NCBI RefSeq assembly: GCF_004116725.1
Contig: NZ_PDKG01000001.1
Span: 186,001 to 250,000, forward strand
Origin: Arcobacter sp. CECT 8986
Lineage (GTDB): Bacteria; Campylobacterota; Campylobacteria; Campylobacterales; Arcobacteraceae
Direction of reading: 5' to 3'
DNA: 64,000 nucleotides
The number at the start of each line of letters is the position of its first letter. The first letter of the stretch is position 1. Of the stretch, positions 1 through 64,000 are shown one piece after another. A model generated the notes under the pieces. It ran no database searches, had not been told where the DNA came from, and saw only the letters and a list, made by a program, of their open reading frames with translations. A program made the position numbers and the translations under genes.

Positions 1-120
1 GTTTACCATATTACAACCACCTCCTCCAACACCAATTACTGAAATTTTAGCTATATTTTCCCCGATTGTTTGATTAGGCATTTCCACTGTAATATCATCC
101 ACATTAAATAAATTATCCAT
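1..120 (-). CDS. ftsZ: Cell division protein FtsZ, N-terminal fragment (cut by window edge)
   Basis: Only the first 40 codons lie in the window. They read MDNLFNVDDITVEMPNQ and continue to ISVIGVGGGGCNMVN, which contains the glycine-rich start of the FtsZ GTP-binding fold. FtsZ is the tubulin-like GTPase that forms the division ring on the inner face of the membrane. Its ATG overlaps the TAA of ftsA by one base (TAATG), so the two are probably translationally coupled. The ppiD-ftsA-ftsZ order is known in Campylobacter. The rest of the gene is outside the window. Confidence 0.95.
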   Translation of the reverse strand, partial: MDNLFNVDDITVEMPNQTIGENIAKISVIGVGGGGCNMVN

Positions 121-1511
121 TAGAACCACTCCGAAACTTTGCTCCAGAATCTAGACATTCCTCTACCCTTATCTTTTTTTGAAAGAGTTGGTAATCGAGT
201 AGTGTCTTCTTTTTCTAAAGGCTCTTTTGTATTAGCATTTTCGCTTACTTTCTCTTCTTTTACCACTGTTTGTTTAGTTGTTTGAGAAACTGGTATCTCT
301 TCTTTTTTTACTGCCTTTTTCATTAAATTTTTATTTGAATCTAACTCAAATGTTCTGTTTTCATATAAAGAATAAAACAGTAAACCTACAATAGTTGACA
401 TAGTAGGGTCATCAAAATTCATATATCCATTTTTTATATTTATTGGATTTGATATTTTTACAGGTATATTTTCAAAAACTTTCATTGCAAGTTCTTTTAT
501 TCCAGATAGTTGACTCATCCCACCTGTAATTACGATTCCTGCTCCAATATTTTCTTGAATACCACTATTTTTTAGTTTATTTTTTATTAGAACTAAAATC
601 TCTTCAACTCTTGCATGAATTATAGTTTGTATATGGTCAAGTGAAACTTCTGTTGTACTTTGCTCATCACCAATTCTTGGTATTTTAACTTTTTTAATAC
701 TTAGCTCTTCACTATCACTTAAATTTAATAAATTACCATATTTTATTTTTAGTGTTTCTGCTGCATTTGGAGGAGTATGTAACATTACAGATAAATCATT
801 TGTTATGTGATTTGAACCAACAGGAATAAATCCATTATAAACAACAGCACTTCCCTTATAAGAGACAAACTCTGTTGTAGTACCACCGATATTTATTACA
901 GTTGCACCAAATTTATTTTGTTGTTCATCAAGTAAAGAAATAGCACTTGCATATCCATCTAAAACAAAATTACTAAGTTCTATTCCTGCTGCTTTTAAAG
1001 CAGATTTTACATTTGTTAAGGCAGTTCTTTTTGCAGTTACAATATATACTGAAACCTCAAGTCTTGAACCATTCATATTTAAAGGATTTTCTACATCTTT
1101 AGAATCATCCACTTTAAAAAATATTGGTAATACATGTACAACTTCATACTCTGGAATAATTGTTGCATTGTACAATGCCATTTGCATTACTTGATTTATT
1201 TCAGTTTCTGTAATAATTCCATTTGGAACATTTACAGAACCTAAACTTCTTAAGCCTTTTGTATAAGCACCTGAAATAGATATAACAGAAGAATCAATTA
1301 CTTCAGAAGTACTTCCTCTTGCTATATTAACTGCTTTTTTTATAGCTTTTGAAGCCACTTCGATATTTGTAATTGACCCTTTGTTAATACCTTCACTTCT
1401 ACTTGTTCCTGTACCTAGAATGTTGATTTTCCCATCAGGATTGTTTTTAGCAATAACAGCAGTAATACTTGTAGAACCAACATCTATGGCTAAAAGAGTC
1501 TTATTACTCAA
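120..1511 (-). CDS. ftsA: Cell division protein FtsA
   Basis: A 463-aa actin-like ATPase that tethers FtsZ filaments to the membrane and recruits later division proteins. The N-terminal phosphate-1 loop LLAIDVGSTSITAVIAK is at residues 6-22. The SHS2 (1C) region follows at about 85-165, a second nucleotide-binding element (VINIGGTTTEF) at about 205-215, and a VITGGMSQLSGI loop at about 325-337. The C-terminus ends in MSRFWSKVSEWF, which fits the amphipathic membrane-targeting helix of FtsA. A Lys/Glu/Thr-rich linker at about 395-445 precedes that helix. It sits 3 bp after ppiD and overlaps ftsZ. Confidence 0.96.
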   Translation of the reverse strand: MSNKTLLAIDVGSTSITAVIAKNNPDGKINILGTGTSRSEGINKGSITNIEVASKAIKKAVNIARGSTSEVIDSSVISISGAYTKGLRSLGSVNVPNGIITETEINQVMQMALYNATIIPEYEVVHVLPIFFKVDDSKDVENPLNMNGSRLEVSVYIVTAKRTALTNVKSALKAAGIELSNFVLDGYASAISLLDEQQNKFGATVINIGGTTTEFVSYKGSAVVYNGFIPVGSNHITNDLSVMLHTPPNAAETLKIKYGNLLNLSDSEELSIKKVKIPRIGDEQSTTEVSLDHIQTIIHARVEEILVLIKNKLKNSGIQENIGAGIVITGGMSQLSGIKELAMKVFENIPVKISNPINIKNGYMNFDDPTMSTIVGLLFYSLYENRTFELDSNKNLMKKAVKKEEIPVSQTTKQTVVKEEKVSENANTKEPLEKEDTTRLPTLSKKDKGRGMSRFWSKVSEWF

Positions 1512-1514
1512 TTA

Positions 1515-2975
1515 TTATTCCTTTTTATCTAATGAAGACTGAATTTTATATCGATTTTCTAGTCTTTTTATTAAGTTATTCATTAATTCAGAATTTTGTA
1601 AATCTGAAATTGTTTTTTCTACAACTTCATCTTTTTTCTCATCATAGTCTGCAAATTTTGAATCATTGATTTTATAAAGTACAACTTTAGAACCTAAGTC
1701 TATTTCACCTTTTTTAGTCTCTTGAGTAAATAATTTATTTACAAATTGAGAAGATTCCATTGCATTTAATCCATCTATATTAGTTGGTGAATTTTTAGCA
1801 ACCCAACCAATATTCTTACCATTAAAGTTAGCTAACTCTTTCTTAGATAGTGCTTTTAATTTTGAACTTTTTTCATTATTTATATAATCTTGTGTTGCTT
1901 GTGCTTTTGCTTTATCAAAAGTTAACACTTTTGGAGTGTTTATTTTATTTAGTTTAACTATAACATATTTATCATCAAATAAGAATGGTTTTTTTAAACT
2001 TCCTACTTTTGATTTTATAATTAAAGAGTTATTTTCACCATAAGGTAACTCTTTTTCAGATGCAACTAAATTTTGTGTGAATTTTTTCTCACCTTTTTTA
2101 TATTGAATATACTCTTTTAAAGCGAATTTTTTTGTACCTTTAACATCTAATGCTTCTATAACATCAGCTTTTGCTTCTTCATAACTTTTAATTTTATCAT
2201 TTTCTTTTCTAAAATCAGTTTTGAAGTTTTCATAATATTTTTTTAACTCTTCTTCTGAATAGTTACCTTTTTGTAATTCAACAAAAGCATAACTAACATC
2301 ATAAGTTGTATCAGATAAGTAATTTACTTTATTTTTTTCCCAAAAGCTTTTAACTGCAGCTTCATCTAATTTTACAGTAATATTATCCATACTTAAAACT
2401 TTGATATCAACATTGTCTTTTAGGAATAGTAATTGATTAAGTGCTTGAATCTCTGTTTTTGAAGGAGTAATTTTAAAAAGTTTTTCAATTTTTTCTAAAA
2501 GAATATTTCTTTTTAGTGAATCTTCAAACTCTTTAATTGTAGTACCGTTTCTTGATAAAACTTTTTCATAAGTCTCTTTATCAAATTTTCCATCTTTTAT
2601 AAATGCTTTATATTTTACTAATTGTTTAGCAATATCTTCATTTGTTACAGTTAATCCTAACTCATCTCCATAAGATAAAATTAGATTTTTTTCAATTGCC
2701 ATTTTATAAGCTAAATCTTTTAAATTTAACTTTTCTGCCATCTCTTTATTAAACTGTGCACCAAAAATTCTTGCATATTGTTCATATAAAGATGAATACT
2801 CTCTTTGAAACTCACTAACAGAGATTTCTCTATCTCCAACTACTGCAACAGTTCCACCTTTTTTACCGAAATTATAACTTCCCCAACCTACAAATCCAGC
2901 ACCAACAAATGCTATGGTACTTATCCAAATAGTAATAACAAGCCACTTCTTATGTCTCTGCATCCAAGTTAACAT
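1515..2975 (-). CDS. ppiD: Membrane-anchored periplasmic peptidyl-prolyl isomerase / chaperone (PpiD/SurA type)
   Basis: A 486-aa protein with a short cytoplasmic N-terminus, one membrane span at about residues 11-32 (WLVITIWISTIAFVGAGFVG) and a large periplasmic part. A SurA_N-type chaperone segment is at about 35-190, followed by parvulin-like sequence. Family role: folding of newly exported envelope proteins. The parvulin core is hard to see by eye, so isomerase activity is not certain and a chaperone role is safer. A homologous gene precedes ftsA in Campylobacter jejuni. ATG start; the ribosome site is GAGGA in the 59-bp gap after recD2, which also holds a TAATATATT-like -10. Confidence 0.85.
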   Translation of the reverse strand: MLTWMQRHKKWLVITIWISTIAFVGAGFVGWGSYNFGKKGGTVAVVGDREISVSEFQREYSSLYEQYARIFGAQFNKEMAEKLNLKDLAYKMAIEKNLILSYGDELGLTVTNEDIAKQLVKYKAFIKDGKFDKETYEKVLSRNGTTIKEFEDSLKRNILLEKIEKLFKITPSKTEIQALNQLLFLKDNVDIKVLSMDNITVKLDEAAVKSFWEKNKVNYLSDTTYDVSYAFVELQKGNYSEEELKKYYENFKTDFRKENDKIKSYEEAKADVIEALDVKGTKKFALKEYIQYKKGEKKFTQNLVASEKELPYGENNSLIIKSKVGSLKKPFLFDDKYVIVKLNKINTPKVLTFDKAKAQATQDYINNEKSSKLKALSKKELANFNGKNIGWVAKNSPTNIDGLNAMESSQFVNKLFTQETKKGEIDLGSKVVLYKINDSKFADYDEKKDEVVEKTISDLQNSELMNNLIKRLENRYKIQSSLDKKE

Positions 2976-3034
2976 ATAATATATTCCTCAAAATTTTTTA
3001 CAAATATATTACAAAAAAGTTGCTTTTAGTTATG

Positions 3035-5323
3035 TTAAATTACAGTTTGCATCAAATCATTTATAACAGATTCTCTTTTTGTAGTTTCTATTCTTTTACA
3101 AGCACTTTTAAAAGCATCATCTTCACCCACAATATAGCACATCTTTTTTGCCCTTGTAATTGCGGTATATAGTAGTTTTGTATTATGCATAATGTAGTGA
3201 GAGAAACTAATAGGAATTAAAGCATTATCATACTCCATACCTTGTGTTTTATGAATAGTTAAACAATAAGCAAGTGATAATAAAGAGTTTAAATCATCAA
3301 AATCATAAAAAACTACCATATCATCATTTGGATATAAAACAATACATTTTCTATCATCAAAATCTAATTTGATTATTAAACCTAGTTGCCCATTAAAAAC
3401 TCGTCTTTCCATAAAATCTTGAGAGTTTGCTTTGTACATTTGCATAGTTTGGCATTTCATATTTTCATTTTTTATATGAATTACCTTATCACTTAATTTA
3501 TACTCATAAAGTTTAGTCTTGTATGATTGCTCTCTTGAACTATTAAATAACCTTTGAAGTTGCATATTTAAGTTTTCTACACCTAAAATACCATTTTTCA
3601 TAGGTGTAATAACTTGAAATAAAATCAATGCATTTGAGATGTTTTTTTCTTTTATTAGTTTATAAAATTCTGCTATATAACTAGCAGAAATATTTAAAAT
3701 ATTAGTCAAAATCATATCTGAATTTTGAAGTCTTAATGATGAAAAATCATTTGATGAGACAGAGTTTTTTACAGCATAATAGTTATCAATTGACACATCA
3801 ATAAATTTAAAATCTTCATAATTTTCTTTATATTCAGGAACTTGTCCTTGTCTTATATCATTTGCAATTACTGCAATTGCTTGATTTTCATTTTGTCTAT
3901 AAATTTTAGTAAGTTTACAAATTGGTGCTAACTCATATTTTATAGCATCTGATAGAATATTTCCTGCACCAATTGCTGGTAACTGACCATCATCTCCTAC
4001 AATAATAAAAACAGTATCATCACTAATTTTATTTATAATTTGATAAAAAGTTACAGAGTTTACCATCGAAGCTTCATCTAATAAAATCACTTTATAAGGG
4101 AAAAAATCTTTCTCTTTATGTTTTACTAAAAGTGATTGTATCGTTGAACTTGAATAACCTGTTGTATCAGATATTCTTTGACTTGCAATACCACTTAATG
4201 CAATAGTAATAATATCATCATATCCAACAATCTCTTCTAGTAACTCTAATATTGCCCTACTTGATGTTGATTTACCAGTTCCTGCATAACCTATCAAAAA
4301 TAGTGTATTTCTTCCTTCATTTATTAGTTCAACTGCTTTTTTCTGTTCATCACTTAAATCAAAACCTAAAGTCTTTTGTTTTTTTTCTAAATATTCATCA
4401 ATATTTGAAACAATATTTTTTAAATATCTTTCATCTTTTCTTCTTCTAAAAAACTCTAAGATATTTTTTTCAGCATTATAAAGCATTGAAATAGCAACTC
4501 TATTCTCTTTTGTAGTAAATAAATCTTCATCAGCTAACATCTGCACAATACAGTTTTCATAAAGCATATCTTCTTGATTAAATCTAAGAGATTCATCTAA
4601 AAGCCTATATAAATGATACTTATCAATAGAAGAGTTTCCATTGTTATCACAAAACTCTTTTAAAGTATAATTTAAACAAGCCATTATTCTAAATTCTGAT
4701 TTTTCATCAATACCTAATGATTTTGCTATTTCATCAGCTTTTTTAAATCCTATTCCTTTTATATTTATTAGAATATATGGATTTTGTTTTATCTTTTCAA
4801 TTAAGTCTTCAACTTCACCAAAATTAGAGTATATTTTAGTTATTAAATTTGAGCTTACTCCATATTTTGATAAAAAGCTTCCAAGTTCTCTTAAGTGTTG
4901 AAATTTTTGCCATGAAGCTACTATTTTATTTAGTTTTTTTTCTTTAATTCCTTTAAAATTAAGTAACTCTTCTGGCTTTTCATTTAAGATTTTTATTAAC
5001 TCTTCTTCACTATATTTTTCAAGTAAATCTTTTGCGAACTTTTGCCCTATTCCTTTTACTATTTTTGTCAAGAAAAAGTATAATTCAGCCTCTTTTATTT
5101 CTAAAGTATCAAAAACAAACTGTATTCCATACTTTTTATGAGTCACCCAATTTCCAGTTAAAACAATCTCTTCACCTACTATTTTATCAATATCTGTATC
5201 AAAATAGACTCCACAAATTCTTTGATTGTTTTCTAAAACAGCAGAAATAAACTTGGTCTCTTCATTTTTATAAAAAACTCTTTTTATGACTCCTGATAAT
5301 TTAAATTGTTTTTCCTCTTCCAT
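3035..5323 (-). CDS. recD2: RecD-like ATP-dependent 5'-3' DNA helicase (RecD2 type)
   Basis: A 762-aa superfamily 1B helicase. The N-terminal part carries helix-hairpin-helix segments (KIVKGIGQKFAKDLL at about 87-101; INIKGIGFKKADEIA at about 187-201), typical of RecD2 rather than RecBCD RecD. Walker A GYAGTGKST is at 345-353, Walker B DEASM at 416-420, motif III GDDGQLPAIGAG follows, and the C-terminal LAYCLTIHKTQGMEYD matches the UvrD-like C-terminal motif. Likely role: DNA repair or replication restart on 5' overhangs. Its ATG overlaps the TAA of the upstream small gene (TAATG), forming an arsC-hypothetical-recD2 operon. Confidence 0.9.
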   Translation of the reverse strand: MEEEKQFKLSGVIKRVFYKNEETKFISAVLENNQRICGVYFDTDIDKIVGEEIVLTGNWVTHKKYGIQFVFDTLEIKEAELYFFLTKIVKGIGQKFAKDLLEKYSEEELIKILNEKPEELLNFKGIKEKKLNKIVASWQKFQHLRELGSFLSKYGVSSNLITKIYSNFGEVEDLIEKIKQNPYILINIKGIGFKKADEIAKSLGIDEKSEFRIMACLNYTLKEFCDNNGNSSIDKYHLYRLLDESLRFNQEDMLYENCIVQMLADEDLFTTKENRVAISMLYNAEKNILEFFRRRKDERYLKNIVSNIDEYLEKKQKTLGFDLSDEQKKAVELINEGRNTLFLIGYAGTGKSTSSRAILELLEEIVGYDDIITIALSGIASQRISDTTGYSSSTIQSLLVKHKEKDFFPYKVILLDEASMVNSVTFYQIINKISDDTVFIIVGDDGQLPAIGAGNILSDAIKYELAPICKLTKIYRQNENQAIAVIANDIRQGQVPEYKENYEDFKFIDVSIDNYYAVKNSVSSNDFSSLRLQNSDMILTNILNISASYIAEFYKLIKEKNISNALILFQVITPMKNGILGVENLNMQLQRLFNSSREQSYKTKLYEYKLSDKVIHIKNENMKCQTMQMYKANSQDFMERRVFNGQLGLIIKLDFDDRKCIVLYPNDDMVVFYDFDDLNSLLSLAYCLTIHKTQGMEYDNALIPISFSHYIMHNTKLLYTAITRAKKMCYIVGEDDAFKSACKRIETTKRESVINDLMQTVI

Positions 5324-5676
5324 TAGTATCCATCATTAAATTTTGATTTTTTATGTTTCTCTTTTTTATAAGTTTTTTTATTTTTTTCTTTTTGAAGAAG
5401 ATTTGCATCTTTTAATAAAACAGCTCTTTCATCTTCAAAATCATCTGAAGGATTATTTATATATTGCATTGTTTTATTAATAAAGTCTTTTAAGTTTATT
5501 AAGTAGTTTGAGTGTAAGTCAATAGGTTTTACCCTATTCATATCTTCAAAGTTTTTTTTAGTTCTTTGAATAAAAAGTTCTTTATCAAATTCTTCTAATT
5601 TCAATAAAGATAGAGTTCTAGTAAAAAACTTCTCTAGAACTCTAATGTATCTAATTCTTAATTGTTTATCATGCAT
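5323..5676 (-). CDS. Hypothetical protein, lysine-rich C-terminus
   Basis: A 117-aa soluble protein with no signal peptide or membrane span and no family I recognise. The first 75 residues look helical; residues 78-112 are highly basic (KEKNKKTYKKEKHKKSKF), which could bind nucleic acid. Both ends use one-base TAATG overlaps (arsC stop/its ATG; its stop/recD2 ATG), so it is certainly translated within this operon. The link to recD2 suggests a DNA-related job, but that is only inference from position and charge. Confidence 0.75.
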   Translation of the reverse strand: MHDKQLRIRYIRVLEKFFTRTLSLLKLEEFDKELFIQRTKKNFEDMNRVKPIDLHSNYLINLKDFINKTMQYINNPSDDFEDERAVLLKDANLLQKEKNKKTYKKEKHKKSKFNDGY

Positions 5677-6026
5677 TACATAAATAACTTTTGAATATTT
5701 TCTTTTGGTCTTGCAACTACGGCATCACCATCTTTAATTACAATAGGTCTTTCTATTAGTTTTGGATTTTCAGCCATAGCTTTTATTAGCTGTTCTTCAT
5801 CTTCAACATCTTTTAATTTCAACTCTTTATAAATATCTTCTTTTGTTCTCATTAAATCTTTAGCACCAATTCCTAACATTTGAAGTACTTCTTTTATCTC
5901 TTCTTCATTTGGTACTGTTTCTAAATATTTTACAACTTTTATATCAAGGCCTTTTTCTTCTAGCAGTTTTAAAGCATCTCTTGATTTTCCACATCTTGGA
6001 TTGTGCCAAATTGTAACGTCTTGCAT
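5676..6026 (-). CDS. arsC: ArsC-family reductase (arsenate reductase, glutaredoxin-coupled type)
   Basis: A 116-aa thioredoxin-fold protein. The N-terminal IWHNPRCGKSRDALKLLEE carries the single active-site Cys (residue 12) followed by GKSR, as in the ArsC/Spx/YffB group. The later KLIERPIVIKDGDAVVARP region holds the arginines expected of glutaredoxin-dependent ArsC. No arsR, arsB or acr3 gene is next to it, so arsenate may not be the true substrate; a YffB-like housekeeping role is possible. ATG start with AAAGGA 6 bases upstream. First gene of the operon with recD2. Confidence 0.87.
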   Translation of the reverse strand: MQDVTIWHNPRCGKSRDALKLLEEKGLDIKVVKYLETVPNEEEIKEVLQMLGIGAKDLMRTKEDIYKELKLKDVEDEEQLIKAMAENPKLIERPIVIKDGDAVVARPKENIQKLFM

Positions 6027-6056
6027 AAAAATCCTTTTGTAATATAATTTTAAATG

Positions 6057-6062
6057 ATTATA
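6057..6062 (-). promoter_or_regulatory. Predicted -10 box for the arsC-recD2 operon
   Basis: On the minus strand the sequence reads TTTTGGTATAATC, giving a consensus TATAAT about 30 bases upstream of the arsC start. The same TTTGG-TATAAT arrangement occurs before uvrA. No clear -35 is needed in this phylum, where the upstream region is just T-rich. Prediction only. Confidence 0.5.
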
Positions 6063-6108
6063 CCAAAATTTATTTTATACTAAATAAATTATTACATTAT
6101 GTAATATT

Positions 6109-6483
6109 TTAAAAGTTTGGCAACATATCATTAAGTCCCTCAAGACCTAACTGTTTTAAATCTAAGTGAATTTGCCCCATTTTCTTTGTTCTATTATTTA
6201 AAATAACAGGAGAAAAAGTATTTAAGCTATTATCATTATTTGCAGTTTGTAATACAAAAATATAATAAATTGAGATTTCATCTATTGTTTGTATTTCAAG
6301 TTTTTGAGTAAAATCTTCTGGAAGTTCAAACTTTAAAGATTTTAAAGCTCCAAAGCTCATAAGTCGAAGTTCAGATTCAGTTTCAACACCTTTTATTATA
6401 GAAAAGAAATCATCTATTTTTTCTAATATAAACTTATTTTCATTTTCGAAGCCATCTATACTTATTACAACATCATATTCCAT
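6109..6483 (-). CDS. fliW: Flagellar assembly factor FliW
   Basis: A protein of about 124 aa starting MEYDVVISIDGFENENKF. The pattern SIDGFEN...LEKIDDFF near the N-terminus and NTFSPVILNNRTKKMGQIHLD near the C-terminus match FliW, which binds flagellin and antagonises the translational repressor CsrA. A longer frame opens 60 bases upstream, but the ATG at 6483 has an AAAAGGC ribosome site about 10 bases upstream and gives the N-terminus expected of the family. It is divergent from the fliK-like gene, which fits a flagellar role. Confidence 0.85.
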   Translation of the reverse strand: MEYDVVISIDGFENENKFILEKIDDFFSIIKGVETESELRLMSFGALKSLKFELPEDFTQKLEIQTIDEISIYYIFVLQTANNDNSLNTFSPVILNNRTKKMGQIHLDLKQLGLEGLNDMLPNF

Positions 6484-6543
6484 AATATTTAAGCCTTTTG
6501 AAACTAGTTGGTTTATTTTACTAAAACAATATGTATAAGTCAA

Positions 6544-6574
6544 TTGACAAAAAGTAAAATTTTTATGCTATACT
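6544..6574 (+). promoter_or_regulatory. Predicted strong promoter of the fliK-like gene (extended -10, leaderless)
   Basis: TTGACA at 6544-6549 and TATACT at 6569-6574, 19 bases apart, with TGC directly before the -10 (extended -10). The next gene begins at 6582, about 7 bases after the -10, so transcription would start at or next to the A of its ATG. No ribosome site precedes that ATG. Seen in sequence; activity is inferred. Confidence 0.55.
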
Positions 6575-6581
6575 TTATTTT

Positions 6582-8822
6582 ATGATAGTAGGAAATAGTA
6601 ATGCACTTTTAAATATACTCTTACCAAATCAAGATAACAAAGTACTAAAAGATGTTTTGAAAGAGGCTGATTCTAAAGCATTAAATAGTATGTTAAAAAA
6701 TAATGCCTCAATAAAAGATGTTTTAGCAAATCTATTTGATGATATTAAAAACTCAGATAAAAGTAATGAAACAATTCAAGATATCTTAAAAAACTCTTCA
6801 ATATTTAAAGATTTAGGTAACTTCTCTTCAACAGTAAAAACACTATTTTCTCAAATACCAGATGATTCAAATCTTGCAAAATATAAACCCTTATTGCAAT
6901 CTTTTTTAATGCAACTTGATAATTTAGATGAAAATAATCTAAAAGAACTACTTAGTAAATCAGGAGTATTTTTAGAATCAAAGATGTTAAATAAAGCTGC
7001 AAATGGAAATGTTCCTGCAAAACTTATGGATGTTTTAAACCAAATTCAAAATATCATAAAAGATGTAGATACTCCACAAGCAAAACAGTTAAATGATATT
7101 ATTTCAAAGATTATTTCAAACCCAAATCAAAACCCATCAAATTTGCAAAATGATATAAAATCTGTATTAAATTTATTACAAGATATTTCAAAAAGTTTAG
7201 GTGATAAAAACACTCAAAATATAACTAACTTAACAAATCAATTAAAAAGTTTGACAAATGATGCTCAATTATTAGAATCACAAATACAAAATAACTCACA
7301 AACACAAAAGTTAACAAATTTAGTTGATAGTTTAAAATCCCAACTACTAAATATAAAAACACCTGAAGCAGCTAATATCTTGACAAAACTTGAAAATATC
7401 ATGCAACAACCAAAGCAAGTACAACAAGCACAAATTCAAAATCTATTAACATCAAATGAATTTCAAAATATCTCAAATAAAGTACCAGATATTACAAATA
7501 CTGCAAAGAATATTTCTAATTTGTTATTATCAAATACAAATGTAAATAGTAATATAAATACTCAAATAGAACAAAACTCACAAAAAGAGCAAATACAAAA
7601 TCAAGTAAAAAATATACTAGTTGATTTAAAATCTGAAGTTTTATCAAATAGACAAGTTCAACCTCAACAACTTCTAAGTAAAATCGATAATATCTTAAAT
7701 ATGAATGATTTATTTGCAAGTGATAATAAAATAGAGCCAAAAAATCTATTACAACAACTTTTAAATAGTTCTCAAATAAAAGAAGTATCGACACAAAATC
7801 CAAATATTTCAACAATTGTAGATCAACTAAAAAATTTAACTGATGATATTTCTACTATTGAAAATAAAATAAATTTAAATCAACTTGTTCCTACAAATGA
7901 AAAAACAAATTTATTAGACCAACTTAAACAAAATTTATTAAACCTAAAAAATGAACTTTTAAATACAAACTTACCACCAAATAGTAATCTAAATCAAGTT
8001 ATTGATAAGTTAATAAATATTCAAAATCTATTTGACAAAGTTGAATTACCAAATGATTTAAAACTATTACAACCACAATCAAATAATATTTCATCATTTC
8101 AAAGTAATTTTGTATCAAATATAAATGATTTACTTCTAAATTTAAAAGAGACAATAAATACAATTTCATCTAATCCAAATGCAACAAATATTCAAAATCA
8201 ACTTTTACAAACAGTTGATAAAATAGAAAACTTTATAAAAGATGGATTACTTACACAAACAAATCTATTAAATAACCAAAAAGACAATAGTGCAATTCAA
8301 AATGATATGAAAAGTGTACTTATGCAAATGCAAGATGATATCACTTCTAAAATGGCAAATGATACTTCTTTAAATGATGTATCTAAAAATGTAGATAAAC
8401 TTCTTTTACAAGTAGATTATTATCAATTATTATCTTTAACATCAAATTCAAATTATGTTTATCTTCCTTTTTTATGGGATATGTTAGAAGATGGTTCTAT
8501 ATCTATGAAAAAAGCAAATGAAAAAAAATTTTATTGTGAGATTAATTTAACACTAAAAGATTTTGGGCAGGTTCAACTTCTTTTGGCTTTATATGACAAA
8601 AATAAATTAGACTTAACAATTTTTGCATCTAGAGATTCATTTAAAAAACTTGTAAGAGAAAATCTAACTACTTTAAAACAGTCTTTAAATGCAGCTAGAT
8701 TAATTCCTATGGATATAAAACTAATTAATTTAGAAAAAAGACAAAAACAACAAGAAAAACCAAAAGAGGTTTATCAAAATAGTAGTTCTTCATATAATAT
8801 AGGACTTGATATAAGGGCTTAA
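6582..8822 (+). CDS. fliK: Flagellar hook-length control protein, FliK-like
   Basis: A 746-aa protein, extremely rich in Asn, Gln, Leu and Ser over its first 600 residues. It has many near-repeats of the type L-x-x-I-x-N-I-L and N-Q-L-x-N-L, consistent with a long extended or helical ruler. The C-terminal segment (about 655-725: INLTLKDFGQVQLLL ... LKQSLNAARL) matches the FliK C-terminal domain that signals the export gate to switch substrates. The direct downstream neighbour is an FlhB C-terminal-type protein, the known partner of FliK. The call rests on the C-terminal domain and context. No ribosome site is visible before the ATG. Confidence 0.78.
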   Translation: MIVGNSNALLNILLPNQDNKVLKDVLKEADSKALNSMLKNNASIKDVLANLFDDIKNSDKSNETIQDILKNSSIFKDLGNFSSTVKTLFSQIPDDSNLAKYKPLLQSFLMQLDNLDENNLKELLSKSGVFLESKMLNKAANGNVPAKLMDVLNQIQNIIKDVDTPQAKQLNDIISKIISNPNQNPSNLQNDIKSVLNLLQDISKSLGDKNTQNITNLTNQLKSLTNDAQLLESQIQNNSQTQKLTNLVDSLKSQLLNIKTPEAANILTKLENIMQQPKQVQQAQIQNLLTSNEFQNISNKVPDITNTAKNISNLLLSNTNVNSNINTQIEQNSQKEQIQNQVKNILVDLKSEVLSNRQVQPQQLLSKIDNILNMNDLFASDNKIEPKNLLQQLLNSSQIKEVSTQNPNISTIVDQLKNLTDDISTIENKINLNQLVPTNEKTNLLDQLKQNLLNLKNELLNTNLPPNSNLNQVIDKLINIQNLFDKVELPNDLKLLQPQSNNISSFQSNFVSNINDLLLNLKETINTISSNPNATNIQNQLLQTVDKIENFIKDGLLTQTNLLNNQKDNSAIQNDMKSVLMQMQDDITSKMANDTSLNDVSKNVDKLLLQVDYYQLLSLTSNSNYVYLPFLWDMLEDGSISMKKANEKKFYCEINLTLKDFGQVQLLLALYDKNKLDLTIFASRDSFKKLVRENLTTLKQSLNAARLIPMDIKLINLEKRQKQQEKPKEVYQNSSSSYNIGLDIRA

Positions 8823-8823
8823 G

Positions 8824-9096
8824 ATGGAAGAAAAAATACAAAAAGCAGCAGCACTAAAATATGACTTAGATAAAGATGATGCACCAAAACTAGTAGCAAA
8901 AGGTCAAGCACAAGTTGCTAAAAATATAATAAAAATTGCTAAAGAGAATAATCTTCCAATAAGAAAAGATGAAGATTTAATCGAATTATTATCTAAACTA
9001 GATATTGATAAAGAGATTCCATCAAGTATGTATAAAGCAGTTGCTGAAATTTTTGCTTTTATTTACTCAATGACAAAAAAGAATAAGGATATTTAA
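8824..9096 (+). CDS. Orphan FlhB C-terminal-domain protein (export apparatus switch family)
   Basis: A 90-aa cytoplasmic protein that aligns by eye with the cytoplasmic tail of FlhB/YscU: AAALKYDLDKDDAPKLVAKGQAQVA, then IAKENNLPIRKDEDLIELL, then the conserved end IDKEIPSSMYKAVAEIFAFIYSM. It lacks the four membrane helices of full FlhB, and no NPTH autocleavage motif is present because the protein begins just after where that would lie. It follows the fliK-like gene by one base, so the two are co-translated. Such short FlhB-like proteins are known in flagellate bacteria. Probably modulates the export switch. Confidence 0.82.
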   Translation: MEEKIQKAAALKYDLDKDDAPKLVAKGQAQVAKNIIKIAKENNLPIRKDEDLIELLSKLDIDKEIPSSMYKAVAEIFAFIYSMTKKNKDI

Positions 9097-9166
9097 GCCT
9101 TCATTGATACAAATATAAGAGTTATTATATTATAATCGCCCATTAATTAAAGAAGTATATGGGCTA

Positions 9167-9607
9167 ATGAATAAAAATATTTTTGATAGAATTTCAACAG
9201 TAATTATTATATTTATCTGCGCAATCTTAATAAACTTTATTTCATCTATTTATTTTAATCCAGTGTTTTTAGCTGGTGTTTTATTTTTAACATTTATTAA
9301 AATATTGAAAAGAGAGTATTATTATAGTGCATTTTTTCTAGCATTAGCAATGCTATATTTAGAATTAAATAATGGATTTAAGCCCTTTAGTTTAATACTT
9401 CTTAGCTGTTTTATATATTCATTTATTGTTCCTTATATCAAAAGAATTATTTCATATAGCCAATTAAATGAATATTTATATATTTTTGTTTTTTATTTAG
9501 GTTTTACATTTTTATATATTTTAAATAATAGTTACTCTAGTGACCTATTTTTCACTATTTTTATAAATATCGTAATAGATTTCTTGATTGTTGGGTTGAT
9601 GATATGA
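9167..9607 (+). CDS. Small integral membrane protein in the mreD position
   Basis: A 146-aa very hydrophobic protein with about five membrane spans and almost no soluble part. I cannot confirm MreD by motif. Its size, topology and overlap with mrdA (PBP2) are what one expects of MreD in the rod-shape elongation complex. A TATTATATTATAATC promoter-like stretch lies about 35 bases upstream. MreD-like is an inference from position. Confidence 0.65.
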   Translation: MNKNIFDRISTVIIIFICAILINFISSIYFNPVFLAGVLFLTFIKILKREYYYSAFFLALAMLYLELNNGFKPFSLILLSCFIYSFIVPYIKRIISYSQLNEYLYIFVFYLGFTFLYILNNSYSSDLFFTIFINIVIDFLIVGLMI

Positions 9608-11373
9608 AAAGATTAAATATAATACTTATTTTTATAGTTTTACTAATGATAATACTACTTTCAAGAGTATATTTTCTAAGTATCAAATCAAATACATATT
9701 ATGAAGAACTATCAAAACAAAACTACATCAAAAGAATTTATAAAGCCCCTTCAAGAGGATTAATAGAAGATAGAAATGGAGTAGCACTTGCCATTAATAA
9801 TCTAGGTTTTTCTATCACTGTACAGCCTCATTTACGTTCATATAAAAATAAAGATAGATTGCAAAAGATTGTAAAAATAATCTCAAAACATTTCCCAGAA
9901 TACAAAGAAGAAGAGTTACTTAAAAAATATAAAAAATTAGATTCACCGTATAAACATGATTATGTAGATTTAATTGATTATATTGCTTATGATGATTTTT
10001 TCTCTAAATTTACACTATTTAACTCAATTGAAGGGATTAAAGTAGAACCATCTGTAAAAAGATATTATCCTTTCCACAATGTTGCTTCACACGTAATTGG
10101 ATATGTAGGAAAAGCATCTAAAAAAGATATTGAAAATAATGAACTTTCAAGATATAGTGGAATTATTGGGAAAAATGGTTTAGAAAAATATTACAACGAT
10201 AAACTTCAAGGAACACTTGGGTACAAAGATGTTAAAGTAAATGCTCTAAATAAAGAGATTGAAGTACTTGAAGAGAAAAAAGCAAATGAAAACAATAATC
10301 TAAAAATCACTATTGATGTAAGACTTCAAAAATATATTCAAGAGAACTTCAACCAAAAAAGTGGTGCTATTGTTGTAATGAATGTAAATAATGGAGAAAT
10401 TTTAGCAGCAGCATCTTTCCCTGAATTTGATAATAATATCTTTGTTGGAGGAATTTCACAAAAAGAGTGGGATGAGATGAGAACTAGCTTTGACCATCCA
10501 TTTACAAATAAATTAGTAAATGGACTTTATCCTCCTGGTTCTATATATAAAATGGGAATTTCTTTAGCACTTTTAAAAAATGGAATAAGTCCAAATTACT
10601 CTGTTTATTGTAGTGGTGAGTTACAAATAGGAAATAGAAAGTTCAGATGCTGGAAACAAACAGGACATGGAACTACTGATTTTATAAAAGCCATTAGAGA
10701 AAGTTGTGATGATTTCTTCTATAAAGCAAGTCTAAAAGTAGGAATTAATAAGATTTCAAAAACAATGGGTGAACTAGGTTTTGGACACAAAACAGGAGTT
10801 GACCAGATAAATGAGTTTATTGGAGTAAATCCAAATAAAGAGTGGAAAAGAAAAAGATATAATCAACCTTGGTATATTGGAGAAACTGTTATCTCTTCAA
10901 TTGGTCAAGGATATACACTTGTAACACCAATGCAAATTGCAAGATATACTGCATTTTTAGCAACAGGGAAACTTCCTTATCCACACTTTTATAAGGGTCA
11001 ATATAAAGAGCCTAAAAAACTTGATTTTAATCCTAAGTTCTTAAAAATTGTAAGAGAAGGAATGTATGATGTTGCAAATGAAAGATTTGGTACAGCATCA
11101 AGACACTTAAAATCAAAAATAACACTTGCAGCTAAGACAGGAACAGCACAAGTTATTGCTATTCCACAATCAGAGAAAAAAAGAATGAAAGAGAGTGAAC
11201 TTGAATATTACCATCGTTCACATGCATGGCTTAATACATATGGACCATATAGAAACCCTCAATATGCAGTTGTAGCATTAGTAGAACATGGTGGACATGG
11301 GGGTTCAGCAGCAGGTCCTATTGTTACTAAAATATATGACAAGCTATATGAATTAGGATATATTAAAAAATAG
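9604..11373 (+). CDS. mrdA: Penicillin-binding protein 2 (elongasome transpeptidase)
   Basis: A 589-aa class B PBP. An N-terminal membrane anchor is at about 5-27, the pedestal/dimerisation domain (APSRGLIEDRNGVALA at 48-63) follows, then the transpeptidase domain with SxxK SIYK at 313-316, SxD-type SCD at 367-369 and KTGT at 511-514. It cross-links peptidoglycan for side-wall growth. The start overlaps the preceding membrane protein by 4 bp (ATGA), implying coupling. Confidence 0.95.
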   Translation: MKRLNIILIFIVLLMIILLSRVYFLSIKSNTYYEELSKQNYIKRIYKAPSRGLIEDRNGVALAINNLGFSITVQPHLRSYKNKDRLQKIVKIISKHFPEYKEEELLKKYKKLDSPYKHDYVDLIDYIAYDDFFSKFTLFNSIEGIKVEPSVKRYYPFHNVASHVIGYVGKASKKDIENNELSRYSGIIGKNGLEKYYNDKLQGTLGYKDVKVNALNKEIEVLEEKKANENNNLKITIDVRLQKYIQENFNQKSGAIVVMNVNNGEILAAASFPEFDNNIFVGGISQKEWDEMRTSFDHPFTNKLVNGLYPPGSIYKMGISLALLKNGISPNYSVYCSGELQIGNRKFRCWKQTGHGTTDFIKAIRESCDDFFYKASLKVGINKISKTMGELGFGHKTGVDQINEFIGVNPNKEWKRKRYNQPWYIGETVISSIGQGYTLVTPMQIARYTAFLATGKLPYPHFYKGQYKEPKKLDFNPKFLKIVREGMYDVANERFGTASRHLKSKITLAAKTGTAQVIAIPQSEKKRMKESELEYYHRSHAWLNTYGPYRNPQYAVVALVEHGGHGGSAAGPIVTKIYDKLYELGYIKK

Positions 11374-11424
11374 GTATTTAATCGTTTTTTAGTTATGATT
11401 TAGTACCAAATTAGAGGATTTAGA

Positions 11425-12153
11425 TTGAGAATACTTATAAGTTTATTGCTATTTACAACATTTGTTTTTGCTGCGGATACTGCACCTTTAGTTAATTTAT
11501 CTGTTGCAGCACTTGAAGAACCAACACAGTTTGTAAGAACAATAAATATTGCAATTATTTTAGGTCTATTAGTACTTGCACCAACACTACTATTAATGGT
11601 TACAAGTTTTACAAGATTATTAATTGTGTTTTCTCTACTAAAGCAAGCTATGGGGTTACAACAAACTCCTCCTTCTCAAGTTATTGTTTCAATGGCGTTA
11701 ATTTTGACAATTTTCATTATGGAACCATATGCTAAAAAATCATGGAATGATGCTATTGTTCCTTATATGGATGAAAAGATTGGTTATGAAGTTGCTTTTG
11801 AAAAAGGTGTTAAACCATTTAAAGAGTTTATGATAAAAAATACAAGAGAATCAGACTTAGCTCTTTTTTATAGAATCAAAAAGGTAGAAAACCCTAAAAA
11901 CATAGATGATGTACCATTAACACTTCTTATGCCATCTTTTATTATTAGTGAATTAAGAACTGCATTTGAAATAGGTTTCTTAGTATTCTTACCATTTTTG
12001 GTTATTGATATTATTGTGGCTTCCATTCTTATGAGTTTGGGTATGATGATGCTGCCACCAGTTATGATATCACTGCCTATTAAACTTATATTCTTTATAG
12101 TTATTGATGGGTGGTTTTTGATTATAGGAAACTTGGCACAATCCTTTAAGTGA
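11425..12153 (+). CDS. fliP: Flagellar type III export gate protein FliP
   Basis: A 242-aa membrane protein with a cleavable signal peptide (LISLLLFTTFVFAADT). The family signature stretches are visible: TSFTRLLIVFSLLKQAMG, then QTPPSQVIVSMALILT, and near the C-terminus DIIVASILMSLGMMMLPPV. FliP forms the core of the export gate with FliQ and FliR. The start is TTG at 11425 with AGAGGA 6 bases upstream. It stands apart from the other flagellar genes of the window, as is common in this phylum. Confidence 0.96.
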   Translation: MRILISLLLFTTFVFAADTAPLVNLSVAALEEPTQFVRTINIAIILGLLVLAPTLLLMVTSFTRLLIVFSLLKQAMGLQQTPPSQVIVSMALILTIFIMEPYAKKSWNDAIVPYMDEKIGYEVAFEKGVKPFKEFMIKNTRESDLALFYRIKKVENPKNIDDVPLTLLMPSFIISELRTAFEIGFLVFLPFLVIDIIVASILMSLGMMMLPPVMISLPIKLIFFIVIDGWFLIIGNLAQSFK

Positions 12154-12234
12154 TAAGTTTTACTTATAATAATAAACTTTTAAAATATAACTATTATTTA
12201 TAATAGAAAGCTTCTTTTTTTAATAATTTTAGTA

Positions 12235-12265
12235 TATAATACTCTATAAAGAACTATGGAGTATT
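12235..12265 (+). promoter_or_regulatory. Promoter with overlapping palindromic operator, RND efflux operon
   Basis: TATAAT at 12235-12240 behind a T-rich stretch. A near-perfect inverted repeat (AATACTCTATA at 12238-12248 and TATGGAGTATT at 12255-12265, 6-base spacer, one mismatch) begins inside the -10 and runs across the likely transcription start and the GGAG ribosome site of the TolC-like gene. It could be a repressor operator (TetR-like geometry) or a hairpin hiding the ribosome site. No regulator gene is adjacent. Confidence 0.5.
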
Positions 12266-12268
12266 TTA

Positions 12269-13618
12269 ATGTATAAACTTTTTTTATACTTTTTCGTAAT
12301 TACATTTGCATACTCTCAAACAATTAGCTTTGAGGAAGTACTAACTGATACACTAAACAATAATAACGATTTAAAAAACTCAAAACTTGATATTGATATT
12401 AGTTCATTAAATATAGATGAAGTAAATGCTTTAAATTATGGTAAATTAAACTTCGAATCACAAGTAAATAGAACTAATCATGCAGGTTATGTATTTAATT
12501 CTAAACTATCTTCAAGAGAGGCTACATTTAAAGATTTTGGTTTTGCACAAATGGGTGAACCAATGAACACACAACCAACTGATTTAAACTATCCAGAAGC
12601 AAGAACAAATATAAACAATAAATTAACTTATGATGTTGCACTTTTTACTGGATTTAAAATATCTACACAAAAAGATATAAGAAAATTAGAAAAAAAGATA
12701 AATACTTTAAAACTAAATATGAATAAAAGAGAACTATCTTTTGAAGTATTTAAAGCATACAATGGTGCAGTTATTGCAAAAGAGTATATCAAAGCTTTAA
12801 ATGAAGCTATTAAGACTGTAAATAATATAGTTAAATCATCTTCAATATTTTACAAAGAGGGATTGATTACATCAATTGATGTAAAACAAGCAAAAGCTTA
12901 TAAATTTGAACTTTTAGCAAACTTAGCCAATGCAAAAAAAAGATTTAATTTTGCTATTTCATACTTAAGATTTTTAAGTTCAAATAACAATATTACAGAT
13001 GTAAATAATATAAAAGATATAAAACTAAAACTTTATGATAAAAGTGAGCTATTACAACAAGCTTTAACTAAAAAAGATAGCATAAAAGCTTCAATTTTAT
13101 ACAAAGATATTATGAAAAAAAGTATTGATGTAGCAAAAGGTGATTACTACCCTACTTTATACTCTCACTTGGAGTATGGATATAATGACAATAGGTATAA
13201 TTTTTCAGATGACAAAGATTATTATAATGCTGTTATTGGCTTAAAATATACACTTTTTGATAACTCAAGAGAGATAAAAGTACAAAAAAATAAAATAAAC
13301 TATATAAAAGCTAAAATAAATCATGAAAAACAGATAAATTATATAAAAATGCAAATAGATAATTCTATTGATGATTTAAATACAAAAATTGCAATATTAA
13401 GTGCAAAGATAAGCTCTTTTGATTTAGCAAAAAAGATATTTGAACAAGCTAATAAAATGTATAAAAACCACTTAATATCTATGACTGATTTATTAAAACA
13501 AAAATCTGATTTTGAAGTTGCTCAAGCAGAACTATTAAATGCAAAATATCAAAGATATGTAGCAGAAGCAAAAGTTGCAAAGATTATAAATTTAGATTTT
13601 TTAGATTTGAAGGATTAA
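12269..13618 (+). CDS. TolC-family outer-membrane efflux protein
   Basis: A 449-aa protein with a signal peptide (LFLYFFVITFAYSQ) and two long alpha-helical halves, as in the TolC/OEP family. Examples are the coiled-coil stretches around residues 130-215 and 345-445 (e.g. MTDLLKQKSDFEVAQAELLNAKYQ). It would be the outer-membrane channel of the tripartite pump encoded by the next three genes. GGAG ribosome site. The stop is followed after 1 base by the adaptor gene. Confidence 0.9.
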   Translation: MYKLFLYFFVITFAYSQTISFEEVLTDTLNNNNDLKNSKLDIDISSLNIDEVNALNYGKLNFESQVNRTNHAGYVFNSKLSSREATFKDFGFAQMGEPMNTQPTDLNYPEARTNINNKLTYDVALFTGFKISTQKDIRKLEKKINTLKLNMNKRELSFEVFKAYNGAVIAKEYIKALNEAIKTVNNIVKSSSIFYKEGLITSIDVKQAKAYKFELLANLANAKKRFNFAISYLRFLSSNNNITDVNNIKDIKLKLYDKSELLQQALTKKDSIKASILYKDIMKKSIDVAKGDYYPTLYSHLEYGYNDNRYNFSDDKDYYNAVIGLKYTLFDNSREIKVQKNKINYIKAKINHEKQINYIKMQIDNSIDDLNTKIAILSAKISSFDLAKKIFEQANKMYKNHLISMTDLLKQKSDFEVAQAELLNAKYQRYVAEAKVAKIINLDFLDLKD

Positions 13619-13619
13619 A

Positions 13620-14399
13620 ATGATGAAACTATTCATAGCTATATTTTTAATGATAAGTTGTTTATATGCACAAACAATACAAACATCAGGAACTGTAATA
13701 TCTGATAATCAAAAAGTAATTACAAGCAGACATATGGGATATATAAAACAAGTAAATGTTACTGAGGGTTCATATGTAAAAAAAGGTGATTTACTTTATA
13801 TTATTGACTCTACTTCTTTAAATTCTCAAAAAAATGAGATATTAAATAATCTTGAAATATTAAAAAATAATCAAGATAATTTATATATAAATCTAAACAG
13901 ATATAAAAGATTATATAAAGATGATTTAGTATCAAAATATGATGTAGAACAATTAGAACTAAAATATAACAATTTAAGAAATCAAATTCAAATAGTAAAA
14001 GAGAAGTTAAAAAATATAAATAATGAGTTTAAATATCTTAAAGTAAGAGCTCCAATAGATGCAATGGTAATTAAAAAATCAATAAATGTTGCAGATATGG
14101 CAATAGTTGGACAACCTGCTTTGATACTAACAGATATGAATACATTAAAAGTAAAAACACAAATAAATGAAAGTGATTTATTGAATATAAAATCAGCACA
14201 AGATGTTAAAATATTTATTCCATCATTAAACTTAACTACAAAAGGAAAAGTAAGTGCAATAATTCCAAATATTGACACAACTTCACACTCTTTTACAATA
14301 AAAATCGATTTTTTAACAAAAAACAAAAATATATATCCAGGTATGTATGCACAAATAGATATTTTTGTAAAAGATAATGGAAATAAAAATGAACAATAA
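13620..14399 (+). CDS. Periplasmic adaptor subunit of RND efflux pump (HlyD/MFP family)
   Basis: A 259-aa membrane-fusion protein, compact compared with the usual 350-400 aa. Signal peptide at residues 1-17; lipoyl half-motifs around VNVTEGSYVKKGDLLYII (about 43-60) and FKYLKVRAPIDAMVIKK (about 139-155), with a coiled-coil hairpin between; then a beta-barrel domain ending near residue 250. It links the TolC-like channel to the RND permease. The start codons MMK are alternative ATGs. It overlaps the permease start. Confidence 0.9.
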   Translation: MMKLFIAIFLMISCLYAQTIQTSGTVISDNQKVITSRHMGYIKQVNVTEGSYVKKGDLLYIIDSTSLNSQKNEILNNLEILKNNQDNLYINLNRYKRLYKDDLVSKYDVEQLELKYNNLRNQIQIVKEKLKNINNEFKYLKVRAPIDAMVIKKSINVADMAIVGQPALILTDMNTLKVKTQINESDLLNIKSAQDVKIFIPSLNLTTKGKVSAIIPNIDTTSHSFTIKIDFLTKNKNIYPGMYAQIDIFVKDNGNKNEQ

Positions 14400-15966
14400 A
14401 AATGACTTTAGTACAAAGTTAAACCCAAATCTAAATATTGCAGGTAGATTATCTTTAGGTTTTATAAATCATCCTTTAACTGCTATATCTATTTTTTTAA
14501 TTTTGGCGCTTGGTTATATTTCATTAATTGTTATGCCAAGAGAAGAAAATCCACAAATAAAAGTAAGTGGTGGAGCTGTAATAGTTGCAATGCCAGGAGC
14601 AACTCCAAGCCAAATACAAAAAGTAATAATAAATCCTTTAGAAAAGAAATTAAGAGAGATAAAAGGAATAGAACATATTTACTCTTTTGCAAAAGATTCT
14701 ATTGCAATTGTACAAGTGCAATACTTTATTGGAGAAGATAAAGAGAGTTCAAACTTAAAATTATATAACCAAATTATGAGAAATATGGATATGATGCCAA
14801 AAGGCGCTATGACTCCAATAATAAAAACAATGGATATTGATACAGATATACCAATAACAACTATTGCATTTTATTCTCAAAAAAAGAATAATAAAGATTT
14901 AATCTCACAAACTGAACTTTACAAACAAATAGATAAATTAAGTAAAGAACTAAATAAAATAGACAATGTTGCTTTAATTAATCTAAAAGGTGAAAAGAAA
15001 GAGCAATACAATATTTTACTTAACTCAAATAAAATATCTCAATATAATCTATCAATGGTAGAAGTTCTAAAAAGAGTAAAAGCACTTGCATATAATACTC
15101 CAAATATTAATGGTGATACAAAAAACAATGAGCTATTAGTATTTGGAATAAAACAAGCAATAAAATCTTCTAAAGATATAGAAAATATAATTATTTCATA
15201 TCAAAATGGTATTGCAGTGTACTTAAAAGATATTGCAAAAGTTGAAAAATCTTATGATATTCAAAATAAAAAAGAGGCTATTTTATATCAAAGAGATAAA
15301 AATAACAACTTTGAAAAAACTTCAAATATTACAATGTCAATTTCTAAACTAAAAGGTGCAAATTCAGTTGTAATAAATGAAGAGATTTTTGATTATATGG
15401 ATAGTATAAAAGATGATTTACTAAAAAAACATATAAAATATACTATTACACGAGATGATGGATACACTGCAAATAATGCAGTTAATTCCTTAGTTCAAAA
15501 TCTTTTAATCTCTATTTTTATTATAGCTATACTTTTAATATTTTCATTAGGATTTAAAGAAGCGATGATTGTTTCACTTGCTGTTCCTATGATTTTATCT
15601 GTTACTTTGTTTGTTGGATTTATTTTAGGTGAGACAATAAATAGAATTACACTTTTTGCACTTATTGTATCTTTGGGAATGTTAGTTGATGCTGCAATTA
15701 TTGTAATAGAAAATATTCATAGACATAGAAAAGACAAACCAGATGCTAATATAGAGATTTTATCCATTAATGCAACAAATGAGATTGGAAATGCGACAAA
15801 TATAGCAACAATTGCTATTATTCTTACATTTTTACCAATGTTTTTTGTAGGTGGAATGATGGGACAGTTTATGCACCCACTTCCTGTATTTGTACCAATT
15901 GCTTTAGTTGTCTCTTTAATTGTTGCTTATGCTTACACACCATATTTAGTAAAAAAATTTTTATAG
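14389..15966 (+). CDS. RND efflux permease, N-terminal half (TM1-TM6)
   Basis: About 525 aa forming the first repeat of an AcrB-type transporter. TM1 follows GRLSLGFINHPLTAI. Porter subdomains PN1/PN2 lie at about 60-340 (GAVIVAMPGATPSQIQKVI), then TM2-TM6. The TM4 proton-relay region reads LGMLVDAAIIVIENIHR, i.e. one Asp where AcrB has two. The frame ends with TAG after YTPYLVKKFL, exactly where TM6 gives way to the linker before TM7; the second half follows in the same frame three codons later. An ATG 12 bases upstream (14377) is also possible; I prefer 14389, which has GGAAA 5 bases before it. Confidence 0.85.
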   Translation: MNNKNDFSTKLNPNLNIAGRLSLGFINHPLTAISIFLILALGYISLIVMPREENPQIKVSGGAVIVAMPGATPSQIQKVIINPLEKKLREIKGIEHIYSFAKDSIAIVQVQYFIGEDKESSNLKLYNQIMRNMDMMPKGAMTPIIKTMDIDTDIPITTIAFYSQKKNNKDLISQTELYKQIDKLSKELNKIDNVALINLKGEKKEQYNILLNSNKISQYNLSMVEVLKRVKALAYNTPNINGDTKNNELLVFGIKQAIKSSKDIENIIISYQNGIAVYLKDIAKVEKSYDIQNKKEAILYQRDKNNNFEKTSNITMSISKLKGANSVVINEEIFDYMDSIKDDLLKKHIKYTITRDDGYTANNAVNSLVQNLLISIFIIAILLIFSLGFKEAMIVSLAVPMILSVTLFVGFILGETINRITLFALIVSLGMLVDAAIIVIENIHRHRKDKPDANIEILSINATNEIGNATNIATIAIILTFLPMFFVGGMMGQFMHPLPVFVPIALVVSLIVAYAYTPYLVKKFL

Positions 15967-15975
15967 GTAATTAAT

Positions 15976-17631
15976 ATGAAACTAGAAAATTTTATACACG
16001 AAATTCTTGAATCAAAATATAAATCTAATTTAGTCTATTTAATTACTTTAATTTTATTTATACTATCTATTTTAACATTTCCTACAAAGATTACAAAAGC
16101 AAAAATGCTTCCAAGTAAAGATTCAGATACTTTCTCAATCTATGTTGATTTAAAAGATGGTTCATCTTCTACAAAAACAAAAGAAGTTACTCAATGTATC
16201 TCAAATGAGTTACAAAAAAATGAAAATATTACAAATGTTTCTGTATTTATAGGTGAAGGTCAACCACTTGATTTTGCTGCACTTGTTAAACTTAGTGCAT
16301 TAAAAGATAAACAATGGCAAGCAGAAATGATGGTAAATATAAAAAAAGAGAATAATAGAGATATCTCAAGTTATAATTTGGTATCAAAAATAAGAGAGCC
16401 TATAAAACAAAAATGTACAAAATATGATGCAAATATTAAATTTGTAGAACTTCCAGCAGGACCACCTGTGTTAGCTTCACTTGTTGCACAAGTTTATGGA
16501 GGAAAAGATTTTTATAGTAGAAGAGATTTTGCAAATAAGATAGCAAAAATATTTGAAAAGCAAAAAACATTAGTTGATATTGATGTTATGGCAAGTAAAG
16601 CTTTTGATAAATATGAATTAATACTTGATAATAATAAAATAATAAAAAGTGCAGTTAGTTTAGAGCAGATAAAACAGATAATATTTTTGGCTTTTGAAGG
16701 AGTAAATATCTCTGTTGTAAATGACAGCAGTGCACAAAATCAAATACCAATATTTCTAAGACTTGATGATAGTAGGTTAATAGAAAAACAAGATATAAAA
16801 TCATTAAACGACAGATTAAAAACTCTAAAATTGAAAAATGCATATAATCAAATGGTAAGTGTTTCTGAACTTGTAAAAATAAAAACAGTAAAAAAAGAGC
16901 CTGAAATAACATCAAAAGATTTAAAACCTGTAATTAATGTAATTGCAGAGACAAATAAAGATAGTCAAATATATCCACTTTTAGATGCAAGAGAAGATAT
17001 GATAAATAGTTTGGAAAATGATTATGAAATTATAAAAACAAATATGTTGAATCTATCTTTTATAAATAAAAAAACAAATGAGAGATTTGATTTAGTATTT
17101 GATGGAGAACTAAAAGTTACAATTGATACATTTAAAGATTTAGGTGGAGCTTTTATTATTGCATTGGTGCTTATATTCTTTCTTATGGTTATGTATTATA
17201 AAAGTTTTGCAATATCAGGAGGTATTGTTTTATCAAGTTTTATATCAATTATTGGAGTTATTTTAGCTCACATAATAATGAATATATTTACACAAGATAC
17301 ATTCTATTTAACAGCAACATCTTTAATAGGATTTATTGGTCTTATTGGAATAAACTCAAGAAACTCTACTTTAATTATTGATTTTACAGTACAATTAATA
17401 AAACAGGATAAATTAAAAATAAATGAAGCAATAGCAAAGGCTACTGCAACAAGGTCAAAACCTATTATACTAACTGTTTTAACAATGGTATTTGCATCAA
17501 GTTTACTTGCAACTGATGCAGTATTTGGAGGTTTGGGTGTTGCTTTAATTGGTGGAACACTTATATCTTATGTAGTATCTATGTTTTTTGTACCTGTAAT
17601 TATAAAAAATCATATTAAAAAGCTTTTATGA
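15976..17631 (+). CDS. RND efflux permease, C-terminal half (TM7-TM12)
   Basis: A 551-aa second repeat of the RND permease. TM7 (YLITLILFILSILTFP) is near residue 20-35, the porter domain with PAGPPVLASLVAQVYGG at about 160-176, and TM8-TM12 at about 390-550, including SLIGFIGLIGINSRNSTLIIDF. It has its own ATG, preceded by TATAGGTAATTAAT, a modest ribosome site. Together with the first half it makes a complete transporter of about 1,080 residues. Both halves look intact, so this is either a genuine two-subunit RND pump or a recent nonsense mutation with internal restart. Confidence 0.85.
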   Translation: MKLENFIHEILESKYKSNLVYLITLILFILSILTFPTKITKAKMLPSKDSDTFSIYVDLKDGSSSTKTKEVTQCISNELQKNENITNVSVFIGEGQPLDFAALVKLSALKDKQWQAEMMVNIKKENNRDISSYNLVSKIREPIKQKCTKYDANIKFVELPAGPPVLASLVAQVYGGKDFYSRRDFANKIAKIFEKQKTLVDIDVMASKAFDKYELILDNNKIIKSAVSLEQIKQIIFLAFEGVNISVVNDSSAQNQIPIFLRLDDSRLIEKQDIKSLNDRLKTLKLKNAYNQMVSVSELVKIKTVKKEPEITSKDLKPVINVIAETNKDSQIYPLLDAREDMINSLENDYEIIKTNMLNLSFINKKTNERFDLVFDGELKVTIDTFKDLGGAFIIALVLIFFLMVMYYKSFAISGGIVLSSFISIIGVILAHIIMNIFTQDTFYLTATSLIGFIGLIGINSRNSTLIIDFTVQLIKQDKLKINEAIAKATATRSKPIILTVLTMVFASSLLATDAVFGGLGVALIGGTLISYVVSMFFVPVIIKNHIKKLL

Positions 17632-17670
17632 GTAAACACTCTATACACAAATACAAGGTATAAGTTTAAG

Positions 17671-18171
17671 ATGAAAAGTAAATTCAAAAAGTTAGTAAAA
17701 GAGATTTTAAAATTATCAATTATTTTAATAATAACAATGAATATTATCAGTTATTTTAAATCAACACAACTAAATAAAGAAAACCTAGCTATAAATGAGT
17801 TTAAACTGCTTGAAAACTCAAAATATACAATAAAAGACAATAAACCATTAGTTATACACTTTTGGGCTACATGGTGTCCTATTTGCAAAATAGAAGCATT
17901 TAATATTCAAAAACTTTCAAAAGATTATAATGTAATAACAATAGCAGCACAATCAGGAACAAATGAAGATATAAAAAAGTATATGAAAGAGAATAATGTT
18001 GATTTTAAAGTAGTAAATGATAAAGATGGGTATTATTCAAAAAAATTTAATATTGAAGTATTTCCTACAACTTTAATTTATAATGATAAAAAAGTTCTAA
18101 AATTTAGTGAAGTAGGATACACTTCAACTTTGGGACTATATTTAAGAGTTTGGTATAGTAAGCTATTTTGA
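17671..18171 (+). CDS. Membrane-anchored thioredoxin-like protein (TlpA/ScsD type)
   Basis: A 166-aa protein with an N-terminal membrane anchor (about residues 12-29) and a periplasmic thioredoxin fold. The active site WATWCPICK is at about 66-74 (CxxC Cys70/Cys73), with the cis-Pro loop in VFPTTLIYND. It resembles ScsD/TlpA protein-disulfide oxidoreductases, which reduce or isomerise disulfides outside the cytoplasm. It follows the RND permease by 39 bases and is probably co-transcribed. No DsbD-like partner is adjacent. The ribosome site is weak. Confidence 0.83.
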   Translation: MKSKFKKLVKEILKLSIILIITMNIISYFKSTQLNKENLAINEFKLLENSKYTIKDNKPLVIHFWATWCPICKIEAFNIQKLSKDYNVITIAAQSGTNEDIKKYMKENNVDFKVVNDKDGYYSKKFNIEVFPTTLIYNDKKVLKFSEVGYTSTLGLYLRVWYSKLF

Positions 18172-18195
18172 TTTATGATTTTTATAAATCATAAA
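18172..18195. terminator. Hairpin between convergent genes
   Basis: TTTATGATTT at 18172-18181 and AAATCATAAA at 18186-18195 form a 10-bp stem with a TTAT loop, lying between the end of the thioredoxin-like gene (plus) and the acetyltransferase (minus). The stem contains the acetyltransferase stop codon. AT-only pairing and no long T-run make it a weak call. Confidence 0.4.
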
Positions 18196-18643
18196 CCATA
18201 GCAATCTCTTCACAAATAGGAAATAATTTACATCTAATGCAATCTGCCCATATTTTGTGTTCTGGAATATCTTCTTTTTCTATTTTTCTAAAACCAATAC
18301 TTTCAAAGAAACCTTGTTCATAAGTCAAAGATAAAATTTGTGCTAATTCATACTTTTTACCCTCTTCTATACAAGCTTCAACTAGTTTTTTACCAAGTTT
18401 TAAACCTCTAAACTCTTTAGAAATTATCAAACTTCTAACTTCAGCTAATCTTGAAGAGTGAATATGTAGTGCTGTAAAACCGGCCATTTTACCATCTACA
18501 CTTACAACAATATATGACCTTATAGTATTTGCCATCTCATCTTCTGTTCTAAGTAAGATTTTACCACTATCAACCTCTGGTTTAACCAATGCTTGCATAT
18601 CTTTTATGTGTGCAACAGTTGGTTTAAAAAATTTGATTTCCAA
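18182..18643 (-). CDS. GNAT N-acetyltransferase (N-acetylglutamate synthase-like)
   Basis: About 153 aa. The GNAT core is clear: VRSLIISKEFRGLKLGKKLVEACIEEG gives the acetyl-CoA motif A. The tail IWADCIRCKLFPICEEIAMVYDL, with three Cys, matches the short ArgA-like acetyltransferases of epsilonproteobacteria, which may supply N-acetylglutamate for arginine synthesis. The frame opens further upstream (ATGs at 18676 and 18664), but TTG at 18643 has GGAG 7 bases before it and gives a normal family N-terminus. It overlaps engB by 20 bp. Confidence 0.8.
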   Translation of the reverse strand: MEIKFFKPTVAHIKDMQALVKPEVDSGKILLRTEDEMANTIRSYIVVSVDGKMAGFTALHIHSSRLAEVRSLIISKEFRGLKLGKKLVEACIEEGKKYELAQILSLTYEQGFFESIGFRKIEKEDIPEHKIWADCIRCKLFPICEEIAMVYDL

Positions 18644-19235
18644 ATAAGTGCTCCGTAATTGCATTTTGAAGATCAATCATTCCTCGTTTTTTCAAATTAG
18701 AGATAAAAATACCATCAGGGTAAGCTCTTTTTAACTTCGCTAAATCACTCTGTTTTAATTTATCAGTTTTTGTAAAAGCGTTTATAATAATTTGATCGCC
18801 TCTTTTAATTGTATTTAAAAATTCATCAACATTTGTATCAATATCCAAATTTGGATGTCTAGCATCTATTAAATGTACAAATATTTGAAGACAAGGTCTC
18901 TCTTCTAAATATCCTGTTAAATTTCTATTCCAATCTTTTTTTAAACCTTTTGAAACTTTTGCATATCCAAAACCAGGTAAATCCACAAATCTTGCATAAA
19001 GATAAGGTAACTCTTCATTTTCAGTCTTAAACTTAATATCAAAATAGTTAATTAACTGTGTTTTACCTGGAGTAGAAGATGACTTTGCTAAACCTTTTCT
19101 TTTTGTCAAAGTATTTAACAATGAAGATTTACCAACGTTACTTCTTCCAAGAAAAGCAACTTCAGCTTTATCTGGACTTGGAGAATCAGAAATACTTTGA
19201 GCTGACGTCAAAAATGAAGCATCAACAATTTTCAT
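18624..19235 (-). CDS. engB: Ribosome-biogenesis GTPase EngB/YsxC (YihA)
   Basis: A 203-aa small GTPase. G1 GRSNVGKSSLLN is at about 31-42, the G2 region STPGKTQLIN at about 54-63, G3 DLPGFGYA at about 80-87, and G4 TKTD with G5 ISNL toward the end. EngB assists maturation of the large ribosomal subunit. Its ATG overlaps the lptA stop by one base (TAATG). Confidence 0.96.
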   Translation of the reverse strand: MKIVDASFLTSAQSISDSPSPDKAEVAFLGRSNVGKSSLLNTLTKRKGLAKSSSTPGKTQLINYFDIKFKTENEELPYLYARFVDLPGFGYAKVSKGLKKDWNRNLTGYLEERPCLQIFVHLIDARHPNLDIDTNVDEFLNTIKRGDQIIINAFTKTDKLKQSDLAKLKRAYPDGIFISNLKKRGMIDLQNAITEHLFGNQIF

Positions 19236-19741
19236 TATTTATTTGCTCCATTATCTTTTTTATTATCATCTAAATTAATAATAAATCTTACTGGTTTATT
19301 CTCTGTACCATTTACTTTTGCTTCACCTGTTTTTTGATTAATAAAAATTTTATCTCCATAAACTTTTCTATCGTCAACTTTTTCTTTAATAAATCCATTA
19401 CCAATGATTACATATCTAGCTTCTTGAGGGTAATATATAACTTTATTACCTTTACCTTCATATTGTTTATTGTTTTGAGAAATAATAGTAAAAGAAACAT
19501 TTCCTATCGCAACATATCTTAAAGGTACTCTTTTTTGATTTGCAGTTTTTTTAGACATATAAACTTCTAGTCTATCAGAATCTAATTTATCTTGTTGCTT
19601 TCTTAACTTAACATCACCTGTAAAAATTGATACACCTTTACCATCATTACCTTGAAAATTTTTTGCATCAATTATTAACTTGTTTGAATTTGCCATTAAT
19701 ATAGATGTTGTAAAAAACAGTAATATAAATAAATTTCTCAT
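19235..19741 (-). CDS. lptA: LPS transport periplasmic bridge protein LptA
   Basis: A 168-aa protein with a signal peptide (LFILLFFTTSILMANS) and OstA/LptA-type beta-jellyroll repeats: IDAKNFQGNDGKGVSIFTGDV, LDSDRLEVYMSKK, then VYGDKIFINQKTGEAKVNG. It forms the periplasmic bridge that passes lipooligosaccharide from the inner to the outer membrane. The context with lptC and kdsC upstream and engB downstream supports the call. Confidence 0.9.
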   Translation of the reverse strand: MRNLFILLFFTTSILMANSNKLIIDAKNFQGNDGKGVSIFTGDVKLRKQQDKLDSDRLEVYMSKKTANQKRVPLRYVAIGNVSFTIISQNNKQYEGKGNKVIYYPQEARYVIIGNGFIKEKVDDRKVYGDKIFINQKTGEAKVNGTENKPVRFIINLDDNKKDNGANK

Positions 19742-19749
19742 ACTTTTCC

Positions 19750-20277
19750 TTATTTTGTAGTTTCTATTTCAAAATGTGAATTTTTAGATTTCATAATCTC
19801 TTTTTGTAAATCTAAATAAAGGTTTTTACCTTTTAAATAATGCTTATAATAAGTCCCATTAAATGGTACAGTATTAGTTGCAATCTGAGTTTTATCATTG
19901 TAATATAACTCATCAGTATTTAAAGTTATAAAATCATCTCTTCTAAATTTTACATCTTTAATAAATGTATAATTATCTTCTTTTTTAATAATTACATTTG
20001 CACTAATAAAATCTGTTGCATTTTTAACTTTTTTATCTTTTGCTTTTAAAATAAACTCACCTTCATACATAATATCATGAGTTTTAAATCTTGAAGCTTT
20101 TTTTGCATTTACTATTTTTGTTGTTGTCTCTTCATTTAATGTATACATCGTAGAATCATTAAATGTGATTAGAGGTATATCTTTTTGCTCATCTTTATTA
20201 TTGTTTTCTGAAATAGGAATAAAATAAATTCCTAAAGAGAAAGCAAAAAGTGCATAAATAAAAAACTTTATAACCAT
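19750..20277 (-). CDS. lptC: LPS export protein LptC
   Basis: A 175-aa protein with a single N-terminal membrane helix (FFIYALFAFSLGIYFIPI) and a periplasmic jellyroll typical of LptC (FRRDDFITLNTDELYYNDK, VPFNGTYYKHYLKGKNLYLD). It hands lipooligosaccharide from LptBFG to LptA. The N-terminus overlaps kdsC by 10 bp. The sequence is divergent and the call leans on the order kdsC-lptC-lptA. Confidence 0.85.
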   Translation of the reverse strand: MVIKFFIYALFAFSLGIYFIPISENNNKDEQKDIPLITFNDSTMYTLNEETTTKIVNAKKASRFKTHDIMYEGEFILKAKDKKVKNATDFISANVIIKKEDNYTFIKDVKFRRDDFITLNTDELYYNDKTQIATNTVPFNGTYYKHYLKGKNLYLDLQKEIMKSKNSHFEIETTK

Positions 20278-20765
20278 GCTTTTAAAAACTCCTCTTCTAA
20301 ATTATCTTCTTTTACAATATATTCTATCATCTCTCTTACTGCACCATTTCCACCACTTTTTTGACAAATCACATCAACAAAATCTTTTAAATAATGTGTT
20401 CCATTTGCAGGAGTAAATGAAAGTTGTGCTTTTTTTAGCATTTTATAATCATTTAAATCATCCCCAATAGCAGCAACTTGATTCCAAGAAAGACCCTCTT
20501 TATCAAGAATTTGTTGTAAAACTTCATCTTTATTATGAACTTTTTGATACAAATGAGTAATACTTAAATCATCAGCTCTTTTCTCAACTATTTTAGATGT
20601 TCTACCTGTAATAATTGCAGCTTTTTTCCCCATAACTTTTGTCCATGTTGCAATTGCTAAACCATCTGAAACATCAAAAGATTTAAGTTCATCTAAACTA
20701 TTTGTATAAGTTATTTTTCCATCTGTTAATGTACCATCAACATCTAAAACAATAAGTTCAATCAT
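20268..20765 (-). CDS. kdsC: 3-deoxy-D-manno-octulosonate 8-phosphate phosphatase KdsC
   Basis: A 165-aa HAD-superfamily phosphatase lacking a cap domain. The motif I nucleophile is in LDVDGTLTDGKI (Asp8), motif II in IITGRTS, a Lys in VHNKDEVL, and motif III/IV in AAIGDDLNDYKML. KdsC removes phosphate from KDO-8-P in the lipid A/KDO pathway. It overlaps hisB by 4 bp (ATGA) and leads into lptC and lptA. Confidence 0.93.
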   Translation of the reverse strand: MIELIVLDVDGTLTDGKITYTNSLDELKSFDVSDGLAIATWTKVMGKKAAIITGRTSKIVEKRADDLSITHLYQKVHNKDEVLQQILDKEGLSWNQVAAIGDDLNDYKMLKKAQLSFTPANGTHYLKDFVDVICQKSGGNGAVREMIEYIVKEDNLEEEFLKAWL

Positions 20766-21334
20766 AAAACACCTTTAGTACTTGGTATTCCTAATTTTTC
20801 ATTTTTTACCATTGCTCTTCTTAGTGCAACTGCAACTGATTTAAATGCAGCTTCTAAAATATGGTGTTTATTTTTACCTCTTTCATATACAATATGACAA
20901 GTAAGTCCTGCATTCATAACAAAAGCGTTGAAAAACTCTTCTGCTAGTTCAACATCAAACTGCCCTACTTTATCTTTTATATCAATTGTATAAACTAAAA
21001 AAGGTCTATTACTCAAATCAAGTGCACATGTAACTGCAGCTTCATCCATAACAACAGTTGCATTACCATATCTTTCAACAGCTTGAATAGGGAAAATTGC
21101 CTCTTTTAAAGCTTTACCTAAAACAATTCCACAATCTTCTACACTATGGTGAAAATCAATATGTAAATCACCTTTACAAGATAACTCTATATCAATTCCA
21201 CTGTGTTTTGATAATGCTTCAAGCATATGGTCAAAAAAACCAATTCCTGTATCAATTTTACTAACACCTGAACCATTTATGTCAAGTTTACATTTGATAT
21301 CAGTCTCTTTTGTTTTTCTACTTAACTCAACCAT
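20762..21334 (-). CDS. hisB: Imidazoleglycerol-phosphate dehydratase
   Basis: A 190-aa single-domain HisB, without the histidinol-phosphatase part found in enterics. The metal-binding motifs are clear: GIGFFDHMLEALSKHSG, DLHIDFHHSVEDCGIVLGKA, and NAGLTCHIVYERGKNKHHILEAAFKSVA. It catalyses step six of histidine synthesis. It sits alone among envelope genes, with other his genes elsewhere except hisS nearby. Confidence 0.97.
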   Translation of the reverse strand: MVELSRKTKETDIKCKLDINGSGVSKIDTGIGFFDHMLEALSKHSGIDIELSCKGDLHIDFHHSVEDCGIVLGKALKEAIFPIQAVERYGNATVVMDEAAVTCALDLSNRPFLVYTIDIKDKVGQFDVELAEEFFNAFVMNAGLTCHIVYERGKNKHHILEAAFKSVAVALRRAMVKNEKLGIPSTKGVL

Positions 21335-21345
21335 TTTTTCTCCCT

Positions 21346-22173
21346 TTAGTGTGCAATAATCATTGCACCATTAATTCCTAATCGTTTTTTAAAGTCTGTT
21401 GCTTCTTCTTCACTTCTAAATCCACTTACCCAAACTCTATTTATAGGTTTATCTTCAAAATACCCCTCTTTGATTATAACTTGGTAATTTTTACTTATAA
21501 TATTTTCAAATTTTCTTTGAGTGATTTTTGCACCTTCATATCTTCTAAATGCACCAACTTGAACATAATATTTTCCAACAGACATAACTTCTTTTTTCTC
21601 TGTTTCTGATTTTGCAATTTTACCATGAAAACCAAGAACAGTAAGTTTTACTTTTGCTGTTCCTTTTTTTACCATATCTATTGCTCTTGCTGCTTTATTT
21701 GATAAGTCAATAATTCTTCCAGTTACAAATGGTCCTCTATCATTAATTCTTACTACAACAGAACGTTGATTTTCAAGGTTATCAACTCTTACCATTGTAT
21801 TCATAGGTAAAGTTTTGTGTGCTGCTGTCATTGCATACATATCATAAATTTCACCATTTGATGTTCTTCTTGCATGGAAGTTTGGCCCATACCAAGAAGC
21901 AATACCACTTTGAGTATCACTAACTTTTGCAACTGTTGGATAGTACCATTTTCCATCAATTTGATAAGGTCTCATAGTTGCTCTATGCATTGCCTTAGAG
22001 TTTTTCATTTGTTGGTGTGGTATTTTTTCATATCCAGAATAATCTTTAGATGAACTTCCACCATAATATCCGCCATTTGAATATGACGAAAAACATCCAG
22101 TAAACAAAAAAGTAGATGCAACTACTAAACTACTTTTAATTGAAAGATTGATTATACTATTTTTTGATAACAA
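21346..22173 (-). CDS. rlpA: RlpA-family septal lytic transglycosylase-like lipoprotein with SPOR domain
   Basis: About 275 aa. Lipobox LFTGC with the lipidated Cys near residue 27. The double-psi beta-barrel follows at about 85-190 (GIASWYGPNFHARRTSNGE, MNTMVRVDNLENQRSVVVRINDRGPF, IIDLSNKAARAIDM). A C-terminal SPOR domain (YYVQVGAFRRYEGAKITQRKF) binds denuded septal peptidoglycan. The frame extends to TTG 22185, but TTG 22173 has GGAG 6 bases upstream, so I use that. It overlaps the mltD end by 17 bp. Confidence 0.92.
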   Translation of the reverse strand: MLSKNSIINLSIKSSLVVASTFLFTGCFSSYSNGGYYGGSSSKDYSGYEKIPHQQMKNSKAMHRATMRPYQIDGKWYYPTVAKVSDTQSGIASWYGPNFHARRTSNGEIYDMYAMTAAHKTLPMNTMVRVDNLENQRSVVVRINDRGPFVTGRIIDLSNKAARAIDMVKKGTAKVKLTVLGFHGKIAKSETEKKEVMSVGKYYVQVGAFRRYEGAKITQRKFENIISKNYQVIIKEGYFEDKPINRVWVSGFRSEEEATDFKKRLGINGAMIIAH

Positions 22174-23575
22174 TTTTATCTCCAATATTTATAAAGTTTG
22201 ATTCAAGTTTATTATCACTCATTAATTTTTTTAAATCAATTTTATATCTTCTTGCAATAGAGTATAAAGTATCTCCATTTTTCACTTTATATACTACACT
22301 TGTTTTTCTAACAATCTTTTTATTTGTCAAAACTAATCTTTGAGAAGAAGTTTTTGCTGAAGTAGTAATAGGTATAATTAATTTTTGTTTTAAAGAAAGA
22401 AGATTTGAATGAAGTTTATTAAAATCTTTTATAACTTTATATGAAACATGATATTTGTTACCAATTCTATGTAAAGAATCACCTCTTTTAACAACATACA
22501 CTAAATATCTACTATCTTTAATCAAATCTTTATTTGCTTGATATCTTGCAAGTCTACTGTATGGAATATAAATATCATATTTTTTAACATATGGAGGAAC
22601 AATTTGTAATTTTAAATGTCTATTTAAATTTTTTAACTCAGCATAATCAATTCCAACAGCATTTGAGATTGATCTTAAATGTAATCCACCTTTTACACTA
22701 ATTGTTGCAACAGAAGATGTTGCACCTATATTTAAAAGATGTGCATTATTATTTTCTGTAATAAAGCTTTGATTATTCATCATACCAAGTGCAATAATTT
22801 TTCTTATATACATTCTACTTTCACTTGGAACATATTGTCTACTTACTTTATTTTGAACTTCAAGTAATTCATCAATATCTAAAGAAACGCCCCATTTCTT
22901 AACTTCATTATAAACTCTTCTTAGTTTATAAAATGGCTCACTTCCTCTTTGGTAATAGTATATAATTCTTCTAAACTCTTGAATTTTTTTACTATATTTT
23001 TGTTTTGGATGTTCTTCAACATATTTATCAATTGTAGCTCTTGTAAGTCCTTCTATAACTCTACCTTCTCCACAATTGTAAGCAATTGCAGCTAAGTACC
23101 ATTTACCAAATCTTTTATGCAAATGTTTTAAATAAGTGGCTGCTGCTTTTGTAGATTTTACTAAATCCATTCTCTCATCAACATATAAATTTATGTCTAA
23201 ATCATAGTGTTTACCAGTTCCATACATAAATTGCCAAATACCCATTGCTTTTACATTTGATTTTGCATCAATAGTAAAATCAGACTCAGCCATTGCCATA
23301 TATAAAAAAACTGCAGGAACTTTTTCATCTCTAAGTATTTTTTTTATGTTGGGAACAAACAGTGAAGCATCAGTAAGCTTCTTTACGTAATGATTTTGAT
23401 TATGTTCTCTTAATAAGTTTTCGTATGTTTTTTGAAGTTTATAATCAGTAATAAAAGAAGACTTGATATCTAAGTCTTCTAATATTTGTAAATCTCTTTG
23501 GTTATAATTTGCACCAATTAAAGATGCAAAAGTAAAATTAACTAATATAAATAAAAATAAAGCTATTTTAATCAA
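22157..23575 (-). CDS. mltD: Membrane-bound lytic murein transglycosylase D-like, with LysM domains
   Basis: A 472-aa protein. Signal peptide at 1-18; SLT domain at about 85-220 with the catalytic Glu in MAESDFTIDAKSNVKAMG and motif AIAYNCGEGRVIEGL; two clear C-terminal LysM repeats (YVVKRGDSLHRIGNKYHVSY at about 364; YKVKNGDTLYSIARRYKI at about 432) and a degenerate one before them. It cuts glycan strands to 1,6-anhydro products. Co-oriented with rlpA, suggesting shared work at the septum. Confidence 0.93.
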   Translation of the reverse strand: MIKIALFLFILVNFTFASLIGANYNQRDLQILEDLDIKSSFITDYKLQKTYENLLREHNQNHYVKKLTDASLFVPNIKKILRDEKVPAVFLYMAMAESDFTIDAKSNVKAMGIWQFMYGTGKHYDLDINLYVDERMDLVKSTKAAATYLKHLHKRFGKWYLAAIAYNCGEGRVIEGLTRATIDKYVEEHPKQKYSKKIQEFRRIIYYYQRGSEPFYKLRRVYNEVKKWGVSLDIDELLEVQNKVSRQYVPSESRMYIRKIIALGMMNNQSFITENNNAHLLNIGATSSVATISVKGGLHLRSISNAVGIDYAELKNLNRHLKLQIVPPYVKKYDIYIPYSRLARYQANKDLIKDSRYLVYVVKRGDSLHRIGNKYHVSYKVIKDFNKLHSNLLSLKQKLIIPITTSAKTSSQRLVLTNKKIVRKTSVVYKVKNGDTLYSIARRYKIDLKKLMSDNKLESNFINIGDKIVIKK

Positions 23576-23611
23576 ATAATTTCCTAAATCTTAAAATAGT
23601 GCATATTTTAT

Positions 23612-24400
23612 CTAATTTATATTAGAGAACTCCTTAAATAAGGTTTTAGCATTATTTGTAGTAAAATCTTCTACCTCTTCAACACTTATTTCAAGTAATT
23701 CTGAAATTTTTTGAGCCACCAAAGTTGTATAAGCAGGCTCATTTCTTGTACCTCTATGAGGATGTGGAGTTAAATAAGGTCCATCTGTTTCTATAATAAT
23801 TTTTTCTTTTGGAATTTTAGGAAAAACTTGTATCAATTTTCTTGCATTTTTGAAAGTTAATACTCCACCTATACCAAAATAAAAATTTTCATTTGCCAAA
23901 CTTACTAATTGTTCATCTGCATTGAAGCAGTGTAAAACACCACCTACTTCTTTTGCATTATAATCTAATAATAACTTTTTAGAGTCATTAGAAGCATCTC
24001 TTACATGAACAATTAGAGGTTTTTTAACCTCTTTTGCAAACTCAATTTGTTTTATAAAAACATCTTTTTGTAATTTTATCTCTTCTTCTTTTTCAGTTTC
24101 AGATTCAGGTAATCTAAAATAGTCTAATCCACACTCACCAATAGCTATACACTTTGGATGTTTAACATACTCTTTCATTATTTCTAAATCATATGCTTTT
24201 GCATCATAAGGATGAACTCCAACTGCAAAATATACTTCATCATATTTTTCAGCAAGTTCAACAGCTCTTGGTAAATCTTTAGGATCCGCTCCAGGGATTA
24301 AGAAACCTTTTACATTTGATTCTAAAGCGTTTGATATTACAGTTTCAATATCTTCATAATATTGCTCATTATCTAGATGACAGTGCGTATCAATAATTAT
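23612..24400 (-). CDS. tatD: TatD-family metal-dependent hydrolase, initiated at AUA
   Basis: 262 aa if read from 24400, giving the family N-terminus M-IIDTHCHLD. The first ATG in frame (24178) would delete the first metal-binding HxH and 74 residues. Upstream of the DTHCHLD codons there is no ATG, GTG or TTG before an in-frame TGA. ATA at 24400-24398 has AAAAGG 8 bases upstream and overlaps the preceding stop as ATAA. Other TatD motifs are present: ECGLDYFR, VHVRDAS, GVLHCF, IETDGPYL. Such enzymes act as 3'-5' DNases or deacylases. Confidence 0.87.
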   Translation of the reverse strand: MIIDTHCHLDNEQYYEDIETVISNALESNVKGFLIPGADPKDLPRAVELAEKYDEVYFAVGVHPYDAKAYDLEIMKEYVKHPKCIAIGECGLDYFRLPESETEKEEEIKLQKDVFIKQIEFAKEVKKPLIVHVRDASNDSKKLLLDYNAKEVGGVLHCFNADEQLVSLANENFYFGIGGVLTFKNARKLIQVFPKIPKEKIIIETDGPYLTPHPHRGTRNEPAYTTLVAQKISELLEISVEEVEDFTTNNAKTLFKEFSNIN

Positions 24401-24702
24401 GATAAAAACCTTTTTTCAACTAGATTTAAAATACCATTGATGTCTTGAGTATCTTCACCTTTTATCCAAGCGTCGATTCCAAAGTTTTTAAAAGCATCAT
24501 AATCACTGTCATCATCAATTACTGCTATTGAAACAAATTTTTCTTTACAAACATCATGTTTATTTTCTTCAAAATCAAAAATTGAATTTATATCTAAAAT
24601 AGCAATATCTGCTTTGTTAGAAACACCACTATCAAAATTTTCTATTTGGTGTTTAGTATCAATTAAAGACTCATCAAAATTACAAAAAGTTACTATATTC
24701 AT
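24397..24702 (-). CDS. Small receiver-like protein (degenerate response-regulator fold)
   Basis: 101 aa, no recognised family name. The layout hints at a CheY-like fold: a hydrophobic strand at the start (MNIVTFCNFDE), ADIAILDINSIF in the place of strand 3, FVSIAVIDDDSDYDAF as strand 4, and FGIDAWIKGEDTQDINGIL resembling the strand 5/helix 5 end of receivers. Key acidic and phosphorylation residues are not all in place. It lies between hslU and tatD, overlapping tatD by 4 bp. Function unknown. Confidence 0.7.
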   Translation of the reverse strand: MNIVTFCNFDESLIDTKHQIENFDSGVSNKADIAILDINSIFDFEENKHDVCKEKFVSIAVIDDDSDYDAFKNFGIDAWIKGEDTQDINGILNLVEKRFLS

Positions 24703-24762
24703 AACTACCCCTTGTTTTCTTTATAAAATATTAATCATTTTATCAAATTAAAAATTAAAAAA

Positions 24763-26091
24763 CTACAAAATATATCTTGCTGTATCTTCATTTTCAACGA
24801 TATCGTCAAGTTTTTCTTCAACTAAAGCTTCATCAACAACAATTGTCTCACCTTTTTTCTCATCTGCTGAAAAACTTATATCTTCAATTACTTTCTCAAT
24901 TACAGTATGTAATCTTCTAGCTCCAATATCTTCTGTTTTCTCATTTGCACTTACAGAATATTTAGCAAAAGCTTTAATCGCTTCATCTTTAAACTCTAAA
25001 GTAACACCTTCAACTTCAAGAAGTGCTTTGTATTGTCTTAATAATGAGTTTTTAGTATTTGTAAGAATTTTATAAAGAGCCTCTTCATCTAAAGAACTCA
25101 ATTCAACTCTCAATGGAAATCTCCCTTGAAGCTCTGGAAGTAAATCACTTGGTTTAGATACATGAAATGCACCAGCAGCTATAAATAAAATATGGTCTGT
25201 TTTTACTTGACCAAATTTTGTTTGAACACTACTTCCTTCTACAATTGGAAGTAAATCTCTTTGAACACCCTCTTTTGAAGGGTCTTGATTTTGTGTTTTA
25301 GAACCTGTTGCAATTTTATCAATTTCATCTAAGAAAATTATCCCACCATTTTCAGCTCTTTTAATTGCTTCAATTTTAATCGCTTCTTGGTCTAATAATT
25401 TTTCACTTGCCACATCTTTTAGTAAAACTTTTGCATCTTTAATTGACACTTCTTTTTTTACTTTTTCTTTGTTTAATCCACCTAACATTTTTGAAAGACT
25501 TTCTTGCATTGAAGTCATATCCATTGGCATTGATGAATCAATTATTTCTACATGTGTTTTTTTAGGAAGTTCAATCTCAATTTTTTTATCATCTAATTGT
25601 CCACTTAAAAGTTTCTCTTCCATTTTGTTATAAGTTTTAATAAATGACTCTTTTGCACTTTCACTTGCACCTTCTGGAAGTGGTGGAACTAATTTTTCAA
25701 TAATTTGCTTATTTACTTCATCATCAATTTTATCTGAAATTTTTTCTTCATACTCTTTTGTTACAAGATTAATTGACTCATAAACTAAATCTCTTATCAT
25801 TGATTCTACATCTCTACCTACAAAACCAACTTCTGTATACTTACTTGCTTCAACTTTTACAAAAGGTAATCCCATCATTTTTGCTAATCTTCTAGCAATT
25901 TCAGTTTTACCTACACCTGTACTTCCTATCATAAGAATATTTTTAGGCATAATCTCTTCTTGTAAAGCTGGTTCTACTTGCATTCTTCTAAATCTATTTC
26001 TAAGTGCTAATGCAATAGTTTTTTTTGCATCATTTTGACCAATAATATAATCGTCTAAATATTCAACAATTTGTTTAGGAGTTAAATCCAT
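24763..26091 (-). CDS. hslU: ATP-dependent protease ATPase subunit HslU (ClpY)
   Basis: A 442-aa AAA+ unfoldase. N-terminal LTPKQIVEYLDDYIIGQNDAKK; Walker A GSTGVGKTEIAR at about 56-67; the VGRDVESMIRDLVY helix; an intermediate domain at about 110-230; Walker B GIIFLDEIDKIA at about 250; sensor-2 ARRLHTVIE; and the C-terminal YIL tail that docks into HslV. It unfolds substrates for the HslV peptidase. hslV ends one base upstream. Confidence 0.97.
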   Translation of the reverse strand: MDLTPKQIVEYLDDYIIGQNDAKKTIALALRNRFRRMQVEPALQEEIMPKNILMIGSTGVGKTEIARRLAKMMGLPFVKVEASKYTEVGFVGRDVESMIRDLVYESINLVTKEYEEKISDKIDDEVNKQIIEKLVPPLPEGASESAKESFIKTYNKMEEKLLSGQLDDKKIEIELPKKTHVEIIDSSMPMDMTSMQESLSKMLGGLNKEKVKKEVSIKDAKVLLKDVASEKLLDQEAIKIEAIKRAENGGIIFLDEIDKIATGSKTQNQDPSKEGVQRDLLPIVEGSSVQTKFGQVKTDHILFIAAGAFHVSKPSDLLPELQGRFPLRVELSSLDEEALYKILTNTKNSLLRQYKALLEVEGVTLEFKDEAIKAFAKYSVSANEKTEDIGARRLHTVIEKVIEDISFSADEKKGETIVVDEALVEEKLDDIVENEDTARYIL

Positions 26092-26092
26092 A

Positions 26093-26629
26093 TTAATCCT
26101 CTATTTTTAAAATTTTTATATTTTGATTTGTATATATACATAAATCACCTGCTATCATAAGTGATTCTTTTACTAACTCTTCTGGTTCTAAGTCTGAGTG
26201 TTTTGCAAGTGCTCTCGCAGCAGAAATTGCAAAATTACCACCACTTCCAATTGAAGCGATTTTTCCATCTTCTGGTTCTACAACATCTCCTGTACCACTT
26301 AAAATAAAAATATGTTCTTTATTTAGTACAATCATCATTGCTTCTAATCTTCTAAGAACTTTATCTTTTCTCCAAGCTTTAGAAAATGCAATTACTGCTT
26401 TTAGTAAATCACCTTTTGTAGTTTGAAGATGCTCTTCAAACATATCAAATAGATTAAAAGCATCTGCTGTACTTCCTGCAAAACCTGCTAATATTTGACC
26501 ATTGTATAATGTTCTAATTTTAGTAGCATTTCCTTTTAATACAGAATTACCAAATGTAACTTGACCATCACCACCAATTACGGCTTGCTTTTCGCCTTTA
26601 TATGCTAATATCGTAGTAGCTTCAAACAT
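26093..26629 (-). CDS. hslV: ATP-dependent protease peptidase subunit HslV (ClpQ)
   Basis: A 178-aa proteasome-type N-terminal nucleophile peptidase. The [21 protein letters not shown] start provides the catalytic Thr (residue 5 before processing), so a short MFEA leader must be removed. [14 protein letters not shown] is the other signature. It forms a double hexamer with HslU. ATG start 5 bases after rplI. Confidence 0.97.
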
Positions 26630-26634
26630 TACAA

Positions 26635-27081
26635 CTACTCTCCAATAATATCAATTTTTAAATTTGCATGAACTGCATGACCTAATTTACAATCGATTTC
26701 ATAAATTCCAGGTGCTTTTATTTTTTTATCAACAGTGATATTCTTTTTATCAATAATAATTTCAAAATCTTTTTCAAGTGCATCACTAATCTCTTTACTT
26801 GTAACAGAACCAATTAAGTGTCCGTTTGCACCAATTTTATGTTTGATAGTTAATTTTGTAGCATTAAGTTTTTCAGCTAAAGCTTTTGCTTGTGCAATCT
26901 CTTCAGCTTCTATCTCTTTTTCTCTTTTCTTTTGAGCTTCATATTTTTTTAGTACTTCATTAGTAGCATGTAAAGCCAGTCCTTTTCCAATTAAGAAGTT
27001 TTTCCCATATCCATCTTTTACTTCTTTTACTTCACCAGCTTTACCTAAGCCTTTTACATCTTTAATTAATAATACTTTCAC
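26635..27081 (-). CDS. rplI: 50S ribosomal protein L9
   Basis: 148 aa. The N-terminal rRNA-binding domain has the L9 signature ([20 protein letters not shown] ... [13 protein letters not shown]). A long charged connecting helix ([22 protein letters not shown]) leads to the C-terminal domain ([12 protein letters not shown]). First gene of the run into hslV and hslU, which is a conserved arrangement in this phylum. Confidence 0.98.
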
Positions 27082-27109
27082 AATAACTCCAATTCTTATT
27101 TAATTGGTG

Positions 27110-27125
27110 ATTATTGTACAATAAT
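27110..27125. promoter_or_regulatory. 16-bp perfect palindrome in the rplI-hslVU promoter region
   Basis: ATTATTGTACAATAAT is its own reverse complement. It lies 29 bases upstream of the rplI start and overlaps a TACAAT that can serve as its -10 box. It could be a repressor operator for the ribosomal protein/protease operon. The symmetric sequence is seen directly; function is inferred. Confidence 0.45.
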
Positions 27126-27149
27126 TAATTTAAAGTGAAAATTAATAAT

Positions 27150-27791
27150 CTAACTTGCTATATCAAGAGTATTCTTTAAATTCTCTCTTATATTTCTTTT
27201 TTTAACATAATTATTTAGACCAATATGATTACTATAACCTAATAATTTTGCTATTTTTCTAACTGATAATCCAACAGATAAAAGCTCTTCAATTTTCTCT
27301 CTTTGCGCATCAAATTTTGATTTTTGAATTGTACCTTTTGGTTTACCAAGATGAGCACCTTCTAATTTTTTTGCAGTTAGTGCCTCTTTTGTTCTTATAC
27401 TCATCAACTCTTTTTCAAGTTTTAAAGTCATAGAAATTACACCTAAAATCATTTGAGTTAACATATCATTATCATCAATTAAATCTAGATTTTGTTTTAT
27501 TACTATAATTCTAATTTTGTTACTAAGTAAAAATTTTACTATCTCTAAAATAGTTTCAGTTGTTCTAGCAAATACATTTAAATCTGCAACTAAAAGTGTA
27601 GTTTTACTTTGACAGTTTTTCAAAAAATCTAACATATTTTTTTCTTCATTTGGAGTATTGATTTCTATCTCAATACTTTGAAAAATTTTAATATTTTTCT
27701 TCTGTATGTAATCTTCCAAAATATTTTTTTGTTGTTGAGTATATGACTCATTATTTTTATTAACACGAACGAAACTGAAAATTTTAGACAC
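27150..27791 (-). CDS. Serine-recombinase (resolvase/invertase) homologue with altered active site
   Basis: 213 aa. The resolvase fold is recognisable: an N-terminal strand FSFVRVNKNNESYTQQQ, TTLLVADLNVFARTTETILEIVKFL (matching the LDRLxR region), IRIIVIKQNLDL, LEKELMSIRTKEALTAKKLEGAHLGKPKG linker and a C-terminal helix-turn-helix (GLSVRKIAKLLGYSNHIGLNNYVKKR). In active enzymes the first strand reads RVS; here it is RVN, so the nucleophilic Ser is missing. No inverted-repeat transposon ends or second mobile gene are seen. It may now be a DNA-binding regulator. Confidence 0.8.
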   Translation of the reverse strand: MSKIFSFVRVNKNNESYTQQQKNILEDYIQKKNIKIFQSIEIEINTPNEEKNMLDFLKNCQSKTTLLVADLNVFARTTETILEIVKFLLSNKIRIIVIKQNLDLIDDNDMLTQMILGVISMTLKLEKELMSIRTKEALTAKKLEGAHLGKPKGTIQKSKFDAQREKIEELLSVGLSVRKIAKLLGYSNHIGLNNYVKKRNIRENLKNTLDIAS

Positions 27792-28106
27792 AATAGATCC
27801 TTTTACATTAAGTATTATGTTTATAGTTTATTATAAACACTTTGTATTAGTTTTAATATTTAAGTTTATACGAAATGTTAATATAATTTGCATAAAGCTT
27901 TTCTTAATTTTTTCTTTTTCAAACCCTTTTTTTCAATATTTGTATATTTTTGTTATACAAGTAACAGTTATACATTTTGAAAAATAGAGTTAAGTAAACT
28001 AATAAAGCTCTTTGAATTATTTTTTAATTTTTTTTATTTGATTTGCTATAAAGTATTTTTTGGCTAATATCTATTTTGTTTATTTAACCTTATCAAAGGA
28101 TATGTA
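27792..28106. other. Intergenic region, 315 bp, divergent promoters
   Basis: Non-coding, very AT-rich spacer between the divergent resolvase-like gene and ubiX. It holds an inverted repeat near the resolvase start (27819-27838). I see no RNA gene or credible small ORF in it. Confidence 0.6.
27819..27838. repeat. Inverted repeat upstream of the resolvase-like gene
   Basis: GTTTATA at 27819-27825 and TATAAAC at 27832-27838, 6 bases apart, 28 bases upstream of the resolvase-like start. Twofold symmetry of this size suits a dimeric DNA-binding protein, possibly the resolvase homologue acting on its own promoter. Inference from position only. Confidence 0.4.
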
Positions 28107-28661
28107 TTGAAATTAGTTGTTGCTATAACAGGAGCAAGTGGAGCAAGTTTAACTCTTAAATTTATTGATAAACTTCCTGAAGATATTGATGTTTATTTGG
28201 TAGTTTCAAATAGTGCGAAAACTGCTTTAAAACTAGAAGAAAATATCTCAATAAGAAACTATTTTGAAAAGAAAGATAATATAACTATTTTAAAAGACAA
28301 TGATATCTCTGCATGTATTGCATCTGGTTCTTTTGGTGTTGACAAAATGATTATATTGCCTTGTTCTATGAATACTCTTGCAAAATGTGCAGTGGGAATT
28401 TCAGATACTTTAATCACAAGAGCTTTTACTGTTATGTTAAAACAGAAAAAAGATATTATTTTAGCTCCTAGAGAAATGCCATATAATCCAATTATTTTAG
28501 AAAATATGTTAAAACTATCTAGACTTGGTATAACTATTGCACCTCCAAATCTTGGGTATTATTCAAAACAACAAACACTCGAAGATATGGAAAACTTCTT
28601 AATTGGTAAATGGTTTGATTTATTAGGTATTGAGAATAATTTATATAAAAGATGGGAATAG
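28107..28661 (+). CDS. ubiX: Flavin prenyltransferase UbiX
   Basis: A 184-aa flavoprotein starting VVAITGASGASLTLKF, the Rossmann-like FMN-binding start of UbiX/Pad1. It also has IILPCSMNTLAKCAVGISDTLITRA and LAPREMPYNPIILENMLKLSRLG, both typical. It makes prenylated FMN for UbiD decarboxylases of ubiquinone/menaquinone synthesis. The start is TTG at 28107 with AAAGGA 6 bases before it. Confidence 0.96.
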   Translation: MKLVVAITGASGASLTLKFIDKLPEDIDVYLVVSNSAKTALKLEENISIRNYFEKKDNITILKDNDISACIASGSFGVDKMIILPCSMNTLAKCAVGISDTLITRAFTVMLKQKKDIILAPREMPYNPIILENMLKLSRLGITIAPPNLGYYSKQQTLEDMENFLIGKWFDLLGIENNLYKRWE

Positions 28662-28664
28662 ATT

Positions 28665-29159
28665 ATGGAGAATAACACACATACAAATGATGGTTCATAC
28701 AAAAAAGCTATTTACAGTGGGACTTTTGACCCAATAACAAATGGACATATGGATATAATTAGAAGAGCTTCATTTATTTTTGATGAAGTTGTTATTGCTG
28801 TTGCAAAAAGTGAAGCAAAAAATCCAATGTTCTCACATGAACAAAGAGTAGAGTTTGCAAAACAAGCGACAAAAAACTTACCAAAAGTTAAAGTTATAGG
28901 TTTTGATACTTTATTAGTTGAATTGGCAACAGAACTAAAAATAAATACGATAATACGAGGATTAAGAGCAGTAAGTGACTTTGAATATGAGTTACAAATG
29001 GGCTATGCTAACTCTTCAATAAATAAAAATATAGAAACACTTTATTTAATGCCCACATTAAAAAATGCTTTCGTTAGCTCTACAATTGTAAGAGAATTGA
29101 TTAGATTTAATGGAAGTTTTTTTCATCTTGTACCAAAAGAAGTTTTAGAATGTATATAG
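28665..29159 (+). CDS. coaD: Phosphopantetheine adenylyltransferase
   Basis: 164 aa. Nucleotidyltransferase motif AIYSGTFDPITNGHMDIIRRA near the N-terminus, then INTIIRGLRAVSDFEYELQMG and a C-terminal FVSSTIVREL (SSTxVR motif). It catalyses the fourth step of coenzyme A synthesis. The last 10 bases overlap tmk. It has a slightly extended N-terminus of about 12 residues (ENNTHTNDGSYK). Confidence 0.97.
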   Translation: MENNTHTNDGSYKKAIYSGTFDPITNGHMDIIRRASFIFDEVVIAVAKSEAKNPMFSHEQRVEFAKQATKNLPKVKVIGFDTLLVELATELKINTIIRGLRAVSDFEYELQMGYANSSINKNIETLYLMPTLKNAFVSSTIVRELIRFNGSFFHLVPKEVLECI

Positions 29160-29716
29160 TAATAGAAGGAATAGATACAGCTGGAAAGTCTACACAATTA
29201 GATATTTTAGCTAGTAAATATAAGGATGCTGTTTTTACAAAAGAACCAGGTGGAACGCCGATTGGTTCTAAGTTAAGACAGATGGTTTTAGGTGGTGAAG
29301 CAAAATCAAAACTTGCAGAGATGTTTTTATTTCTTGCAGATAGAGCTGAACATATGCAAGAAGTAGTAAATAAAAACAAGCATAAAGTTGTTATTTCAGA
29401 TAGATCTATGATTTCTGGGATTGCATATGCAAAAAACTTACCACTAGATGAAGTAATAAGTTTAAATTTATTAGCAACAGAAAATACTCTTCCAACTCAT
29501 GTTATTTTATTAAAATTATCAAAAGAAGAGTTAACAAAAAGACTTTCATTAAAAGAGCATGACTCAATTGAATCAAGAGGAATTGATTATTTGATTGATA
29601 TTCAAAATAGAATGGAAGAGACAATAAAAAAATTAAATTTAAATTATATATTTATAGATGCAAGTTTAAGTATCGAAGAGATTTCAAAAGATATAGAGGA
29701 TTTTTTAAATGAGTAA
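29150..29716 (+). CDS. tmk: Thymidylate kinase
   Basis: 188 aa. P-loop EGIDTAGKSTQ at 6-16, the DR motif in VVISDRSMISGIAYA, and the FLFLADRAEHM segment preceding it. It phosphorylates dTMP to dTDP. ATG at 29150 inside the 3' end of coaD, with only a weak ribosome site, which suggests translation coupled to coaD. Confidence 0.95.
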   Translation: MYIVIEGIDTAGKSTQLDILASKYKDAVFTKEPGGTPIGSKLRQMVLGGEAKSKLAEMFLFLADRAEHMQEVVNKNKHKVVISDRSMISGIAYAKNLPLDEVISLNLLATENTLPTHVILLKLSKEELTKRLSLKEHDSIESRGIDYLIDIQNRMEETIKKLNLNYIFIDASLSIEEISKDIEDFLNE

Positions 29717-30935
29717 AGAAAAAGTTATACAAAGTCTAAGAGGGATGAAAGACATATCAAATGAAGAGAGTAAACTATTTACATACTTCTGTGAGAATGC
29801 AGCAAAAATTGCGAAAAATTATGGCTTTGAATATATTGAAACACCTATTTTAGAAGAGACTTCACTATTTAAAAGAAGTGTTGGAGAAAGTTCTGATATT
29901 GTAAATAAAGAGATGTATCAATTTATTGACAAAGGTGAAAATGATGTTTGCTTAAGACCAGAAGGAACAGCTGGTGTTGTAAGAAGTTTTATCCAAAATA
30001 AACTAGATAGAGCTGGTGGTGTAAAAAAATGGTACTACCACGGTCCAATGTTTAGATATGAAAGACCACAAAAAGGAAGATTAAGAGAGTTTCACCAGTT
30101 TGGGGTTGAAGTATTTGGAATAAGCTCTGTTTATGAAGATGCAAATATTATAATGATGTTAAAAGAGATTTTAGAATTTTTCAAAATTGGACATAAGCTT
30201 CAATTAAACTCTTTAGGATGTAAAGAGTGTATGCCAGTATATAGAGAAAAACTAGTACAACATCTTACAAGTTTTAGAGCTGAACTTTGTGAAGATTGTA
30301 ATAGAAGAATTGAAACAAACCCTATTAGAGTATTAGATTGTAAAAATGAAAAATGTCAAAATTTACTAAAAGATGCTCCAAAAATCACTTATAATTTATG
30401 TGATTCTTGTAACACAAATTTTGAAAAACTAAAAGAGATTTTAGATTTTAATGGTGTTGAGTATGAAGTTGATACTAATTTAGTAAGAGGTTTAGATTAT
30501 TATTCTAAAACTGCATTTGAATTTGTAAGTGATGAAATTGGTTCACAAAGTGCAATTGCAGGTGGAGGAAGATACGATAGATTAGTAGAATTTTTAGGAG
30601 GAAGAGAAACTCCTGGTGTTGGTTTTGCAATAGGAATTGAAAGACTTTTAGAACTTGTAAAACAAGAAGAAAAAAATGAAGATATCTATTATGTTGGTGC
30701 ATTAAGTGAAGATGCTTTAAACCAAGCAGTAAAAGTGGCAAATTTAAAAAGAAAAACAAATAAAACATATATAGAATATACTCCAAGAGGATTTGGTAAA
30801 CATTTTAATCTTGCAGAAAAAAATGGTGCTAATATTGTGGTTTTAATTGGTGAAGATGAATTAAAATCTAATACGTTGTATGTTAAAAATATCACAACAC
30901 AAGAAGAGAAAAAAATAAATATTGAGGAATTGTAA
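29709..30935 (+). CDS. hisS: Histidyl-tRNA synthetase
   Basis: 408-aa class II aminoacyl-tRNA synthetase. N-terminal QSLRGMKDISNEES; motif 2 with KWYYHGPMFRYERPQKGRLREFHQFGVE at about 108; the HisA region LVRGLDYYSKTAFEF; motif 3 AIAGGGRYDRLVEFLGG and GVGFAIGIERL; C-terminal anticodon-binding domain. It also has a cysteine cluster at about 170-230 (CKECMPVY, CEDCNR, CKNEKCQ, CDSC) that looks like a zinc-binding insert. It overlaps tmk by 8 bp. Confidence 0.97.
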   Translation: MSKEKVIQSLRGMKDISNEESKLFTYFCENAAKIAKNYGFEYIETPILEETSLFKRSVGESSDIVNKEMYQFIDKGENDVCLRPEGTAGVVRSFIQNKLDRAGGVKKWYYHGPMFRYERPQKGRLREFHQFGVEVFGISSVYEDANIIMMLKEILEFFKIGHKLQLNSLGCKECMPVYREKLVQHLTSFRAELCEDCNRRIETNPIRVLDCKNEKCQNLLKDAPKITYNLCDSCNTNFEKLKEILDFNGVEYEVDTNLVRGLDYYSKTAFEFVSDEIGSQSAIAGGGRYDRLVEFLGGRETPGVGFAIGIERLLELVKQEEKNEDIYYVGALSEDALNQAVKVANLKRKTNKTYIEYTPRGFGKHFNLAEKNGANIVVLIGEDELKSNTLYVKNITTQEEKKINIEEL

Positions 30936-30937
30936 AG

Positions 30938-32731
30938 TTGAATAATTTTGGTATAGATTTATGGAGTAATAATAATTTTTTTATTGAAGATGGTTTATTA
31001 AAAATCAATCATAAAAACAAACCATCATTAATCTCTTTAGTAAAAGAGATTCGAAAACAAAACTATAAAGGACCTTTGTTATTTAGGTTTCCACACCTTA
31101 TTGAAAAACAAATAACAAGACTTTATAATACATATAATACTGCAATAAAAGAGAATGATTATCATGGAACATTTAATGCAGTTTTTCCTTTGAAAGTAAA
31201 TCAATTCCCTACTTTCGTACACCCTTTAATTGAAGCTGGAGAAAAATTCAATTATGGTTTAGAAGCAGGAAGTAAAGCAGAATTAATAATTGCTATGACT
31301 TACAATAAAAAAGCACCAATTACTGTAAATGGGTTTAAAGATAAAGAGATGATTCATTTAGGTTTTATTGCTAAAAAAATGGGTCACAATATTACTTTAA
31401 TTATTGAAGGTTTAAATGAACTTGAAACAATAGTTGAAGTATCAAAAGAAACAAACCTACCTTGCCCAAATATTGGACTTAGAGTTAGACTATTTAATAG
31501 TGGAAGTGGTGCATGGGCTAAATCTGGAGGAATTGATTCTAAATTTGGATTAAGTTCAACAGAAATTTTAGAAGCATATGAAGTATTAGAAGAGAATAAT
31601 CTTTGTGAATGTTTAACAATGATTCACTTTCACATTGGTTCATCAATGAACAATATCAAACCTTTAAAAAATGCGCTAAAAGAATCAGGACATATTTACG
31701 CAGAATTAAAAAATCTTGGTGCAACAAAACTTAGCTCTATTAATATTGGTGGTGGTTTAGGAGTTGAATACTCTCAATACAAAAGAACAATAAACTACTC
31801 TTTAGAAGAGTTTGCAAATGATGTTGTTTTTACATTAAAAAATATTGCTAAACAAAAAAATGTTGAAGAGCCAAATATTTTCACAGAATCAGGAAGATTT
31901 ATCTCTGCATCTAGTGCTGTATTAATTGCTCCTGTTTTAGAACTTTTCTCAGCTGAGTATGAAGCAGAACATTTAAGATTAAAAGAGGTAAATCCACCTT
32001 TAATTGAAGAGTTAAATGAATTATACAAAGATATGAAAAAGAAAAATGCATTAGAGTATATGCACGATAGTATCGACCATTTAGAATCACTTCTTAAACT
32101 TTTTGATTTAGGGTATATTGATTTAGAAGATAGATCAAATGCAGAGATTTTATCAAATCTAATTATCAAAAAAGCTATTTCCTTTTTAGAAGTAAATGCA
32201 TATGAAGAGTTAAAAAGAATTGATAATAAAATTCAAGAGAAATATCTTTTAAACTTCTCTATATTCCAATCGCTTCCAGATTTATGGGGAATAAGTCAAG
32301 AGTTTCCAATTATGCCAATAACGCATCTTGATAAAAATCCAACAAGAAGTGCATCAATTTGGGATATTACTTGTGATAGTGATGGAGAGATAGGATTTAA
32401 TCCAAATAAACCTCTATTTTTACATGATGTAGATTTAGATAAAGAAGAGTATTTCATCGGATTTTTCCAAGTGGGAGCATATCAAGATGTTTTAGGAATG
32501 AAACATAACTTATTTTCTCATCCAACAGAAGTAAATGTTACATTTGATGAAAATGAAGTAAAATTAGAACAAATTATTGAATCTCAAAAAATAATAGATA
32601 TTCTTGATGATATTGATTATGATACAAATGAGATAAAAACAATTTTAAATAGTCAATTAGATGATGATATATATGAGATATTAGAAAAATACTTAAACGA
32701 TAATTCATACTTAAAAACAACTTGGAGCTAA
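30938..32731 (+). CDS. speA: Biosynthetic arginine decarboxylase SpeA
   Basis: 597-aa PLP enzyme of the alanine-racemase-fold decarboxylase group. The PLP lysine lies in AVFPLKVNQFPTFVHPL; GLEAGSKAELIIAM, MIHFHIGSSM, NIGGGLGVEY and TESGRFISA follow; the active-site Cys is in WDITCDSDGEIG, then FFQVGAYQDVLG. It converts arginine to agmatine for polyamine synthesis. The start is TTG at 30938 with GAGGA 9 bases upstream, two bases after hisS. Confidence 0.95.
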   Translation: MNNFGIDLWSNNNFFIEDGLLKINHKNKPSLISLVKEIRKQNYKGPLLFRFPHLIEKQITRLYNTYNTAIKENDYHGTFNAVFPLKVNQFPTFVHPLIEAGEKFNYGLEAGSKAELIIAMTYNKKAPITVNGFKDKEMIHLGFIAKKMGHNITLIIEGLNELETIVEVSKETNLPCPNIGLRVRLFNSGSGAWAKSGGIDSKFGLSSTEILEAYEVLEENNLCECLTMIHFHIGSSMNNIKPLKNALKESGHIYAELKNLGATKLSSINIGGGLGVEYSQYKRTINYSLEEFANDVVFTLKNIAKQKNVEEPNIFTESGRFISASSAVLIAPVLELFSAEYEAEHLRLKEVNPPLIEELNELYKDMKKKNALEYMHDSIDHLESLLKLFDLGYIDLEDRSNAEILSNLIIKKAISFLEVNAYEELKRIDNKIQEKYLLNFSIFQSLPDLWGISQEFPIMPITHLDKNPTRSASIWDITCDSDGEIGFNPNKPLFLHDVDLDKEEYFIGFFQVGAYQDVLGMKHNLFSHPTEVNVTFDENEVKLEQIIESQKIIDILDDIDYDTNEIKTILNSQLDDDIYEILEKYLNDNSYLKTTWS

Positions 32732-32733
32732 TA

Positions 32734-33471
32734 ATGATAGAAGAAAAGATAGAGAAAATATCACTTTGGAAATTAATAAAAGAGGACTTTTCTGTTCCTA
32801 AACAAAATGACCCTGCCCTAAACTCAATGTTAGAACTATTTTTTAACTACCCAGGAGTTTGGGCAATAATAAACTATAGAATAGCAAATAGTTTACATAA
32901 AAAAGGATTTAAAAGACTTTCAAGAATTATAAGTGGTATATCATCTTGTCTTACAAAAACAGACATTCATCCAGGTTGTCAAATAGGAAGAAGAGTCTTC
33001 ATTGACCACGCAATTGGTGTGGTAATTGGAGAAACAACAATAGTAGAAGATGATGTACTTATTTATCAAGGAGTAACTTTAGGTGGAGTATCTTTAAATA
33101 AAGGTAAACGTCATCCTACTATAAAATCAAACTGCGTTATTGGAAGTGGTGCAAAGGTTTTAGGAAATATTACAATTGGCAAAAACTCTAGAATTGGAGC
33201 AAACTCTGTTGTTATTTGTGATGTTCCAAAAAATTCAACTGCAGTTGGAGTACCAGCAAAAATCATTAAAAGAGATGATAAAAAATGTAAATTATCTCAC
33301 AATGATTTACCTGATATTAATAAAGAGATGTTTGATTATTTATTAAAAAGAGTTGCCGTACTTGAAAACGCAGTTAAATCTTATGATGGTATTGATTTAA
33401 CAAATGAAGATAAAGAATTAGAAGATATATATCAAAGATTTATTAAAGCAATGAACTCTATAAAACAATGA
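32734..33471 (+). CDS. cysE: Serine O-acetyltransferase
   Basis: About 245 aa. A helical N-terminal part is followed by a left-handed beta-helix with hexapeptide repeats (IHPGCQIGRRVFIDHAIGVVIGET, VTLGGVSLNKGKRHPTI, KVLGNITIGKNSRIGANSVV, VPKNSTAVGVPAKII). It makes O-acetylserine for cysteine synthesis. ATG 32734 has GGAG 6 bases upstream, just after the speA stop; a TTG 12 bases earlier is in frame but has no ribosome site. Confidence 0.96.
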   Translation: MIEEKIEKISLWKLIKEDFSVPKQNDPALNSMLELFFNYPGVWAIINYRIANSLHKKGFKRLSRIISGISSCLTKTDIHPGCQIGRRVFIDHAIGVVIGETTIVEDDVLIYQGVTLGGVSLNKGKRHPTIKSNCVIGSGAKVLGNITIGKNSRIGANSVVICDVPKNSTAVGVPAKIIKRDDKKCKLSHNDLPDINKEMFDYLLKRVAVLENAVKSYDGIDLTNEDKELEDIYQRFIKAMNSIKQ

Positions 33472-34202
33472 TAGAACTATCCCTATTAGGAGTTTTTACC
33501 GGATTTGTATCTGGTTTTTTTGGAGTGGGTGGAGGAATGATTCTTGTTCCTTTACTTATAGTTTTGGGCTACGAGATGAAAGAAGCAATTGCAATTTCTA
33601 TTATGCAAATGGTTTTTAGTTCTATTTTTGGTAGCTTTTTAAATGCTAAAAAAAGTTTTGAAGTATTAAAAGATGGTATTTATATTGGTATAGGAGGACT
33701 TATTGGTGGTTCTTTTAGTGCAATAATCATCTCAAACTTCTCAAATCAATCCTTACAATACTTTTTTATGATTATAATAGTCTTATCAATTTTGAAAATA
33801 TTTTTCTCACCTGCTGAACCTATAAAAGAAATCAAAGAACAAAATAGATTATTATTAGTATTAATTGGTTTTGTAGTAGGACTTTTTGCTATGAGTATAG
33901 GTGTTGGAGGTTCTGTTATGCTAACTCCAATATTAGTTGGATTTATGCATTATAGTATAAAAAAAGCTACTTCTTTAGGTCTATTTTTTGTAGTATTTTC
34001 ATCAATATCAGGTTTTATTTCATTAAGCATACATGGAAAAATGCTTTTCTCACAAGGATTAGTAGTTGGTATTTGTTCTTTAATAGGTGTCTATTTTGGA
34101 ATAAAAGTAAAAAATATGATACAAGCAACATCATATAAAAAATATATACTCTTATTAAATACTTCTGTATTAGTATTAATGGCTTCAAAAACATTATTCT
34201 AA
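33468..34202 (+). CDS. TauE/SafE-family anion exporter
   Basis: A 244-aa protein with about eight membrane spans in two related halves. Each half starts with the signature glycine cluster: GVFTGFVSGFFGVGGGMILVPLL near the N-terminus and GFVVGLFAMSIGVGGSVMLTPIL at the middle. Family members export or import sulfite, sulfoacetate or similar anions. Placed after cysE, a link with sulfur metabolism is plausible, but substrate cannot be read from sequence. It overlaps cysE by 4 bp (ATGA). Confidence 0.9.
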   Translation: MIELSLLGVFTGFVSGFFGVGGGMILVPLLIVLGYEMKEAIAISIMQMVFSSIFGSFLNAKKSFEVLKDGIYIGIGGLIGGSFSAIIISNFSNQSLQYFFMIIIVLSILKIFFSPAEPIKEIKEQNRLLLVLIGFVVGLFAMSIGVGGSVMLTPILVGFMHYSIKKATSLGLFFVVFSSISGFISLSIHGKMLFSQGLVVGICSLIGVYFGIKVKNMIQATSYKKYILLLNTSVLVLMASKTLF

Positions 34203-34272
34203 TAAAAGCTTTAACTAAAAGTTAAATTATTTAACTTACATATTTTATATATGTAGTTTCATCTTACTTTGG

Positions 34273-34278
34273 TATAAT
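34273..34278 (+). promoter_or_regulatory. Predicted -10 box of uvrA
   Basis: TTTGGTATAATGAG gives a consensus TATAAT 39 bases upstream of the uvrA ATG. The preceding TTTGG is shared with the arsC promoter on the other strand. A weak hairpin (TTTAAC/GTTAAA) at about 34210-34226 may end the upstream operon. Confidence 0.55.
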
Positions 34279-34317
34279 GAGGGTTTTCAAAAATTTAAGA
34301 AATATAGGTCAATAATA

Positions 34318-37140
34318 ATGAAAGATTCAATTAAAATATATAATGCAAAAGAGAATAATCTAAAAAATATAAATCTTGAAATTCCAAAAAATAAATTAAT
34401 AGTTTTTACAGGACTTTCTGGTTCTGGTAAGTCTACACTAGCATTTGATACACTTTATGCTGAGGGACAAAGAAGATATATAGAATCACTAAGTGCTTAT
34501 GCTAGACAATTTTTAGATAAAGTAGGAAAACCTGATGTTGAAAGAATAGAAGGTTTAACTCCAGCAATTGCCATTGACCAAAAGACAACTTCAAAAAATC
34601 CACGTTCAACAGTTGGTACAATTACTGAAGTATATGATTATTTTAGACTTTTATATGCAAGAGTTGGTAAACAACACTGTCATAAATGTGGAAAACCAAT
34701 CTCTCAAATGAGTTCTTCTGATGTAATTGAACAAGTATTATCTCTTCCAAATGAAGCAAAAACAATTATATTAGCACCACTAATTAATAGAAAAAAAGGA
34801 ACTTTTGCTGATTTATTAGAAAGCTTAAGATCAAAAGGTTATGTAAGAGCTATTATTGATGGTGTTATGGTAAGACTTGATGAAGAAGTTGAACTAGAAA
34901 AAAATAAGATGCACACTATTAAAGTTGTAATAGATAGAGTTGTTATAAGAGAAGAGAATAGAGATAGAATTGCACAAGATGTTGAAAAAGGTCTAAAAGA
35001 GAGTTTTGGAGAGCTTGAAGTTGAAATAATGAACTTCAAAGAATTAGAATGCGAAAAACATATTCATTACTCTGAACATATGGCTTGTTTTGATTGTAAA
35101 ATATCATTTGAACCACTTGAACCATTAAGTTTCTCTTTTAACTCACCAAAAGGTGCTTGCCCTTCTTGTGATGGATTAGGAATTAGATATGCACTTGATA
35201 TGAAAAAAATCATAAATGAAGATTTAAGTTTAAAAGATGGTGCGATTAAAATAATATATGGATTTAATAAAGGTTACTATTTCAAAATGTTAACAGCTTA
35301 TTGCGAAGCTGCAAATATAGATATGAATAAAACTTTTAGTGAATTAGAAGAGCACGAAAGAAAAGCAATTTTACATGGTGGAATAGAAGAAGCTGAATTT
35401 ACGTGGAAAAGACACAAATTAAGAAGAAAATGGGAAGGTATTGTAACAATAGCTTACAATATGGTAAAAGATGAAAAAGACATGGCAGAATACATGACAG
35501 AAAAAACATGTGATTCTTGTAATGGAAATAGATTAAAGCCCTCTTCTCAAAGTGTATTTGTAGCTAATAAAACTATTTCAGATATTATAAACTTACCAAT
35601 TGAAGATGCACATAAATTTTTCCAAGATGATAAAAACTTTGATTATTTAAATGACCAAGGGAAAATGATAGCCGCACCAATTTTAAAAGAGATTAGAGAA
35701 AGAATATTCTTTTTAGATGATGTTGGTTTAGGATATATTACTTTAGGAAGAGATGCTAGAACAATATCAGGTGGTGAAGCACAAAGAATTAGAGTTGCAA
35801 GTCAAATTGGTTCTGGTCTTACAGGAGTTATGTATGTACTTGATGAGCCTTCAATTGGTCTACATGAAAGAGATACTGCAAAACTGATAAAAACACTTAA
35901 AGCTTTACAAGAAAAAGGAAATACTGTTATTGTTGTTGAGCACGATAAAGAGACTATAAAAGAAGCAGATTTTATCGTAGATATTGGACCAAAAGCTGGA
36001 AAATATGGAGGTGAAATTGTATTTGCAGGAACTATGAAACAAATGTTAAGAGCAAATACATTAACAGCACAATATGTTTCTGGTAAAAAGCAAATATCTT
36101 ATGTTTATAATAGACCTCAAGAAGAGTTTATAGAAATAAAAAATGTAAATATCAATAATATTAAAAACCTAGATGTAAAAATACCTCTTAAAAATTTAGT
36201 TGCAATTACAGGAGTAAGTGGTAGTGGTAAATCTTCACTTATTTTACAAACATTACTACCTGTTGCAAAAGAGCTTTTAAATCATGCAAAAAGAGTTAAA
36301 AAAGTTGATGGTGTTGAAATAAATGGATTAGAAAATCTTGATAAAGTAATCTACCTTGACCAAAGTCCAATAGGAAGAACACCAAGAAGTAATCCAGCAA
36401 CATATACAGGATTGATGGATGAGATTAGAGTTCTTTTTACTAAAACAAAAGAAGCAAGTCTTAGAGGTTATAAAGTAGGAAGATTCTCATTTAATGTTAA
36501 AGGTGGAAGATGTGAAAAATGTCAAGGTGAAGGTGAAATAAAAATTGAGATGCACTTTTTACCAGATATTATGGTTAAGTGTGATGAGTGTGATGGTCAA
36601 AGATATAATAGACAAACACTTGAAATTCTTTACAAAGGTAAAAGTATCGCTGATGTTTTAAATATGAGTGTTGATGAAGCATTGGAATTTTTTGCAAAAG
36701 TTCCAAAAATTTATGCAAAACTAAAAACATTAAGTGATGTTGGTCTTGGATATATTACTTTAGGACAAAATGCAGTAACGCTAAGTGGTGGAGAAGCACA
36801 AAGAATTAAATTATCAAAAGAGTTAAGTAAAAAAGATACAGGAAATACTCTTTATGTACTTGATGAACCTACTACTGGATTACACTTTGCTGATGTAGAT
36901 AGACTAACAAAAGTTTTACACCATTTAGTTGAAGTTGGAAATTCTGTACTTGTAATTGAGCATAACCTTGATATTATTAAAAACTCTGATTGGATTATAG
37001 ATATTGGTCCAGAAGGTGGAAGTAAAGGTGGGAAAATAGTGTCAGAAGGTACACCACAAGAGCTTGCTAATACACATAAAAAAACTAAATCATATACTGG
37101 TTTTTATCTAGAAAAAGAGTTAAACGAACATAAAAAGTAG
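34318..37140 (+). CDS. uvrA: Excinuclease ABC subunit A
   Basis: 940-aa tandem ABC ATPase of nucleotide excision repair. First Walker A GLSGSGKSTLAFDTLYAEG at about 32-50; zinc finger CHKCGKP at about 121; CDSCNGNRLKPSS and signature TISGGEAQRIRVASQ for the first cassette; second Walker A GVSGSGKSSLI at about 640; CEKCQGEGEIKIEMHFLPD and CDECDGQRYN; second signature TLSGGEAQRIKLSKEL; and Walker B LYVLDEPTTGLHF. It recognises DNA damage with UvrB. Confidence 0.98.
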   Translation: MKDSIKIYNAKENNLKNINLEIPKNKLIVFTGLSGSGKSTLAFDTLYAEGQRRYIESLSAYARQFLDKVGKPDVERIEGLTPAIAIDQKTTSKNPRSTVGTITEVYDYFRLLYARVGKQHCHKCGKPISQMSSSDVIEQVLSLPNEAKTIILAPLINRKKGTFADLLESLRSKGYVRAIIDGVMVRLDEEVELEKNKMHTIKVVIDRVVIREENRDRIAQDVEKGLKESFGELEVEIMNFKELECEKHIHYSEHMACFDCKISFEPLEPLSFSFNSPKGACPSCDGLGIRYALDMKKIINEDLSLKDGAIKIIYGFNKGYYFKMLTAYCEAANIDMNKTFSELEEHERKAILHGGIEEAEFTWKRHKLRRKWEGIVTIAYNMVKDEKDMAEYMTEKTCDSCNGNRLKPSSQSVFVANKTISDIINLPIEDAHKFFQDDKNFDYLNDQGKMIAAPILKEIRERIFFLDDVGLGYITLGRDARTISGGEAQRIRVASQIGSGLTGVMYVLDEPSIGLHERDTAKLIKTLKALQEKGNTVIVVEHDKETIKEADFIVDIGPKAGKYGGEIVFAGTMKQMLRANTLTAQYVSGKKQISYVYNRPQEEFIEIKNVNINNIKNLDVKIPLKNLVAITGVSGSGKSSLILQTLLPVAKELLNHAKRVKKVDGVEINGLENLDKVIYLDQSPIGRTPRSNPATYTGLMDEIRVLFTKTKEASLRGYKVGRFSFNVKGGRCEKCQGEGEIKIEMHFLPDIMVKCDECDGQRYNRQTLEILYKGKSIADVLNMSVDEALEFFAKVPKIYAKLKTLSDVGLGYITLGQNAVTLSGGEAQRIKLSKELSKKDTGNTLYVLDEPTTGLHFADVDRLTKVLHHLVEVGNSVLVIEHNLDIIKNSDWIIDIGPEGGSKGGKIVSEGTPQELANTHKKTKSYTGFYLEKELNEHKK

Positions 37141-37161
37141 CAAAGATTCATTTCTTTGCTA
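37138..37161 (+). terminator. Hairpin after uvrA
   Basis: TAGCAAAGA at 37138-37146 and TCTTTGCTA at 37153-37161, loop TTCATT; the uvrA stop is the first codon of the stem. There is no T-run after it, so it may be an mRNA-end stabiliser or a weak terminator. Confidence 0.45.
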
Positions 37162-37239
37162 AAACTTAACTATTACTTAAATTTTATACTAAGATTTTAT
37201 TTTTTACTTTATCTAAGTTTATACTAAAAACATTCTTTA

Positions 37240-37245
37240 TATAAT
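37240..37245 (+). promoter_or_regulatory. Predicted -10 box of the symporter gene
   Basis: TATAAT within TTCTTTATATAATAACAC, 32 bases upstream of the symporter ATG, which has AAAAAGGAAAA as ribosome site. Confidence 0.45.
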
Positions 37246-37276
37246 AACACTATATTTAAAAAAAGGAAAATTTAAT

Positions 37277-38506
37277 ATGTCACAAAAAAAGAAGAGCATT
37301 CTATTAAATATAGGTGTTCAAATAATTATCGCAATGATAATAGGTGTTATTGTCGGGTTATTGATGAAAGAAGATGCATCAATGTTCGCACCACTTGGAA
37401 CAATATTTATTCATTTAATTAAAATGCTTGTAGTTCCTTTGATTGCAATTTCTATTATAAGTGGAGCAGCAAGTATTGGTGGAACAAGTTCAGCAGGGAA
37501 AATAGGTGTCTCTACATTTGCATTTTTCTTAATTACTTCAGCTTTTGCAGTTGCCTTAGCTCTAGGAATGGGAGAATACTTTAAACCAGGTATTGGTGTT
37601 GATTTATCAAGTGTAAAACATATGTTCTCAAACGAATATGCTGATAAGGGCGGTATACCTGGATTTTTTGAAACAATTACTGGAATAATTCCAACAAATG
37701 TATTCCAATCACTAACAGATGCAAATATTTTACAAATTTTATTTTTCTGTCTATTTTTAGGAATTGCTATTTCAAGACTTGAAAAAGAAAAATCTGCTCC
37801 ATTACTAAATGGATTAAATGCTCTTGTAGAAGCTTTTATTTGGATGATTAACATAGTTATGAAATTTGCTCCAATTGGTGTATTTGGTCTTATGGCAGAT
37901 GCAATTGGTACATTTGGTTTTGATGTATTAAAACTAATAACTAATTTAGTTGTTGTATATATGATAGCAATACTTATTTTTGGATTTTTATTTTTCCCTG
38001 CATTAGTTAAATTATTCTCTTCAACAAGTCCTAAAAAATTCATCAGTGCTATGAAAAAACCACAAACAGTTGCACTTTCAACTGCTTCATCAATGGGAAC
38101 ACTTCCTGTTACAATGGAAGTTTGTGAAGATGAATTAAAAGTTTCAAAAAGTACATCATCTTTTGTTTTACCATTAGGTGCAACAATTAATATGAGTGGT
38201 AATGCAATTTATTATGGTCTTGTTGCAATATTTTTTGCTCAAGTATTTCATGTAGATTTAGGATTTCCTGAGTATGGTGCTATTATATTAACAGCAACAA
38301 TTGGTGCTATTGGACAAGCAGGTGTTCCTGGTCCTTCATTCCTTGTTGTTGCTGTTTTATTAGCTGCAAATATTCCTATTGAAGGATTACCTTTATTATT
38401 TGCGCTTGATAGAATATTTGATATGACTAGAACAGCTTTAAATATTACTGGTGATGCAGCTTGTGCTGTAATCGTTGATGATAAATTTAATAAAGACAAA
38501 AACTAA
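37277..38506 (+). CDS. Dicarboxylate/amino acid:cation symporter (glutamate/aspartate type)
   Basis: A 409-aa member of the DAACS family (GltP/DctA type), with eight membrane helices and two re-entrant hairpins. Signature stretches: LIKMLVVPLIAISIISGAASIGG; TALSTASSMGTLPVTMEV-type hairpin 1 at about 275; LPLGATINMSGNAIYYG; GVPGPSFLVVAVLLAANIPIEGLPLLFALDRIFDMTRTALNITGDA. The last stretch carries the substrate-binding Asp/Asn/Arg region. Imports glutamate, aspartate or C4-dicarboxylates with Na+ or H+. Single-gene unit. Confidence 0.93.
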   Translation: MSQKKKSILLNIGVQIIIAMIIGVIVGLLMKEDASMFAPLGTIFIHLIKMLVVPLIAISIISGAASIGGTSSAGKIGVSTFAFFLITSAFAVALALGMGEYFKPGIGVDLSSVKHMFSNEYADKGGIPGFFETITGIIPTNVFQSLTDANILQILFFCLFLGIAISRLEKEKSAPLLNGLNALVEAFIWMINIVMKFAPIGVFGLMADAIGTFGFDVLKLITNLVVVYMIAILIFGFLFFPALVKLFSSTSPKKFISAMKKPQTVALSTASSMGTLPVTMEVCEDELKVSKSTSSFVLPLGATINMSGNAIYYGLVAIFFAQVFHVDLGFPEYGAIILTATIGAIGQAGVPGPSFLVVAVLLAANIPIEGLPLLFALDRIFDMTRTALNITGDAACAVIVDDKFNKDKN

Positions 38507-38522
38507 CATATCAAAATAATTT

Positions 38523-38577
38523 AAAGCTTTTTACTTAGTTATGTCTCACTTTGGGATGAACTAAGTATAAAAGCTTT
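38523..38577. terminator. Long hairpin between convergent genes
   Basis: AAAGCTTTTTACTTAGTT (38523-38540) pairs with AACTAAGTATAAAAGCTTT (38559-38577) with one bulged base and an 18-base loop. It lies between the symporter (plus) and the small gene on minus, whose stop and last dozen codons are inside the structure. T-runs follow on both strands, so it probably works both ways. Confidence 0.6.
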
Positions 38578-38898
38578 TATTTTCATCATCTCTTCAGTGG
38601 GATACTGACTTTCTGACTGACCTCTTATTGCTTTGACATAAAAATCTTTTGAATTATTGTTGTAACCAAAATTTAAATTAGTCAAAGTAAATTCAATTGT
38701 ATTAGATGTATCAACATCTTGTTTTTTAGCTTTTACCTCTTTTGATTCACTTATTTTAGAGAATTCTTCTTTTGAAACTACTTTTGAGTCTTTTCCTTCG
38801 ACTACTTGTGAAGTTGCATTCGAAGGTTGAACTGTTTGAGCTTTATAGATTTGTTCACTAGAATAAGCTTCAAGTTTAGGCATTACACCATATTCCAT
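38539..38898 (-). CDS. Small hypothetical protein, weakly FlaG-like
   Basis: 119 aa, no signal peptide or membrane span. A low-complexity Ser/Lys/Val-rich N-terminal half (residues 20-65) is followed by FTLTNLNFGYNNNSKDFYVKAIRGQ and QYPTEEMMKIKAFIL. That tail recalls the FlaG pattern (FxYxxxxxxxxVKVxD ... PPEEML), but the match is loose. It stands alone, with AGGAGG immediately upstream of its ATG. It could be a flagellar accessory protein; I would treat the function as unknown. Confidence 0.7.
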   Translation of the reverse strand: MEYGVMPKLEAYSSEQIYKAQTVQPSNATSQVVEGKDSKVVSKEEFSKISESKEVKAKKQDVDTSNTIEFTLTNLNFGYNNNSKDFYVKAIRGQSESQYPTEEMMKIKAFILSSSQSET

Positions 38899-39053
38899 AA
38901 CAACCTCCTTTTCAAGAGTATTTCAATTCTTATATCTAATTATATAAAAATTTTATAATTAAAGTCAAATATTTATTGTTTAAAGTTTTTTTATGCTAAT
39001 ATACGTTGTATTTTTTTCAAAATATCAACTTTTAAATAATTAAGGAGTAATTA

Positions 39054-39113
39054 TTGGAAGATAATTCCCAGAGGTGCAATATGATTACAGGTGACAAAAA
39101 ATGGAAATATTAA
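39054..39113 (+). CDS. Possible 19-codon leader ORF upstream of the CorC-type gene
   Basis: TTG at 39054 has AAGGAG 6 bases upstream and opens a 19-codon frame (MEDNSQRCNMITGDKKWKY) that ends at 39113, thirteen bases into the next gene. A second in-frame start, ATG 39081, has its own AGAGG. The main gene's ATG (39101) lies inside this frame, in another phase. This would allow translation coupling or attenuation. It may also be incidental. Confidence 0.35.
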   Translation: MEDNSQRCNMITGDKKWKY

Positions 39114-40150
39114 TTCTTCTATTTTTTCTTGTGATTGGTACGTCATTTTTATGTTCTGTTTTAGAATCTATTATTCTATCAACAACAATCTCATATATTT
39201 CAGTTATGGAGGATAAGAATCCAAGTACTGGGAAATTACTAAAAAAATTAAAATTAGATATTGATATTTCAATCGCTTCAATTTTAATAATAAATACGAT
39301 AGCAAATACACTTGGTGCCACTGCCATTGGAGTTCAAGCACAAAATGTTTTTGAAGGAAACAGTGAATTAGTAATGTTAATCTCAATTGTTTTAACATTT
39401 ATGATTCTATTTTTTGCGGAGATTATTCCAAAAACTATTGGTGCAGTTTACTGGAAAGAGTTAGCTCCTATTGCGGCAAGATTTATAAATATATTTGTAT
39501 TTATAACATATCCAATAATATTAATAACACAATTTGTTACAAAGAAGATTTCAAAAAACTCTTCAAATTGCGATTCTTTTTCAAGAGAAGAGTTGATTCA
39601 CTCTACTTTATTAAGTGAAGAAGAAGGTGTTATTGGTGATTTGGAATCTGATATTATAGAAAATACATTATCACTAAATGCTATAAAGATAAAAGATATT
39701 TTAACACCACGTTCTGTTGTTTATGCAGTACAAAAAGATACATTGATAAAAGATATATTAGAAGATAAAAGAACTTATAAATTTTCAAGGGTTCCTGTTT
39801 ATGATGAATCTATTGATAATATTATAGGTGTTGTGTTAACGAAAAAACTTTTTAAACAAGCAATAAAAGATAAAAATGTACCTATTGAAAATATTATGAC
39901 TTCAGTGTTTACACTAAATGAAAATATTCCAGTAGGAAAAGCATTAAGTAAATTTATTCAGAAAAAAGAGCATATGTTTATTGTTCTTGATAATTATGAT
40001 CAAACAGAAGGTTTGGTTACATTAGAAGATTGTATCGAAACTCTATTAGGTTTAGAGATTATGGACGAACTTGATACAACTGCAGATATGAGAAGACTTG
40101 CATTAAATAAAATGAAAGCAAAAAGAAAAGAAAAAGAAAAAGAGAGTTAA
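39101..40150 (+). CDS. CNNM/CorC-type membrane protein (DUF21 plus CBS pair; 'hemolysin family')
   Basis: A 349-aa protein. N-terminal DUF21 transmembrane domain (about 1-185) with four hydrophobic segments and the conserved region FAEIIPKTIGAVYWKELAPIAARF; then two CBS domains at about 205-325 (IKDILTPRSVVYAVQKDTLIKDIL; IENIMTSVFTLNENIPVGKAL; LVTLEDCIETLLGLEIMDELD). The C-terminal CorC_HlyC transporter-associated domain is missing; the protein ends in a Lys/Arg tail. The family is linked to Mg2+/Co2+ efflux. AGGTGA precedes the ATG. Confidence 0.9.
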   Translation: MEILILLFFLVIGTSFLCSVLESIILSTTISYISVMEDKNPSTGKLLKKLKLDIDISIASILIINTIANTLGATAIGVQAQNVFEGNSELVMLISIVLTFMILFFAEIIPKTIGAVYWKELAPIAARFINIFVFITYPIILITQFVTKKISKNSSNCDSFSREELIHSTLLSEEEGVIGDLESDIIENTLSLNAIKIKDILTPRSVVYAVQKDTLIKDILEDKRTYKFSRVPVYDESIDNIIGVVLTKKLFKQAIKDKNVPIENIMTSVFTLNENIPVGKALSKFIQKKEHMFIVLDNYDQTEGLVTLEDCIETLLGLEIMDELDTTADMRRLALNKMKAKRKEKEKES

Positions 40151-40254
40151 TTCTCTTTTTCTAAACTACAAAATAACTTAAAACTTTTTATCTACTTATT
40201 TTTATATATAATCATTAATTTAGAATAGTTATAATCACTTAAAAAAGGTATTTA

Positions 40255-40734
40255 ATGTTAAATGAATTCATAAATAGTTTTAAAAGTATTACTCTATCTA
40301 CTCTAGATGAAAACAACTTCCCTTTTAGTAGTTATGCTCCTTTTATAAAACATAACAAAAAATACTATGTTTATTTAAGCGATATGGCTAAACATGCAAA
40401 CAATCTAAAAAACAATCCAAAAGTTTGTATCTTTTTTATTGAAGATGAGCAAAATTGCGAAAATATTTTTGCAAGAAAAAGAGTTACGATTCAAGCAACA
40501 TCAAACATCATAAAAAGAGATACAAAAGAGTTTGAAAACGTATTAGATAAGTTTTTAAAATTAAATGAAGATACAGTAAAAGTAACAAGAAATATGTTAG
40601 ATTTCAATCTTTTTGAATTAACTCCTATTTATGGTGAAGCTGTTTTTGGTTTTGGAAAAGCTTATAATATTGGTGGAGAAAACTTCGATAAATTAGTAAC
40701 AAGAGATAATCTAAAAGGACATAGTAGTAAATAG
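40255..40734 (+). CDS. HugZ-like split-barrel FMN/haem-binding protein
   Basis: 159 aa with the pyridoxamine-5'-phosphate-oxidase-like split barrel: ITLSTLDENNFPFSSYAPF, YYVYLSDMAKHANNLKNNPKVCIFFIED, RVTIQATSNII, and a C-terminal PIYGEAVFGFGKAYNI. It ends LVTRDNLKGHSSK, similar to the GHG-type tail that binds haem in HugZ. HugZ degrades haem for iron supply in Helicobacter and Campylobacter. No haem uptake genes are adjacent. AAAAAAGG ribosome site. Confidence 0.8.
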   Translation: MLNEFINSFKSITLSTLDENNFPFSSYAPFIKHNKKYYVYLSDMAKHANNLKNNPKVCIFFIEDEQNCENIFARKRVTIQATSNIIKRDTKEFENVLDKFLKLNEDTVKVTRNMLDFNLFELTPIYGEAVFGFGKAYNIGGENFDKLVTRDNLKGHSSK

Positions 40735-40809
40735 TTTTATAATATTAACTTATTTATAAGTATTATATAATTATAATAAATTATTATACTTTTAACATAA
40801 GGATTAGTT

Positions 40810-41229
40810 ATGAAATTATTGTTTTCAGTGATTGTTTCTTTTATTTTAGGTAGTCATTTATATGCAGAGAATATAAAAGGCTTAAATGTTTTAGTTACAT
40901 CTGATGATTCACAAACACAAATGATGTCTATGGTTTTATCAATGATGAGTTTAAAACAAAAAAAAGAAGTAAATATTGTTCTTTGTTCAGCAGGTGGGAA
41001 TTTAGCTCTTAAAAACTTCAAAGGTGAAATATTAAAGCCTATGAATAAAACACCTAAAATGATGCTACAAGCATTAATTAAAAAAGGTGCTAATGTAAAA
41101 GTTTGTCCTTTATTTTTACCAAATAAAAATATGAAAAAAAGTGACTTAATATCAAATGTTTTAGTTGCTAAACCAATGGAAGTAGCAAACTTTCTACTAA
41201 AAAGTGATTATAAAAATCTAACTTTTTAA
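40810..41229 (+). CDS. Exported DsrE/DsrF-like protein
   Basis: 139 aa. Signal peptide (LLFSVIVSFILGSHLYAE) followed by a DsrE-like alpha/beta fold: LNVLVTSDDSQTQMMSMVLSMMS, NIVLCSAGGNLALK, and KMMLQALIKKGANVKVCPLFLPNK with the Cys that in DsrE-type proteins handles sulfur. Family members bind sulfur or act in sulfur relay. The periplasmic location is inferred from the signal peptide. Single gene with AAGGA ribosome site. Confidence 0.75.
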   Translation: MKLLFSVIVSFILGSHLYAENIKGLNVLVTSDDSQTQMMSMVLSMMSLKQKKEVNIVLCSAGGNLALKNFKGEILKPMNKTPKMMLQALIKKGANVKVCPLFLPNKNMKKSDLISNVLVAKPMEVANFLLKSDYKNLTF

Positions 41230-41230
41230 A

Positions 41231-41256
41231 AGATTAGCTCCTTATGGAGCTAATCT
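41231..41256. terminator. Perfect 11-bp hairpin between convergent genes
   Basis: AGATTAGCTCC and GGAGCTAATCT with a TTAT loop. It lies immediately after the DsrE-like stop and includes the pdxH stop codon. On the minus strand it is followed by TTTAAAAAG. Likely a shared terminator. Confidence 0.7.
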
Positions 41257-41877
41257 ATCTATTTGCCAGCTATTATCAACTAAAGTATATTGAAATCTAT
41301 CGTGTAATCTATTTTTTGCACCTTGCCAAAACTCAATTTTTTCTGGTTTTATAATATATCCACCCCAAAAAGATGGAAAAGGAATTTCACCTTTTACAAA
41401 CTTATTTTTTATTTCATTAAATTTTGCTTCTAATACACTTCTTGAACTAATAACTTCACTTTGATGAGAAACCCAAGCACCCATTTGGCTACCTTTTGGT
41501 CTTGATAAAAAATATTTTAATGATTTTGATGATGAGATTTTTGAAGCAGTTCCCTCTATTTTCACTTGTCTTTCTAATCCTAACCAAGCAAAATGTAATG
41601 CTACTTTTTCATTTTCTTCAATTTGTTTAGCTTTTATACTCTCATAATTTGAAAAAAATACAAATCCACTTTCATCAAAAAATTTCAATAAAACTGTTCT
41701 AATTGAAGGCATCATATCTTTTCCAACAGTTGCTAAACTCATTGCATTTGGTTCAATAAGTTTAGCATCCATTGCTTGTGAAAACCATGTCTCAAACTGT
41801 TTTATTGGATTATCATCTAAATCATTTCTTCGCAATCCATTATTTACATACTCTTCTCTCATAGAACTTAAATCCAT
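41242..41877 (-). CDS. pdxH: Pyridoxamine/pyridoxine 5'-phosphate oxidase
   Basis: A 211-aa FMN enzyme. MREEYVNNGLRRNDLDDNPIKQFETWF at the start; MSLATVGKDMMPSIRTVLLKFFDESGFVFFSNYES; LHFAWLGLERQVKIEGTASKI; SQMGAWVSHQSEVISSR; and the C-terminal FWQGAKNRLHDRFQY, all family signatures. It makes pyridoxal phosphate. AGGAGA ribosome site; last gene of the SRPBCC-GPx-pdxH operon. Confidence 0.97.
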   Translation of the reverse strand: MDLSSMREEYVNNGLRRNDLDDNPIKQFETWFSQAMDAKLIEPNAMSLATVGKDMMPSIRTVLLKFFDESGFVFFSNYESIKAKQIEENEKVALHFAWLGLERQVKIEGTASKISSSKSLKYFLSRPKGSQMGAWVSHQSEVISSRSVLEAKFNEIKNKFVKGEIPFPSFWGGYIIKPEKIEFWQGAKNRLHDRFQYTLVDNSWQIDRLAP

Positions 41878-41888
41878 GATATTTTCTC

Positions 41889-42422
41889 CTAAAGTAATTT
41901 TTCTATATCTTTTTCTAAACTTTTTGGTGTTGTTGAAGGAGAATATCTTTCAATAACTTTTCCATTTTTATCTACTAAGAACTTTGTAAAATTCCATTTT
42001 ATAGCCTCTGTTCCTAATACTCCTGAAGCTTTTTCTTTCAAATATTTATACAATGGCTCTGTATCATCACCATTTACATCTATTTTAGAAAACATTGGAA
42101 ACTTAACATCATAAGTTAAAGAACAAAATTCTTTTATCTCTTCGTTTGTTCCTGGCTCTTGATTCATAAATTGATTTGAAGGGAATCCCAACACTACAAA
42201 ATCTTTAGATTTATACTTTTCATATAAATTTTCTAAACCTTCATATTGAGGTGTAAATCCACATTTGCTTGCTACATTTACTATTAATAAAACTTTATTT
42301 TTATACTCACTCATATTAATTGATTTGCCATCAATTGTTTTTACATCAAAATCATAAATCGTTTTCATATTATCTCCTATTAAATTAGATATTAGCAATA
42401 ATAATACAACTAAAAATTTCAT
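41889..42422 (-). CDS. Glutathione peroxidase-family thiol peroxidase, with optional signal peptide
   Basis: 177 aa from the first ATG. Motifs: VNVASKCGFTPQYEGLE with the peroxidatic Cys, GFPSNQFMNQEPGT with the Gln, and KWNFTKFLVDKNG with the Trp. Cys rather than selenocysteine is used. The first 18 residues (MKFLVVLLLLISNLIGDN) look like a signal sequence. Both ATG 42422 (GAGGGG upstream) and ATG 42368 (AGGAGA 5 bases upstream) have good ribosome sites, so exported and cytoplasmic forms may both be made. Confidence 0.93.
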   Translation of the reverse strand: MKFLVVLLLLISNLIGDNMKTIYDFDVKTIDGKSINMSEYKNKVLLIVNVASKCGFTPQYEGLENLYEKYKSKDFVVLGFPSNQFMNQEPGTNEEIKEFCSLTYDVKFPMFSKIDVNGDDTEPLYKYLKEKASGVLGTEAIKWNFTKFLVDKNGKVIERYSPSTTPKSLEKDIEKLL

Positions 42423-42868
42423 TATTTCCCCTCAAGTAATTTTTTTGTAGTCTCTTGTCTATATTTAAACATACTATCAATATCTTTATAAATTAAAAAA
42501 TTTATTAAGTTTCCTAAAAAGCCAAAAGGAAGTTCATATCTTACCACATCTTTTAGTAAAACTCTATTTCCTCTTTTTTCAAAAATATGTTGATGTTCCC
42601 AATATTTAAAAATAGACTTTAAAGCAACATCAACCAAAATATTTGGCTTCTCTAATTTCTTTATTTTTACACTCCATTTTAATGGAATAAAGTTTTTTGT
42701 AACTTTAATATCCATTGTAGCACCCTCTTTTGGCACAAAGTCTTTATTTAGTAATTCTACTTTTATATTTGATGGAGTTATTTTTACTAAGTTATTTACA
42801 TCTAAATGAAAATCAAAAATTTCATCCAGTGTTGTATCTATATAGATAGTTCTTGTATAAGTTTGCAT
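42422..42868 (-). CDS. SRPBCC-family lipid/ligand-binding protein
   Basis: 148 aa. The START/polyketide-cyclase-like helix-grip fold is suggested by TRTIYIDTTLDEIFDFHLDVNNLVKITP at the start, WSVKIKKLEKPNILVDVALKSIFKYWEHQHIFEK in the middle and the long C-terminal helix DIDSMFKYRQETTKKLL. Proteins of this type bind hydrophobic ligands; the role is unknown. Its stop overlaps the start of the glutathione peroxidase gene by one base. Confidence 0.85.
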   Translation of the reverse strand: MQTYTRTIYIDTTLDEIFDFHLDVNNLVKITPSNIKVELLNKDFVPKEGATMDIKVTKNFIPLKWSVKIKKLEKPNILVDVALKSIFKYWEHQHIFEKRGNRVLLKDVVRYELPFGFLGNLINFLIYKDIDSMFKYRQETTKKLLEGK

Positions 42869-42935
42869 AAATACTCCTTTTTATTTAGTATATCCATAAA
42901 AGAAGTATTTATATATATTTTTTTTGTAAGTTTAT

Positions 42936-43496
42936 TTATATTTGATTGAATTTTTCTAATAAGCTAACTAATTTTAAATCTTTTGCAAGTGAATATGCAC
43001 TATTTCCCAAAACATCTGGCTGATTAATATCTGCTCCATTTTTAAGAAGATAATTTATACTATGAATTTTATTATATAAGACTGCATAAATAAAAGCTGT
43101 CGCATTTATCTCATCTAAAAAATTTATAATATCTAATCCACAAGATTTAAGACACTTTAACATCTTTACATCATCATTATAAACAGCAAAATGAACTGCA
43201 AAAAGTGTAGGTGTTACATATAAGTTAATTCCATTTTTAATAAGAAGTTTAACTGCATCTACATTTTTATAATATATCGCCCAATAAAGTGCATTTCGTC
43301 CTTTATTATCTCTTATGTTTATATCTGCGTTTAAAGAGATAATAGCTTCAATATTCTCATTTAATGCAACAGATTCAAAAAGTACACACCATCCTCGTTC
43401 GTCTTGATAATTTACATCATGATTACTGAACATAAGGTTTCTGAAAGAAAAAAATTCGCTAAAACTGCTATCATTAATAAAAATATTTCTACTCAT
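42936..43496 (-). CDS. Ankyrin-repeat protein
   Basis: 186 aa with four or five ankyrin repeats: NYQDERGWCVLFESVALNENIEAI, NIRDNKGRNALYWAIYYKNVDAVKLLI, FAVHFAVYNDDVKMLKCL, NATAFIYAVLYNKIHSINYLLKNGADI, and DVLGNSAYSLAKDLKLV. No signal peptide. Ankyrin proteins mediate protein contacts; in this phylum one is known to help catalase acquire haem, though no katA is adjacent here. A Fur/PerR-like box lies 60 bases upstream. AAGGAG ribosome site. Confidence 0.9.
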   Translation of the reverse strand: MSRNIFINDSSFSEFFSFRNLMFSNHDVNYQDERGWCVLFESVALNENIEAIISLNADINIRDNKGRNALYWAIYYKNVDAVKLLIKNGINLYVTPTLFAVHFAVYNDDVKMLKCLKSCGLDIINFLDEINATAFIYAVLYNKIHSINYLLKNGADINQPDVLGNSAYSLAKDLKLVSLLEKFNQI

Positions 43497-43555
43497 GTTT
43501 ATTATCTCCTTAGTTAAACTTCTAGAATATTAGCAAAAGAAAACTTAAACTATAT

Positions 43556-43570
43556 TGATAATCGTTATTA
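43556..43570. promoter_or_regulatory. Candidate Fur/PerR box
   Basis: TGATAATCGTTATTA matches the 7-1-7 Fur inverted repeat (TGATAATnATTATCA) at 12 of 14 positions. It lies in the divergent region between the ankyrin gene and the DTW gene. AT richness of the genome raises the chance of coincidence. Confidence 0.45.
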
Positions 43571-43635
43571 ATATTATAAATTATTTCTATTTAATTTAAA
43601 TTCATTTATATTATAATTCGCTCAAAGGATTATAT

Positions 43636-44289
43636 TTGGAAGATAGTATATTAACTCAAAGAGAGTTTTGTTATAAATGTAATAGACCACAAAGTTCTTG
43701 TATGTGCAAATTTATTAATAGCTTTGATACAAATACAAAATTTGTGATATTAATGCACCCAAAAGAGCATAGAAAGACAAAAAATGGGACAGGTAAACTA
43801 ACATCTTTACAACTTAAAAATAGTGAAATATTTGTAGGAATAGACTTTTCTAACCATAAAAAGATAAATGAATATATAAAAGAGTACAACTGTTTTGTTT
43901 TATATCCACATAAAGAAGCAATACAATTAAATTCTACTTCTTTAAAACAAAAAGATTGCAATAAAAAAATTTTACTTTTTATTATAGATTCAACTTGGCC
44001 TTGCTCTAAAAGAATGTTAAAATTAAGCACAAATCTAAATAGTTTAAAAAAAGTAAGTTTTATCTCAAATCAACTATCAAATTTCAAATTTAAAACACAA
44101 CCAAGTGATTACTGTTTATCAACAATAGAATCAACAAAAACAATATTAGAACTTCTAAATCACCATAAAATAGAAAATATAGAGAAATCTAAACTTGATA
44201 CTTTTTTACTTCCTTTTGAAAAATTGGTAGAGTATCAAATAACATGTAGTCATAAAAGTGAAGTAAGATATAAATCTCCTACTATTTAA
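43636..44289 (+). CDS. DTW-domain protein (tRNA-uridine aminocarboxypropyltransferase family)
   Basis: 217 aa. N-terminal zinc-type cysteines (REFCYKCNRPQSSCMCKF), then ILMHPKEHRKTKNGTGKLT, and the DTW motif as IDSTWPCSKRML, followed by PSDYCLSTIES. DTW enzymes (TapT/TuaA family) add a 3-amino-3-carboxypropyl group from SAM to uridine in tRNA (acp3U). Start TTG 43636 with AAAGGA upstream. Its tail overlaps the convergent membrane protein by 8 bp. Confidence 0.9.
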   Translation: MEDSILTQREFCYKCNRPQSSCMCKFINSFDTNTKFVILMHPKEHRKTKNGTGKLTSLQLKNSEIFVGIDFSNHKKINEYIKEYNCFVLYPHKEAIQLNSTSLKQKDCNKKILLFIIDSTWPCSKRMLKLSTNLNSLKKVSFISNQLSNFKFKTQPSDYCLSTIESTKTILELLNHHKIENIEKSKLDTFLLPFEKLVEYQITCSHKSEVRYKSPTI

Positions 44290-44869
44290 ATCTTACTAAA
44301 AACTCTTTTATTTCCTCTTTCATTGTATTTTTATAGCCATTTACAGAAGTAAACAAGAAAAACAAAGATTGAATCATAAAGAAATAAAATTCATTTGAGT
44401 ACCCTACAAATACATATAATAAATCAGCTAAAAAGAATAGTATAAAAGCATAAGATCTTATTATATGATTTCTACTTGATAATAAAAAATTACCAATAAT
44501 AGCCATAGTTGCTGCACTACTATCTAAAATTAGTACTTCAAAATGTATAGAAGAGATTGATTTAAAATATAATGAGCCTAATAATATTAGAAAATAAATG
44601 ATTGAAATAATAAGTACAATTTTAAAATCTCTTTTTGGATTATCTGATTTTTTAACTATTCCTAAAAAAGCTCCAGCATAAAAGAAGCATAATTGAACTA
44701 ACATAGGAATTTTTCCCTCAAATAAAAAGAATGCTAATAAAGATAAATTCGCACATAAAAAACTTATAAAGGCAAAATATAAAGGTCTTTGATTTTCTTT
44801 TGTGCTTAAAGACATCAAAAATGCCCCAAGAATAGAAAATATTGCACCAAGTGCTTCAAGTATTAGCAT
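44282..44869 (-). CDS. Uncharacterised multispan membrane protein (YgjV/PnuC-like topology)
   Basis: 195 aa with about six membrane helices and short loops; starts LEALGAIFSILGAFLMSL. The C-terminal half (DSSAATMAIIGNFLLSSRNHIIRSYAFILFFLADLLYVF) recalls the alternating small-helix pattern of PnuC- or YgjV-type proteins, but I cannot fix a family. No operon partner. It overlaps the DTW gene tail to tail. Confidence 0.7.
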   Translation of the reverse strand: MLILEALGAIFSILGAFLMSLSTKENQRPLYFAFISFLCANLSLLAFFLFEGKIPMLVQLCFFYAGAFLGIVKKSDNPKRDFKIVLIISIIYFLILLGSLYFKSISSIHFEVLILDSSAATMAIIGNFLLSSRNHIIRSYAFILFFLADLLYVFVGYSNEFYFFMIQSLFFLFTSVNGYKNTMKEEIKEFLVRFK

Positions 44870-44920
44870 AAAAACTCCAAATTTTTGGCGTATTATATTC
44901 TAATAAACATTACTACTTGA

Positions 44921-46060
44921 TTACAACGAAGTGATATAATTTTCTGATAGTTTTTTACTTATTGCATTAATATTTTTGACAAGAAGTCTATGTTCAGGTT
45001 TAAAGATTTTTGTAATAAATTTAGTCTCTTTATTAGTAAATCCTTCTGGATCTTTTGTTTCTATATTTAACTTATCATTTGTAAGAGCAATTCTTTTTAA
45101 CTTATGGTCAGATTGTCTTGCATAATAAACAATTTCAAATTTTTTCTGATTTATTTTTTCTATTGAAACAATTACTTTATTATCTTTTACTTTTTCAGTA
45201 TATGAAGGAACTAAAACTTTAAAATCTTTTAAATATACAAAACCAATATACAACTTTGTAAAAACATCAAAATATAAAGATAGTTTTTTGGATTTAAAAA
45301 AGCTCAAATCAACAGCATGAGTTTTATGTGCTCTACTCTTTTCTAAAATCCACTCTAAAGTTTGAAAATAAGAGAACTTTTTATAATTTACAGTTACTGC
45401 TTCAATATATTTTTTATCACTATAAGTTTTAAGTGGTTCATTTATATGTTTTTTTAAAATTAATTCTTTTAATATTTGGTCATCATCGAACTCTTTTGTA
45501 ATCCAAATAGTACAATAATCAGGAAATCTACTAATTCCTGTCGAACCTTCAGTTAGAACGATTAATGCTTTTATATTAAAACTAGGAAAAAGAATCTTTA
45601 GAAGTGCAGATTTTTTAAATAATCTTTTGTTTAAATTTGCAGTTTTTTTAGATTTACTCATCTCTACAAAATAAAGGCTATCTTTTGTAAAGAATAGCGC
45701 ATCAAACTCACTTATATCTTTATAAACAGACTTATAAACAATTTGAGCACCTTTATCTATAAGTAATCCATTCTTTTTAAAAATATTGTTTTTATTTTGG
45801 TGAGGACCTTTTAATATAAATCTTTTTACTTCCTCTTTATCTTGAACATATCTTAATAGATGTTCATAAATAATATTTTCAAAAATCTCACCTTTAAAAC
45901 TATGATATTGTAAATCCTCTTTACAATTCTCTTTTAAATTACCTTCATTGTCATAAAGTTTTTTTAAATATCTATTATCAAAGTTATAATGAAAAAGATT
46001 TGTACGAATGTTTGTTAAGTCTAAGTTTTTTATCTCATCTGTAATTATAAATTCTTGCAA
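44921..46060 (-). CDS. Uncharacterised protein, possible PD-(D/E)XK-like nuclease fold
   Basis: 379 aa, soluble, Lys-rich, no signal peptide. Residues about 53-135 hold an arrangement resembling a restriction-nuclease-like core: a helix KGEIFENIIYEHLLRYV, then SEFDALFF, then SLYFVEMSKSKKT, i.e. D and E on neighbouring strands with Lys nearby. The ExK is not canonical (E-M-S-K). The rest is mixed alpha/beta (IKALIVLTEGSTGISRFPDYCTIWITKEF). Stand-alone gene, no partner methylase. Function unknown. Confidence 0.7.
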   Translation of the reverse strand: MQEFIITDEIKNLDLTNIRTNLFHYNFDNRYLKKLYDNEGNLKENCKEDLQYHSFKGEIFENIIYEHLLRYVQDKEEVKRFILKGPHQNKNNIFKKNGLLIDKGAQIVYKSVYKDISEFDALFFTKDSLYFVEMSKSKKTANLNKRLFKKSALLKILFPSFNIKALIVLTEGSTGISRFPDYCTIWITKEFDDDQILKELILKKHINEPLKTYSDKKYIEAVTVNYKKFSYFQTLEWILEKSRAHKTHAVDLSFFKSKKLSLYFDVFTKLYIGFVYLKDFKVLVPSYTEKVKDNKVIVSIEKINQKKFEIVYYARQSDHKLKRIALTNDKLNIETKDPEGFTNKETKFITKIFKPEHRLLVKNINAISKKLSENYITSL

Positions 46061-46170
46061 TTGTCTATTTTAGTATATAAATACTACTCTTCCCTATTGT
46101 ATTTTAGTAGATTATACCCAAAGAGAAAACTATTGTAAAGTAAAAAGTGGTGAAAAAAGAGAAAAAAAGA

Positions 46171-46194
46171 AAAAGAGGACAAAAATCCTCTTTT
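46171..46194 (-). terminator. Intrinsic terminator of the metNIQ operon
   Basis: AAAAGAGGA and TCCTCTTTT form a 9-bp stem with a CAAAAA loop, 13 bases past the metQ stop. On the minus strand a T-rich run (CTTTTTCTTTTTTTC) follows. On the plus strand TT precedes ATAT. Confidence 0.75.
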
Positions 46195-46206
46195 TTATAT
46201 GTAGAA

Positions 46207-47010
46207 TTAGAATGCTTCTACAATAGCACCTTTATATTTTGTTCTTATAAAGTTTTTGATTTCGTCTGAGTTAATTGCTTTATCTAAAGCTTTAATATAT
46301 GCTTTATCTTCATTACCTTTTTTAACAGCAATAATATTTACATATGGAGAATCTTTTGACTCTATTGCTAATGCATCTTTTAAAGGGTTAAGATTTGCTA
46401 ATAAAGCATAGTTAGTATTAATAACTGCTGCTGTAACTTCATCTAAAACTCTTGGTAATTGTGGAGCATCTAACTCATCAATTTTTAAGTTTTTAGGATT
46501 ATCTAAAATATCTTTTGCAGTTTTAAGCTCAACATCTTTGAAAGTTAATAAACCTTCTCTTTGTAAAATATCTAAAGCTCTACTCTCATTTGTTGGGTCA
46601 TTTGGTACAGCAATTGTATCACCCTCTTTAATTTCAGTTAAAGATTTAATTTTATGAGAATAAACTCCCATTGGCTCTAAATGAACTTTTGCAGTTGCAA
46701 CTAAATGAGTATTTTTATTTTTATTGAATTCTTCCATATAAGGAACATGTTGGAAGAAGTTTGCATCTAATTCACCCTCTTCTACTGCAATATTTGGAGT
46801 TACATAATCTGTAAATTCAACAATTTCTAAAGTATAACCCTCTTTTGCTAATATTTTTTTTACTTCTTGTAAAATTTCAGCATGAGGAACTGGAGTAGCT
46901 CCAACTTTAATAACTTTTTTTTCTTGTGGTTTTTGCTTTTCATTATCTGAACAAGCACCTAAAAATAGTGCAACAAGTGCAACTAAAACTAGTTTGAAAA
47001 TGTTTTTCAT
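46207..47010 (-). CDS. metQ: Methionine ABC transporter substrate-binding lipoprotein MetQ
   Basis: 267-aa NlpA-family lipoprotein. Signal and lipobox VALFLGACSDN (lipidated Cys at about 20). Conserved stretches: KVGATPVPHAEILQEVKKIL, LDANFFQHVPYMEEFN, YSHKIKSLTEIKEGDTIAVPNDPTNESRALDILQREGL, and AVINTNYALLANL. It captures D/L-methionine in the periplasm. Third gene of metN-metI-metQ. Confidence 0.95.
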   Translation of the reverse strand: MKNIFKLVLVALVALFLGACSDNEKQKPQEKKVIKVGATPVPHAEILQEVKKILAKEGYTLEIVEFTDYVTPNIAVEEGELDANFFQHVPYMEEFNKNKNTHLVATAKVHLEPMGVYSHKIKSLTEIKEGDTIAVPNDPTNESRALDILQREGLLTFKDVELKTAKDILDNPKNLKIDELDAPQLPRVLDEVTAAVINTNYALLANLNPLKDALAIESKDSPYVNIIAVKKGNEDKAYIKALDKAINSDEIKNFIRTKYKGAIVEAF

Positions 47011-47021
47011 TTTTATCCTTT

Positions 47022-47660
47022 CTATTTTTTTGTAATTTTATATAAATAATCACCTAAGCTTTGGAAAAACTGTACTAAAACAATTAAAATCAATACAGTA
47101 TAAAGCATAATATCGGTTTGAAATCGATAATAACCAAATTTTATGGCTACATCACCAAGACCTCCACCTCCAACAGCACCAGCCATTGCAGAGAAACCAA
47201 TAACAGTAATCAATGTTAAAGTTATGGCTGAAATAATACCAGGTAATGCTTCAACAAACATTATTTTAAATACAATTTGAAAATTTCCAGCACCAAATGA
47301 TTTTGCTGCTTCTATTACGCCTGCATCTACTTCTTTTAAAGCACTCTCAATTAATCTTGCAATGAAAGGTGCAGCTCCAATTGTTAAAGGAACAATAGCA
47401 GCAGTAGTTCCTATACTTTTACCTACAATCATCTTTGTCACAGGAAATAAAACAATCATTAAAATAATAAAAGGAAAAGACCTTAAAGTATTTATAACAA
47501 CATCTAAAACTCTATATAATTGTACATTTGGTGTCAGACCATCTTTTTGAGTCATAATCAAAACAATTGCTGTAAGAATTCCTATAACAACAGCAATAAA
47601 TGTCGAAACTAAACTCATATACAAAGTTTCCCAAATTGCAGGAAGTAAAATATCTATCAT
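47022..47660 (-). CDS. metI: Methionine ABC transporter permease MetI
   Basis: 212 aa with five membrane spans. N-terminal ILLPAIWETLYMSLVSTFIA, and the EAA loop contacting the ATPase: VDAGVIEAAKSFGAGNFQIVFKIMFVEALPG. The rest fits MetI (GFSAMAGAVGGGGLGDVAIKFGYYRF). It ends one codon before metQ's ribosome site and overlaps metN by one base. Confidence 0.96.
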   Translation of the reverse strand: MIDILLPAIWETLYMSLVSTFIAVVIGILTAIVLIMTQKDGLTPNVQLYRVLDVVINTLRSFPFIILMIVLFPVTKMIVGKSIGTTAAIVPLTIGAAPFIARLIESALKEVDAGVIEAAKSFGAGNFQIVFKIMFVEALPGIISAITLTLITVIGFSAMAGAVGGGGLGDVAIKFGYYRFQTDIMLYTVLILIVLVQFFQSLGDYLYKITKK

Positions 47661-48616
47661 TATAAAATCTCCCAGTTAATATCTTTAGTTTTTAAATAAT
47701 CACAAACTAACTGTTTTTGACTATCTTCAATATTAATTACAATATTTCCTATAATATGAGTATTTATCTCTTCTAGTTTTCCCCAAACAATATTAAAATC
47801 AATATCAAGTTCTCTTGCCATTGATGTAATTAATGATTGGTGAGCACTATCTTTAGGAAAATATATTTTAATATTTACACCCTCATTTGGAACAACTTCA
47901 TCTTCACCTAAAAAGTGTTTCATTTTTTCGTCAGGTTGTAAAAACAAATCTTCTGTAACATCAAGTCCAATGATATTACCAAACTCTAAAAGTAAAGCTT
48001 TTTGTGCAATTTGTTTTACTACTTCCATTTCATGAGTTACTAAAATAATTGTAATATTTAACTCTTGATTAATCTTTTTTAAAAGATTTAAAATTGAAGT
48101 TGTAGTATTTGGGTCAAGTGCTGAAGTAGCCTCATCACTTAGTAAAATATCTGGGTCTAAAGTTAAAGCTCTTGCTATTGCAACTCTTTGTTTTTGTCCA
48201 CCACTTAGCTCTTTTGGAAAAGAATTTGCTTTGTTTGACAAACCAACTAAGTGTAATAAATCATCTACTTTTTTCTTTATAGTAGAATCATCATAACCCC
48301 AAATTTCCATAGGTAAAGCCACATTTTCAAATACTGTTTTTCTTTGAAGTAAAGAAAAGTGTTGAAATATCATACCTATTTTTTTTCTAAACTCATTTAA
48401 CTGTTTTTTCTTTAAGTTTTTTACTTCATGATTATTTACAACTAATGAGCCTTCTTGATATTCTTCAAGTCCATTTATGCATCTTAATAGAGTAGATTTA
48501 CCTGCACCACTATGTCCAACAATTGCAAAGATATCACCTTTATCAATAGTTAAATTGATATTATTTAAAACCTTTACATCACCATAGTATTTATTCAGAT
48601 TTTTAATTTCGACCAA
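47660..48616 (-). CDS. metN: Methionine ABC transporter ATPase MetN
   Basis: 318 aa. Walker [14 protein letters not shown] at about 34-46, signature [15 protein letters not shown] at about 137, Walker [15 protein letters not shown], and H-loop VTHEM. The C-terminal NIL/ACT-like domain (about 240-318) senses methionine and inhibits transport. Start TTG 48616 with AAGG 7 bases upstream. Confidence 0.96.
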
Positions 48617-48719
48617 TAGTAAACCTTATAATATTTTTAAGTTTGTATAATATAAAAATAGTACTAATAAACCTATTAAATGAAACTTTTTGATAAATTT
48701 CTTACTACTATTTTATTTA

Positions 48720-48757
48720 AAATGATTTTACTATATAAAATATAGTAAAAATCATTT
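48720..48757 (-). terminator. Hairpin after the MFS transporter gene
   Basis: AAATGATTTTACTATA (48720-48735) pairs with TATAGTAAAAATCATTT (48741-48757), one bulge, loop TAAAA. It lies 10 bases beyond the transporter stop on the minus strand. AT-rich but long. Confidence 0.6.
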
Positions 48758-48767
48758 ATTATTTTTG

Positions 48768-50003
48768 TTACTGTTTTTGTTTTCTTAATTTTCTTATATT
48801 TTGTAGCATCAAAATAGAAACAATAAATGCCACACAGAAAAAACCTGCAAAAACATAAAGTGTTTGAGAATAACTTCCTGTTACATCTTTAACATTTGAG
48901 ATAATTAAAGGACCAACTAATCCAGCTGCTGCCCATGCAGTTAAAATATATCCATGAATTGCACCTAACTCTTTAGTTCCAAAGATATCTCCAATATAAG
49001 CAGGAATTGAAGCAAAACCTCCACCATAACAACTCATTATAAAGTATAAAATAACTTGGAAAAGTAAAAGTTCTTTTATATTTGGTAAAGCATAAAAAGC
49101 TATTGCTTGAGTTACAAAAAATATAACATAAACAACAGGTCTAGTTAAAAAATCTGAAATACTTGCCCAAAAAATTCTACCTGCACCATTAAAAACTCCC
49201 ATTAGTCCAACAGCTGCAGCTGCTGCTAGTGCACTCATTCCCATAATTTCTTGTAATAGAGGTGAAGCTACTCCAATTATTGCTATTCCACAAGTAATAT
49301 TTAAAAATAGCATAATCCATAAGCCATAAAATCTTGGTGTTCTTACTGCTTCATCTAATCCCATACTTGATAAATCTTCTTTGATTTTCTTTTTGCCAGA
49401 TTCTAATTTTTTCTTAAATTTTTTAGGCATATAACCCTCTTTTGGCTTTTGTAAATACATTGCAGAAACAAACATAATTACAAAATATACTGCACCTAAA
49501 ATAAAAAATGTATTTGAAATACCAACAGAACCAATTAAAAGTTTAATTGCAGGTCCAGAAATTGCAGATGCAAATCCAAATCCCATAATAGCTAATCCAG
49601 TTGCCATTCCTCTTTTATCTGGAAACCACTTTACTAAAGTAGATACAGGTGAGATATATCCGATTCCTAATCCACATCCACCTAATACACCATAAAAAAA
49701 GTAAAGTAAAAGTTTTGATTCCATTAAGATTGCAAGACCAGAACCAGCAGTTCCAATTCCAAATGCAAATGCAGCAATTGTAGCAGAAACTCTTGGACCA
49801 TTTTTCTCTACAAATTTTCCCATTAAAGCAGCTGATAGACCTAAGAAAAATATTGCAATACTAAATGCAATAGTAACATCAGTCAAATCCCAATTCATCT
49901 GTTTTTGAATAGGTGTAACATATACACTCCATGCATAAACAGAGCCTATACATATATGCACACCAACAGCAGCAAGCGCCATTAGCCAACGATTTTTTTT
50001 CAT
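48768..50003 (-). CDS. OFA-family MFS transporter (oxalate/formate antiporter-like)
   Basis: 411 aa, twelve membrane helices. N-terminal WLMALAAVGVHICIGSVYAWSVYVTPIQ is the characteristic start of OFA-family members. GMATGLAIMGFGFASAISGP and the central basic loop (KKFKKKLESGKKKIKEDL) also fit. Members carry oxalate, formate, pyruvate or similar monocarboxylates; the substrate is not evident. Confidence 0.9.
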   Translation of the reverse strand: MKKNRWLMALAAVGVHICIGSVYAWSVYVTPIQKQMNWDLTDVTIAFSIAIFFLGLSAALMGKFVEKNGPRVSATIAAFAFGIGTAGSGLAILMESKLLLYFFYGVLGGCGLGIGYISPVSTLVKWFPDKRGMATGLAIMGFGFASAISGPAIKLLIGSVGISNTFFILGAVYFVIMFVSAMYLQKPKEGYMPKKFKKKLESGKKKIKEDLSSMGLDEAVRTPRFYGLWIMLFLNITCGIAIIGVASPLLQEIMGMSALAAAAAVGLMGVFNGAGRIFWASISDFLTRPVVYVIFFVTQAIAFYALPNIKELLLFQVILYFIMSCYGGGFASIPAYIGDIFGTKELGAIHGYILTAWAAAGLVGPLIISNVKDVTGSYSQTLYVFAGFFCVAFIVSILMLQNIRKLRKQKQ

Positions 50004-50109
50004 CTAATTCCCCATGTGTGTAGTTGTACAGGGATTTTAGCATAAGATTAATAAAATGAAATATCTAAAAAATTTAAGTTTTATATTTAAAGTAAGTTAA
50101 AGTATATTT

Positions 50110-50136
50110 TATAACTCCTTGAAAAAAGGAGTTATA
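50110..50136 (-). terminator. Hairpin after sstT
   Basis: TATAACTCCTT and AAGGAGTTATA, perfect 11-bp stem with GAAAA loop, 6 bases after the sstT stop. Only a short T-run follows. Confidence 0.6.
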
Positions 50137-50141
50137 AATAT

Positions 50142-51347
50142 TTACTCTTTTGAAGCACAACTAGCAGTAAAAATTACGTCAGTTGAAGAGTTAAGTGCAG
50201 TTTCTAATGAGTCTTGAACAACTCCAATTACAAATCCAATTGCTACAACTTGTAAAGCAACATCATTTGAAATACCAAACAGTGAACAAGCTAAAGGAAT
50301 TAATAATAAAGAACCACCAGCAACACCAGAAGCACCACAAGCTGCAAGTGCAGAAACAATACTTAATAAAAGTGCAGTTGGTAAATCAACTGGAATTTGT
50401 AAAGTATGAACAGCAGCTAAAGTTAACACTGTAATAGTTACAGCTGCACCTGCCATATTTGTAGTTGCACCTAAAGGAATAGATACAGAATAAGTATTTT
50501 CATCTAAATTTAATTTTTTACATAAATTCATATTTACAGGGATATTTGCAGCACTACTTCTTGTGAAAAATGCAGTTACAGCACTCTCTTTAATACAAGT
50601 AAAAATTAAAGGGAAAGGGTTTGATTTTGTTTTTATAAATACAATAATAGGATTAATGATAAATGCGATAAAAAGCATAGTTCCAACTAATAAAAGTAAA
50701 ATTCTTCCGTAACTAAATAGTGCATCGAAACCAGTTTTTGCAAATGTGTTTGCAACCAAACCAAAGATACCAAAAGGAGCAAGTCTAATAATAAATTGAA
50801 CAATTTTTGTAATTCCTGTTGAGATATCAAAAAATACATTTTTTGTGTCTTCATTACTATAGTGCATGGCTACACCAATTGCGATAGCCCAAACTAAAAT
50901 TCCTATGAAGTTTCCAGTTTGTAAAGCATGGATTGGATTGTCAACCATATTAAATAAAACAGATTTTAAAACTGAAATAACGCTATCAGGTGGTGTTGTT
51001 ACAACATTTGCAGCATCAGGTAAAACTAATGCAATTGGAAAAATAAAACTTGCAACAACTGCTGTTAATGCAGCTAAGAACGTACCAATTAAATATAAAA
51101 TAATTATAGGTTTAATTTTAGTTTGTACACCCATCTCTTTTGTTGCGATTGCTGTAGATACTAAAACAAAAACTAAAATAGGCGCTATTGCTTTTAAAGC
51201 ACCAACAAAAAGTGTCCCTAAAATAGAAACAGCATTTGCAAAATCTTTTGATACATATCCTGCTAATACACCTAATACAATTCCAATCAGAATTTGTAAT
51301 ACTAAATTACCGTTAAAAAACTTGTAAGCTAAACTATCTTTACGCAT
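50142..51347 (-). CDS. sstT: Serine/threonine:Na+ symporter SstT
   Basis: 401-aa member of the DAACS family. Typical SstT features: [125 protein letters not shown]. It imports serine and threonine with Na+. Serine is a key carbon source in this phylum. An AT-only palindrome (51364-51386) lies before its start. Confidence 0.94.
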
Positions 51348-51567
51348 AATAATCCTATTCTGAATATAAATAATTTTTATTTATATATGATTTTTTCAAG
51401 GCAAGAAGTATATCAAATTTTTATTTTAATTCTAGAATCAAAACGTTTTTTATCCATTTTTATTACATTTTTTAATAAAAATGACATATTTACAACAAAA
51501 ATCAAATGAAATCATAATGTAACTTTTAAAATATATAATTTTTAAAAGATTAAAAAAGGAGGTTATT
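51348..51567. other. Divergent intergenic region, sstT / small ORF
   Basis: Non-coding part of a 356-bp gap. It has an AT palindrome ATATAAATAA-TTT-TTATTTATAT at 51364-51386 near the sstT start, and a TATAAT at 51534-51539 directed at the small ORF downstream. No RNA gene seen. Confidence 0.5.
51534..51562 (+). promoter_or_regulatory. -10 box and consensus ribosome site of the 37-aa ORF
   Basis: TATAAT at 51534-51539 and AAGGAGG at 51556-51562, five bases before the ATG at 51568. The ribosome site is the strongest in the window. Confidence 0.6.
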
Positions 51568-51681
51568 ATGTTAAAAGCTAGTTTATCATTTATAGCAATA
51601 AGTATAATGTTTACAATTAGTGCAGTTTCAACTCTTATTAAAGAGTATATATTTTCTTCAAATGCAAAAATAGCTTCATAA
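51568..51681 (+). CDS. 37-aa putative small membrane protein
   Basis: A short ORF below usual length cut-offs. Residues about 4-24 (ASLSFIAISIMFTISAVSTLI) form one hydrophobic helix, followed by KEYIFSSNAKIAS. A TATAAT and an AAGGAGG ribosome site are well placed upstream, which makes translation likely. It is divergent from sstT. The final codons lie in a hairpin shared with the terminator of the opposing methyltransferase gene. No family recognised. Confidence 0.62.
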   Translation: MLKASLSFIAISIMFTISAVSTLIKEYIFSSNAKIAS

Positions 51682-51696
51682 GTGCTATGAAGCTAT
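51670..51696 (-). terminator. Perfect 11-bp hairpin terminator for the methyltransferase gene
   Basis: ATAGCTTCATA and TATGAAGCTAT around AGTGC. On the minus strand it is followed by TTTTTGC, a U-run, and lies 7 bases beyond the methyltransferase stop. The stem covers the last four codons of the small plus-strand ORF. Confidence 0.75.
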
Positions 51697-51703
51697 TATA
51701 AAA

Positions 51704-52609
51704 TCAATCTAATCTTTGAAATATCATATTTTTCAGACTTCTTTCATCATCACTTGAAGGAAAGTTTTCCAAGTTATCAACTCTTTTTATATATTTGAAC
51801 TCTTTTGCAAACTCAGAAAATAAATTTTTAATAAAATTTGTATTAAGTTCTGGAGCATTTAAAGCACTCAAAACAACACAATCATCAGTTGATAAAGATA
51901 CTAATCTTTTTATTATCTTTTCATAATCTTTTGTTGCTGCAAAACTACCTTTTTGAAAAGATGGAGGATCAATAATAATTAAATCATATGGTCCTAATTT
52001 TTTTATTTTACTCCAAGACTTTAAAATATTATGAGGCAAAAATTTCACTTTTTTAGTATCTAGTTTATTTATTAGATGATTTTGTCTTCCTGTTGAGAGT
52101 GCATTTTTCGCCATATCAATATTTACAACCTCTTTTGCACCACCTGCAACTGCACAAACACTAAAAGAGCAAGTATAAGAAAAAAGATTTAATACTTTTT
52201 TATCTTTTGCATTTTCATATACAAACTCTCTTCCTTTTTTCATATCTGCAAAAAAGCCAATATTTTTATTAGAAAAATTCAATTGGTACTTTAAGCCATT
52301 TTCAATTGCAAAAACAGAAGAGTTAAATTCACCTTCTAAAACAATATTTTCATTTTCATATCTTTTTTGAAGAACTAACACTTTAAAGTTATACTCTTTA
52401 TAAATATTTCTTAAAAAAACAATAACCTCATCTTCAATACTTTTTTCTTGTTTTTCAAATATTGTTGCAAAAAGTACCTCATCAATAGAATCAATTGTTA
52501 AGAAATTATAGCAGTTATAAAAATTACCTCTTCCATGAAAAACTCTTTTAAACTCTTCTGTTTTATCTTCTAAATTATTTTTAACAATTTTTGTTAATAA
52601 CTCAATCAA
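51704..52609 (-). CDS. RlmI/RlmK-like SAM-dependent rRNA methyltransferase
   Basis: 301 aa. Contains IGFFADMKKGREFVYENAKDKKVLNLFSYTCSFSVCAVAGGAKEVVNIDMA (SAM-binding motif I region, in parts), HNILKSW, and the catalytic DLIIIDPPSFQKG (NPPY-type motif IV), all as in YccW/RlmI. Without an N-terminal PUA domain it is shorter than E. coli RlmI. Substrate likely 23S rRNA, by family. Confidence 0.85.
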   Translation of the reverse strand: MIELLTKIVKNNLEDKTEEFKRVFHGRGNFYNCYNFLTIDSIDEVLFATIFEKQEKSIEDEVIVFLRNIYKEYNFKVLVLQKRYENENIVLEGEFNSSVFAIENGLKYQLNFSNKNIGFFADMKKGREFVYENAKDKKVLNLFSYTCSFSVCAVAGGAKEVVNIDMAKNALSTGRQNHLINKLDTKKVKFLPHNILKSWSKIKKLGPYDLIIIDPPSFQKGSFAATKDYEKIIKRLVSLSTDDCVVLSALNAPELNTNFIKNLFSEFAKEFKYIKRVDNLENFPSSDDERSLKNMIFQRLD

Positions 52610-52618
52610 TTTATACCT

Positions 52619-53107
52619 TTATATTTGTGAATCAAATTCAAACTTTTTAATATCTACAACTTCATACTCAAATAGTTTATCATTTATAAAAAGTTCAATT
52701 TCATCATCAATTGATTTTCCAAGAAGTTTACGTCCTAAAGGTGATTTATTTGATATAAAATTATATTTTGGATTTGTTTCATATGTTCCAACAATAGTAA
52801 ACTCTTTTTGCTCTTCTAATTCTAAATCAAATAGAGTTACTCTACTTCCAAAGTTAACTTTATTATGAGGAATTTCATCTATATTTATAACATTACTATT
52901 TTTTATGATTTTATCAAGAAATCTAAGTCTTTTATCAATATTTCGTATTTGTTCTTTTGCACTTATATATTCAGCATTTTCACTTCTATCACCAAATTGT
53001 GCAGCTATCTCTTTTTCTTTTACCCAATGTGGTTTTTCAACTTTTAATAGATGATTAAATTCATCTACAAATTTTCTAAAGCCATGTTCTGTAATTAATT
53101 CTTTCAT
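52619..53107 (-). CDS. greB: Transcript cleavage factor GreB
   Basis: 162 aa. The N-terminal coiled coil carries the acidic tip motif QFGDRSENAEYISAKEQIRNIDKRLRFL, closer to GreB (DRSENADY) than GreA (DLSENAEY). The C-terminal FKBP-like part has SPLGRKLLGKSIDDEIEL. It rescues backtracked RNA polymerase by stimulating transcript cleavage. Confidence 0.93.
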   Translation of the reverse strand: MKELITEHGFRKFVDEFNHLLKVEKPHWVKEKEIAAQFGDRSENAEYISAKEQIRNIDKRLRFLDKIIKNSNVINIDEIPHNKVNFGSRVTLFDLELEEQKEFTIVGTYETNPKYNFISNKSPLGRKLLGKSIDDEIELFINDKLFEYEVVDIKKFEFDSQI

Positions 53108-53161
53108 AAAAAGAATTATATCTAATTTGAGTAAAATTGTATTTATATTAGAAAAGTAAGT

Positions 53162-53194
53162 AAAAGAGTAAAAAGATATCTCTTTTACTCTTTT
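53162..53194. terminator. Bidirectional-looking hairpin after torA
   Basis: AAAAGAGTAAAA at 53162-53173 and TTTTACTCTTTT at 53183-53194; the loop region itself contains AGATATCT. It lies just past the torA stop, with T-runs on both sides. Confidence 0.6.
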
Positions 53195-53197
53195 TTA

Positions 53198-55684
53198 TTA
53201 TGAAGGTTGTTTAAAAATAGTTAAATCAGGAGCTTTTTTTGTATATTTTTCAATATTAACTAATGCAGTATTTGAACTATTACCATTTGCTAATTTTGAA
53301 GTCGGAATATCTTTTGTCAAGATATTTGCAGAACCATTTATACATAAACTATTTTTTTCTGCTTTATTTAAAGGATTATACCAAGCACCTTCTTGAACTC
53401 TAACAATTCCTTTTTTCAAGTTATCAGTTACAATTGCACCTGTTAAAATCTCTCCTCTTTCATTAAATACTCTTACAATATCACCAGATTTAATACCTTT
53501 TGCTTTTGCATCTTGAGTATTAATCCATATTGGCTCTCTATTTGATACTGCATACTCTTTTCTTAAAGAAGTATTATTTAATTGAGAGTGTAATCTATGA
53601 TGAGGATGAGGAGTAATTAAAGCAAATTCTGCTTTTTTATTTTTCATTCCTACCCATTCAGCAGGTTCAAACCATGTAGGATGTGATTTACAATCATCAT
53701 AATTCATTTTTTCAATTGTTTTTGAATATATCTCAATTTTACCAGATGGAGTTCCAAGTGGATTTAAAATAGGGTCTTCTCTAAAATCAGCATATCTAAC
53801 ATATTGTGTATTTTCAAATGGTGTTTCAAAAGTTACAGGTTTATTTGCTTTCCAAAATTCTTTAAATGTAGGAATTTTTAAATTCATTTTTACTGATTGC
53901 TCATAAGCTTGGTTATAAAACTCTTCAATCCATTGCATTTCTGTTTTATTTTGAGTAAATTTATCAAATACTTTAAACTCTTTTGCTAAATCACTAAAAA
54001 TTTGATAATCATCTTTTGCTTCATACTCTTTTTTAACTGCTTGTTTCATAGGAACAATATTTAAATTAGAGTAATCACCAGTCATTGTAATATCATTTCT
54101 TTCATAACTTGTAGTTGTAGGCATTACAATATCTGCCATTCTTGCAGTTGGTGTCCAGTATAATTCATTTACTACAATTGTTCTTGGTTTTTTCCATGCT
54201 TTTATTAATGTATTTATATCTTGATGATGTGAAAATGGATTTCCACCAACCCAATATATAAAATCAATATCTGGATAAGTTATCTTTTTACCATTGAAAT
54301 CCAACTGTTTTCCAGGATTTAATAAAGCTTCAGATATTCTAGCTACTGGAAAGGCATATTTTGCTGCATTTTCTAGCCATGAAGAGCCACCAGTATATTT
54401 ATTTGAAGTTTCTACATTTGAAGTCATTCCTCCAATTATTGCACCTTTTGTTGTAGGAACTCCACCATTTGAATAATGATAAGATAGACCAAATCCTCCT
54501 CCAGGAAGTCCAATTTGACCTAATACACTTGCTAATGTTACTAACATCCAGTGAGGTTGCTCACCATGATGAGCTCTTTGCATTCCCCAACCTGACATAA
54601 GCATAGTTCTATTATCGTAGAATAAATTTGCTAACTCTTTAATAGTTTTTTCATCAACTCCACAAATTTTAGAAGCCCATGCTGCATCTTTTACAACTTT
54701 GTCCTCTTTTCCATATATATACTCTTTAAATTTATCAAAGCCTTGCGTATATTCACTTAAAAAAGACTCATCATATTTTTTAGCTTCAAGTAAAGTATGA
54801 ACCATTGCCATCATCATAGCAACGTCAGTATTTGGATTTACAGAAACCCATCTTGCATTTAAGTACTCACAAGTCTCTGTTTTGTAAGGGTCTATACAAA
54901 TAATTTTCTTACCTGATTTTTTTAACTCTTCAAAATATTTAAATCCATTTTCATCTGTTGAACTCCACGCAATTTTTAATGTTGTTAGAGGATTTGCACC
55001 CCAAATAACTACAACTTTTGAGTGCTCTAATACAACAGGCCATGATGTTTGTTGTTCATAAACTTCTATTGTACCAAGTACGTGAGGCATAATAACTTGT
55101 GATGCTCCAGTAGAATAATCACCAACAGTTCCAACAAATCCACCAGTTGCAGTCATAAATCTGTGAAGCAGTACTCTTGCATTATGCATATTTCCACTAC
55201 TTTTCCATCCATAACTACCTGCAAAAACACCTTTTGCACCTTTTTCTTTTCTTGTTTTTTTAAGCTCTTTTGCGATTAATTTTATAGCTTTTTCATAAGG
55301 AACTCTAACCCATTGGTCATTTCCTCTTAGATTTGGTTTTGGATTATCTGGATTATCTAAATAAGACTTTCTTACCATTGGATATTTTATTCTATCTTTA
55401 GCATAAATCAAATCATCTGTATAAGTTTGTAAAGAGTTTTTTATATCTGAAGTTTTTTGATAAGGTTCTGATTTTATTACTTTTGAATTTTTAATTGTTA
55501 GTTTTAACATCCCCCAGTGTGCTGCTGTTAAAACTTCACCATTTTTAACTAATGATGTAGAAAAACTTGATATTGTATTTGCAAGAAGTTCACCTCTTTT
55601 TGTCATACTATCTAAAAAAGGAACTGCTGTAAAAAGTGCCGCTATTTTTATAAAATTTCTTCTTTCTTGATTTATATTTTTCAT
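53198..55684 (-). CDS. torA: TorA-type molybdopterin reductase (TMAO/DMSO reductase)
   Basis: 828 aa, DMSO reductase family type III. N-terminal Tat signal RRNFIKIAALF. No FeS-cluster cysteines near the start, as in TorA/BisC/DorA. The Mo-ligand serine is in SYGWKSSGNMHNAR at about 160. Other motifs: SVNPNTDVAMMMAM, GWGMQRAHHGEQPHWM, and HPHHRLHSQLNN. It reduces TMAO or sulfoxides as terminal electron acceptor in the periplasm. The longer frame starts at a GTG (55693); ATG 55684 has AAAGGTGA 5 bases upstream. Fed by the cytochrome gene just before it. Confidence 0.92.
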   Translation of the reverse strand: MKNINQERRNFIKIAALFTAVPFLDSMTKRGELLANTISSFSTSLVKNGEVLTAAHWGMLKLTIKNSKVIKSEPYQKTSDIKNSLQTYTDDLIYAKDRIKYPMVRKSYLDNPDNPKPNLRGNDQWVRVPYEKAIKLIAKELKKTRKEKGAKGVFAGSYGWKSSGNMHNARVLLHRFMTATGGFVGTVGDYSTGASQVIMPHVLGTIEVYEQQTSWPVVLEHSKVVVIWGANPLTTLKIAWSSTDENGFKYFEELKKSGKKIICIDPYKTETCEYLNARWVSVNPNTDVAMMMAMVHTLLEAKKYDESFLSEYTQGFDKFKEYIYGKEDKVVKDAAWASKICGVDEKTIKELANLFYDNRTMLMSGWGMQRAHHGEQPHWMLVTLASVLGQIGLPGGGFGLSYHYSNGGVPTTKGAIIGGMTSNVETSNKYTGGSSWLENAAKYAFPVARISEALLNPGKQLDFNGKKITYPDIDFIYWVGGNPFSHHQDINTLIKAWKKPRTIVVNELYWTPTARMADIVMPTTTSYERNDITMTGDYSNLNIVPMKQAVKKEYEAKDDYQIFSDLAKEFKVFDKFTQNKTEMQWIEEFYNQAYEQSVKMNLKIPTFKEFWKANKPVTFETPFENTQYVRYADFREDPILNPLGTPSGKIEIYSKTIEKMNYDDCKSHPTWFEPAEWVGMKNKKAEFALITPHPHHRLHSQLNNTSLRKEYAVSNREPIWINTQDAKAKGIKSGDIVRVFNERGEILTGAIVTDNLKKGIVRVQEGAWYNPLNKAEKNSLCINGSANILTKDIPTSKLANGNSSNTALVNIEKYTKKAPDLTIFKQPS

Positions 55685-55685
55685 A

Positions 55686-56273
55686 TTATTCACCTTTCAT
55701 ATCTTTTGCATGTTTTTGTAAATATTGAGTTACTAAGTATCTATCCATTTTAGGAATTGCTGTTCTATTAACCATCGCTTTGAACATACTTGGCCATTGA
55801 TTTGCTGTAAATTCTCCTACTGGATGAGCAGGATGACAAATTGCGCAGTTATTTTTAAATAATTGTTGAGCTTTTGAGTATAAAGAGTCTAAATCTTTTG
55901 TAAGGTTATTATCTTTTGTGTAAGCTGTTAGAGTAACTTTAGACCAATTTACACCACTTAAATTTTTTTTAGTAGATAATATTTTTATGTCAAAGTTTGC
56001 ACTTTTACTAAGTCCTGCAACTAATATTCTTTTCTCTTTTACAAAATATATAGCATTAGGAACACCCTCTTTCATATATCCTTGAACTTCTATTTTTATT
56101 TTGTCATTATTTCTTTCCAAAATTGTTATTTTTGAAGTAGGAAGAAGTCTTCCTTTTACTGAACTACTTGTAGAATTTTCATATAGATTTTTTACACTAC
56201 TAGTATACATAGTTTCACTAGCAAATAATGATACACTAAAAAACAATACCATTAAAAATAATTTTTTTCTCAT
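55686..56273 (-). CDS. Monohaem c-type cytochrome, TorC C-terminal-like
   Basis: 195 aa. Signal peptide (LFLMVLFFSVSLFASE), an SH3-like N-terminal region, then one CxxCH (NCAICHPAHP) and TANQWPSMFKAMVNRTAIPKMDRYLVTQYLQKHAKD. This matches the C-terminal haem domain of TorC; the four-haem NapC-like part of TorC is absent. The same pair (Cj0265c/Cj0264c) is described in C. jejuni for TMAO/DMSO respiration. It would pass electrons to TorA. Confidence 0.88.
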   Translation of the reverse strand: MRKKLFLMVLFFSVSLFASETMYTSSVKNLYENSTSSSVKGRLLPTSKITILERNNDKIKIEVQGYMKEGVPNAIYFVKEKRILVAGLSKSANFDIKILSTKKNLSGVNWSKVTLTAYTKDNNLTKDLDSLYSKAQQLFKNNCAICHPAHPVGEFTANQWPSMFKAMVNRTAIPKMDRYLVTQYLQKHAKDMKGE

Positions 56274-56303
56274 ATGTCTCCTTTACTTTCTATATTTAAA
56301 TAG

Positions 56304-56360
56304 ATTATAAGAGAAATAAAAGTTTAAATAATTGGAAAATTGTGGCAAAAAAATGGCAAA
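56304..56360 (-). promoter_or_regulatory. torC promoter and tandem response-regulator-like site
   Basis: On the minus strand TATAAT (56309-56304) lies about 31 bases before the torC ATG, with AAAGGAG as ribosome site. Upstream, the heptamer TTTGCCA occurs twice with an 11-bp period (56354-56360 and 56343-56349), ending about 34 bases before the -10. That is the spacing used by OmpR-family regulators bound next to a -35 region. A TorR-like regulator is encoded just upstream. Confidence 0.55.
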
Positions 56361-56367
56361 GAAAAAT

Positions 56368-58020
56368 TTATTTTACTTTTACTGTAAATAAAGCTCCTTC
56401 TTTTGTATTTTTTACACTTACAAATCCTTGCATATTATCTTCAATAATTGTTTTTGTCATATAAAGTCCAATTCCTGTACCTTGTTTTGCATGTTTTGTT
56501 GTAAAATATGGTTCAAAAATCATATCTATATCTTTTAAGTTTACTCCTTTTGCATTATCACTTATTTTTATTACTGTGAATTTTTTTCCTACTTTTATAC
56601 TAATTTTAATAAAGGGGTTTTCTATTTTTCTTGAAACTAGTGCATCTTGTGCATTTGAAATAATATTTAATATTGCGTGTGAAAATTCATTTGAATATCC
56701 ATAAATAATATTATCTTCTTGTACATCAAAAATCAGCTTTATTCTACTATTTTGTAATGATGCATTTATAATTGCAATAGCTTTTTTGCATGATTCTAAT
56801 ACAGAAAAATTATCTTTTGCTTTTGTAGGTTTAAAAAAGTTTTGAAAATCATTGATAGTATTTGACATATGCTGAGTTATTGTATTACAACTTTCAATAC
56901 TTTCTAAAAGATACTCTTTTTTCAAATCACTATATTTATTTATAGTTTCAAGTTCCATTAAAATAGCATTTATCTCACCTAAAGGTTGTCGCCATTGATG
57001 TGCTATATTTCCTATCATCTCTCCCATTGCAGCAAGTTTTGATTGTTGCATCATAAGTTTTTCTTGATTTGTTCTATGTTTTATCTCTTTTTGAATTTGA
57101 TTTTCTAAACTATCAATAACCTCATTCATTACATTTTTTAAAGTATTTAGCTCTTTGGATTTACCCTCTTTTTTTACTCTTTTCCCTAAACAACCTTGTT
57201 TTAAATTATTTAATGTAACAGTTGCTTCTTTTATAAGTTCATAATCATCATGTAAATTATCTTTAATTTGCTTTACTTTTTCATTTATTGCATCGCTCAT
57301 TAAACCTAACTCATCATTACTTTTTATATCAATATTTAAAGTTTGTTTATAATCTGTTGGATTTTTTAGATAGTCAAAGAAATTACTTAAGCCTTTTTGT
57401 ACACTCTCAATATCCCTTACTAATTTCATAATAACAGTAAGGTCAAGTAATAAGCCAATAAGCCCAATAGTTAACACTCCAAATATTAAATATATATTAT
57501 TTCTATCAATACTTTTTTTAAACTTTATAATATTTTTTTCTGAACTATTTAATTTTTGTGTTTGTACTTTTTTTAAATCATCAATTAATATATAAAACTT
57601 CTTTCTTTCTATTGTTGAAGTATTTAAAAAAGCATCTTCATTTTGCCCTTTTAGTGAATAATCTCTAGTTTGTAAAGCTATTTTTTTATAATCATTCCAA
57701 TATCTTTTATTTATATTTATTTTTACTGAAAATTTTTCATCTAAACTATTTATCATTGGAATTATTTTTTTATCTATTTGTTTTTTATACTTTTCATTAG
57801 GAGAAATAACTAAAGATAAAATCATCTCTCTTAATGTAAATAAATCTTCTATATAAAACGCTTGTATCTTTTGAGTATCTTGAAAGTTAACAATTATACT
57901 TTTTGAATTTTCTAAACTGTATTGATTTATCTTAAAAGCCAACCAAGTAATAAAAAAAAGTGAGATTAAAATACTTATTCCTAAAATTAAGAACTTCTGT
58001 CTAATTTTTAGATTTTTCAT
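56368..58020 (-). CDS. Sensor histidine kinase of the TMAO-respiration locus
   Basis: 550 aa. TM1 at about 11-30, an all-helical periplasmic domain at about 31-172, TM2 at about 176-199, HAMP-like linker, HisKA with His341 in IGNIAHQWRQPLGEI, and HATPase with N-box NIISNAQDAL, G1 SDNAKGVN and GTGIGLYM. Unlike E. coli TorS it has no receiver or HPt domain. It precedes torCA, so TMAO sensing is likely but inferred from position. Confidence 0.9.
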   Translation of the reverse strand: MKNLKIRQKFLILGISILISLFFITWLAFKINQYSLENSKSIIVNFQDTQKIQAFYIEDLFTLREMILSLVISPNEKYKKQIDKKIIPMINSLDEKFSVKININKRYWNDYKKIALQTRDYSLKGQNEDAFLNTSTIERKKFYILIDDLKKVQTQKLNSSEKNIIKFKKSIDRNNIYLIFGVLTIGLIGLLLDLTVIMKLVRDIESVQKGLSNFFDYLKNPTDYKQTLNIDIKSNDELGLMSDAINEKVKQIKDNLHDDYELIKEATVTLNNLKQGCLGKRVKKEGKSKELNTLKNVMNEVIDSLENQIQKEIKHRTNQEKLMMQQSKLAAMGEMIGNIAHQWRQPLGEINAILMELETINKYSDLKKEYLLESIESCNTITQHMSNTINDFQNFFKPTKAKDNFSVLESCKKAIAIINASLQNSRIKLIFDVQEDNIIYGYSNEFSHAILNIISNAQDALVSRKIENPFIKISIKVGKKFTVIKISDNAKGVNLKDIDMIFEPYFTTKHAKQGTGIGLYMTKTIIEDNMQGFVSVKNTKEGALFTVKVK

Positions 58021-58044
58021 TTGAAACCTTAGTATTAAACTATC

Positions 58045-58722
58045 TTATGAAACTTTGTACCCTACGCCAGATAGATTTACTATAAAATCTTTTGGAAGTT
58101 TTTTTCTTAGGTTTCTAACTAAAGAACGCAAGGCATTATCTGTCATCACAACATCTTGCCAAACTTCATTTTGCAACTCTTCATAAGAAGTTATATTATT
58201 TATATTTTTAAAAAGTAACTCCAAAAATAAAATCTCTTTTTTTGTGAGGGCTATTAGATTTTTATTATGTATTAAAATCTTTTGATTCCAGTCATATTCA
58301 TAGCCATTTGGCAGTTGTTTGTGAGTTATTTTAAAGTTTGAAACAGAATCTAAACTGTACTCTAATGCTTCAATTAATTTTTCTAAACTAATAGGTTTTA
58401 CTAAATATTTTTCAATATGCATATCAATTAGTTCTAATAAATACTTTTCAGTTGTATAAGCAGTTTGAACAATAATACAAATATTTTTATTATGTTCTCT
58501 TATTTTTTTTATAAATTCTACCCCATCCATATCTGGCATATGTAAATCAGTAATAATTATATCAGCACAAAAAGTTTTTAATACTTCAATTGCTTCTACA
58601 CCATTTGAAGCCTCTTTAACATTTGCTACGATATATTTCAAAGTAGACACAGTTTTCTGTCTTATGATATCTTCATCTTCAACAAATAAAATATTTAATT
58701 CTTTTAAAGTGATATTTGACAC
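58045..58722 (-). CDS. OmpR-family response regulator (TorR-like)
   Basis: 225 aa. Receiver with acidic pair ED at about 15-17, phospho-acceptor Asp59 in IIITDLHMPDMDG, and conserved Thr and Lys in VQTAYT and YLVKPIS. The winged-helix DNA-binding domain is at about 140-225 (LTKKEILFLELLFKN, DNALRSLVRNLRKKL, GVGYKVS). First gene of the regulator-kinase-torC-torA run. Probably activates torCA. Confidence 0.93.
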   Translation of the reverse strand: MSNITLKELNILFVEDEDIIRQKTVSTLKYIVANVKEASNGVEAIEVLKTFCADIIITDLHMPDMDGVEFIKKIREHNKNICIIVQTAYTTEKYLLELIDMHIEKYLVKPISLEKLIEALEYSLDSVSNFKITHKQLPNGYEYDWNQKILIHNKNLIALTKKEILFLELLFKNINNITSYEELQNEVWQDVVMTDNALRSLVRNLRKKLPKDFIVNLSGVGYKVS

Positions 58723-58876
58723 AGTAATTCTTTCATAAAATAATAAATTATTAGAATATATATTACCTAATAATTTATTAATTATAAAATTTTTTTATTA
58801 TTTTTCTTTATTATAAAAAATAACTAATAGTTAAGTAATTTAAAGTTACTATCTTTAAAACAATCTAAGGAATCAA

Positions 58877-59479
58877 ATGGCAAACAACAGTAAAATAAAT
58901 GAAATTTATGAAAAAATCAAGCAATTAGAAGAAGAATTAAAACAAGAGTATGAAAAAAACAAAGAGAGTTTTCATTTTAAAAAAGCTTTTAATAAATTCC
59001 AATTTGATACTGAATATATAAATGAATATAAAAGTAAAGTTATTAACTCGTTCAAATATTTATGGAGAGAAAGAGTTGGAATCATTTTAACTATTCCAAT
59101 TATATGGTCAGTACTTATACCTGCATTTTTATTAGATATATTTGTTACACTATATCAAAATATTTGTTTTCCTATATATAGAATTCCTAAAGTTATTAGA
59201 AAAGAGTATATAATCATAGATAGATATAATCTTTTTTATTTAAATAAAGTACAACAAGTAAATTGTTTATATTGTGAGTATTTTAATGGTCTTATGGGAT
59301 ATGTAAGAGAAGTTGCTGGACGAACAGAACAGTATTGGTGTCCAATAAAACATGCAGAAAAAATGCATGATAACCACTCAAGATATAATAAATTTTTTGA
59401 TTATGGTGATGCAAAATCATATCAAGAAAACCTAGAGAAAGTAAGAGAAGATTTTGAAGATATAAAAAAGGAAAAATAG
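58877..59479 (+). CDS. Uncharacterised protein with membrane segment and cysteine cluster
   Basis: 200 aa. A coiled coil at about 5-35 (EIYEKIKQLEEELKQEYEK), a hydrophobic stretch at about 70-95 (GIILTIPIIWSVLIPAFLLDIFVTLY), then CLYCEYFNGLMGYVREVAGRTEQYWCPIKHA, a likely metal or cluster site (CxxC plus a third Cys and His). The C-terminus is charged. I do not recognise a named family. It is followed directly by a small membrane protein gene. AAGGA ribosome site. Confidence 0.75.
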   Translation: MANNSKINEIYEKIKQLEEELKQEYEKNKESFHFKKAFNKFQFDTEYINEYKSKVINSFKYLWRERVGIILTIPIIWSVLIPAFLLDIFVTLYQNICFPIYRIPKVIRKEYIIIDRYNLFYLNKVQQVNCLYCEYFNGLMGYVREVAGRTEQYWCPIKHAEKMHDNHSRYNKFFDYGDAKSYQENLEKVREDFEDIKKEK

Positions 59480-59875
59480 ATGAATTTAAGATTTAATTTA
59501 GAAGATATTTCTCAATTAATAATTGGAGCATTTGCACTTTGCGTTCCTATTTGCTTCTCACAAGAAGCTTGGAATATTGCTGAAACATTGCCTACTTTAA
59601 ATCTTATTTTATTAGCATTATTAACTATATTTTTTCTTAGTTTTTATGTTTATGGAAGTATTTTCCAATCAAATATAAAATCAAGAGTTTTTGTATTTTT
59701 ATTTAGAATTATAATTGCCTATATAATTACTATGTTAGTTGTAGCACTTACACTTTTTGCTCTACATAAACTTCCAGTATTAACTGATTTTTTATTATCT
59801 ATAAAAAGAGTAATTGTAATTTCTATGCCTGCATCAATTGGTGCAATAATAGTTGATGGCTTAGATAAGGAGTAA
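59480..59875 (+). CDS. Small integral membrane protein, DUF2391-like
   Basis: 131 aa with four membrane helices; LIIGAFALCVPICFSQEAWNIAETLP and a C-terminal VIVISMPASIGAIIVDGLDKE resemble the DUF2391/TIGR02587 group, but this is from memory of the pattern. It begins right after the cysteine protein (adjacent stop/start), so the two probably form one unit. Function unknown. Confidence 0.7.
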   Translation: MNLRFNLEDISQLIIGAFALCVPICFSQEAWNIAETLPTLNLILLALLTIFFLSFYVYGSIFQSNIKSRVFVFLFRIIIAYIITMLVVALTLFALHKLPVLTDFLLSIKRVIVISMPASIGAIIVDGLDKE

Positions 59876-59889
59876 ACTCCTTAATCTAA
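59861..59889. terminator. Hairpin shared by convergent genes
   Basis: TTAGATAAGGAG (59861-59872) pairs with CTCCTTAATCTAA (59877-59889), one bulge, TAAA loop. Stops of both the membrane protein (plus) and the SulP transporter (minus) lie in it. Confidence 0.6.
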
Positions 59890-61425
59890 TGCCTCTTGTA
59901 CTTTTTCACAAATAGTTACATCTTTAAATATATTAGCTTTATCTAAAGCCTCTATTTTTTTAATATGTCTTTTTTTCAAAACCAAAGATATATCTACACC
60001 TAAATCTTTTAGTTTTAAAATCAACTCTTCTAAAGTAAAAATTGCAGAAATATCCATAAAAGGAACATTTGTACAATTTATAACTAGTTTTTTTGTATCT
60101 AAAAGTTTATTTATCTCTTCTTCAAAAAATGAAGCAGAACCAAAGAAAAAAGCTCCATTAATATCTAATACACGAACTTCACTATTCTCTTCATTTAGAT
60201 TGTTATTCTCTTTATTTTTTTCCAATGAAATTTTTAGATTTGCTTCTTTTGATATTCTATAAACTATCAATAAAGAAGCAAGAGTTATTCCAACTCCAAC
60301 AGCCATAATTAAATCAACAAAAACAGTTAAAAGAAAAACTATAACCATTACAATCATATCATTTCTAGGAGCAAATTTTACAACTTTTAAAAATTTATAG
60401 TCTAATATATCTAAACCTACTTTCATTAAAATTCCAGCTAATACAGCAAGGGGAATTTTTGAAGCAATAGGAGCTAAAAATAGTACGATTAATAGTAAAA
60501 CAACTGCATGAATTATTCCTGAAAGTTTTGTTCTACCACCACTTTTTACATTTACTACTGTTCTCATAGTAGCACCTGCTCCTGGAATACCACCGATTAG
60601 TGATACTAAAGTATTACCAATTCCCTGACCTATTAACTCTTTATTTGAATTATGTTTTGTTTTTGTAATAGAATCAGCAACTAAAGATGTCAACAATGTA
60701 TCAATAGTTCCTAATAATGCCAATGTAATAGCTAATATTATAATATTTTTACTATTTGCAAAATCAAAACTTGGCAATGAAAAGTTTGGCAAAGAAGTAG
60801 GAATTTCGCCAATTGTTTTAATATCAAAACCAAGAACAACACTTACAATAGTCATTGAAGTCAATGCTAATAATGCAGGAGGAACTATATTTGCTATTTT
60901 TTTAGGAGTTCCTAACATTATCAGTAAAGTAAGTGCAGATAATAATAATGCCTTATAATTAATGTTTGAAAATGTATCACTAAGATGAGATATAGTTCCC
61001 ATTACAGAACTTTGAGTATCCACTCCAACAAAAGGGTTTATTTGTAGAATTATTATGATTATTCCAATTCCACTCATAAAACCTGATATAACAGGATAAG
61101 GAATATATCTTACGAACTTTCCAATTTTTAAAACACCAAATAATATTTGAAATATACCTGCAAGAAAAACTACGCACATTACTGCTTTTAAATCATTATG
61201 AAATACAGTAATTGTACTTGCCATTACAACAGTCATCGGCCCTGTTGGACCAGAAATTTGAGAATCAGTTCCACCAAATAAAGAAGCAAAGAATCCTAAT
61301 ACTATTGCTCCATAAAGTCCAGCAACTGCTCCTGCTCCACTTGCAACACCAAAAGCTAAGGCTAAAGGCAGTGCAATAATAGCAGCTGTAAGACCACCAA
61401 AAAAGTCACCTTTTAAATTTGACAA
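59881..61425 (-). CDS. SulP-family anion transporter with STAS domain
   Basis: 514 aa. Starts GDFFGGLTAAIIALPLALAFGVASG, the SulP signature. TDSQISGPTGPMTVVMAS and the GGIPGAGATMRTVVNVKSGGRTKLSG region follow. The C-terminal STAS domain is at about 420-510 (LVINCTNVPFMDISAIFTLEEL). Members move sulfate, bicarbonate or other anions; bicarbonate (BicA-like) is as likely as sulfate. Start TTG 61425 with AAAGGAG. Confidence 0.93.
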   Translation of the reverse strand: MSNLKGDFFGGLTAAIIALPLALAFGVASGAGAVAGLYGAIVLGFFASLFGGTDSQISGPTGPMTVVMASTITVFHNDLKAVMCVVFLAGIFQILFGVLKIGKFVRYIPYPVISGFMSGIGIIIIILQINPFVGVDTQSSVMGTISHLSDTFSNINYKALLLSALTLLIMLGTPKKIANIVPPALLALTSMTIVSVVLGFDIKTIGEIPTSLPNFSLPSFDFANSKNIIILAITLALLGTIDTLLTSLVADSITKTKHNSNKELIGQGIGNTLVSLIGGIPGAGATMRTVVNVKSGGRTKLSGIIHAVVLLLIVLFLAPIASKIPLAVLAGILMKVGLDILDYKFLKVVKFAPRNDMIVMVIVFLLTVFVDLIMAVGVGITLASLLIVYRISKEANLKISLEKNKENNNLNEENSEVRVLDINGAFFFGSASFFEEEINKLLDTKKLVINCTNVPFMDISAIFTLEELILKLKDLGVDISLVLKKRHIKKIEALDKANIFKDVTICEKVQEALD

Positions 61426-61445
61426 TTATTCACTCCTTTTATAAT

Positions 61446-61895
61446 TTACCTAAAAGATAAAAATAAGTTCAACTTATTTATCTTTGCGTGAAGTGTACTC
61501 CTTTTTTCCTTATAGTATATTTTTTTCTTTGTTATATATCTGTCACTAAACAGCCTATATTTCGACACTTTATTTTTATACTTAATCCAGATTTTAGAAT
61601 CATCAATCAAAACATAAACTACTCTTTTTTGTTTAAATTTTAGAAATCTATTTTTTCTTTTTTCAAAAGTTAGATTTATTTTGTATTGATTATTTCCAAT
61701 AAGTAAAATATCACTTTTTTTTAGTTTATATTTTCCATCAATAACATTTCCCAAAGCATCTACTTTTAAAGTTGCTTTTTCTATTGTAAATGGTGCAGAA
61801 TTATTAAAATTCTCAATATCATCTAATGAAAAAGAACTACTCTTAGCAAAAAGTAAACCTGAAATAAAAAATATCAATATAAAAACTTTTTTCAT
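61446..61895 (-). CDS. Exported hypothetical protein
   Basis: 149 aa. Signal peptide (KKVFILIFFISGLLFAKSS) then a basic, beta-rich domain with many Lys and aromatic residues (KYKLKKSDILLIGNNQYKINLTFEKRKNRF). No family recognised. It is 20 bases upstream of the SulP gene and may be co-transcribed. Confidence 0.7.
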   Translation of the reverse strand: MKKVFILIFFISGLLFAKSSSFSLDDIENFNNSAPFTIEKATLKVDALGNVIDGKYKLKKSDILLIGNNQYKINLTFEKRKNRFLKFKQKRVVYVLIDDSKIWIKYKNKVSKYRLFSDRYITKKKIYYKEKRSTLHAKINKLNLFLSFR

Positions 61896-61974
61896 TGTAT
61901 TTCCTTTTTTATTTGATACAATGATTTTAAAAGATTTTTGTGGAAGAATCGTTTATTTTATAAAGGATTAGAAA

Positions 61975-63339
61975 ATGAAAACATTTGATTTAATTATAAT
62001 AGGTGCGGGAAGAGGAAGTAATCTTGCAGCAAAAGCAGCTAAACTTGGAAAAAAAGTTGCAATTATAGAAAAAGATAAGCTAGGTGGAACTTGTCCAAAT
62101 AGAGGTTGTGTACCTTCTAAACTTCTTATTGGCTATGCAAATAAAATAAGAGAAATAAAATCATCAAAAAAACACTATATAAAATCATTTATTGATAATA
62201 TTGATGTAGAAAAAATCTTTGAAGATACTAATAATTATATTGATTCAATAGAAGATATCTACCAAAATAAATTCAATGAAAATGTGACTGTTTATAAAGG
62301 TGAAGCTTCATTTGTAAAAAATAAAATCATAAAGATAAATGATGAAGAAATAACTGCTGAGAATATAGTAATATCAACAGGTACAAGACCAGCTAAACCT
62401 TTAATAGATAGTGCATGGACAAGTGATGATATATTTCCTTTAAAAGAGATTCCTCAATCTATTACGATTGTTGGAGCTGGATTTATTGCTTGTGAATTAG
62501 CAAATTTCTTTGATGCAATAGAAGTAAAAACAGTTCAATTAGTAAGAGGTGAAACGCTACTTGAAAATGAAGATAAAGATATTCAAGATATTTTCAAAAA
62601 AGAGTATACCAAAAATGTAGATGTAAGATTTAATTCATCAATAAAAGAAGCAAAAAAAGTAAATGATTATTTTCAAATAGAGCTTGAAGATGGAACAAAT
62701 ATAGAAACACAAGCACTTTTATATGCAATAGGAAGAGTTTCAAATGCAGATACATTATCTTTAGAAAATACAGATATACAACTTACAAAAAGAGGTTTTA
62801 TAAAAAGAGATGAGTTTTTTGAAACAGATGTAAAAGGTGTTTATGTAGTAGGTGATGCAAGTGGAGAAAATATGCTTCAACATGCAGCTGCTTATGAAGT
62901 AAATCATTTAAGTAAAATACTTTTGGAAGATAAAATCAAACCTCTAAAATTCAAATATATGCCTCATGCAGTATTTTCTCATCCAGAAATTGCAAGTGTA
63001 GGATTAACAGAACAAAAAGCAAAAGAGTTAAATCTAAATTATGTCGTTTCAATTACAAACTGGAAAGCAAGTGCAAAAGCACAATCATTAAAACTAGATT
63101 ACCCAAGAACTAAATTCATCTTAAATCCATACACATATGAAATATTAGGATGCCATTTAATCGGTTTTGAAAGTGCAACAATAATTCATCAAGTATTAGC
63201 AATAATGCATATTGACAATGATATAAGACATTTAAAAGATATGTTGTATATTCATCCTGCATTAAGTGAAGTTTTATTGCCAGCAGCTGTAAATGCAGTA
63301 AAGGTTATAGAAGAGTATAAAAAGTCACAAGAAGTGTGA
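61975..63339 (+). CDS. FAD-dependent pyridine nucleotide-disulfide reductase (Lpd/Gor/Mtr type)
   Basis: 454 aa. FAD motif LIIIGAGRGSNLAAKAAKLG; redox Cys40/Cys45 in GGTCPNRGCVPSKLL; NAD(P) motif TIVGAGFIACELANFF; GVYVVGDASGENMLQHAAAYE; C-terminal catalytic HPALSEVLLPAAVNAV. The CPNRGCVPSK form is closer to mycothione-reductase-like members than to true Lpd. The substrate is not settled. AAAGGA ribosome site; divergent from the exported hypothetical. Confidence 0.9.
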   Translation: MKTFDLIIIGAGRGSNLAAKAAKLGKKVAIIEKDKLGGTCPNRGCVPSKLLIGYANKIREIKSSKKHYIKSFIDNIDVEKIFEDTNNYIDSIEDIYQNKFNENVTVYKGEASFVKNKIIKINDEEITAENIVISTGTRPAKPLIDSAWTSDDIFPLKEIPQSITIVGAGFIACELANFFDAIEVKTVQLVRGETLLENEDKDIQDIFKKEYTKNVDVRFNSSIKEAKKVNDYFQIELEDGTNIETQALLYAIGRVSNADTLSLENTDIQLTKRGFIKRDEFFETDVKGVYVVGDASGENMLQHAAAYEVNHLSKILLEDKIKPLKFKYMPHAVFSHPEIASVGLTEQKAKELNLNYVVSITNWKASAKAQSLKLDYPRTKFILNPYTYEILGCHLIGFESATIIHQVLAIMHIDNDIRHLKDMLYIHPALSEVLLPAAVNAVKVIEEYKKSQEV

Positions 63340-63345
63340 CTTTTT
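63319..63345 (+). terminator. Intrinsic terminator after the disulfide reductase
   Basis: AAAAAGTCACA and TGTGACTTTTT, perfect 11-bp stem with AGAAG loop, T-run included. The TGA stop of the gene lies in the right arm. Confidence 0.75.
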
Positions 63346-63355
63346 ATCTAATTAA

Positions 63356-63934
63356 TTATTTTGCAAGATTTTGAGCTACAAAATCCCAGTTAACTAATTT
63401 CCAGAAATTTTCTAAATATGCTGGTCTTGCGTTTCTACAGTCAATGTAATATGCATGTTCCCAAACATCACAAGTTAATAAAGGAGTTAAACCTTCAGTA
63501 ATTGGTGTTGCAGCATTTGGAGTAGAAATAATACTTAATTTTCCACTTGCATCTTTTACTAACCAAGCCCAACCTGAACCAAAGTGTCCAACAGCTTTAT
63601 TTGTAAATTCTGTTTTAAATTCTTCAACTGAACCAAAATTTTCAACTAATGCAGCTTCTAATTCAGAAGAAACAGTTGTTTCATTTGGAGTTAAACTATT
63701 CCAGAAGAAATCATGATTGAAAACTTGAGCAGCATTATTAAAAACCCCACCTTCTGAATCTTTTATTATATCTACTAATGTTGAGTCTTCGTGCTTTGTA
63801 CCTGCAATTAATTCATTTAATTTGTTTACATATGTTTGATGGTGTTTACCATAATGAAATTCTAAAGTCTCTTTAGACATTAAAGGTGCTAAAGCATCTA
63901 GGCTATAAGGTAAAGTCATTAATTCATGTTTCAT
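63356..63934 (-). CDS. sodB: Superoxide dismutase [Fe]
   Basis: 192 aa. Metal ligands in LEFHYGKHHQTYVNKLNEL, NNAAQVFNHDFFWNSL and CDVWEHAYYIDCRNARP. AAQVFNH and FGSGWAWLV indicate the iron form. It removes superoxide in the cytoplasm. ATG start with AAAGGA upstream. Confidence 0.97.
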   Translation of the reverse strand: MKHELMTLPYSLDALAPLMSKETLEFHYGKHHQTYVNKLNELIAGTKHEDSTLVDIIKDSEGGVFNNAAQVFNHDFFWNSLTPNETTVSSELEAALVENFGSVEEFKTEFTNKAVGHFGSGWAWLVKDASGKLSIISTPNAATPITEGLTPLLTCDVWEHAYYIDCRNARPAYLENFWKLVNWDFVAQNLAK

Positions 63935-64000
63935 TTTTAATCCTTTGTTAATTTTGTTTTCATATTTTGAGAATACTACTAAAAGCTTAAAAGAATTATT

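Follow-up and report, generated by a model that had tools for sequence, protein, structure and literature searches.

In the 64,000-nucleotide stretch of the Arcobacter sp. CECT 8986 genome analyzed here (the window), two consecutive genes on the plus strand each encode one half of an RND permease. The first gene (positions 14377 to 15966) encodes an N-chain of 529 amino acids with TM1 to TM6 and the first periplasmic loop, and its product matches positions 5 to 489 of the 1,021-position ACR_tran profile (1.7e-75). The second gene (15976 to 17631) encodes a C-chain of 551 amino acids with an I-alpha-like helix, TM7 to TM12, and the second periplasmic loop, matching positions 518 to 1016 of the same profile (6.7e-39). 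Conserved residues and the predicted fold, described below, agree with both assignments. The N-chain open reading frame (ORF) ends with TAG (15964 to 15966), followed by GTA ATT AAT and, in the same frame, by the ATG of the C-chain gene at 15976. Together with the next base, the stop forms TAGG (15964 to 15967, plus strand), the predicted ribosome-binding site of the C-chain gene, which lies 8 bases 5' of the ATG and contains the N-chain stop. Thus, the in-frame split by TAG plus three codons reported in the initial annotation is exact in the sequence, as are the second ORF's own ATG and TAGG-type ribosome site. The position that it gave for the break, between the two transporter repeats at the linker to TM7, agrees with the Pfam boundaries and with a fold model in which the linker follows just after TM6.

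Upstream, the operon contains a gene for a TolC-type outer-membrane factor of 449 amino acids (12269 to 13618, plus strand; Pfam OEP, 3.3e-46), found at the same position in most split operons, and a gene for a periplasmic adaptor of 259 amino acids (13620 to 14399, plus strand; TIGR01730 RND_mfp, 1.9e-39) that overlaps the N-chain gene by 23 bases. The genes of an RND tripartite system are therefore present together. Downstream lies a gene for a thioredoxin-like protein of 166 amino acids (17671 to 18171, plus strand; AhpC-TSA, 2.8e-12), whose membership in the operon is doubtful. It directly follows the permease genes in 7 of 83 loci, from members of the genus and a few Aliarcobacter-type loci, and so offers no reliable clue to the substrate. 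Sulfur or redox neighbors were considered as another substrate hint and set aside as too weak, since rhodanese, DsbA, sulfur-transferase, or cytochrome genes occur near two of four distant single-chain plasmid relatives and not near the other two. Five further RND permeases were found in the genome, all of them single chains with open frames of 1,025 to 1,385 amino acids.

Distribution and origin of the split

A split N-chain is present in four of the five other genomes of the genus, with frames of 519 to 531 amino acids, and the fifth, G004, lacks an orthologue. The N-chain of genome G003 is 98% identical to that of the window, and its TAG and spacing are the same, which rules out an assembly error. 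In the remaining three (G001, G002, and G005), the two halves lie in different frames. Across the family, the N-chain had a match at an E value of ≤1e-60 in 87 of the 104 genomes, representing 15 of the 20 genera. This search yielded 89 rows, of which 87 were full length (frames of 509 to 550 amino acids) and two were fragments.

Searching the order with the N-chain gave matches at an E value of ≤1e-48 in 275 of the 398 genomes, covering 62 of the 87 genera; among the matches listed, the split form occurs in further families as well. In 30 genomes picked by hand to cover families and the score range, 18 had the split form and 12 a single chain (frames of 1,076 to 1,238 amino acids), one genome being counted in both groups, and one had a fragment only. 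The C-chain matched in 163 of 397 genomes of the phylum, all inside the order among the matches listed. At every N-chain locus examined, an adjacent C-chain was found where the contig permitted, including L101, L106, and L173, where it was located directly downstream by tblastn. Split RND permease genes are also plasmid borne, as seen in Sulfurovum mangrovi and Sulfuricurvum kujiense (L193 and L194). NCBI annotates the halves on these plasmids as two coding sequences, each an "efflux RND transporter permease subunit."

A search of open-access papers returned no description of a naturally split HAE-type permease. The passages listing efflux systems in four Arcobacter papers (PMC8300790, PMC7767855, PMC2147049, and PMC7365950) do not mention one, and the published AreABC, AreDEF, AreGHI, and EP numbers as they appear in such passages could not be matched to the window's operon. 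Excerpts of a Nitratiruptor metal-stress paper (PMC10092412) contain nothing bearing directly on a split permease.

All 51 split rows of an 83-row tree grouped in one clade (SH-aLRT, 100), and CusA fell with the outgroup. A 48-row tree that included four relatives from other phyla, with a long-branch warning on some outgroup rows, again recovered the split rows (27) as a single clade (100/100; all 200 bootstrap trees), nested among single-chain relatives that fall outside it. One old gene fission is the simplest reading of this single clade. An ancestral single-chain gene would have been split once, early in Campylobacterales, in the linker that joins TM6 to the I-alpha helix on the cytoplasmic side. 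Some of the single-chain relatives (L174, L175, L178, and L179) carry a long, charged, E/K-rich N-terminal extension before TM1.

The initial annotation had weighed a natural two-polypeptide RND pump against a recent nonsense mutation accompanied by restart or readthrough. A recent nonsense mutation, or a sequencing error, in a single-chain gene with accidental restart would leave what the window displays, an in-frame TAG just three codons ahead of the next ATG, and an apparently real case affects another RND gene in genome G004. However, a full-length split row exists in 86 of the 104 family genomes, and relatives of only 50 to 80% identity are split too, with TAG, TAA, or TGA as the stop and with the halves in all three relative frames. 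In addition, both halves have low dN/dS values (see below), and the split rows make up one deep clade. This origin has next to no chance of being correct. The comparisons instead indicate that the split is old and common to many related bacteria, and the outcome that would have spoken for an error or a strain-specific mutation, namely orthologues that are all fused, is contradicted by how common the split is among relatives.

The G004 gene (L037:2885-6019) encodes a different RND permease with an in-frame stop inside TM7 and the nearest in-frame ATG 11 codons on. Similar full-length copies are found in other genomes of the genus, and, in contrast to the window's split, this one has the appearance of a nonsense allele or of an assembly error.

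Architecture of the gene junction

We compared 91 nonredundant split pairs, many of which come from close relatives and are not independent; the count omits L101, L106, and L173, and L122 is cut by its contig end. C-chain start codons were assigned by rule. On this basis, the distance from stop to start ranges from −14 to +12 bases, with 32 junctions at −4 (ATGA), 12 at −1, 29 at +8 or +9, and 18 at other distances. N-chain stops are TGA in 36, TAA in 31, and TAG in 24 junctions. In 88 of the 91 junctions, a stretch ahead of the C-chain start matches TAAGGAGGT over at least 4 bases; the corresponding figure for ATG codons inside N-chain ORFs is 130 of 1,175. Of the 34 junctions in which the gap is 8 to 12 bases, 33 have a ribosome site that includes the stop codon.

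These data also bear on programmed recoding, by which a full-length permease would arise, be it as the chief product or as a minor, regulated one, through readthrough of the stop in the in-frame cases or through frameshifting at ATGA, often after a run of A. The two halves share a frame in 19 of the 91 junctions, including the window, so a minor read-through product is conceivable there, and many of the −4 junctions come after A-rich codons. In the other 72 junctions, the halves are in different frames and cannot be joined by stop readthrough, and one and the same recoding event could not cover all three relative frames. Moreover, gap and frame vary freely among relatives, whereas the ribosome site is kept. 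We therefore consider recoding improbable.

Both genes are under purifying selection, as judged from Nei-Gojobori dN/dS values against G003, Malaciobacter halophilus, and G002 (0.090, 0.151, and 0.149 for the N-chain; 0.133, 0.139, and 0.158 for the C-chain). Of the two possibilities in the initial annotation, it is the natural two-polypeptide pump that stands, given a split conserved in the family and order, a single origin, a ribosome site of its own for the second gene, and selection on both halves. The two chains would be translated from one mRNA, and a ribosome finishing the N-chain would do so on or beside the C-chain ribosome site. Reinitiation is very probable and would lead to near-equal amounts of the chains.

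Fold, proton-relay residues, and adaptor

The read-through sequence of N- and C-chain was modeled as one chain from an alignment with 17 relatives, including single-chain ones, and yielded a mean pLDDT of 75.0 and a pTM of 0.65, with pLDDT below 50 at residues 531 to 544. Predicted helices comprise TM6 (501 to 528), a helix at the I-alpha position (535 to 545), and TM7 (547 to 566). Projected on AcrB, the break falls after residue 497 and before about residue 520. In Foldseek and VIA-align comparisons, the model matched whole RND protomers, the best being BpeB (7wls_C; Z, 45.0; 948 residues; rmsd, 4.4), with the top rows tied within 1 Z as to the nearest subfamily. The model shows halves predicted to fit complementary parts of one AcrB-type protomer; since it was built as a single chain and with single-chain relatives in the alignment, it supports complementarity and does not imply assembly.

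In AcrB, D407 and D408, K940, R971, and T978 are the charged or polar proton-relay residues of TM4, TM10, and TM11. By alignment to AcrB, the TM4 aspartate D407 corresponds to residue 438 of the N-chain, and R462, R493, and T500 of the C-chain occupy the positions of K940, R971, and T978. Positions 407, 940, 971, and 978 are D, R, R, and T in all 65 split rows compared, whereas alanine occupies position 408 in 58 of them, aspartate in 6, and serine in 1. Single-chain relatives have D407 and R940 in 16 of 16 rows and R971 and T978 in all 12 rows that reach them (four are cut). The relay residues expected of an ACR_tran permease are thus present with substitutions, K940 to R and, in most split rows, D408 to A, and because of the latter, the proton relay differs from that of AcrB. 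With its residues shared out between the two chains, the relay is incomplete in either chain by itself.

Half-size RND proteins exist, and N- and C-chain are separate polypeptides, so the halves might act separately, for instance as homo-oligomers, and not as one protomer. This is very improbable in view of the divided relay, the C-chain gene adjacent at every N-chain locus examined (contig permitting), and the predicted fit of the chains to complementary halves of a protomer. Our preferred explanation is that the operon very probably encodes, in the order outer-membrane factor, adaptor, permease N, and permease C, a natural two-chain HAE-type RND permease with its partners, for which efflux and assembly are inferred. 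N- and C-chain would form one AcrB-like protomer in the membrane, and the pump would be a trimer of such pairs. The proton relay would then form only at the interface of the chains, the N-chain contributing the TM4 aspartate and the C-chain the TM10 arginine and the TM11 arginine and threonine.

The most surprising part of the system, and an unexpected companion of the split, is the adaptor's loss of its membrane-proximal domain. When aligned with AcrA, MdtA, CusB, and the adaptors of single-chain relatives, the window's adaptor ends 16 residues past the PGMY motif of the beta-barrel and lacks this domain. Using a profile built from 17 split-operon adaptors, we found that all 80 distinct adaptors encoded directly upstream of split permeases have a tail of 0 to 11 residues past the profile match and no membrane-proximal domain, whereas those beside single-chain relatives (11 of 11) keep the domain, with tails of 72 to 75 residues. 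Membrane-proximal domains have been described as exclusive to adaptors of RND transporters and of ABC transporters with prominent periplasmic domains (PMC4446572), and EmrA, an MFS adaptor, as being without one (PMC4158417).

No adaptor gene was found directly upstream in 19 split loci, in some because the contig ends and in others because there truly is none. L110, L123, and similar split loci have the order TetR-like gene (labeled by eye), outer-membrane factor, N, and C, with no adaptor gene. In L166, L172, L186, and L194, N and C stand without an adjacent same-strand adaptor or channel gene.

It is conceivable, albeit rather doubtful, that the whole pump has been remodeled: the permease was divided, the adaptor of the same lineage lost its docking domain, and some lineages lack an adjacent adaptor gene, which would make for a differently docked, partly adaptor-independent exporter whose chains are maybe swapped between pumps in genomes with two or three. 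If docking persists, the loss would show that the membrane-proximal domain is dispensable for it. The two-chain form allows the repeats to be expressed, mutated, and labeled separately, so that the way in which they link proton flow with transport can be tested in a natural setting. It also calls for caution in annotation, as split permease genes resemble interrupted pseudogenes and may be overlooked in surveys.

Comparison with known RND systems

Like the HAE-type RND permeases AcrB, MexB, CmeB, and MdtB (PF00873), the window's pair has two repeats, each with a TM helix, a periplasmic loop, and five further TM helices, and the two halves match PF00873 end to end and in register. It also shares the whole-protomer fold, the TM4 aspartate, and the TM11 arginine and threonine with them. 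In contrast to these permeases, it consists of two chains and carries the substitutions at positions 940 and 408. Because ACR_tran permeases are expected to be one polypeptide of about 1,000 to 1,050 residues, and the window has chains of 529 and 551 amino acids with a stop conserved in relatives, we class the pair as a variant of this family. None of the NCBIfam HAE-1 subfamilies (RND_permease_1/2, MdtB, MdtC, AcrB, AcrD, and OqxB) reached its cutoff for the halves; the best, RND_permease_2, scored 235 and 97 bits against a cutoff of 1,250 that is meant for whole chains.

Heavy-metal RND transporters of the CusA/CzcA type were rejected as a class for the pair, as arginine and not the CusA-type glutamate stands at position 940 in all 65 split rows and CusA falls with the outgroup. 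SecD/SecF was also rejected, as the N-chain scored 20.2 bits (4.3e-4) with SecD_SecF_C, under the cutoff of 20.5, versus 255 bits with ACR_tran. SecD/SecF is described as a natural two-chain RND relative with 2 × 6 TM helices (PMC8277102) and resembles the window's pair in this respect, but it aids protein translocation and is no tripartite exporter.

The published picture of an RND exporter is a homotrimer of one long polypeptide or, rarely, an MdtBC-like heterotrimer (PMC8277102). MdtBC likewise has two permease genes, but MdtB (1,040 amino acids) and MdtC (1,025 amino acids) are each full length, whereas each of the window's genes encodes one half. The single-chain relatives in the order (e.g., L174 to L184) are about 40% identical over both halves and have the same operon order; they differ in having one chain of about 1,080 amino acids or more and, as shown above, a complete adaptor. 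The closest parallel to the break itself is MexB, reported to work as two halves when severed at the N terminus of I-alpha (PMC4359379, citing Eda et al. 2003). That cut lies at the same place as in the window's permease, but it was made in the laboratory, whereas the division described here is natural and conserved.
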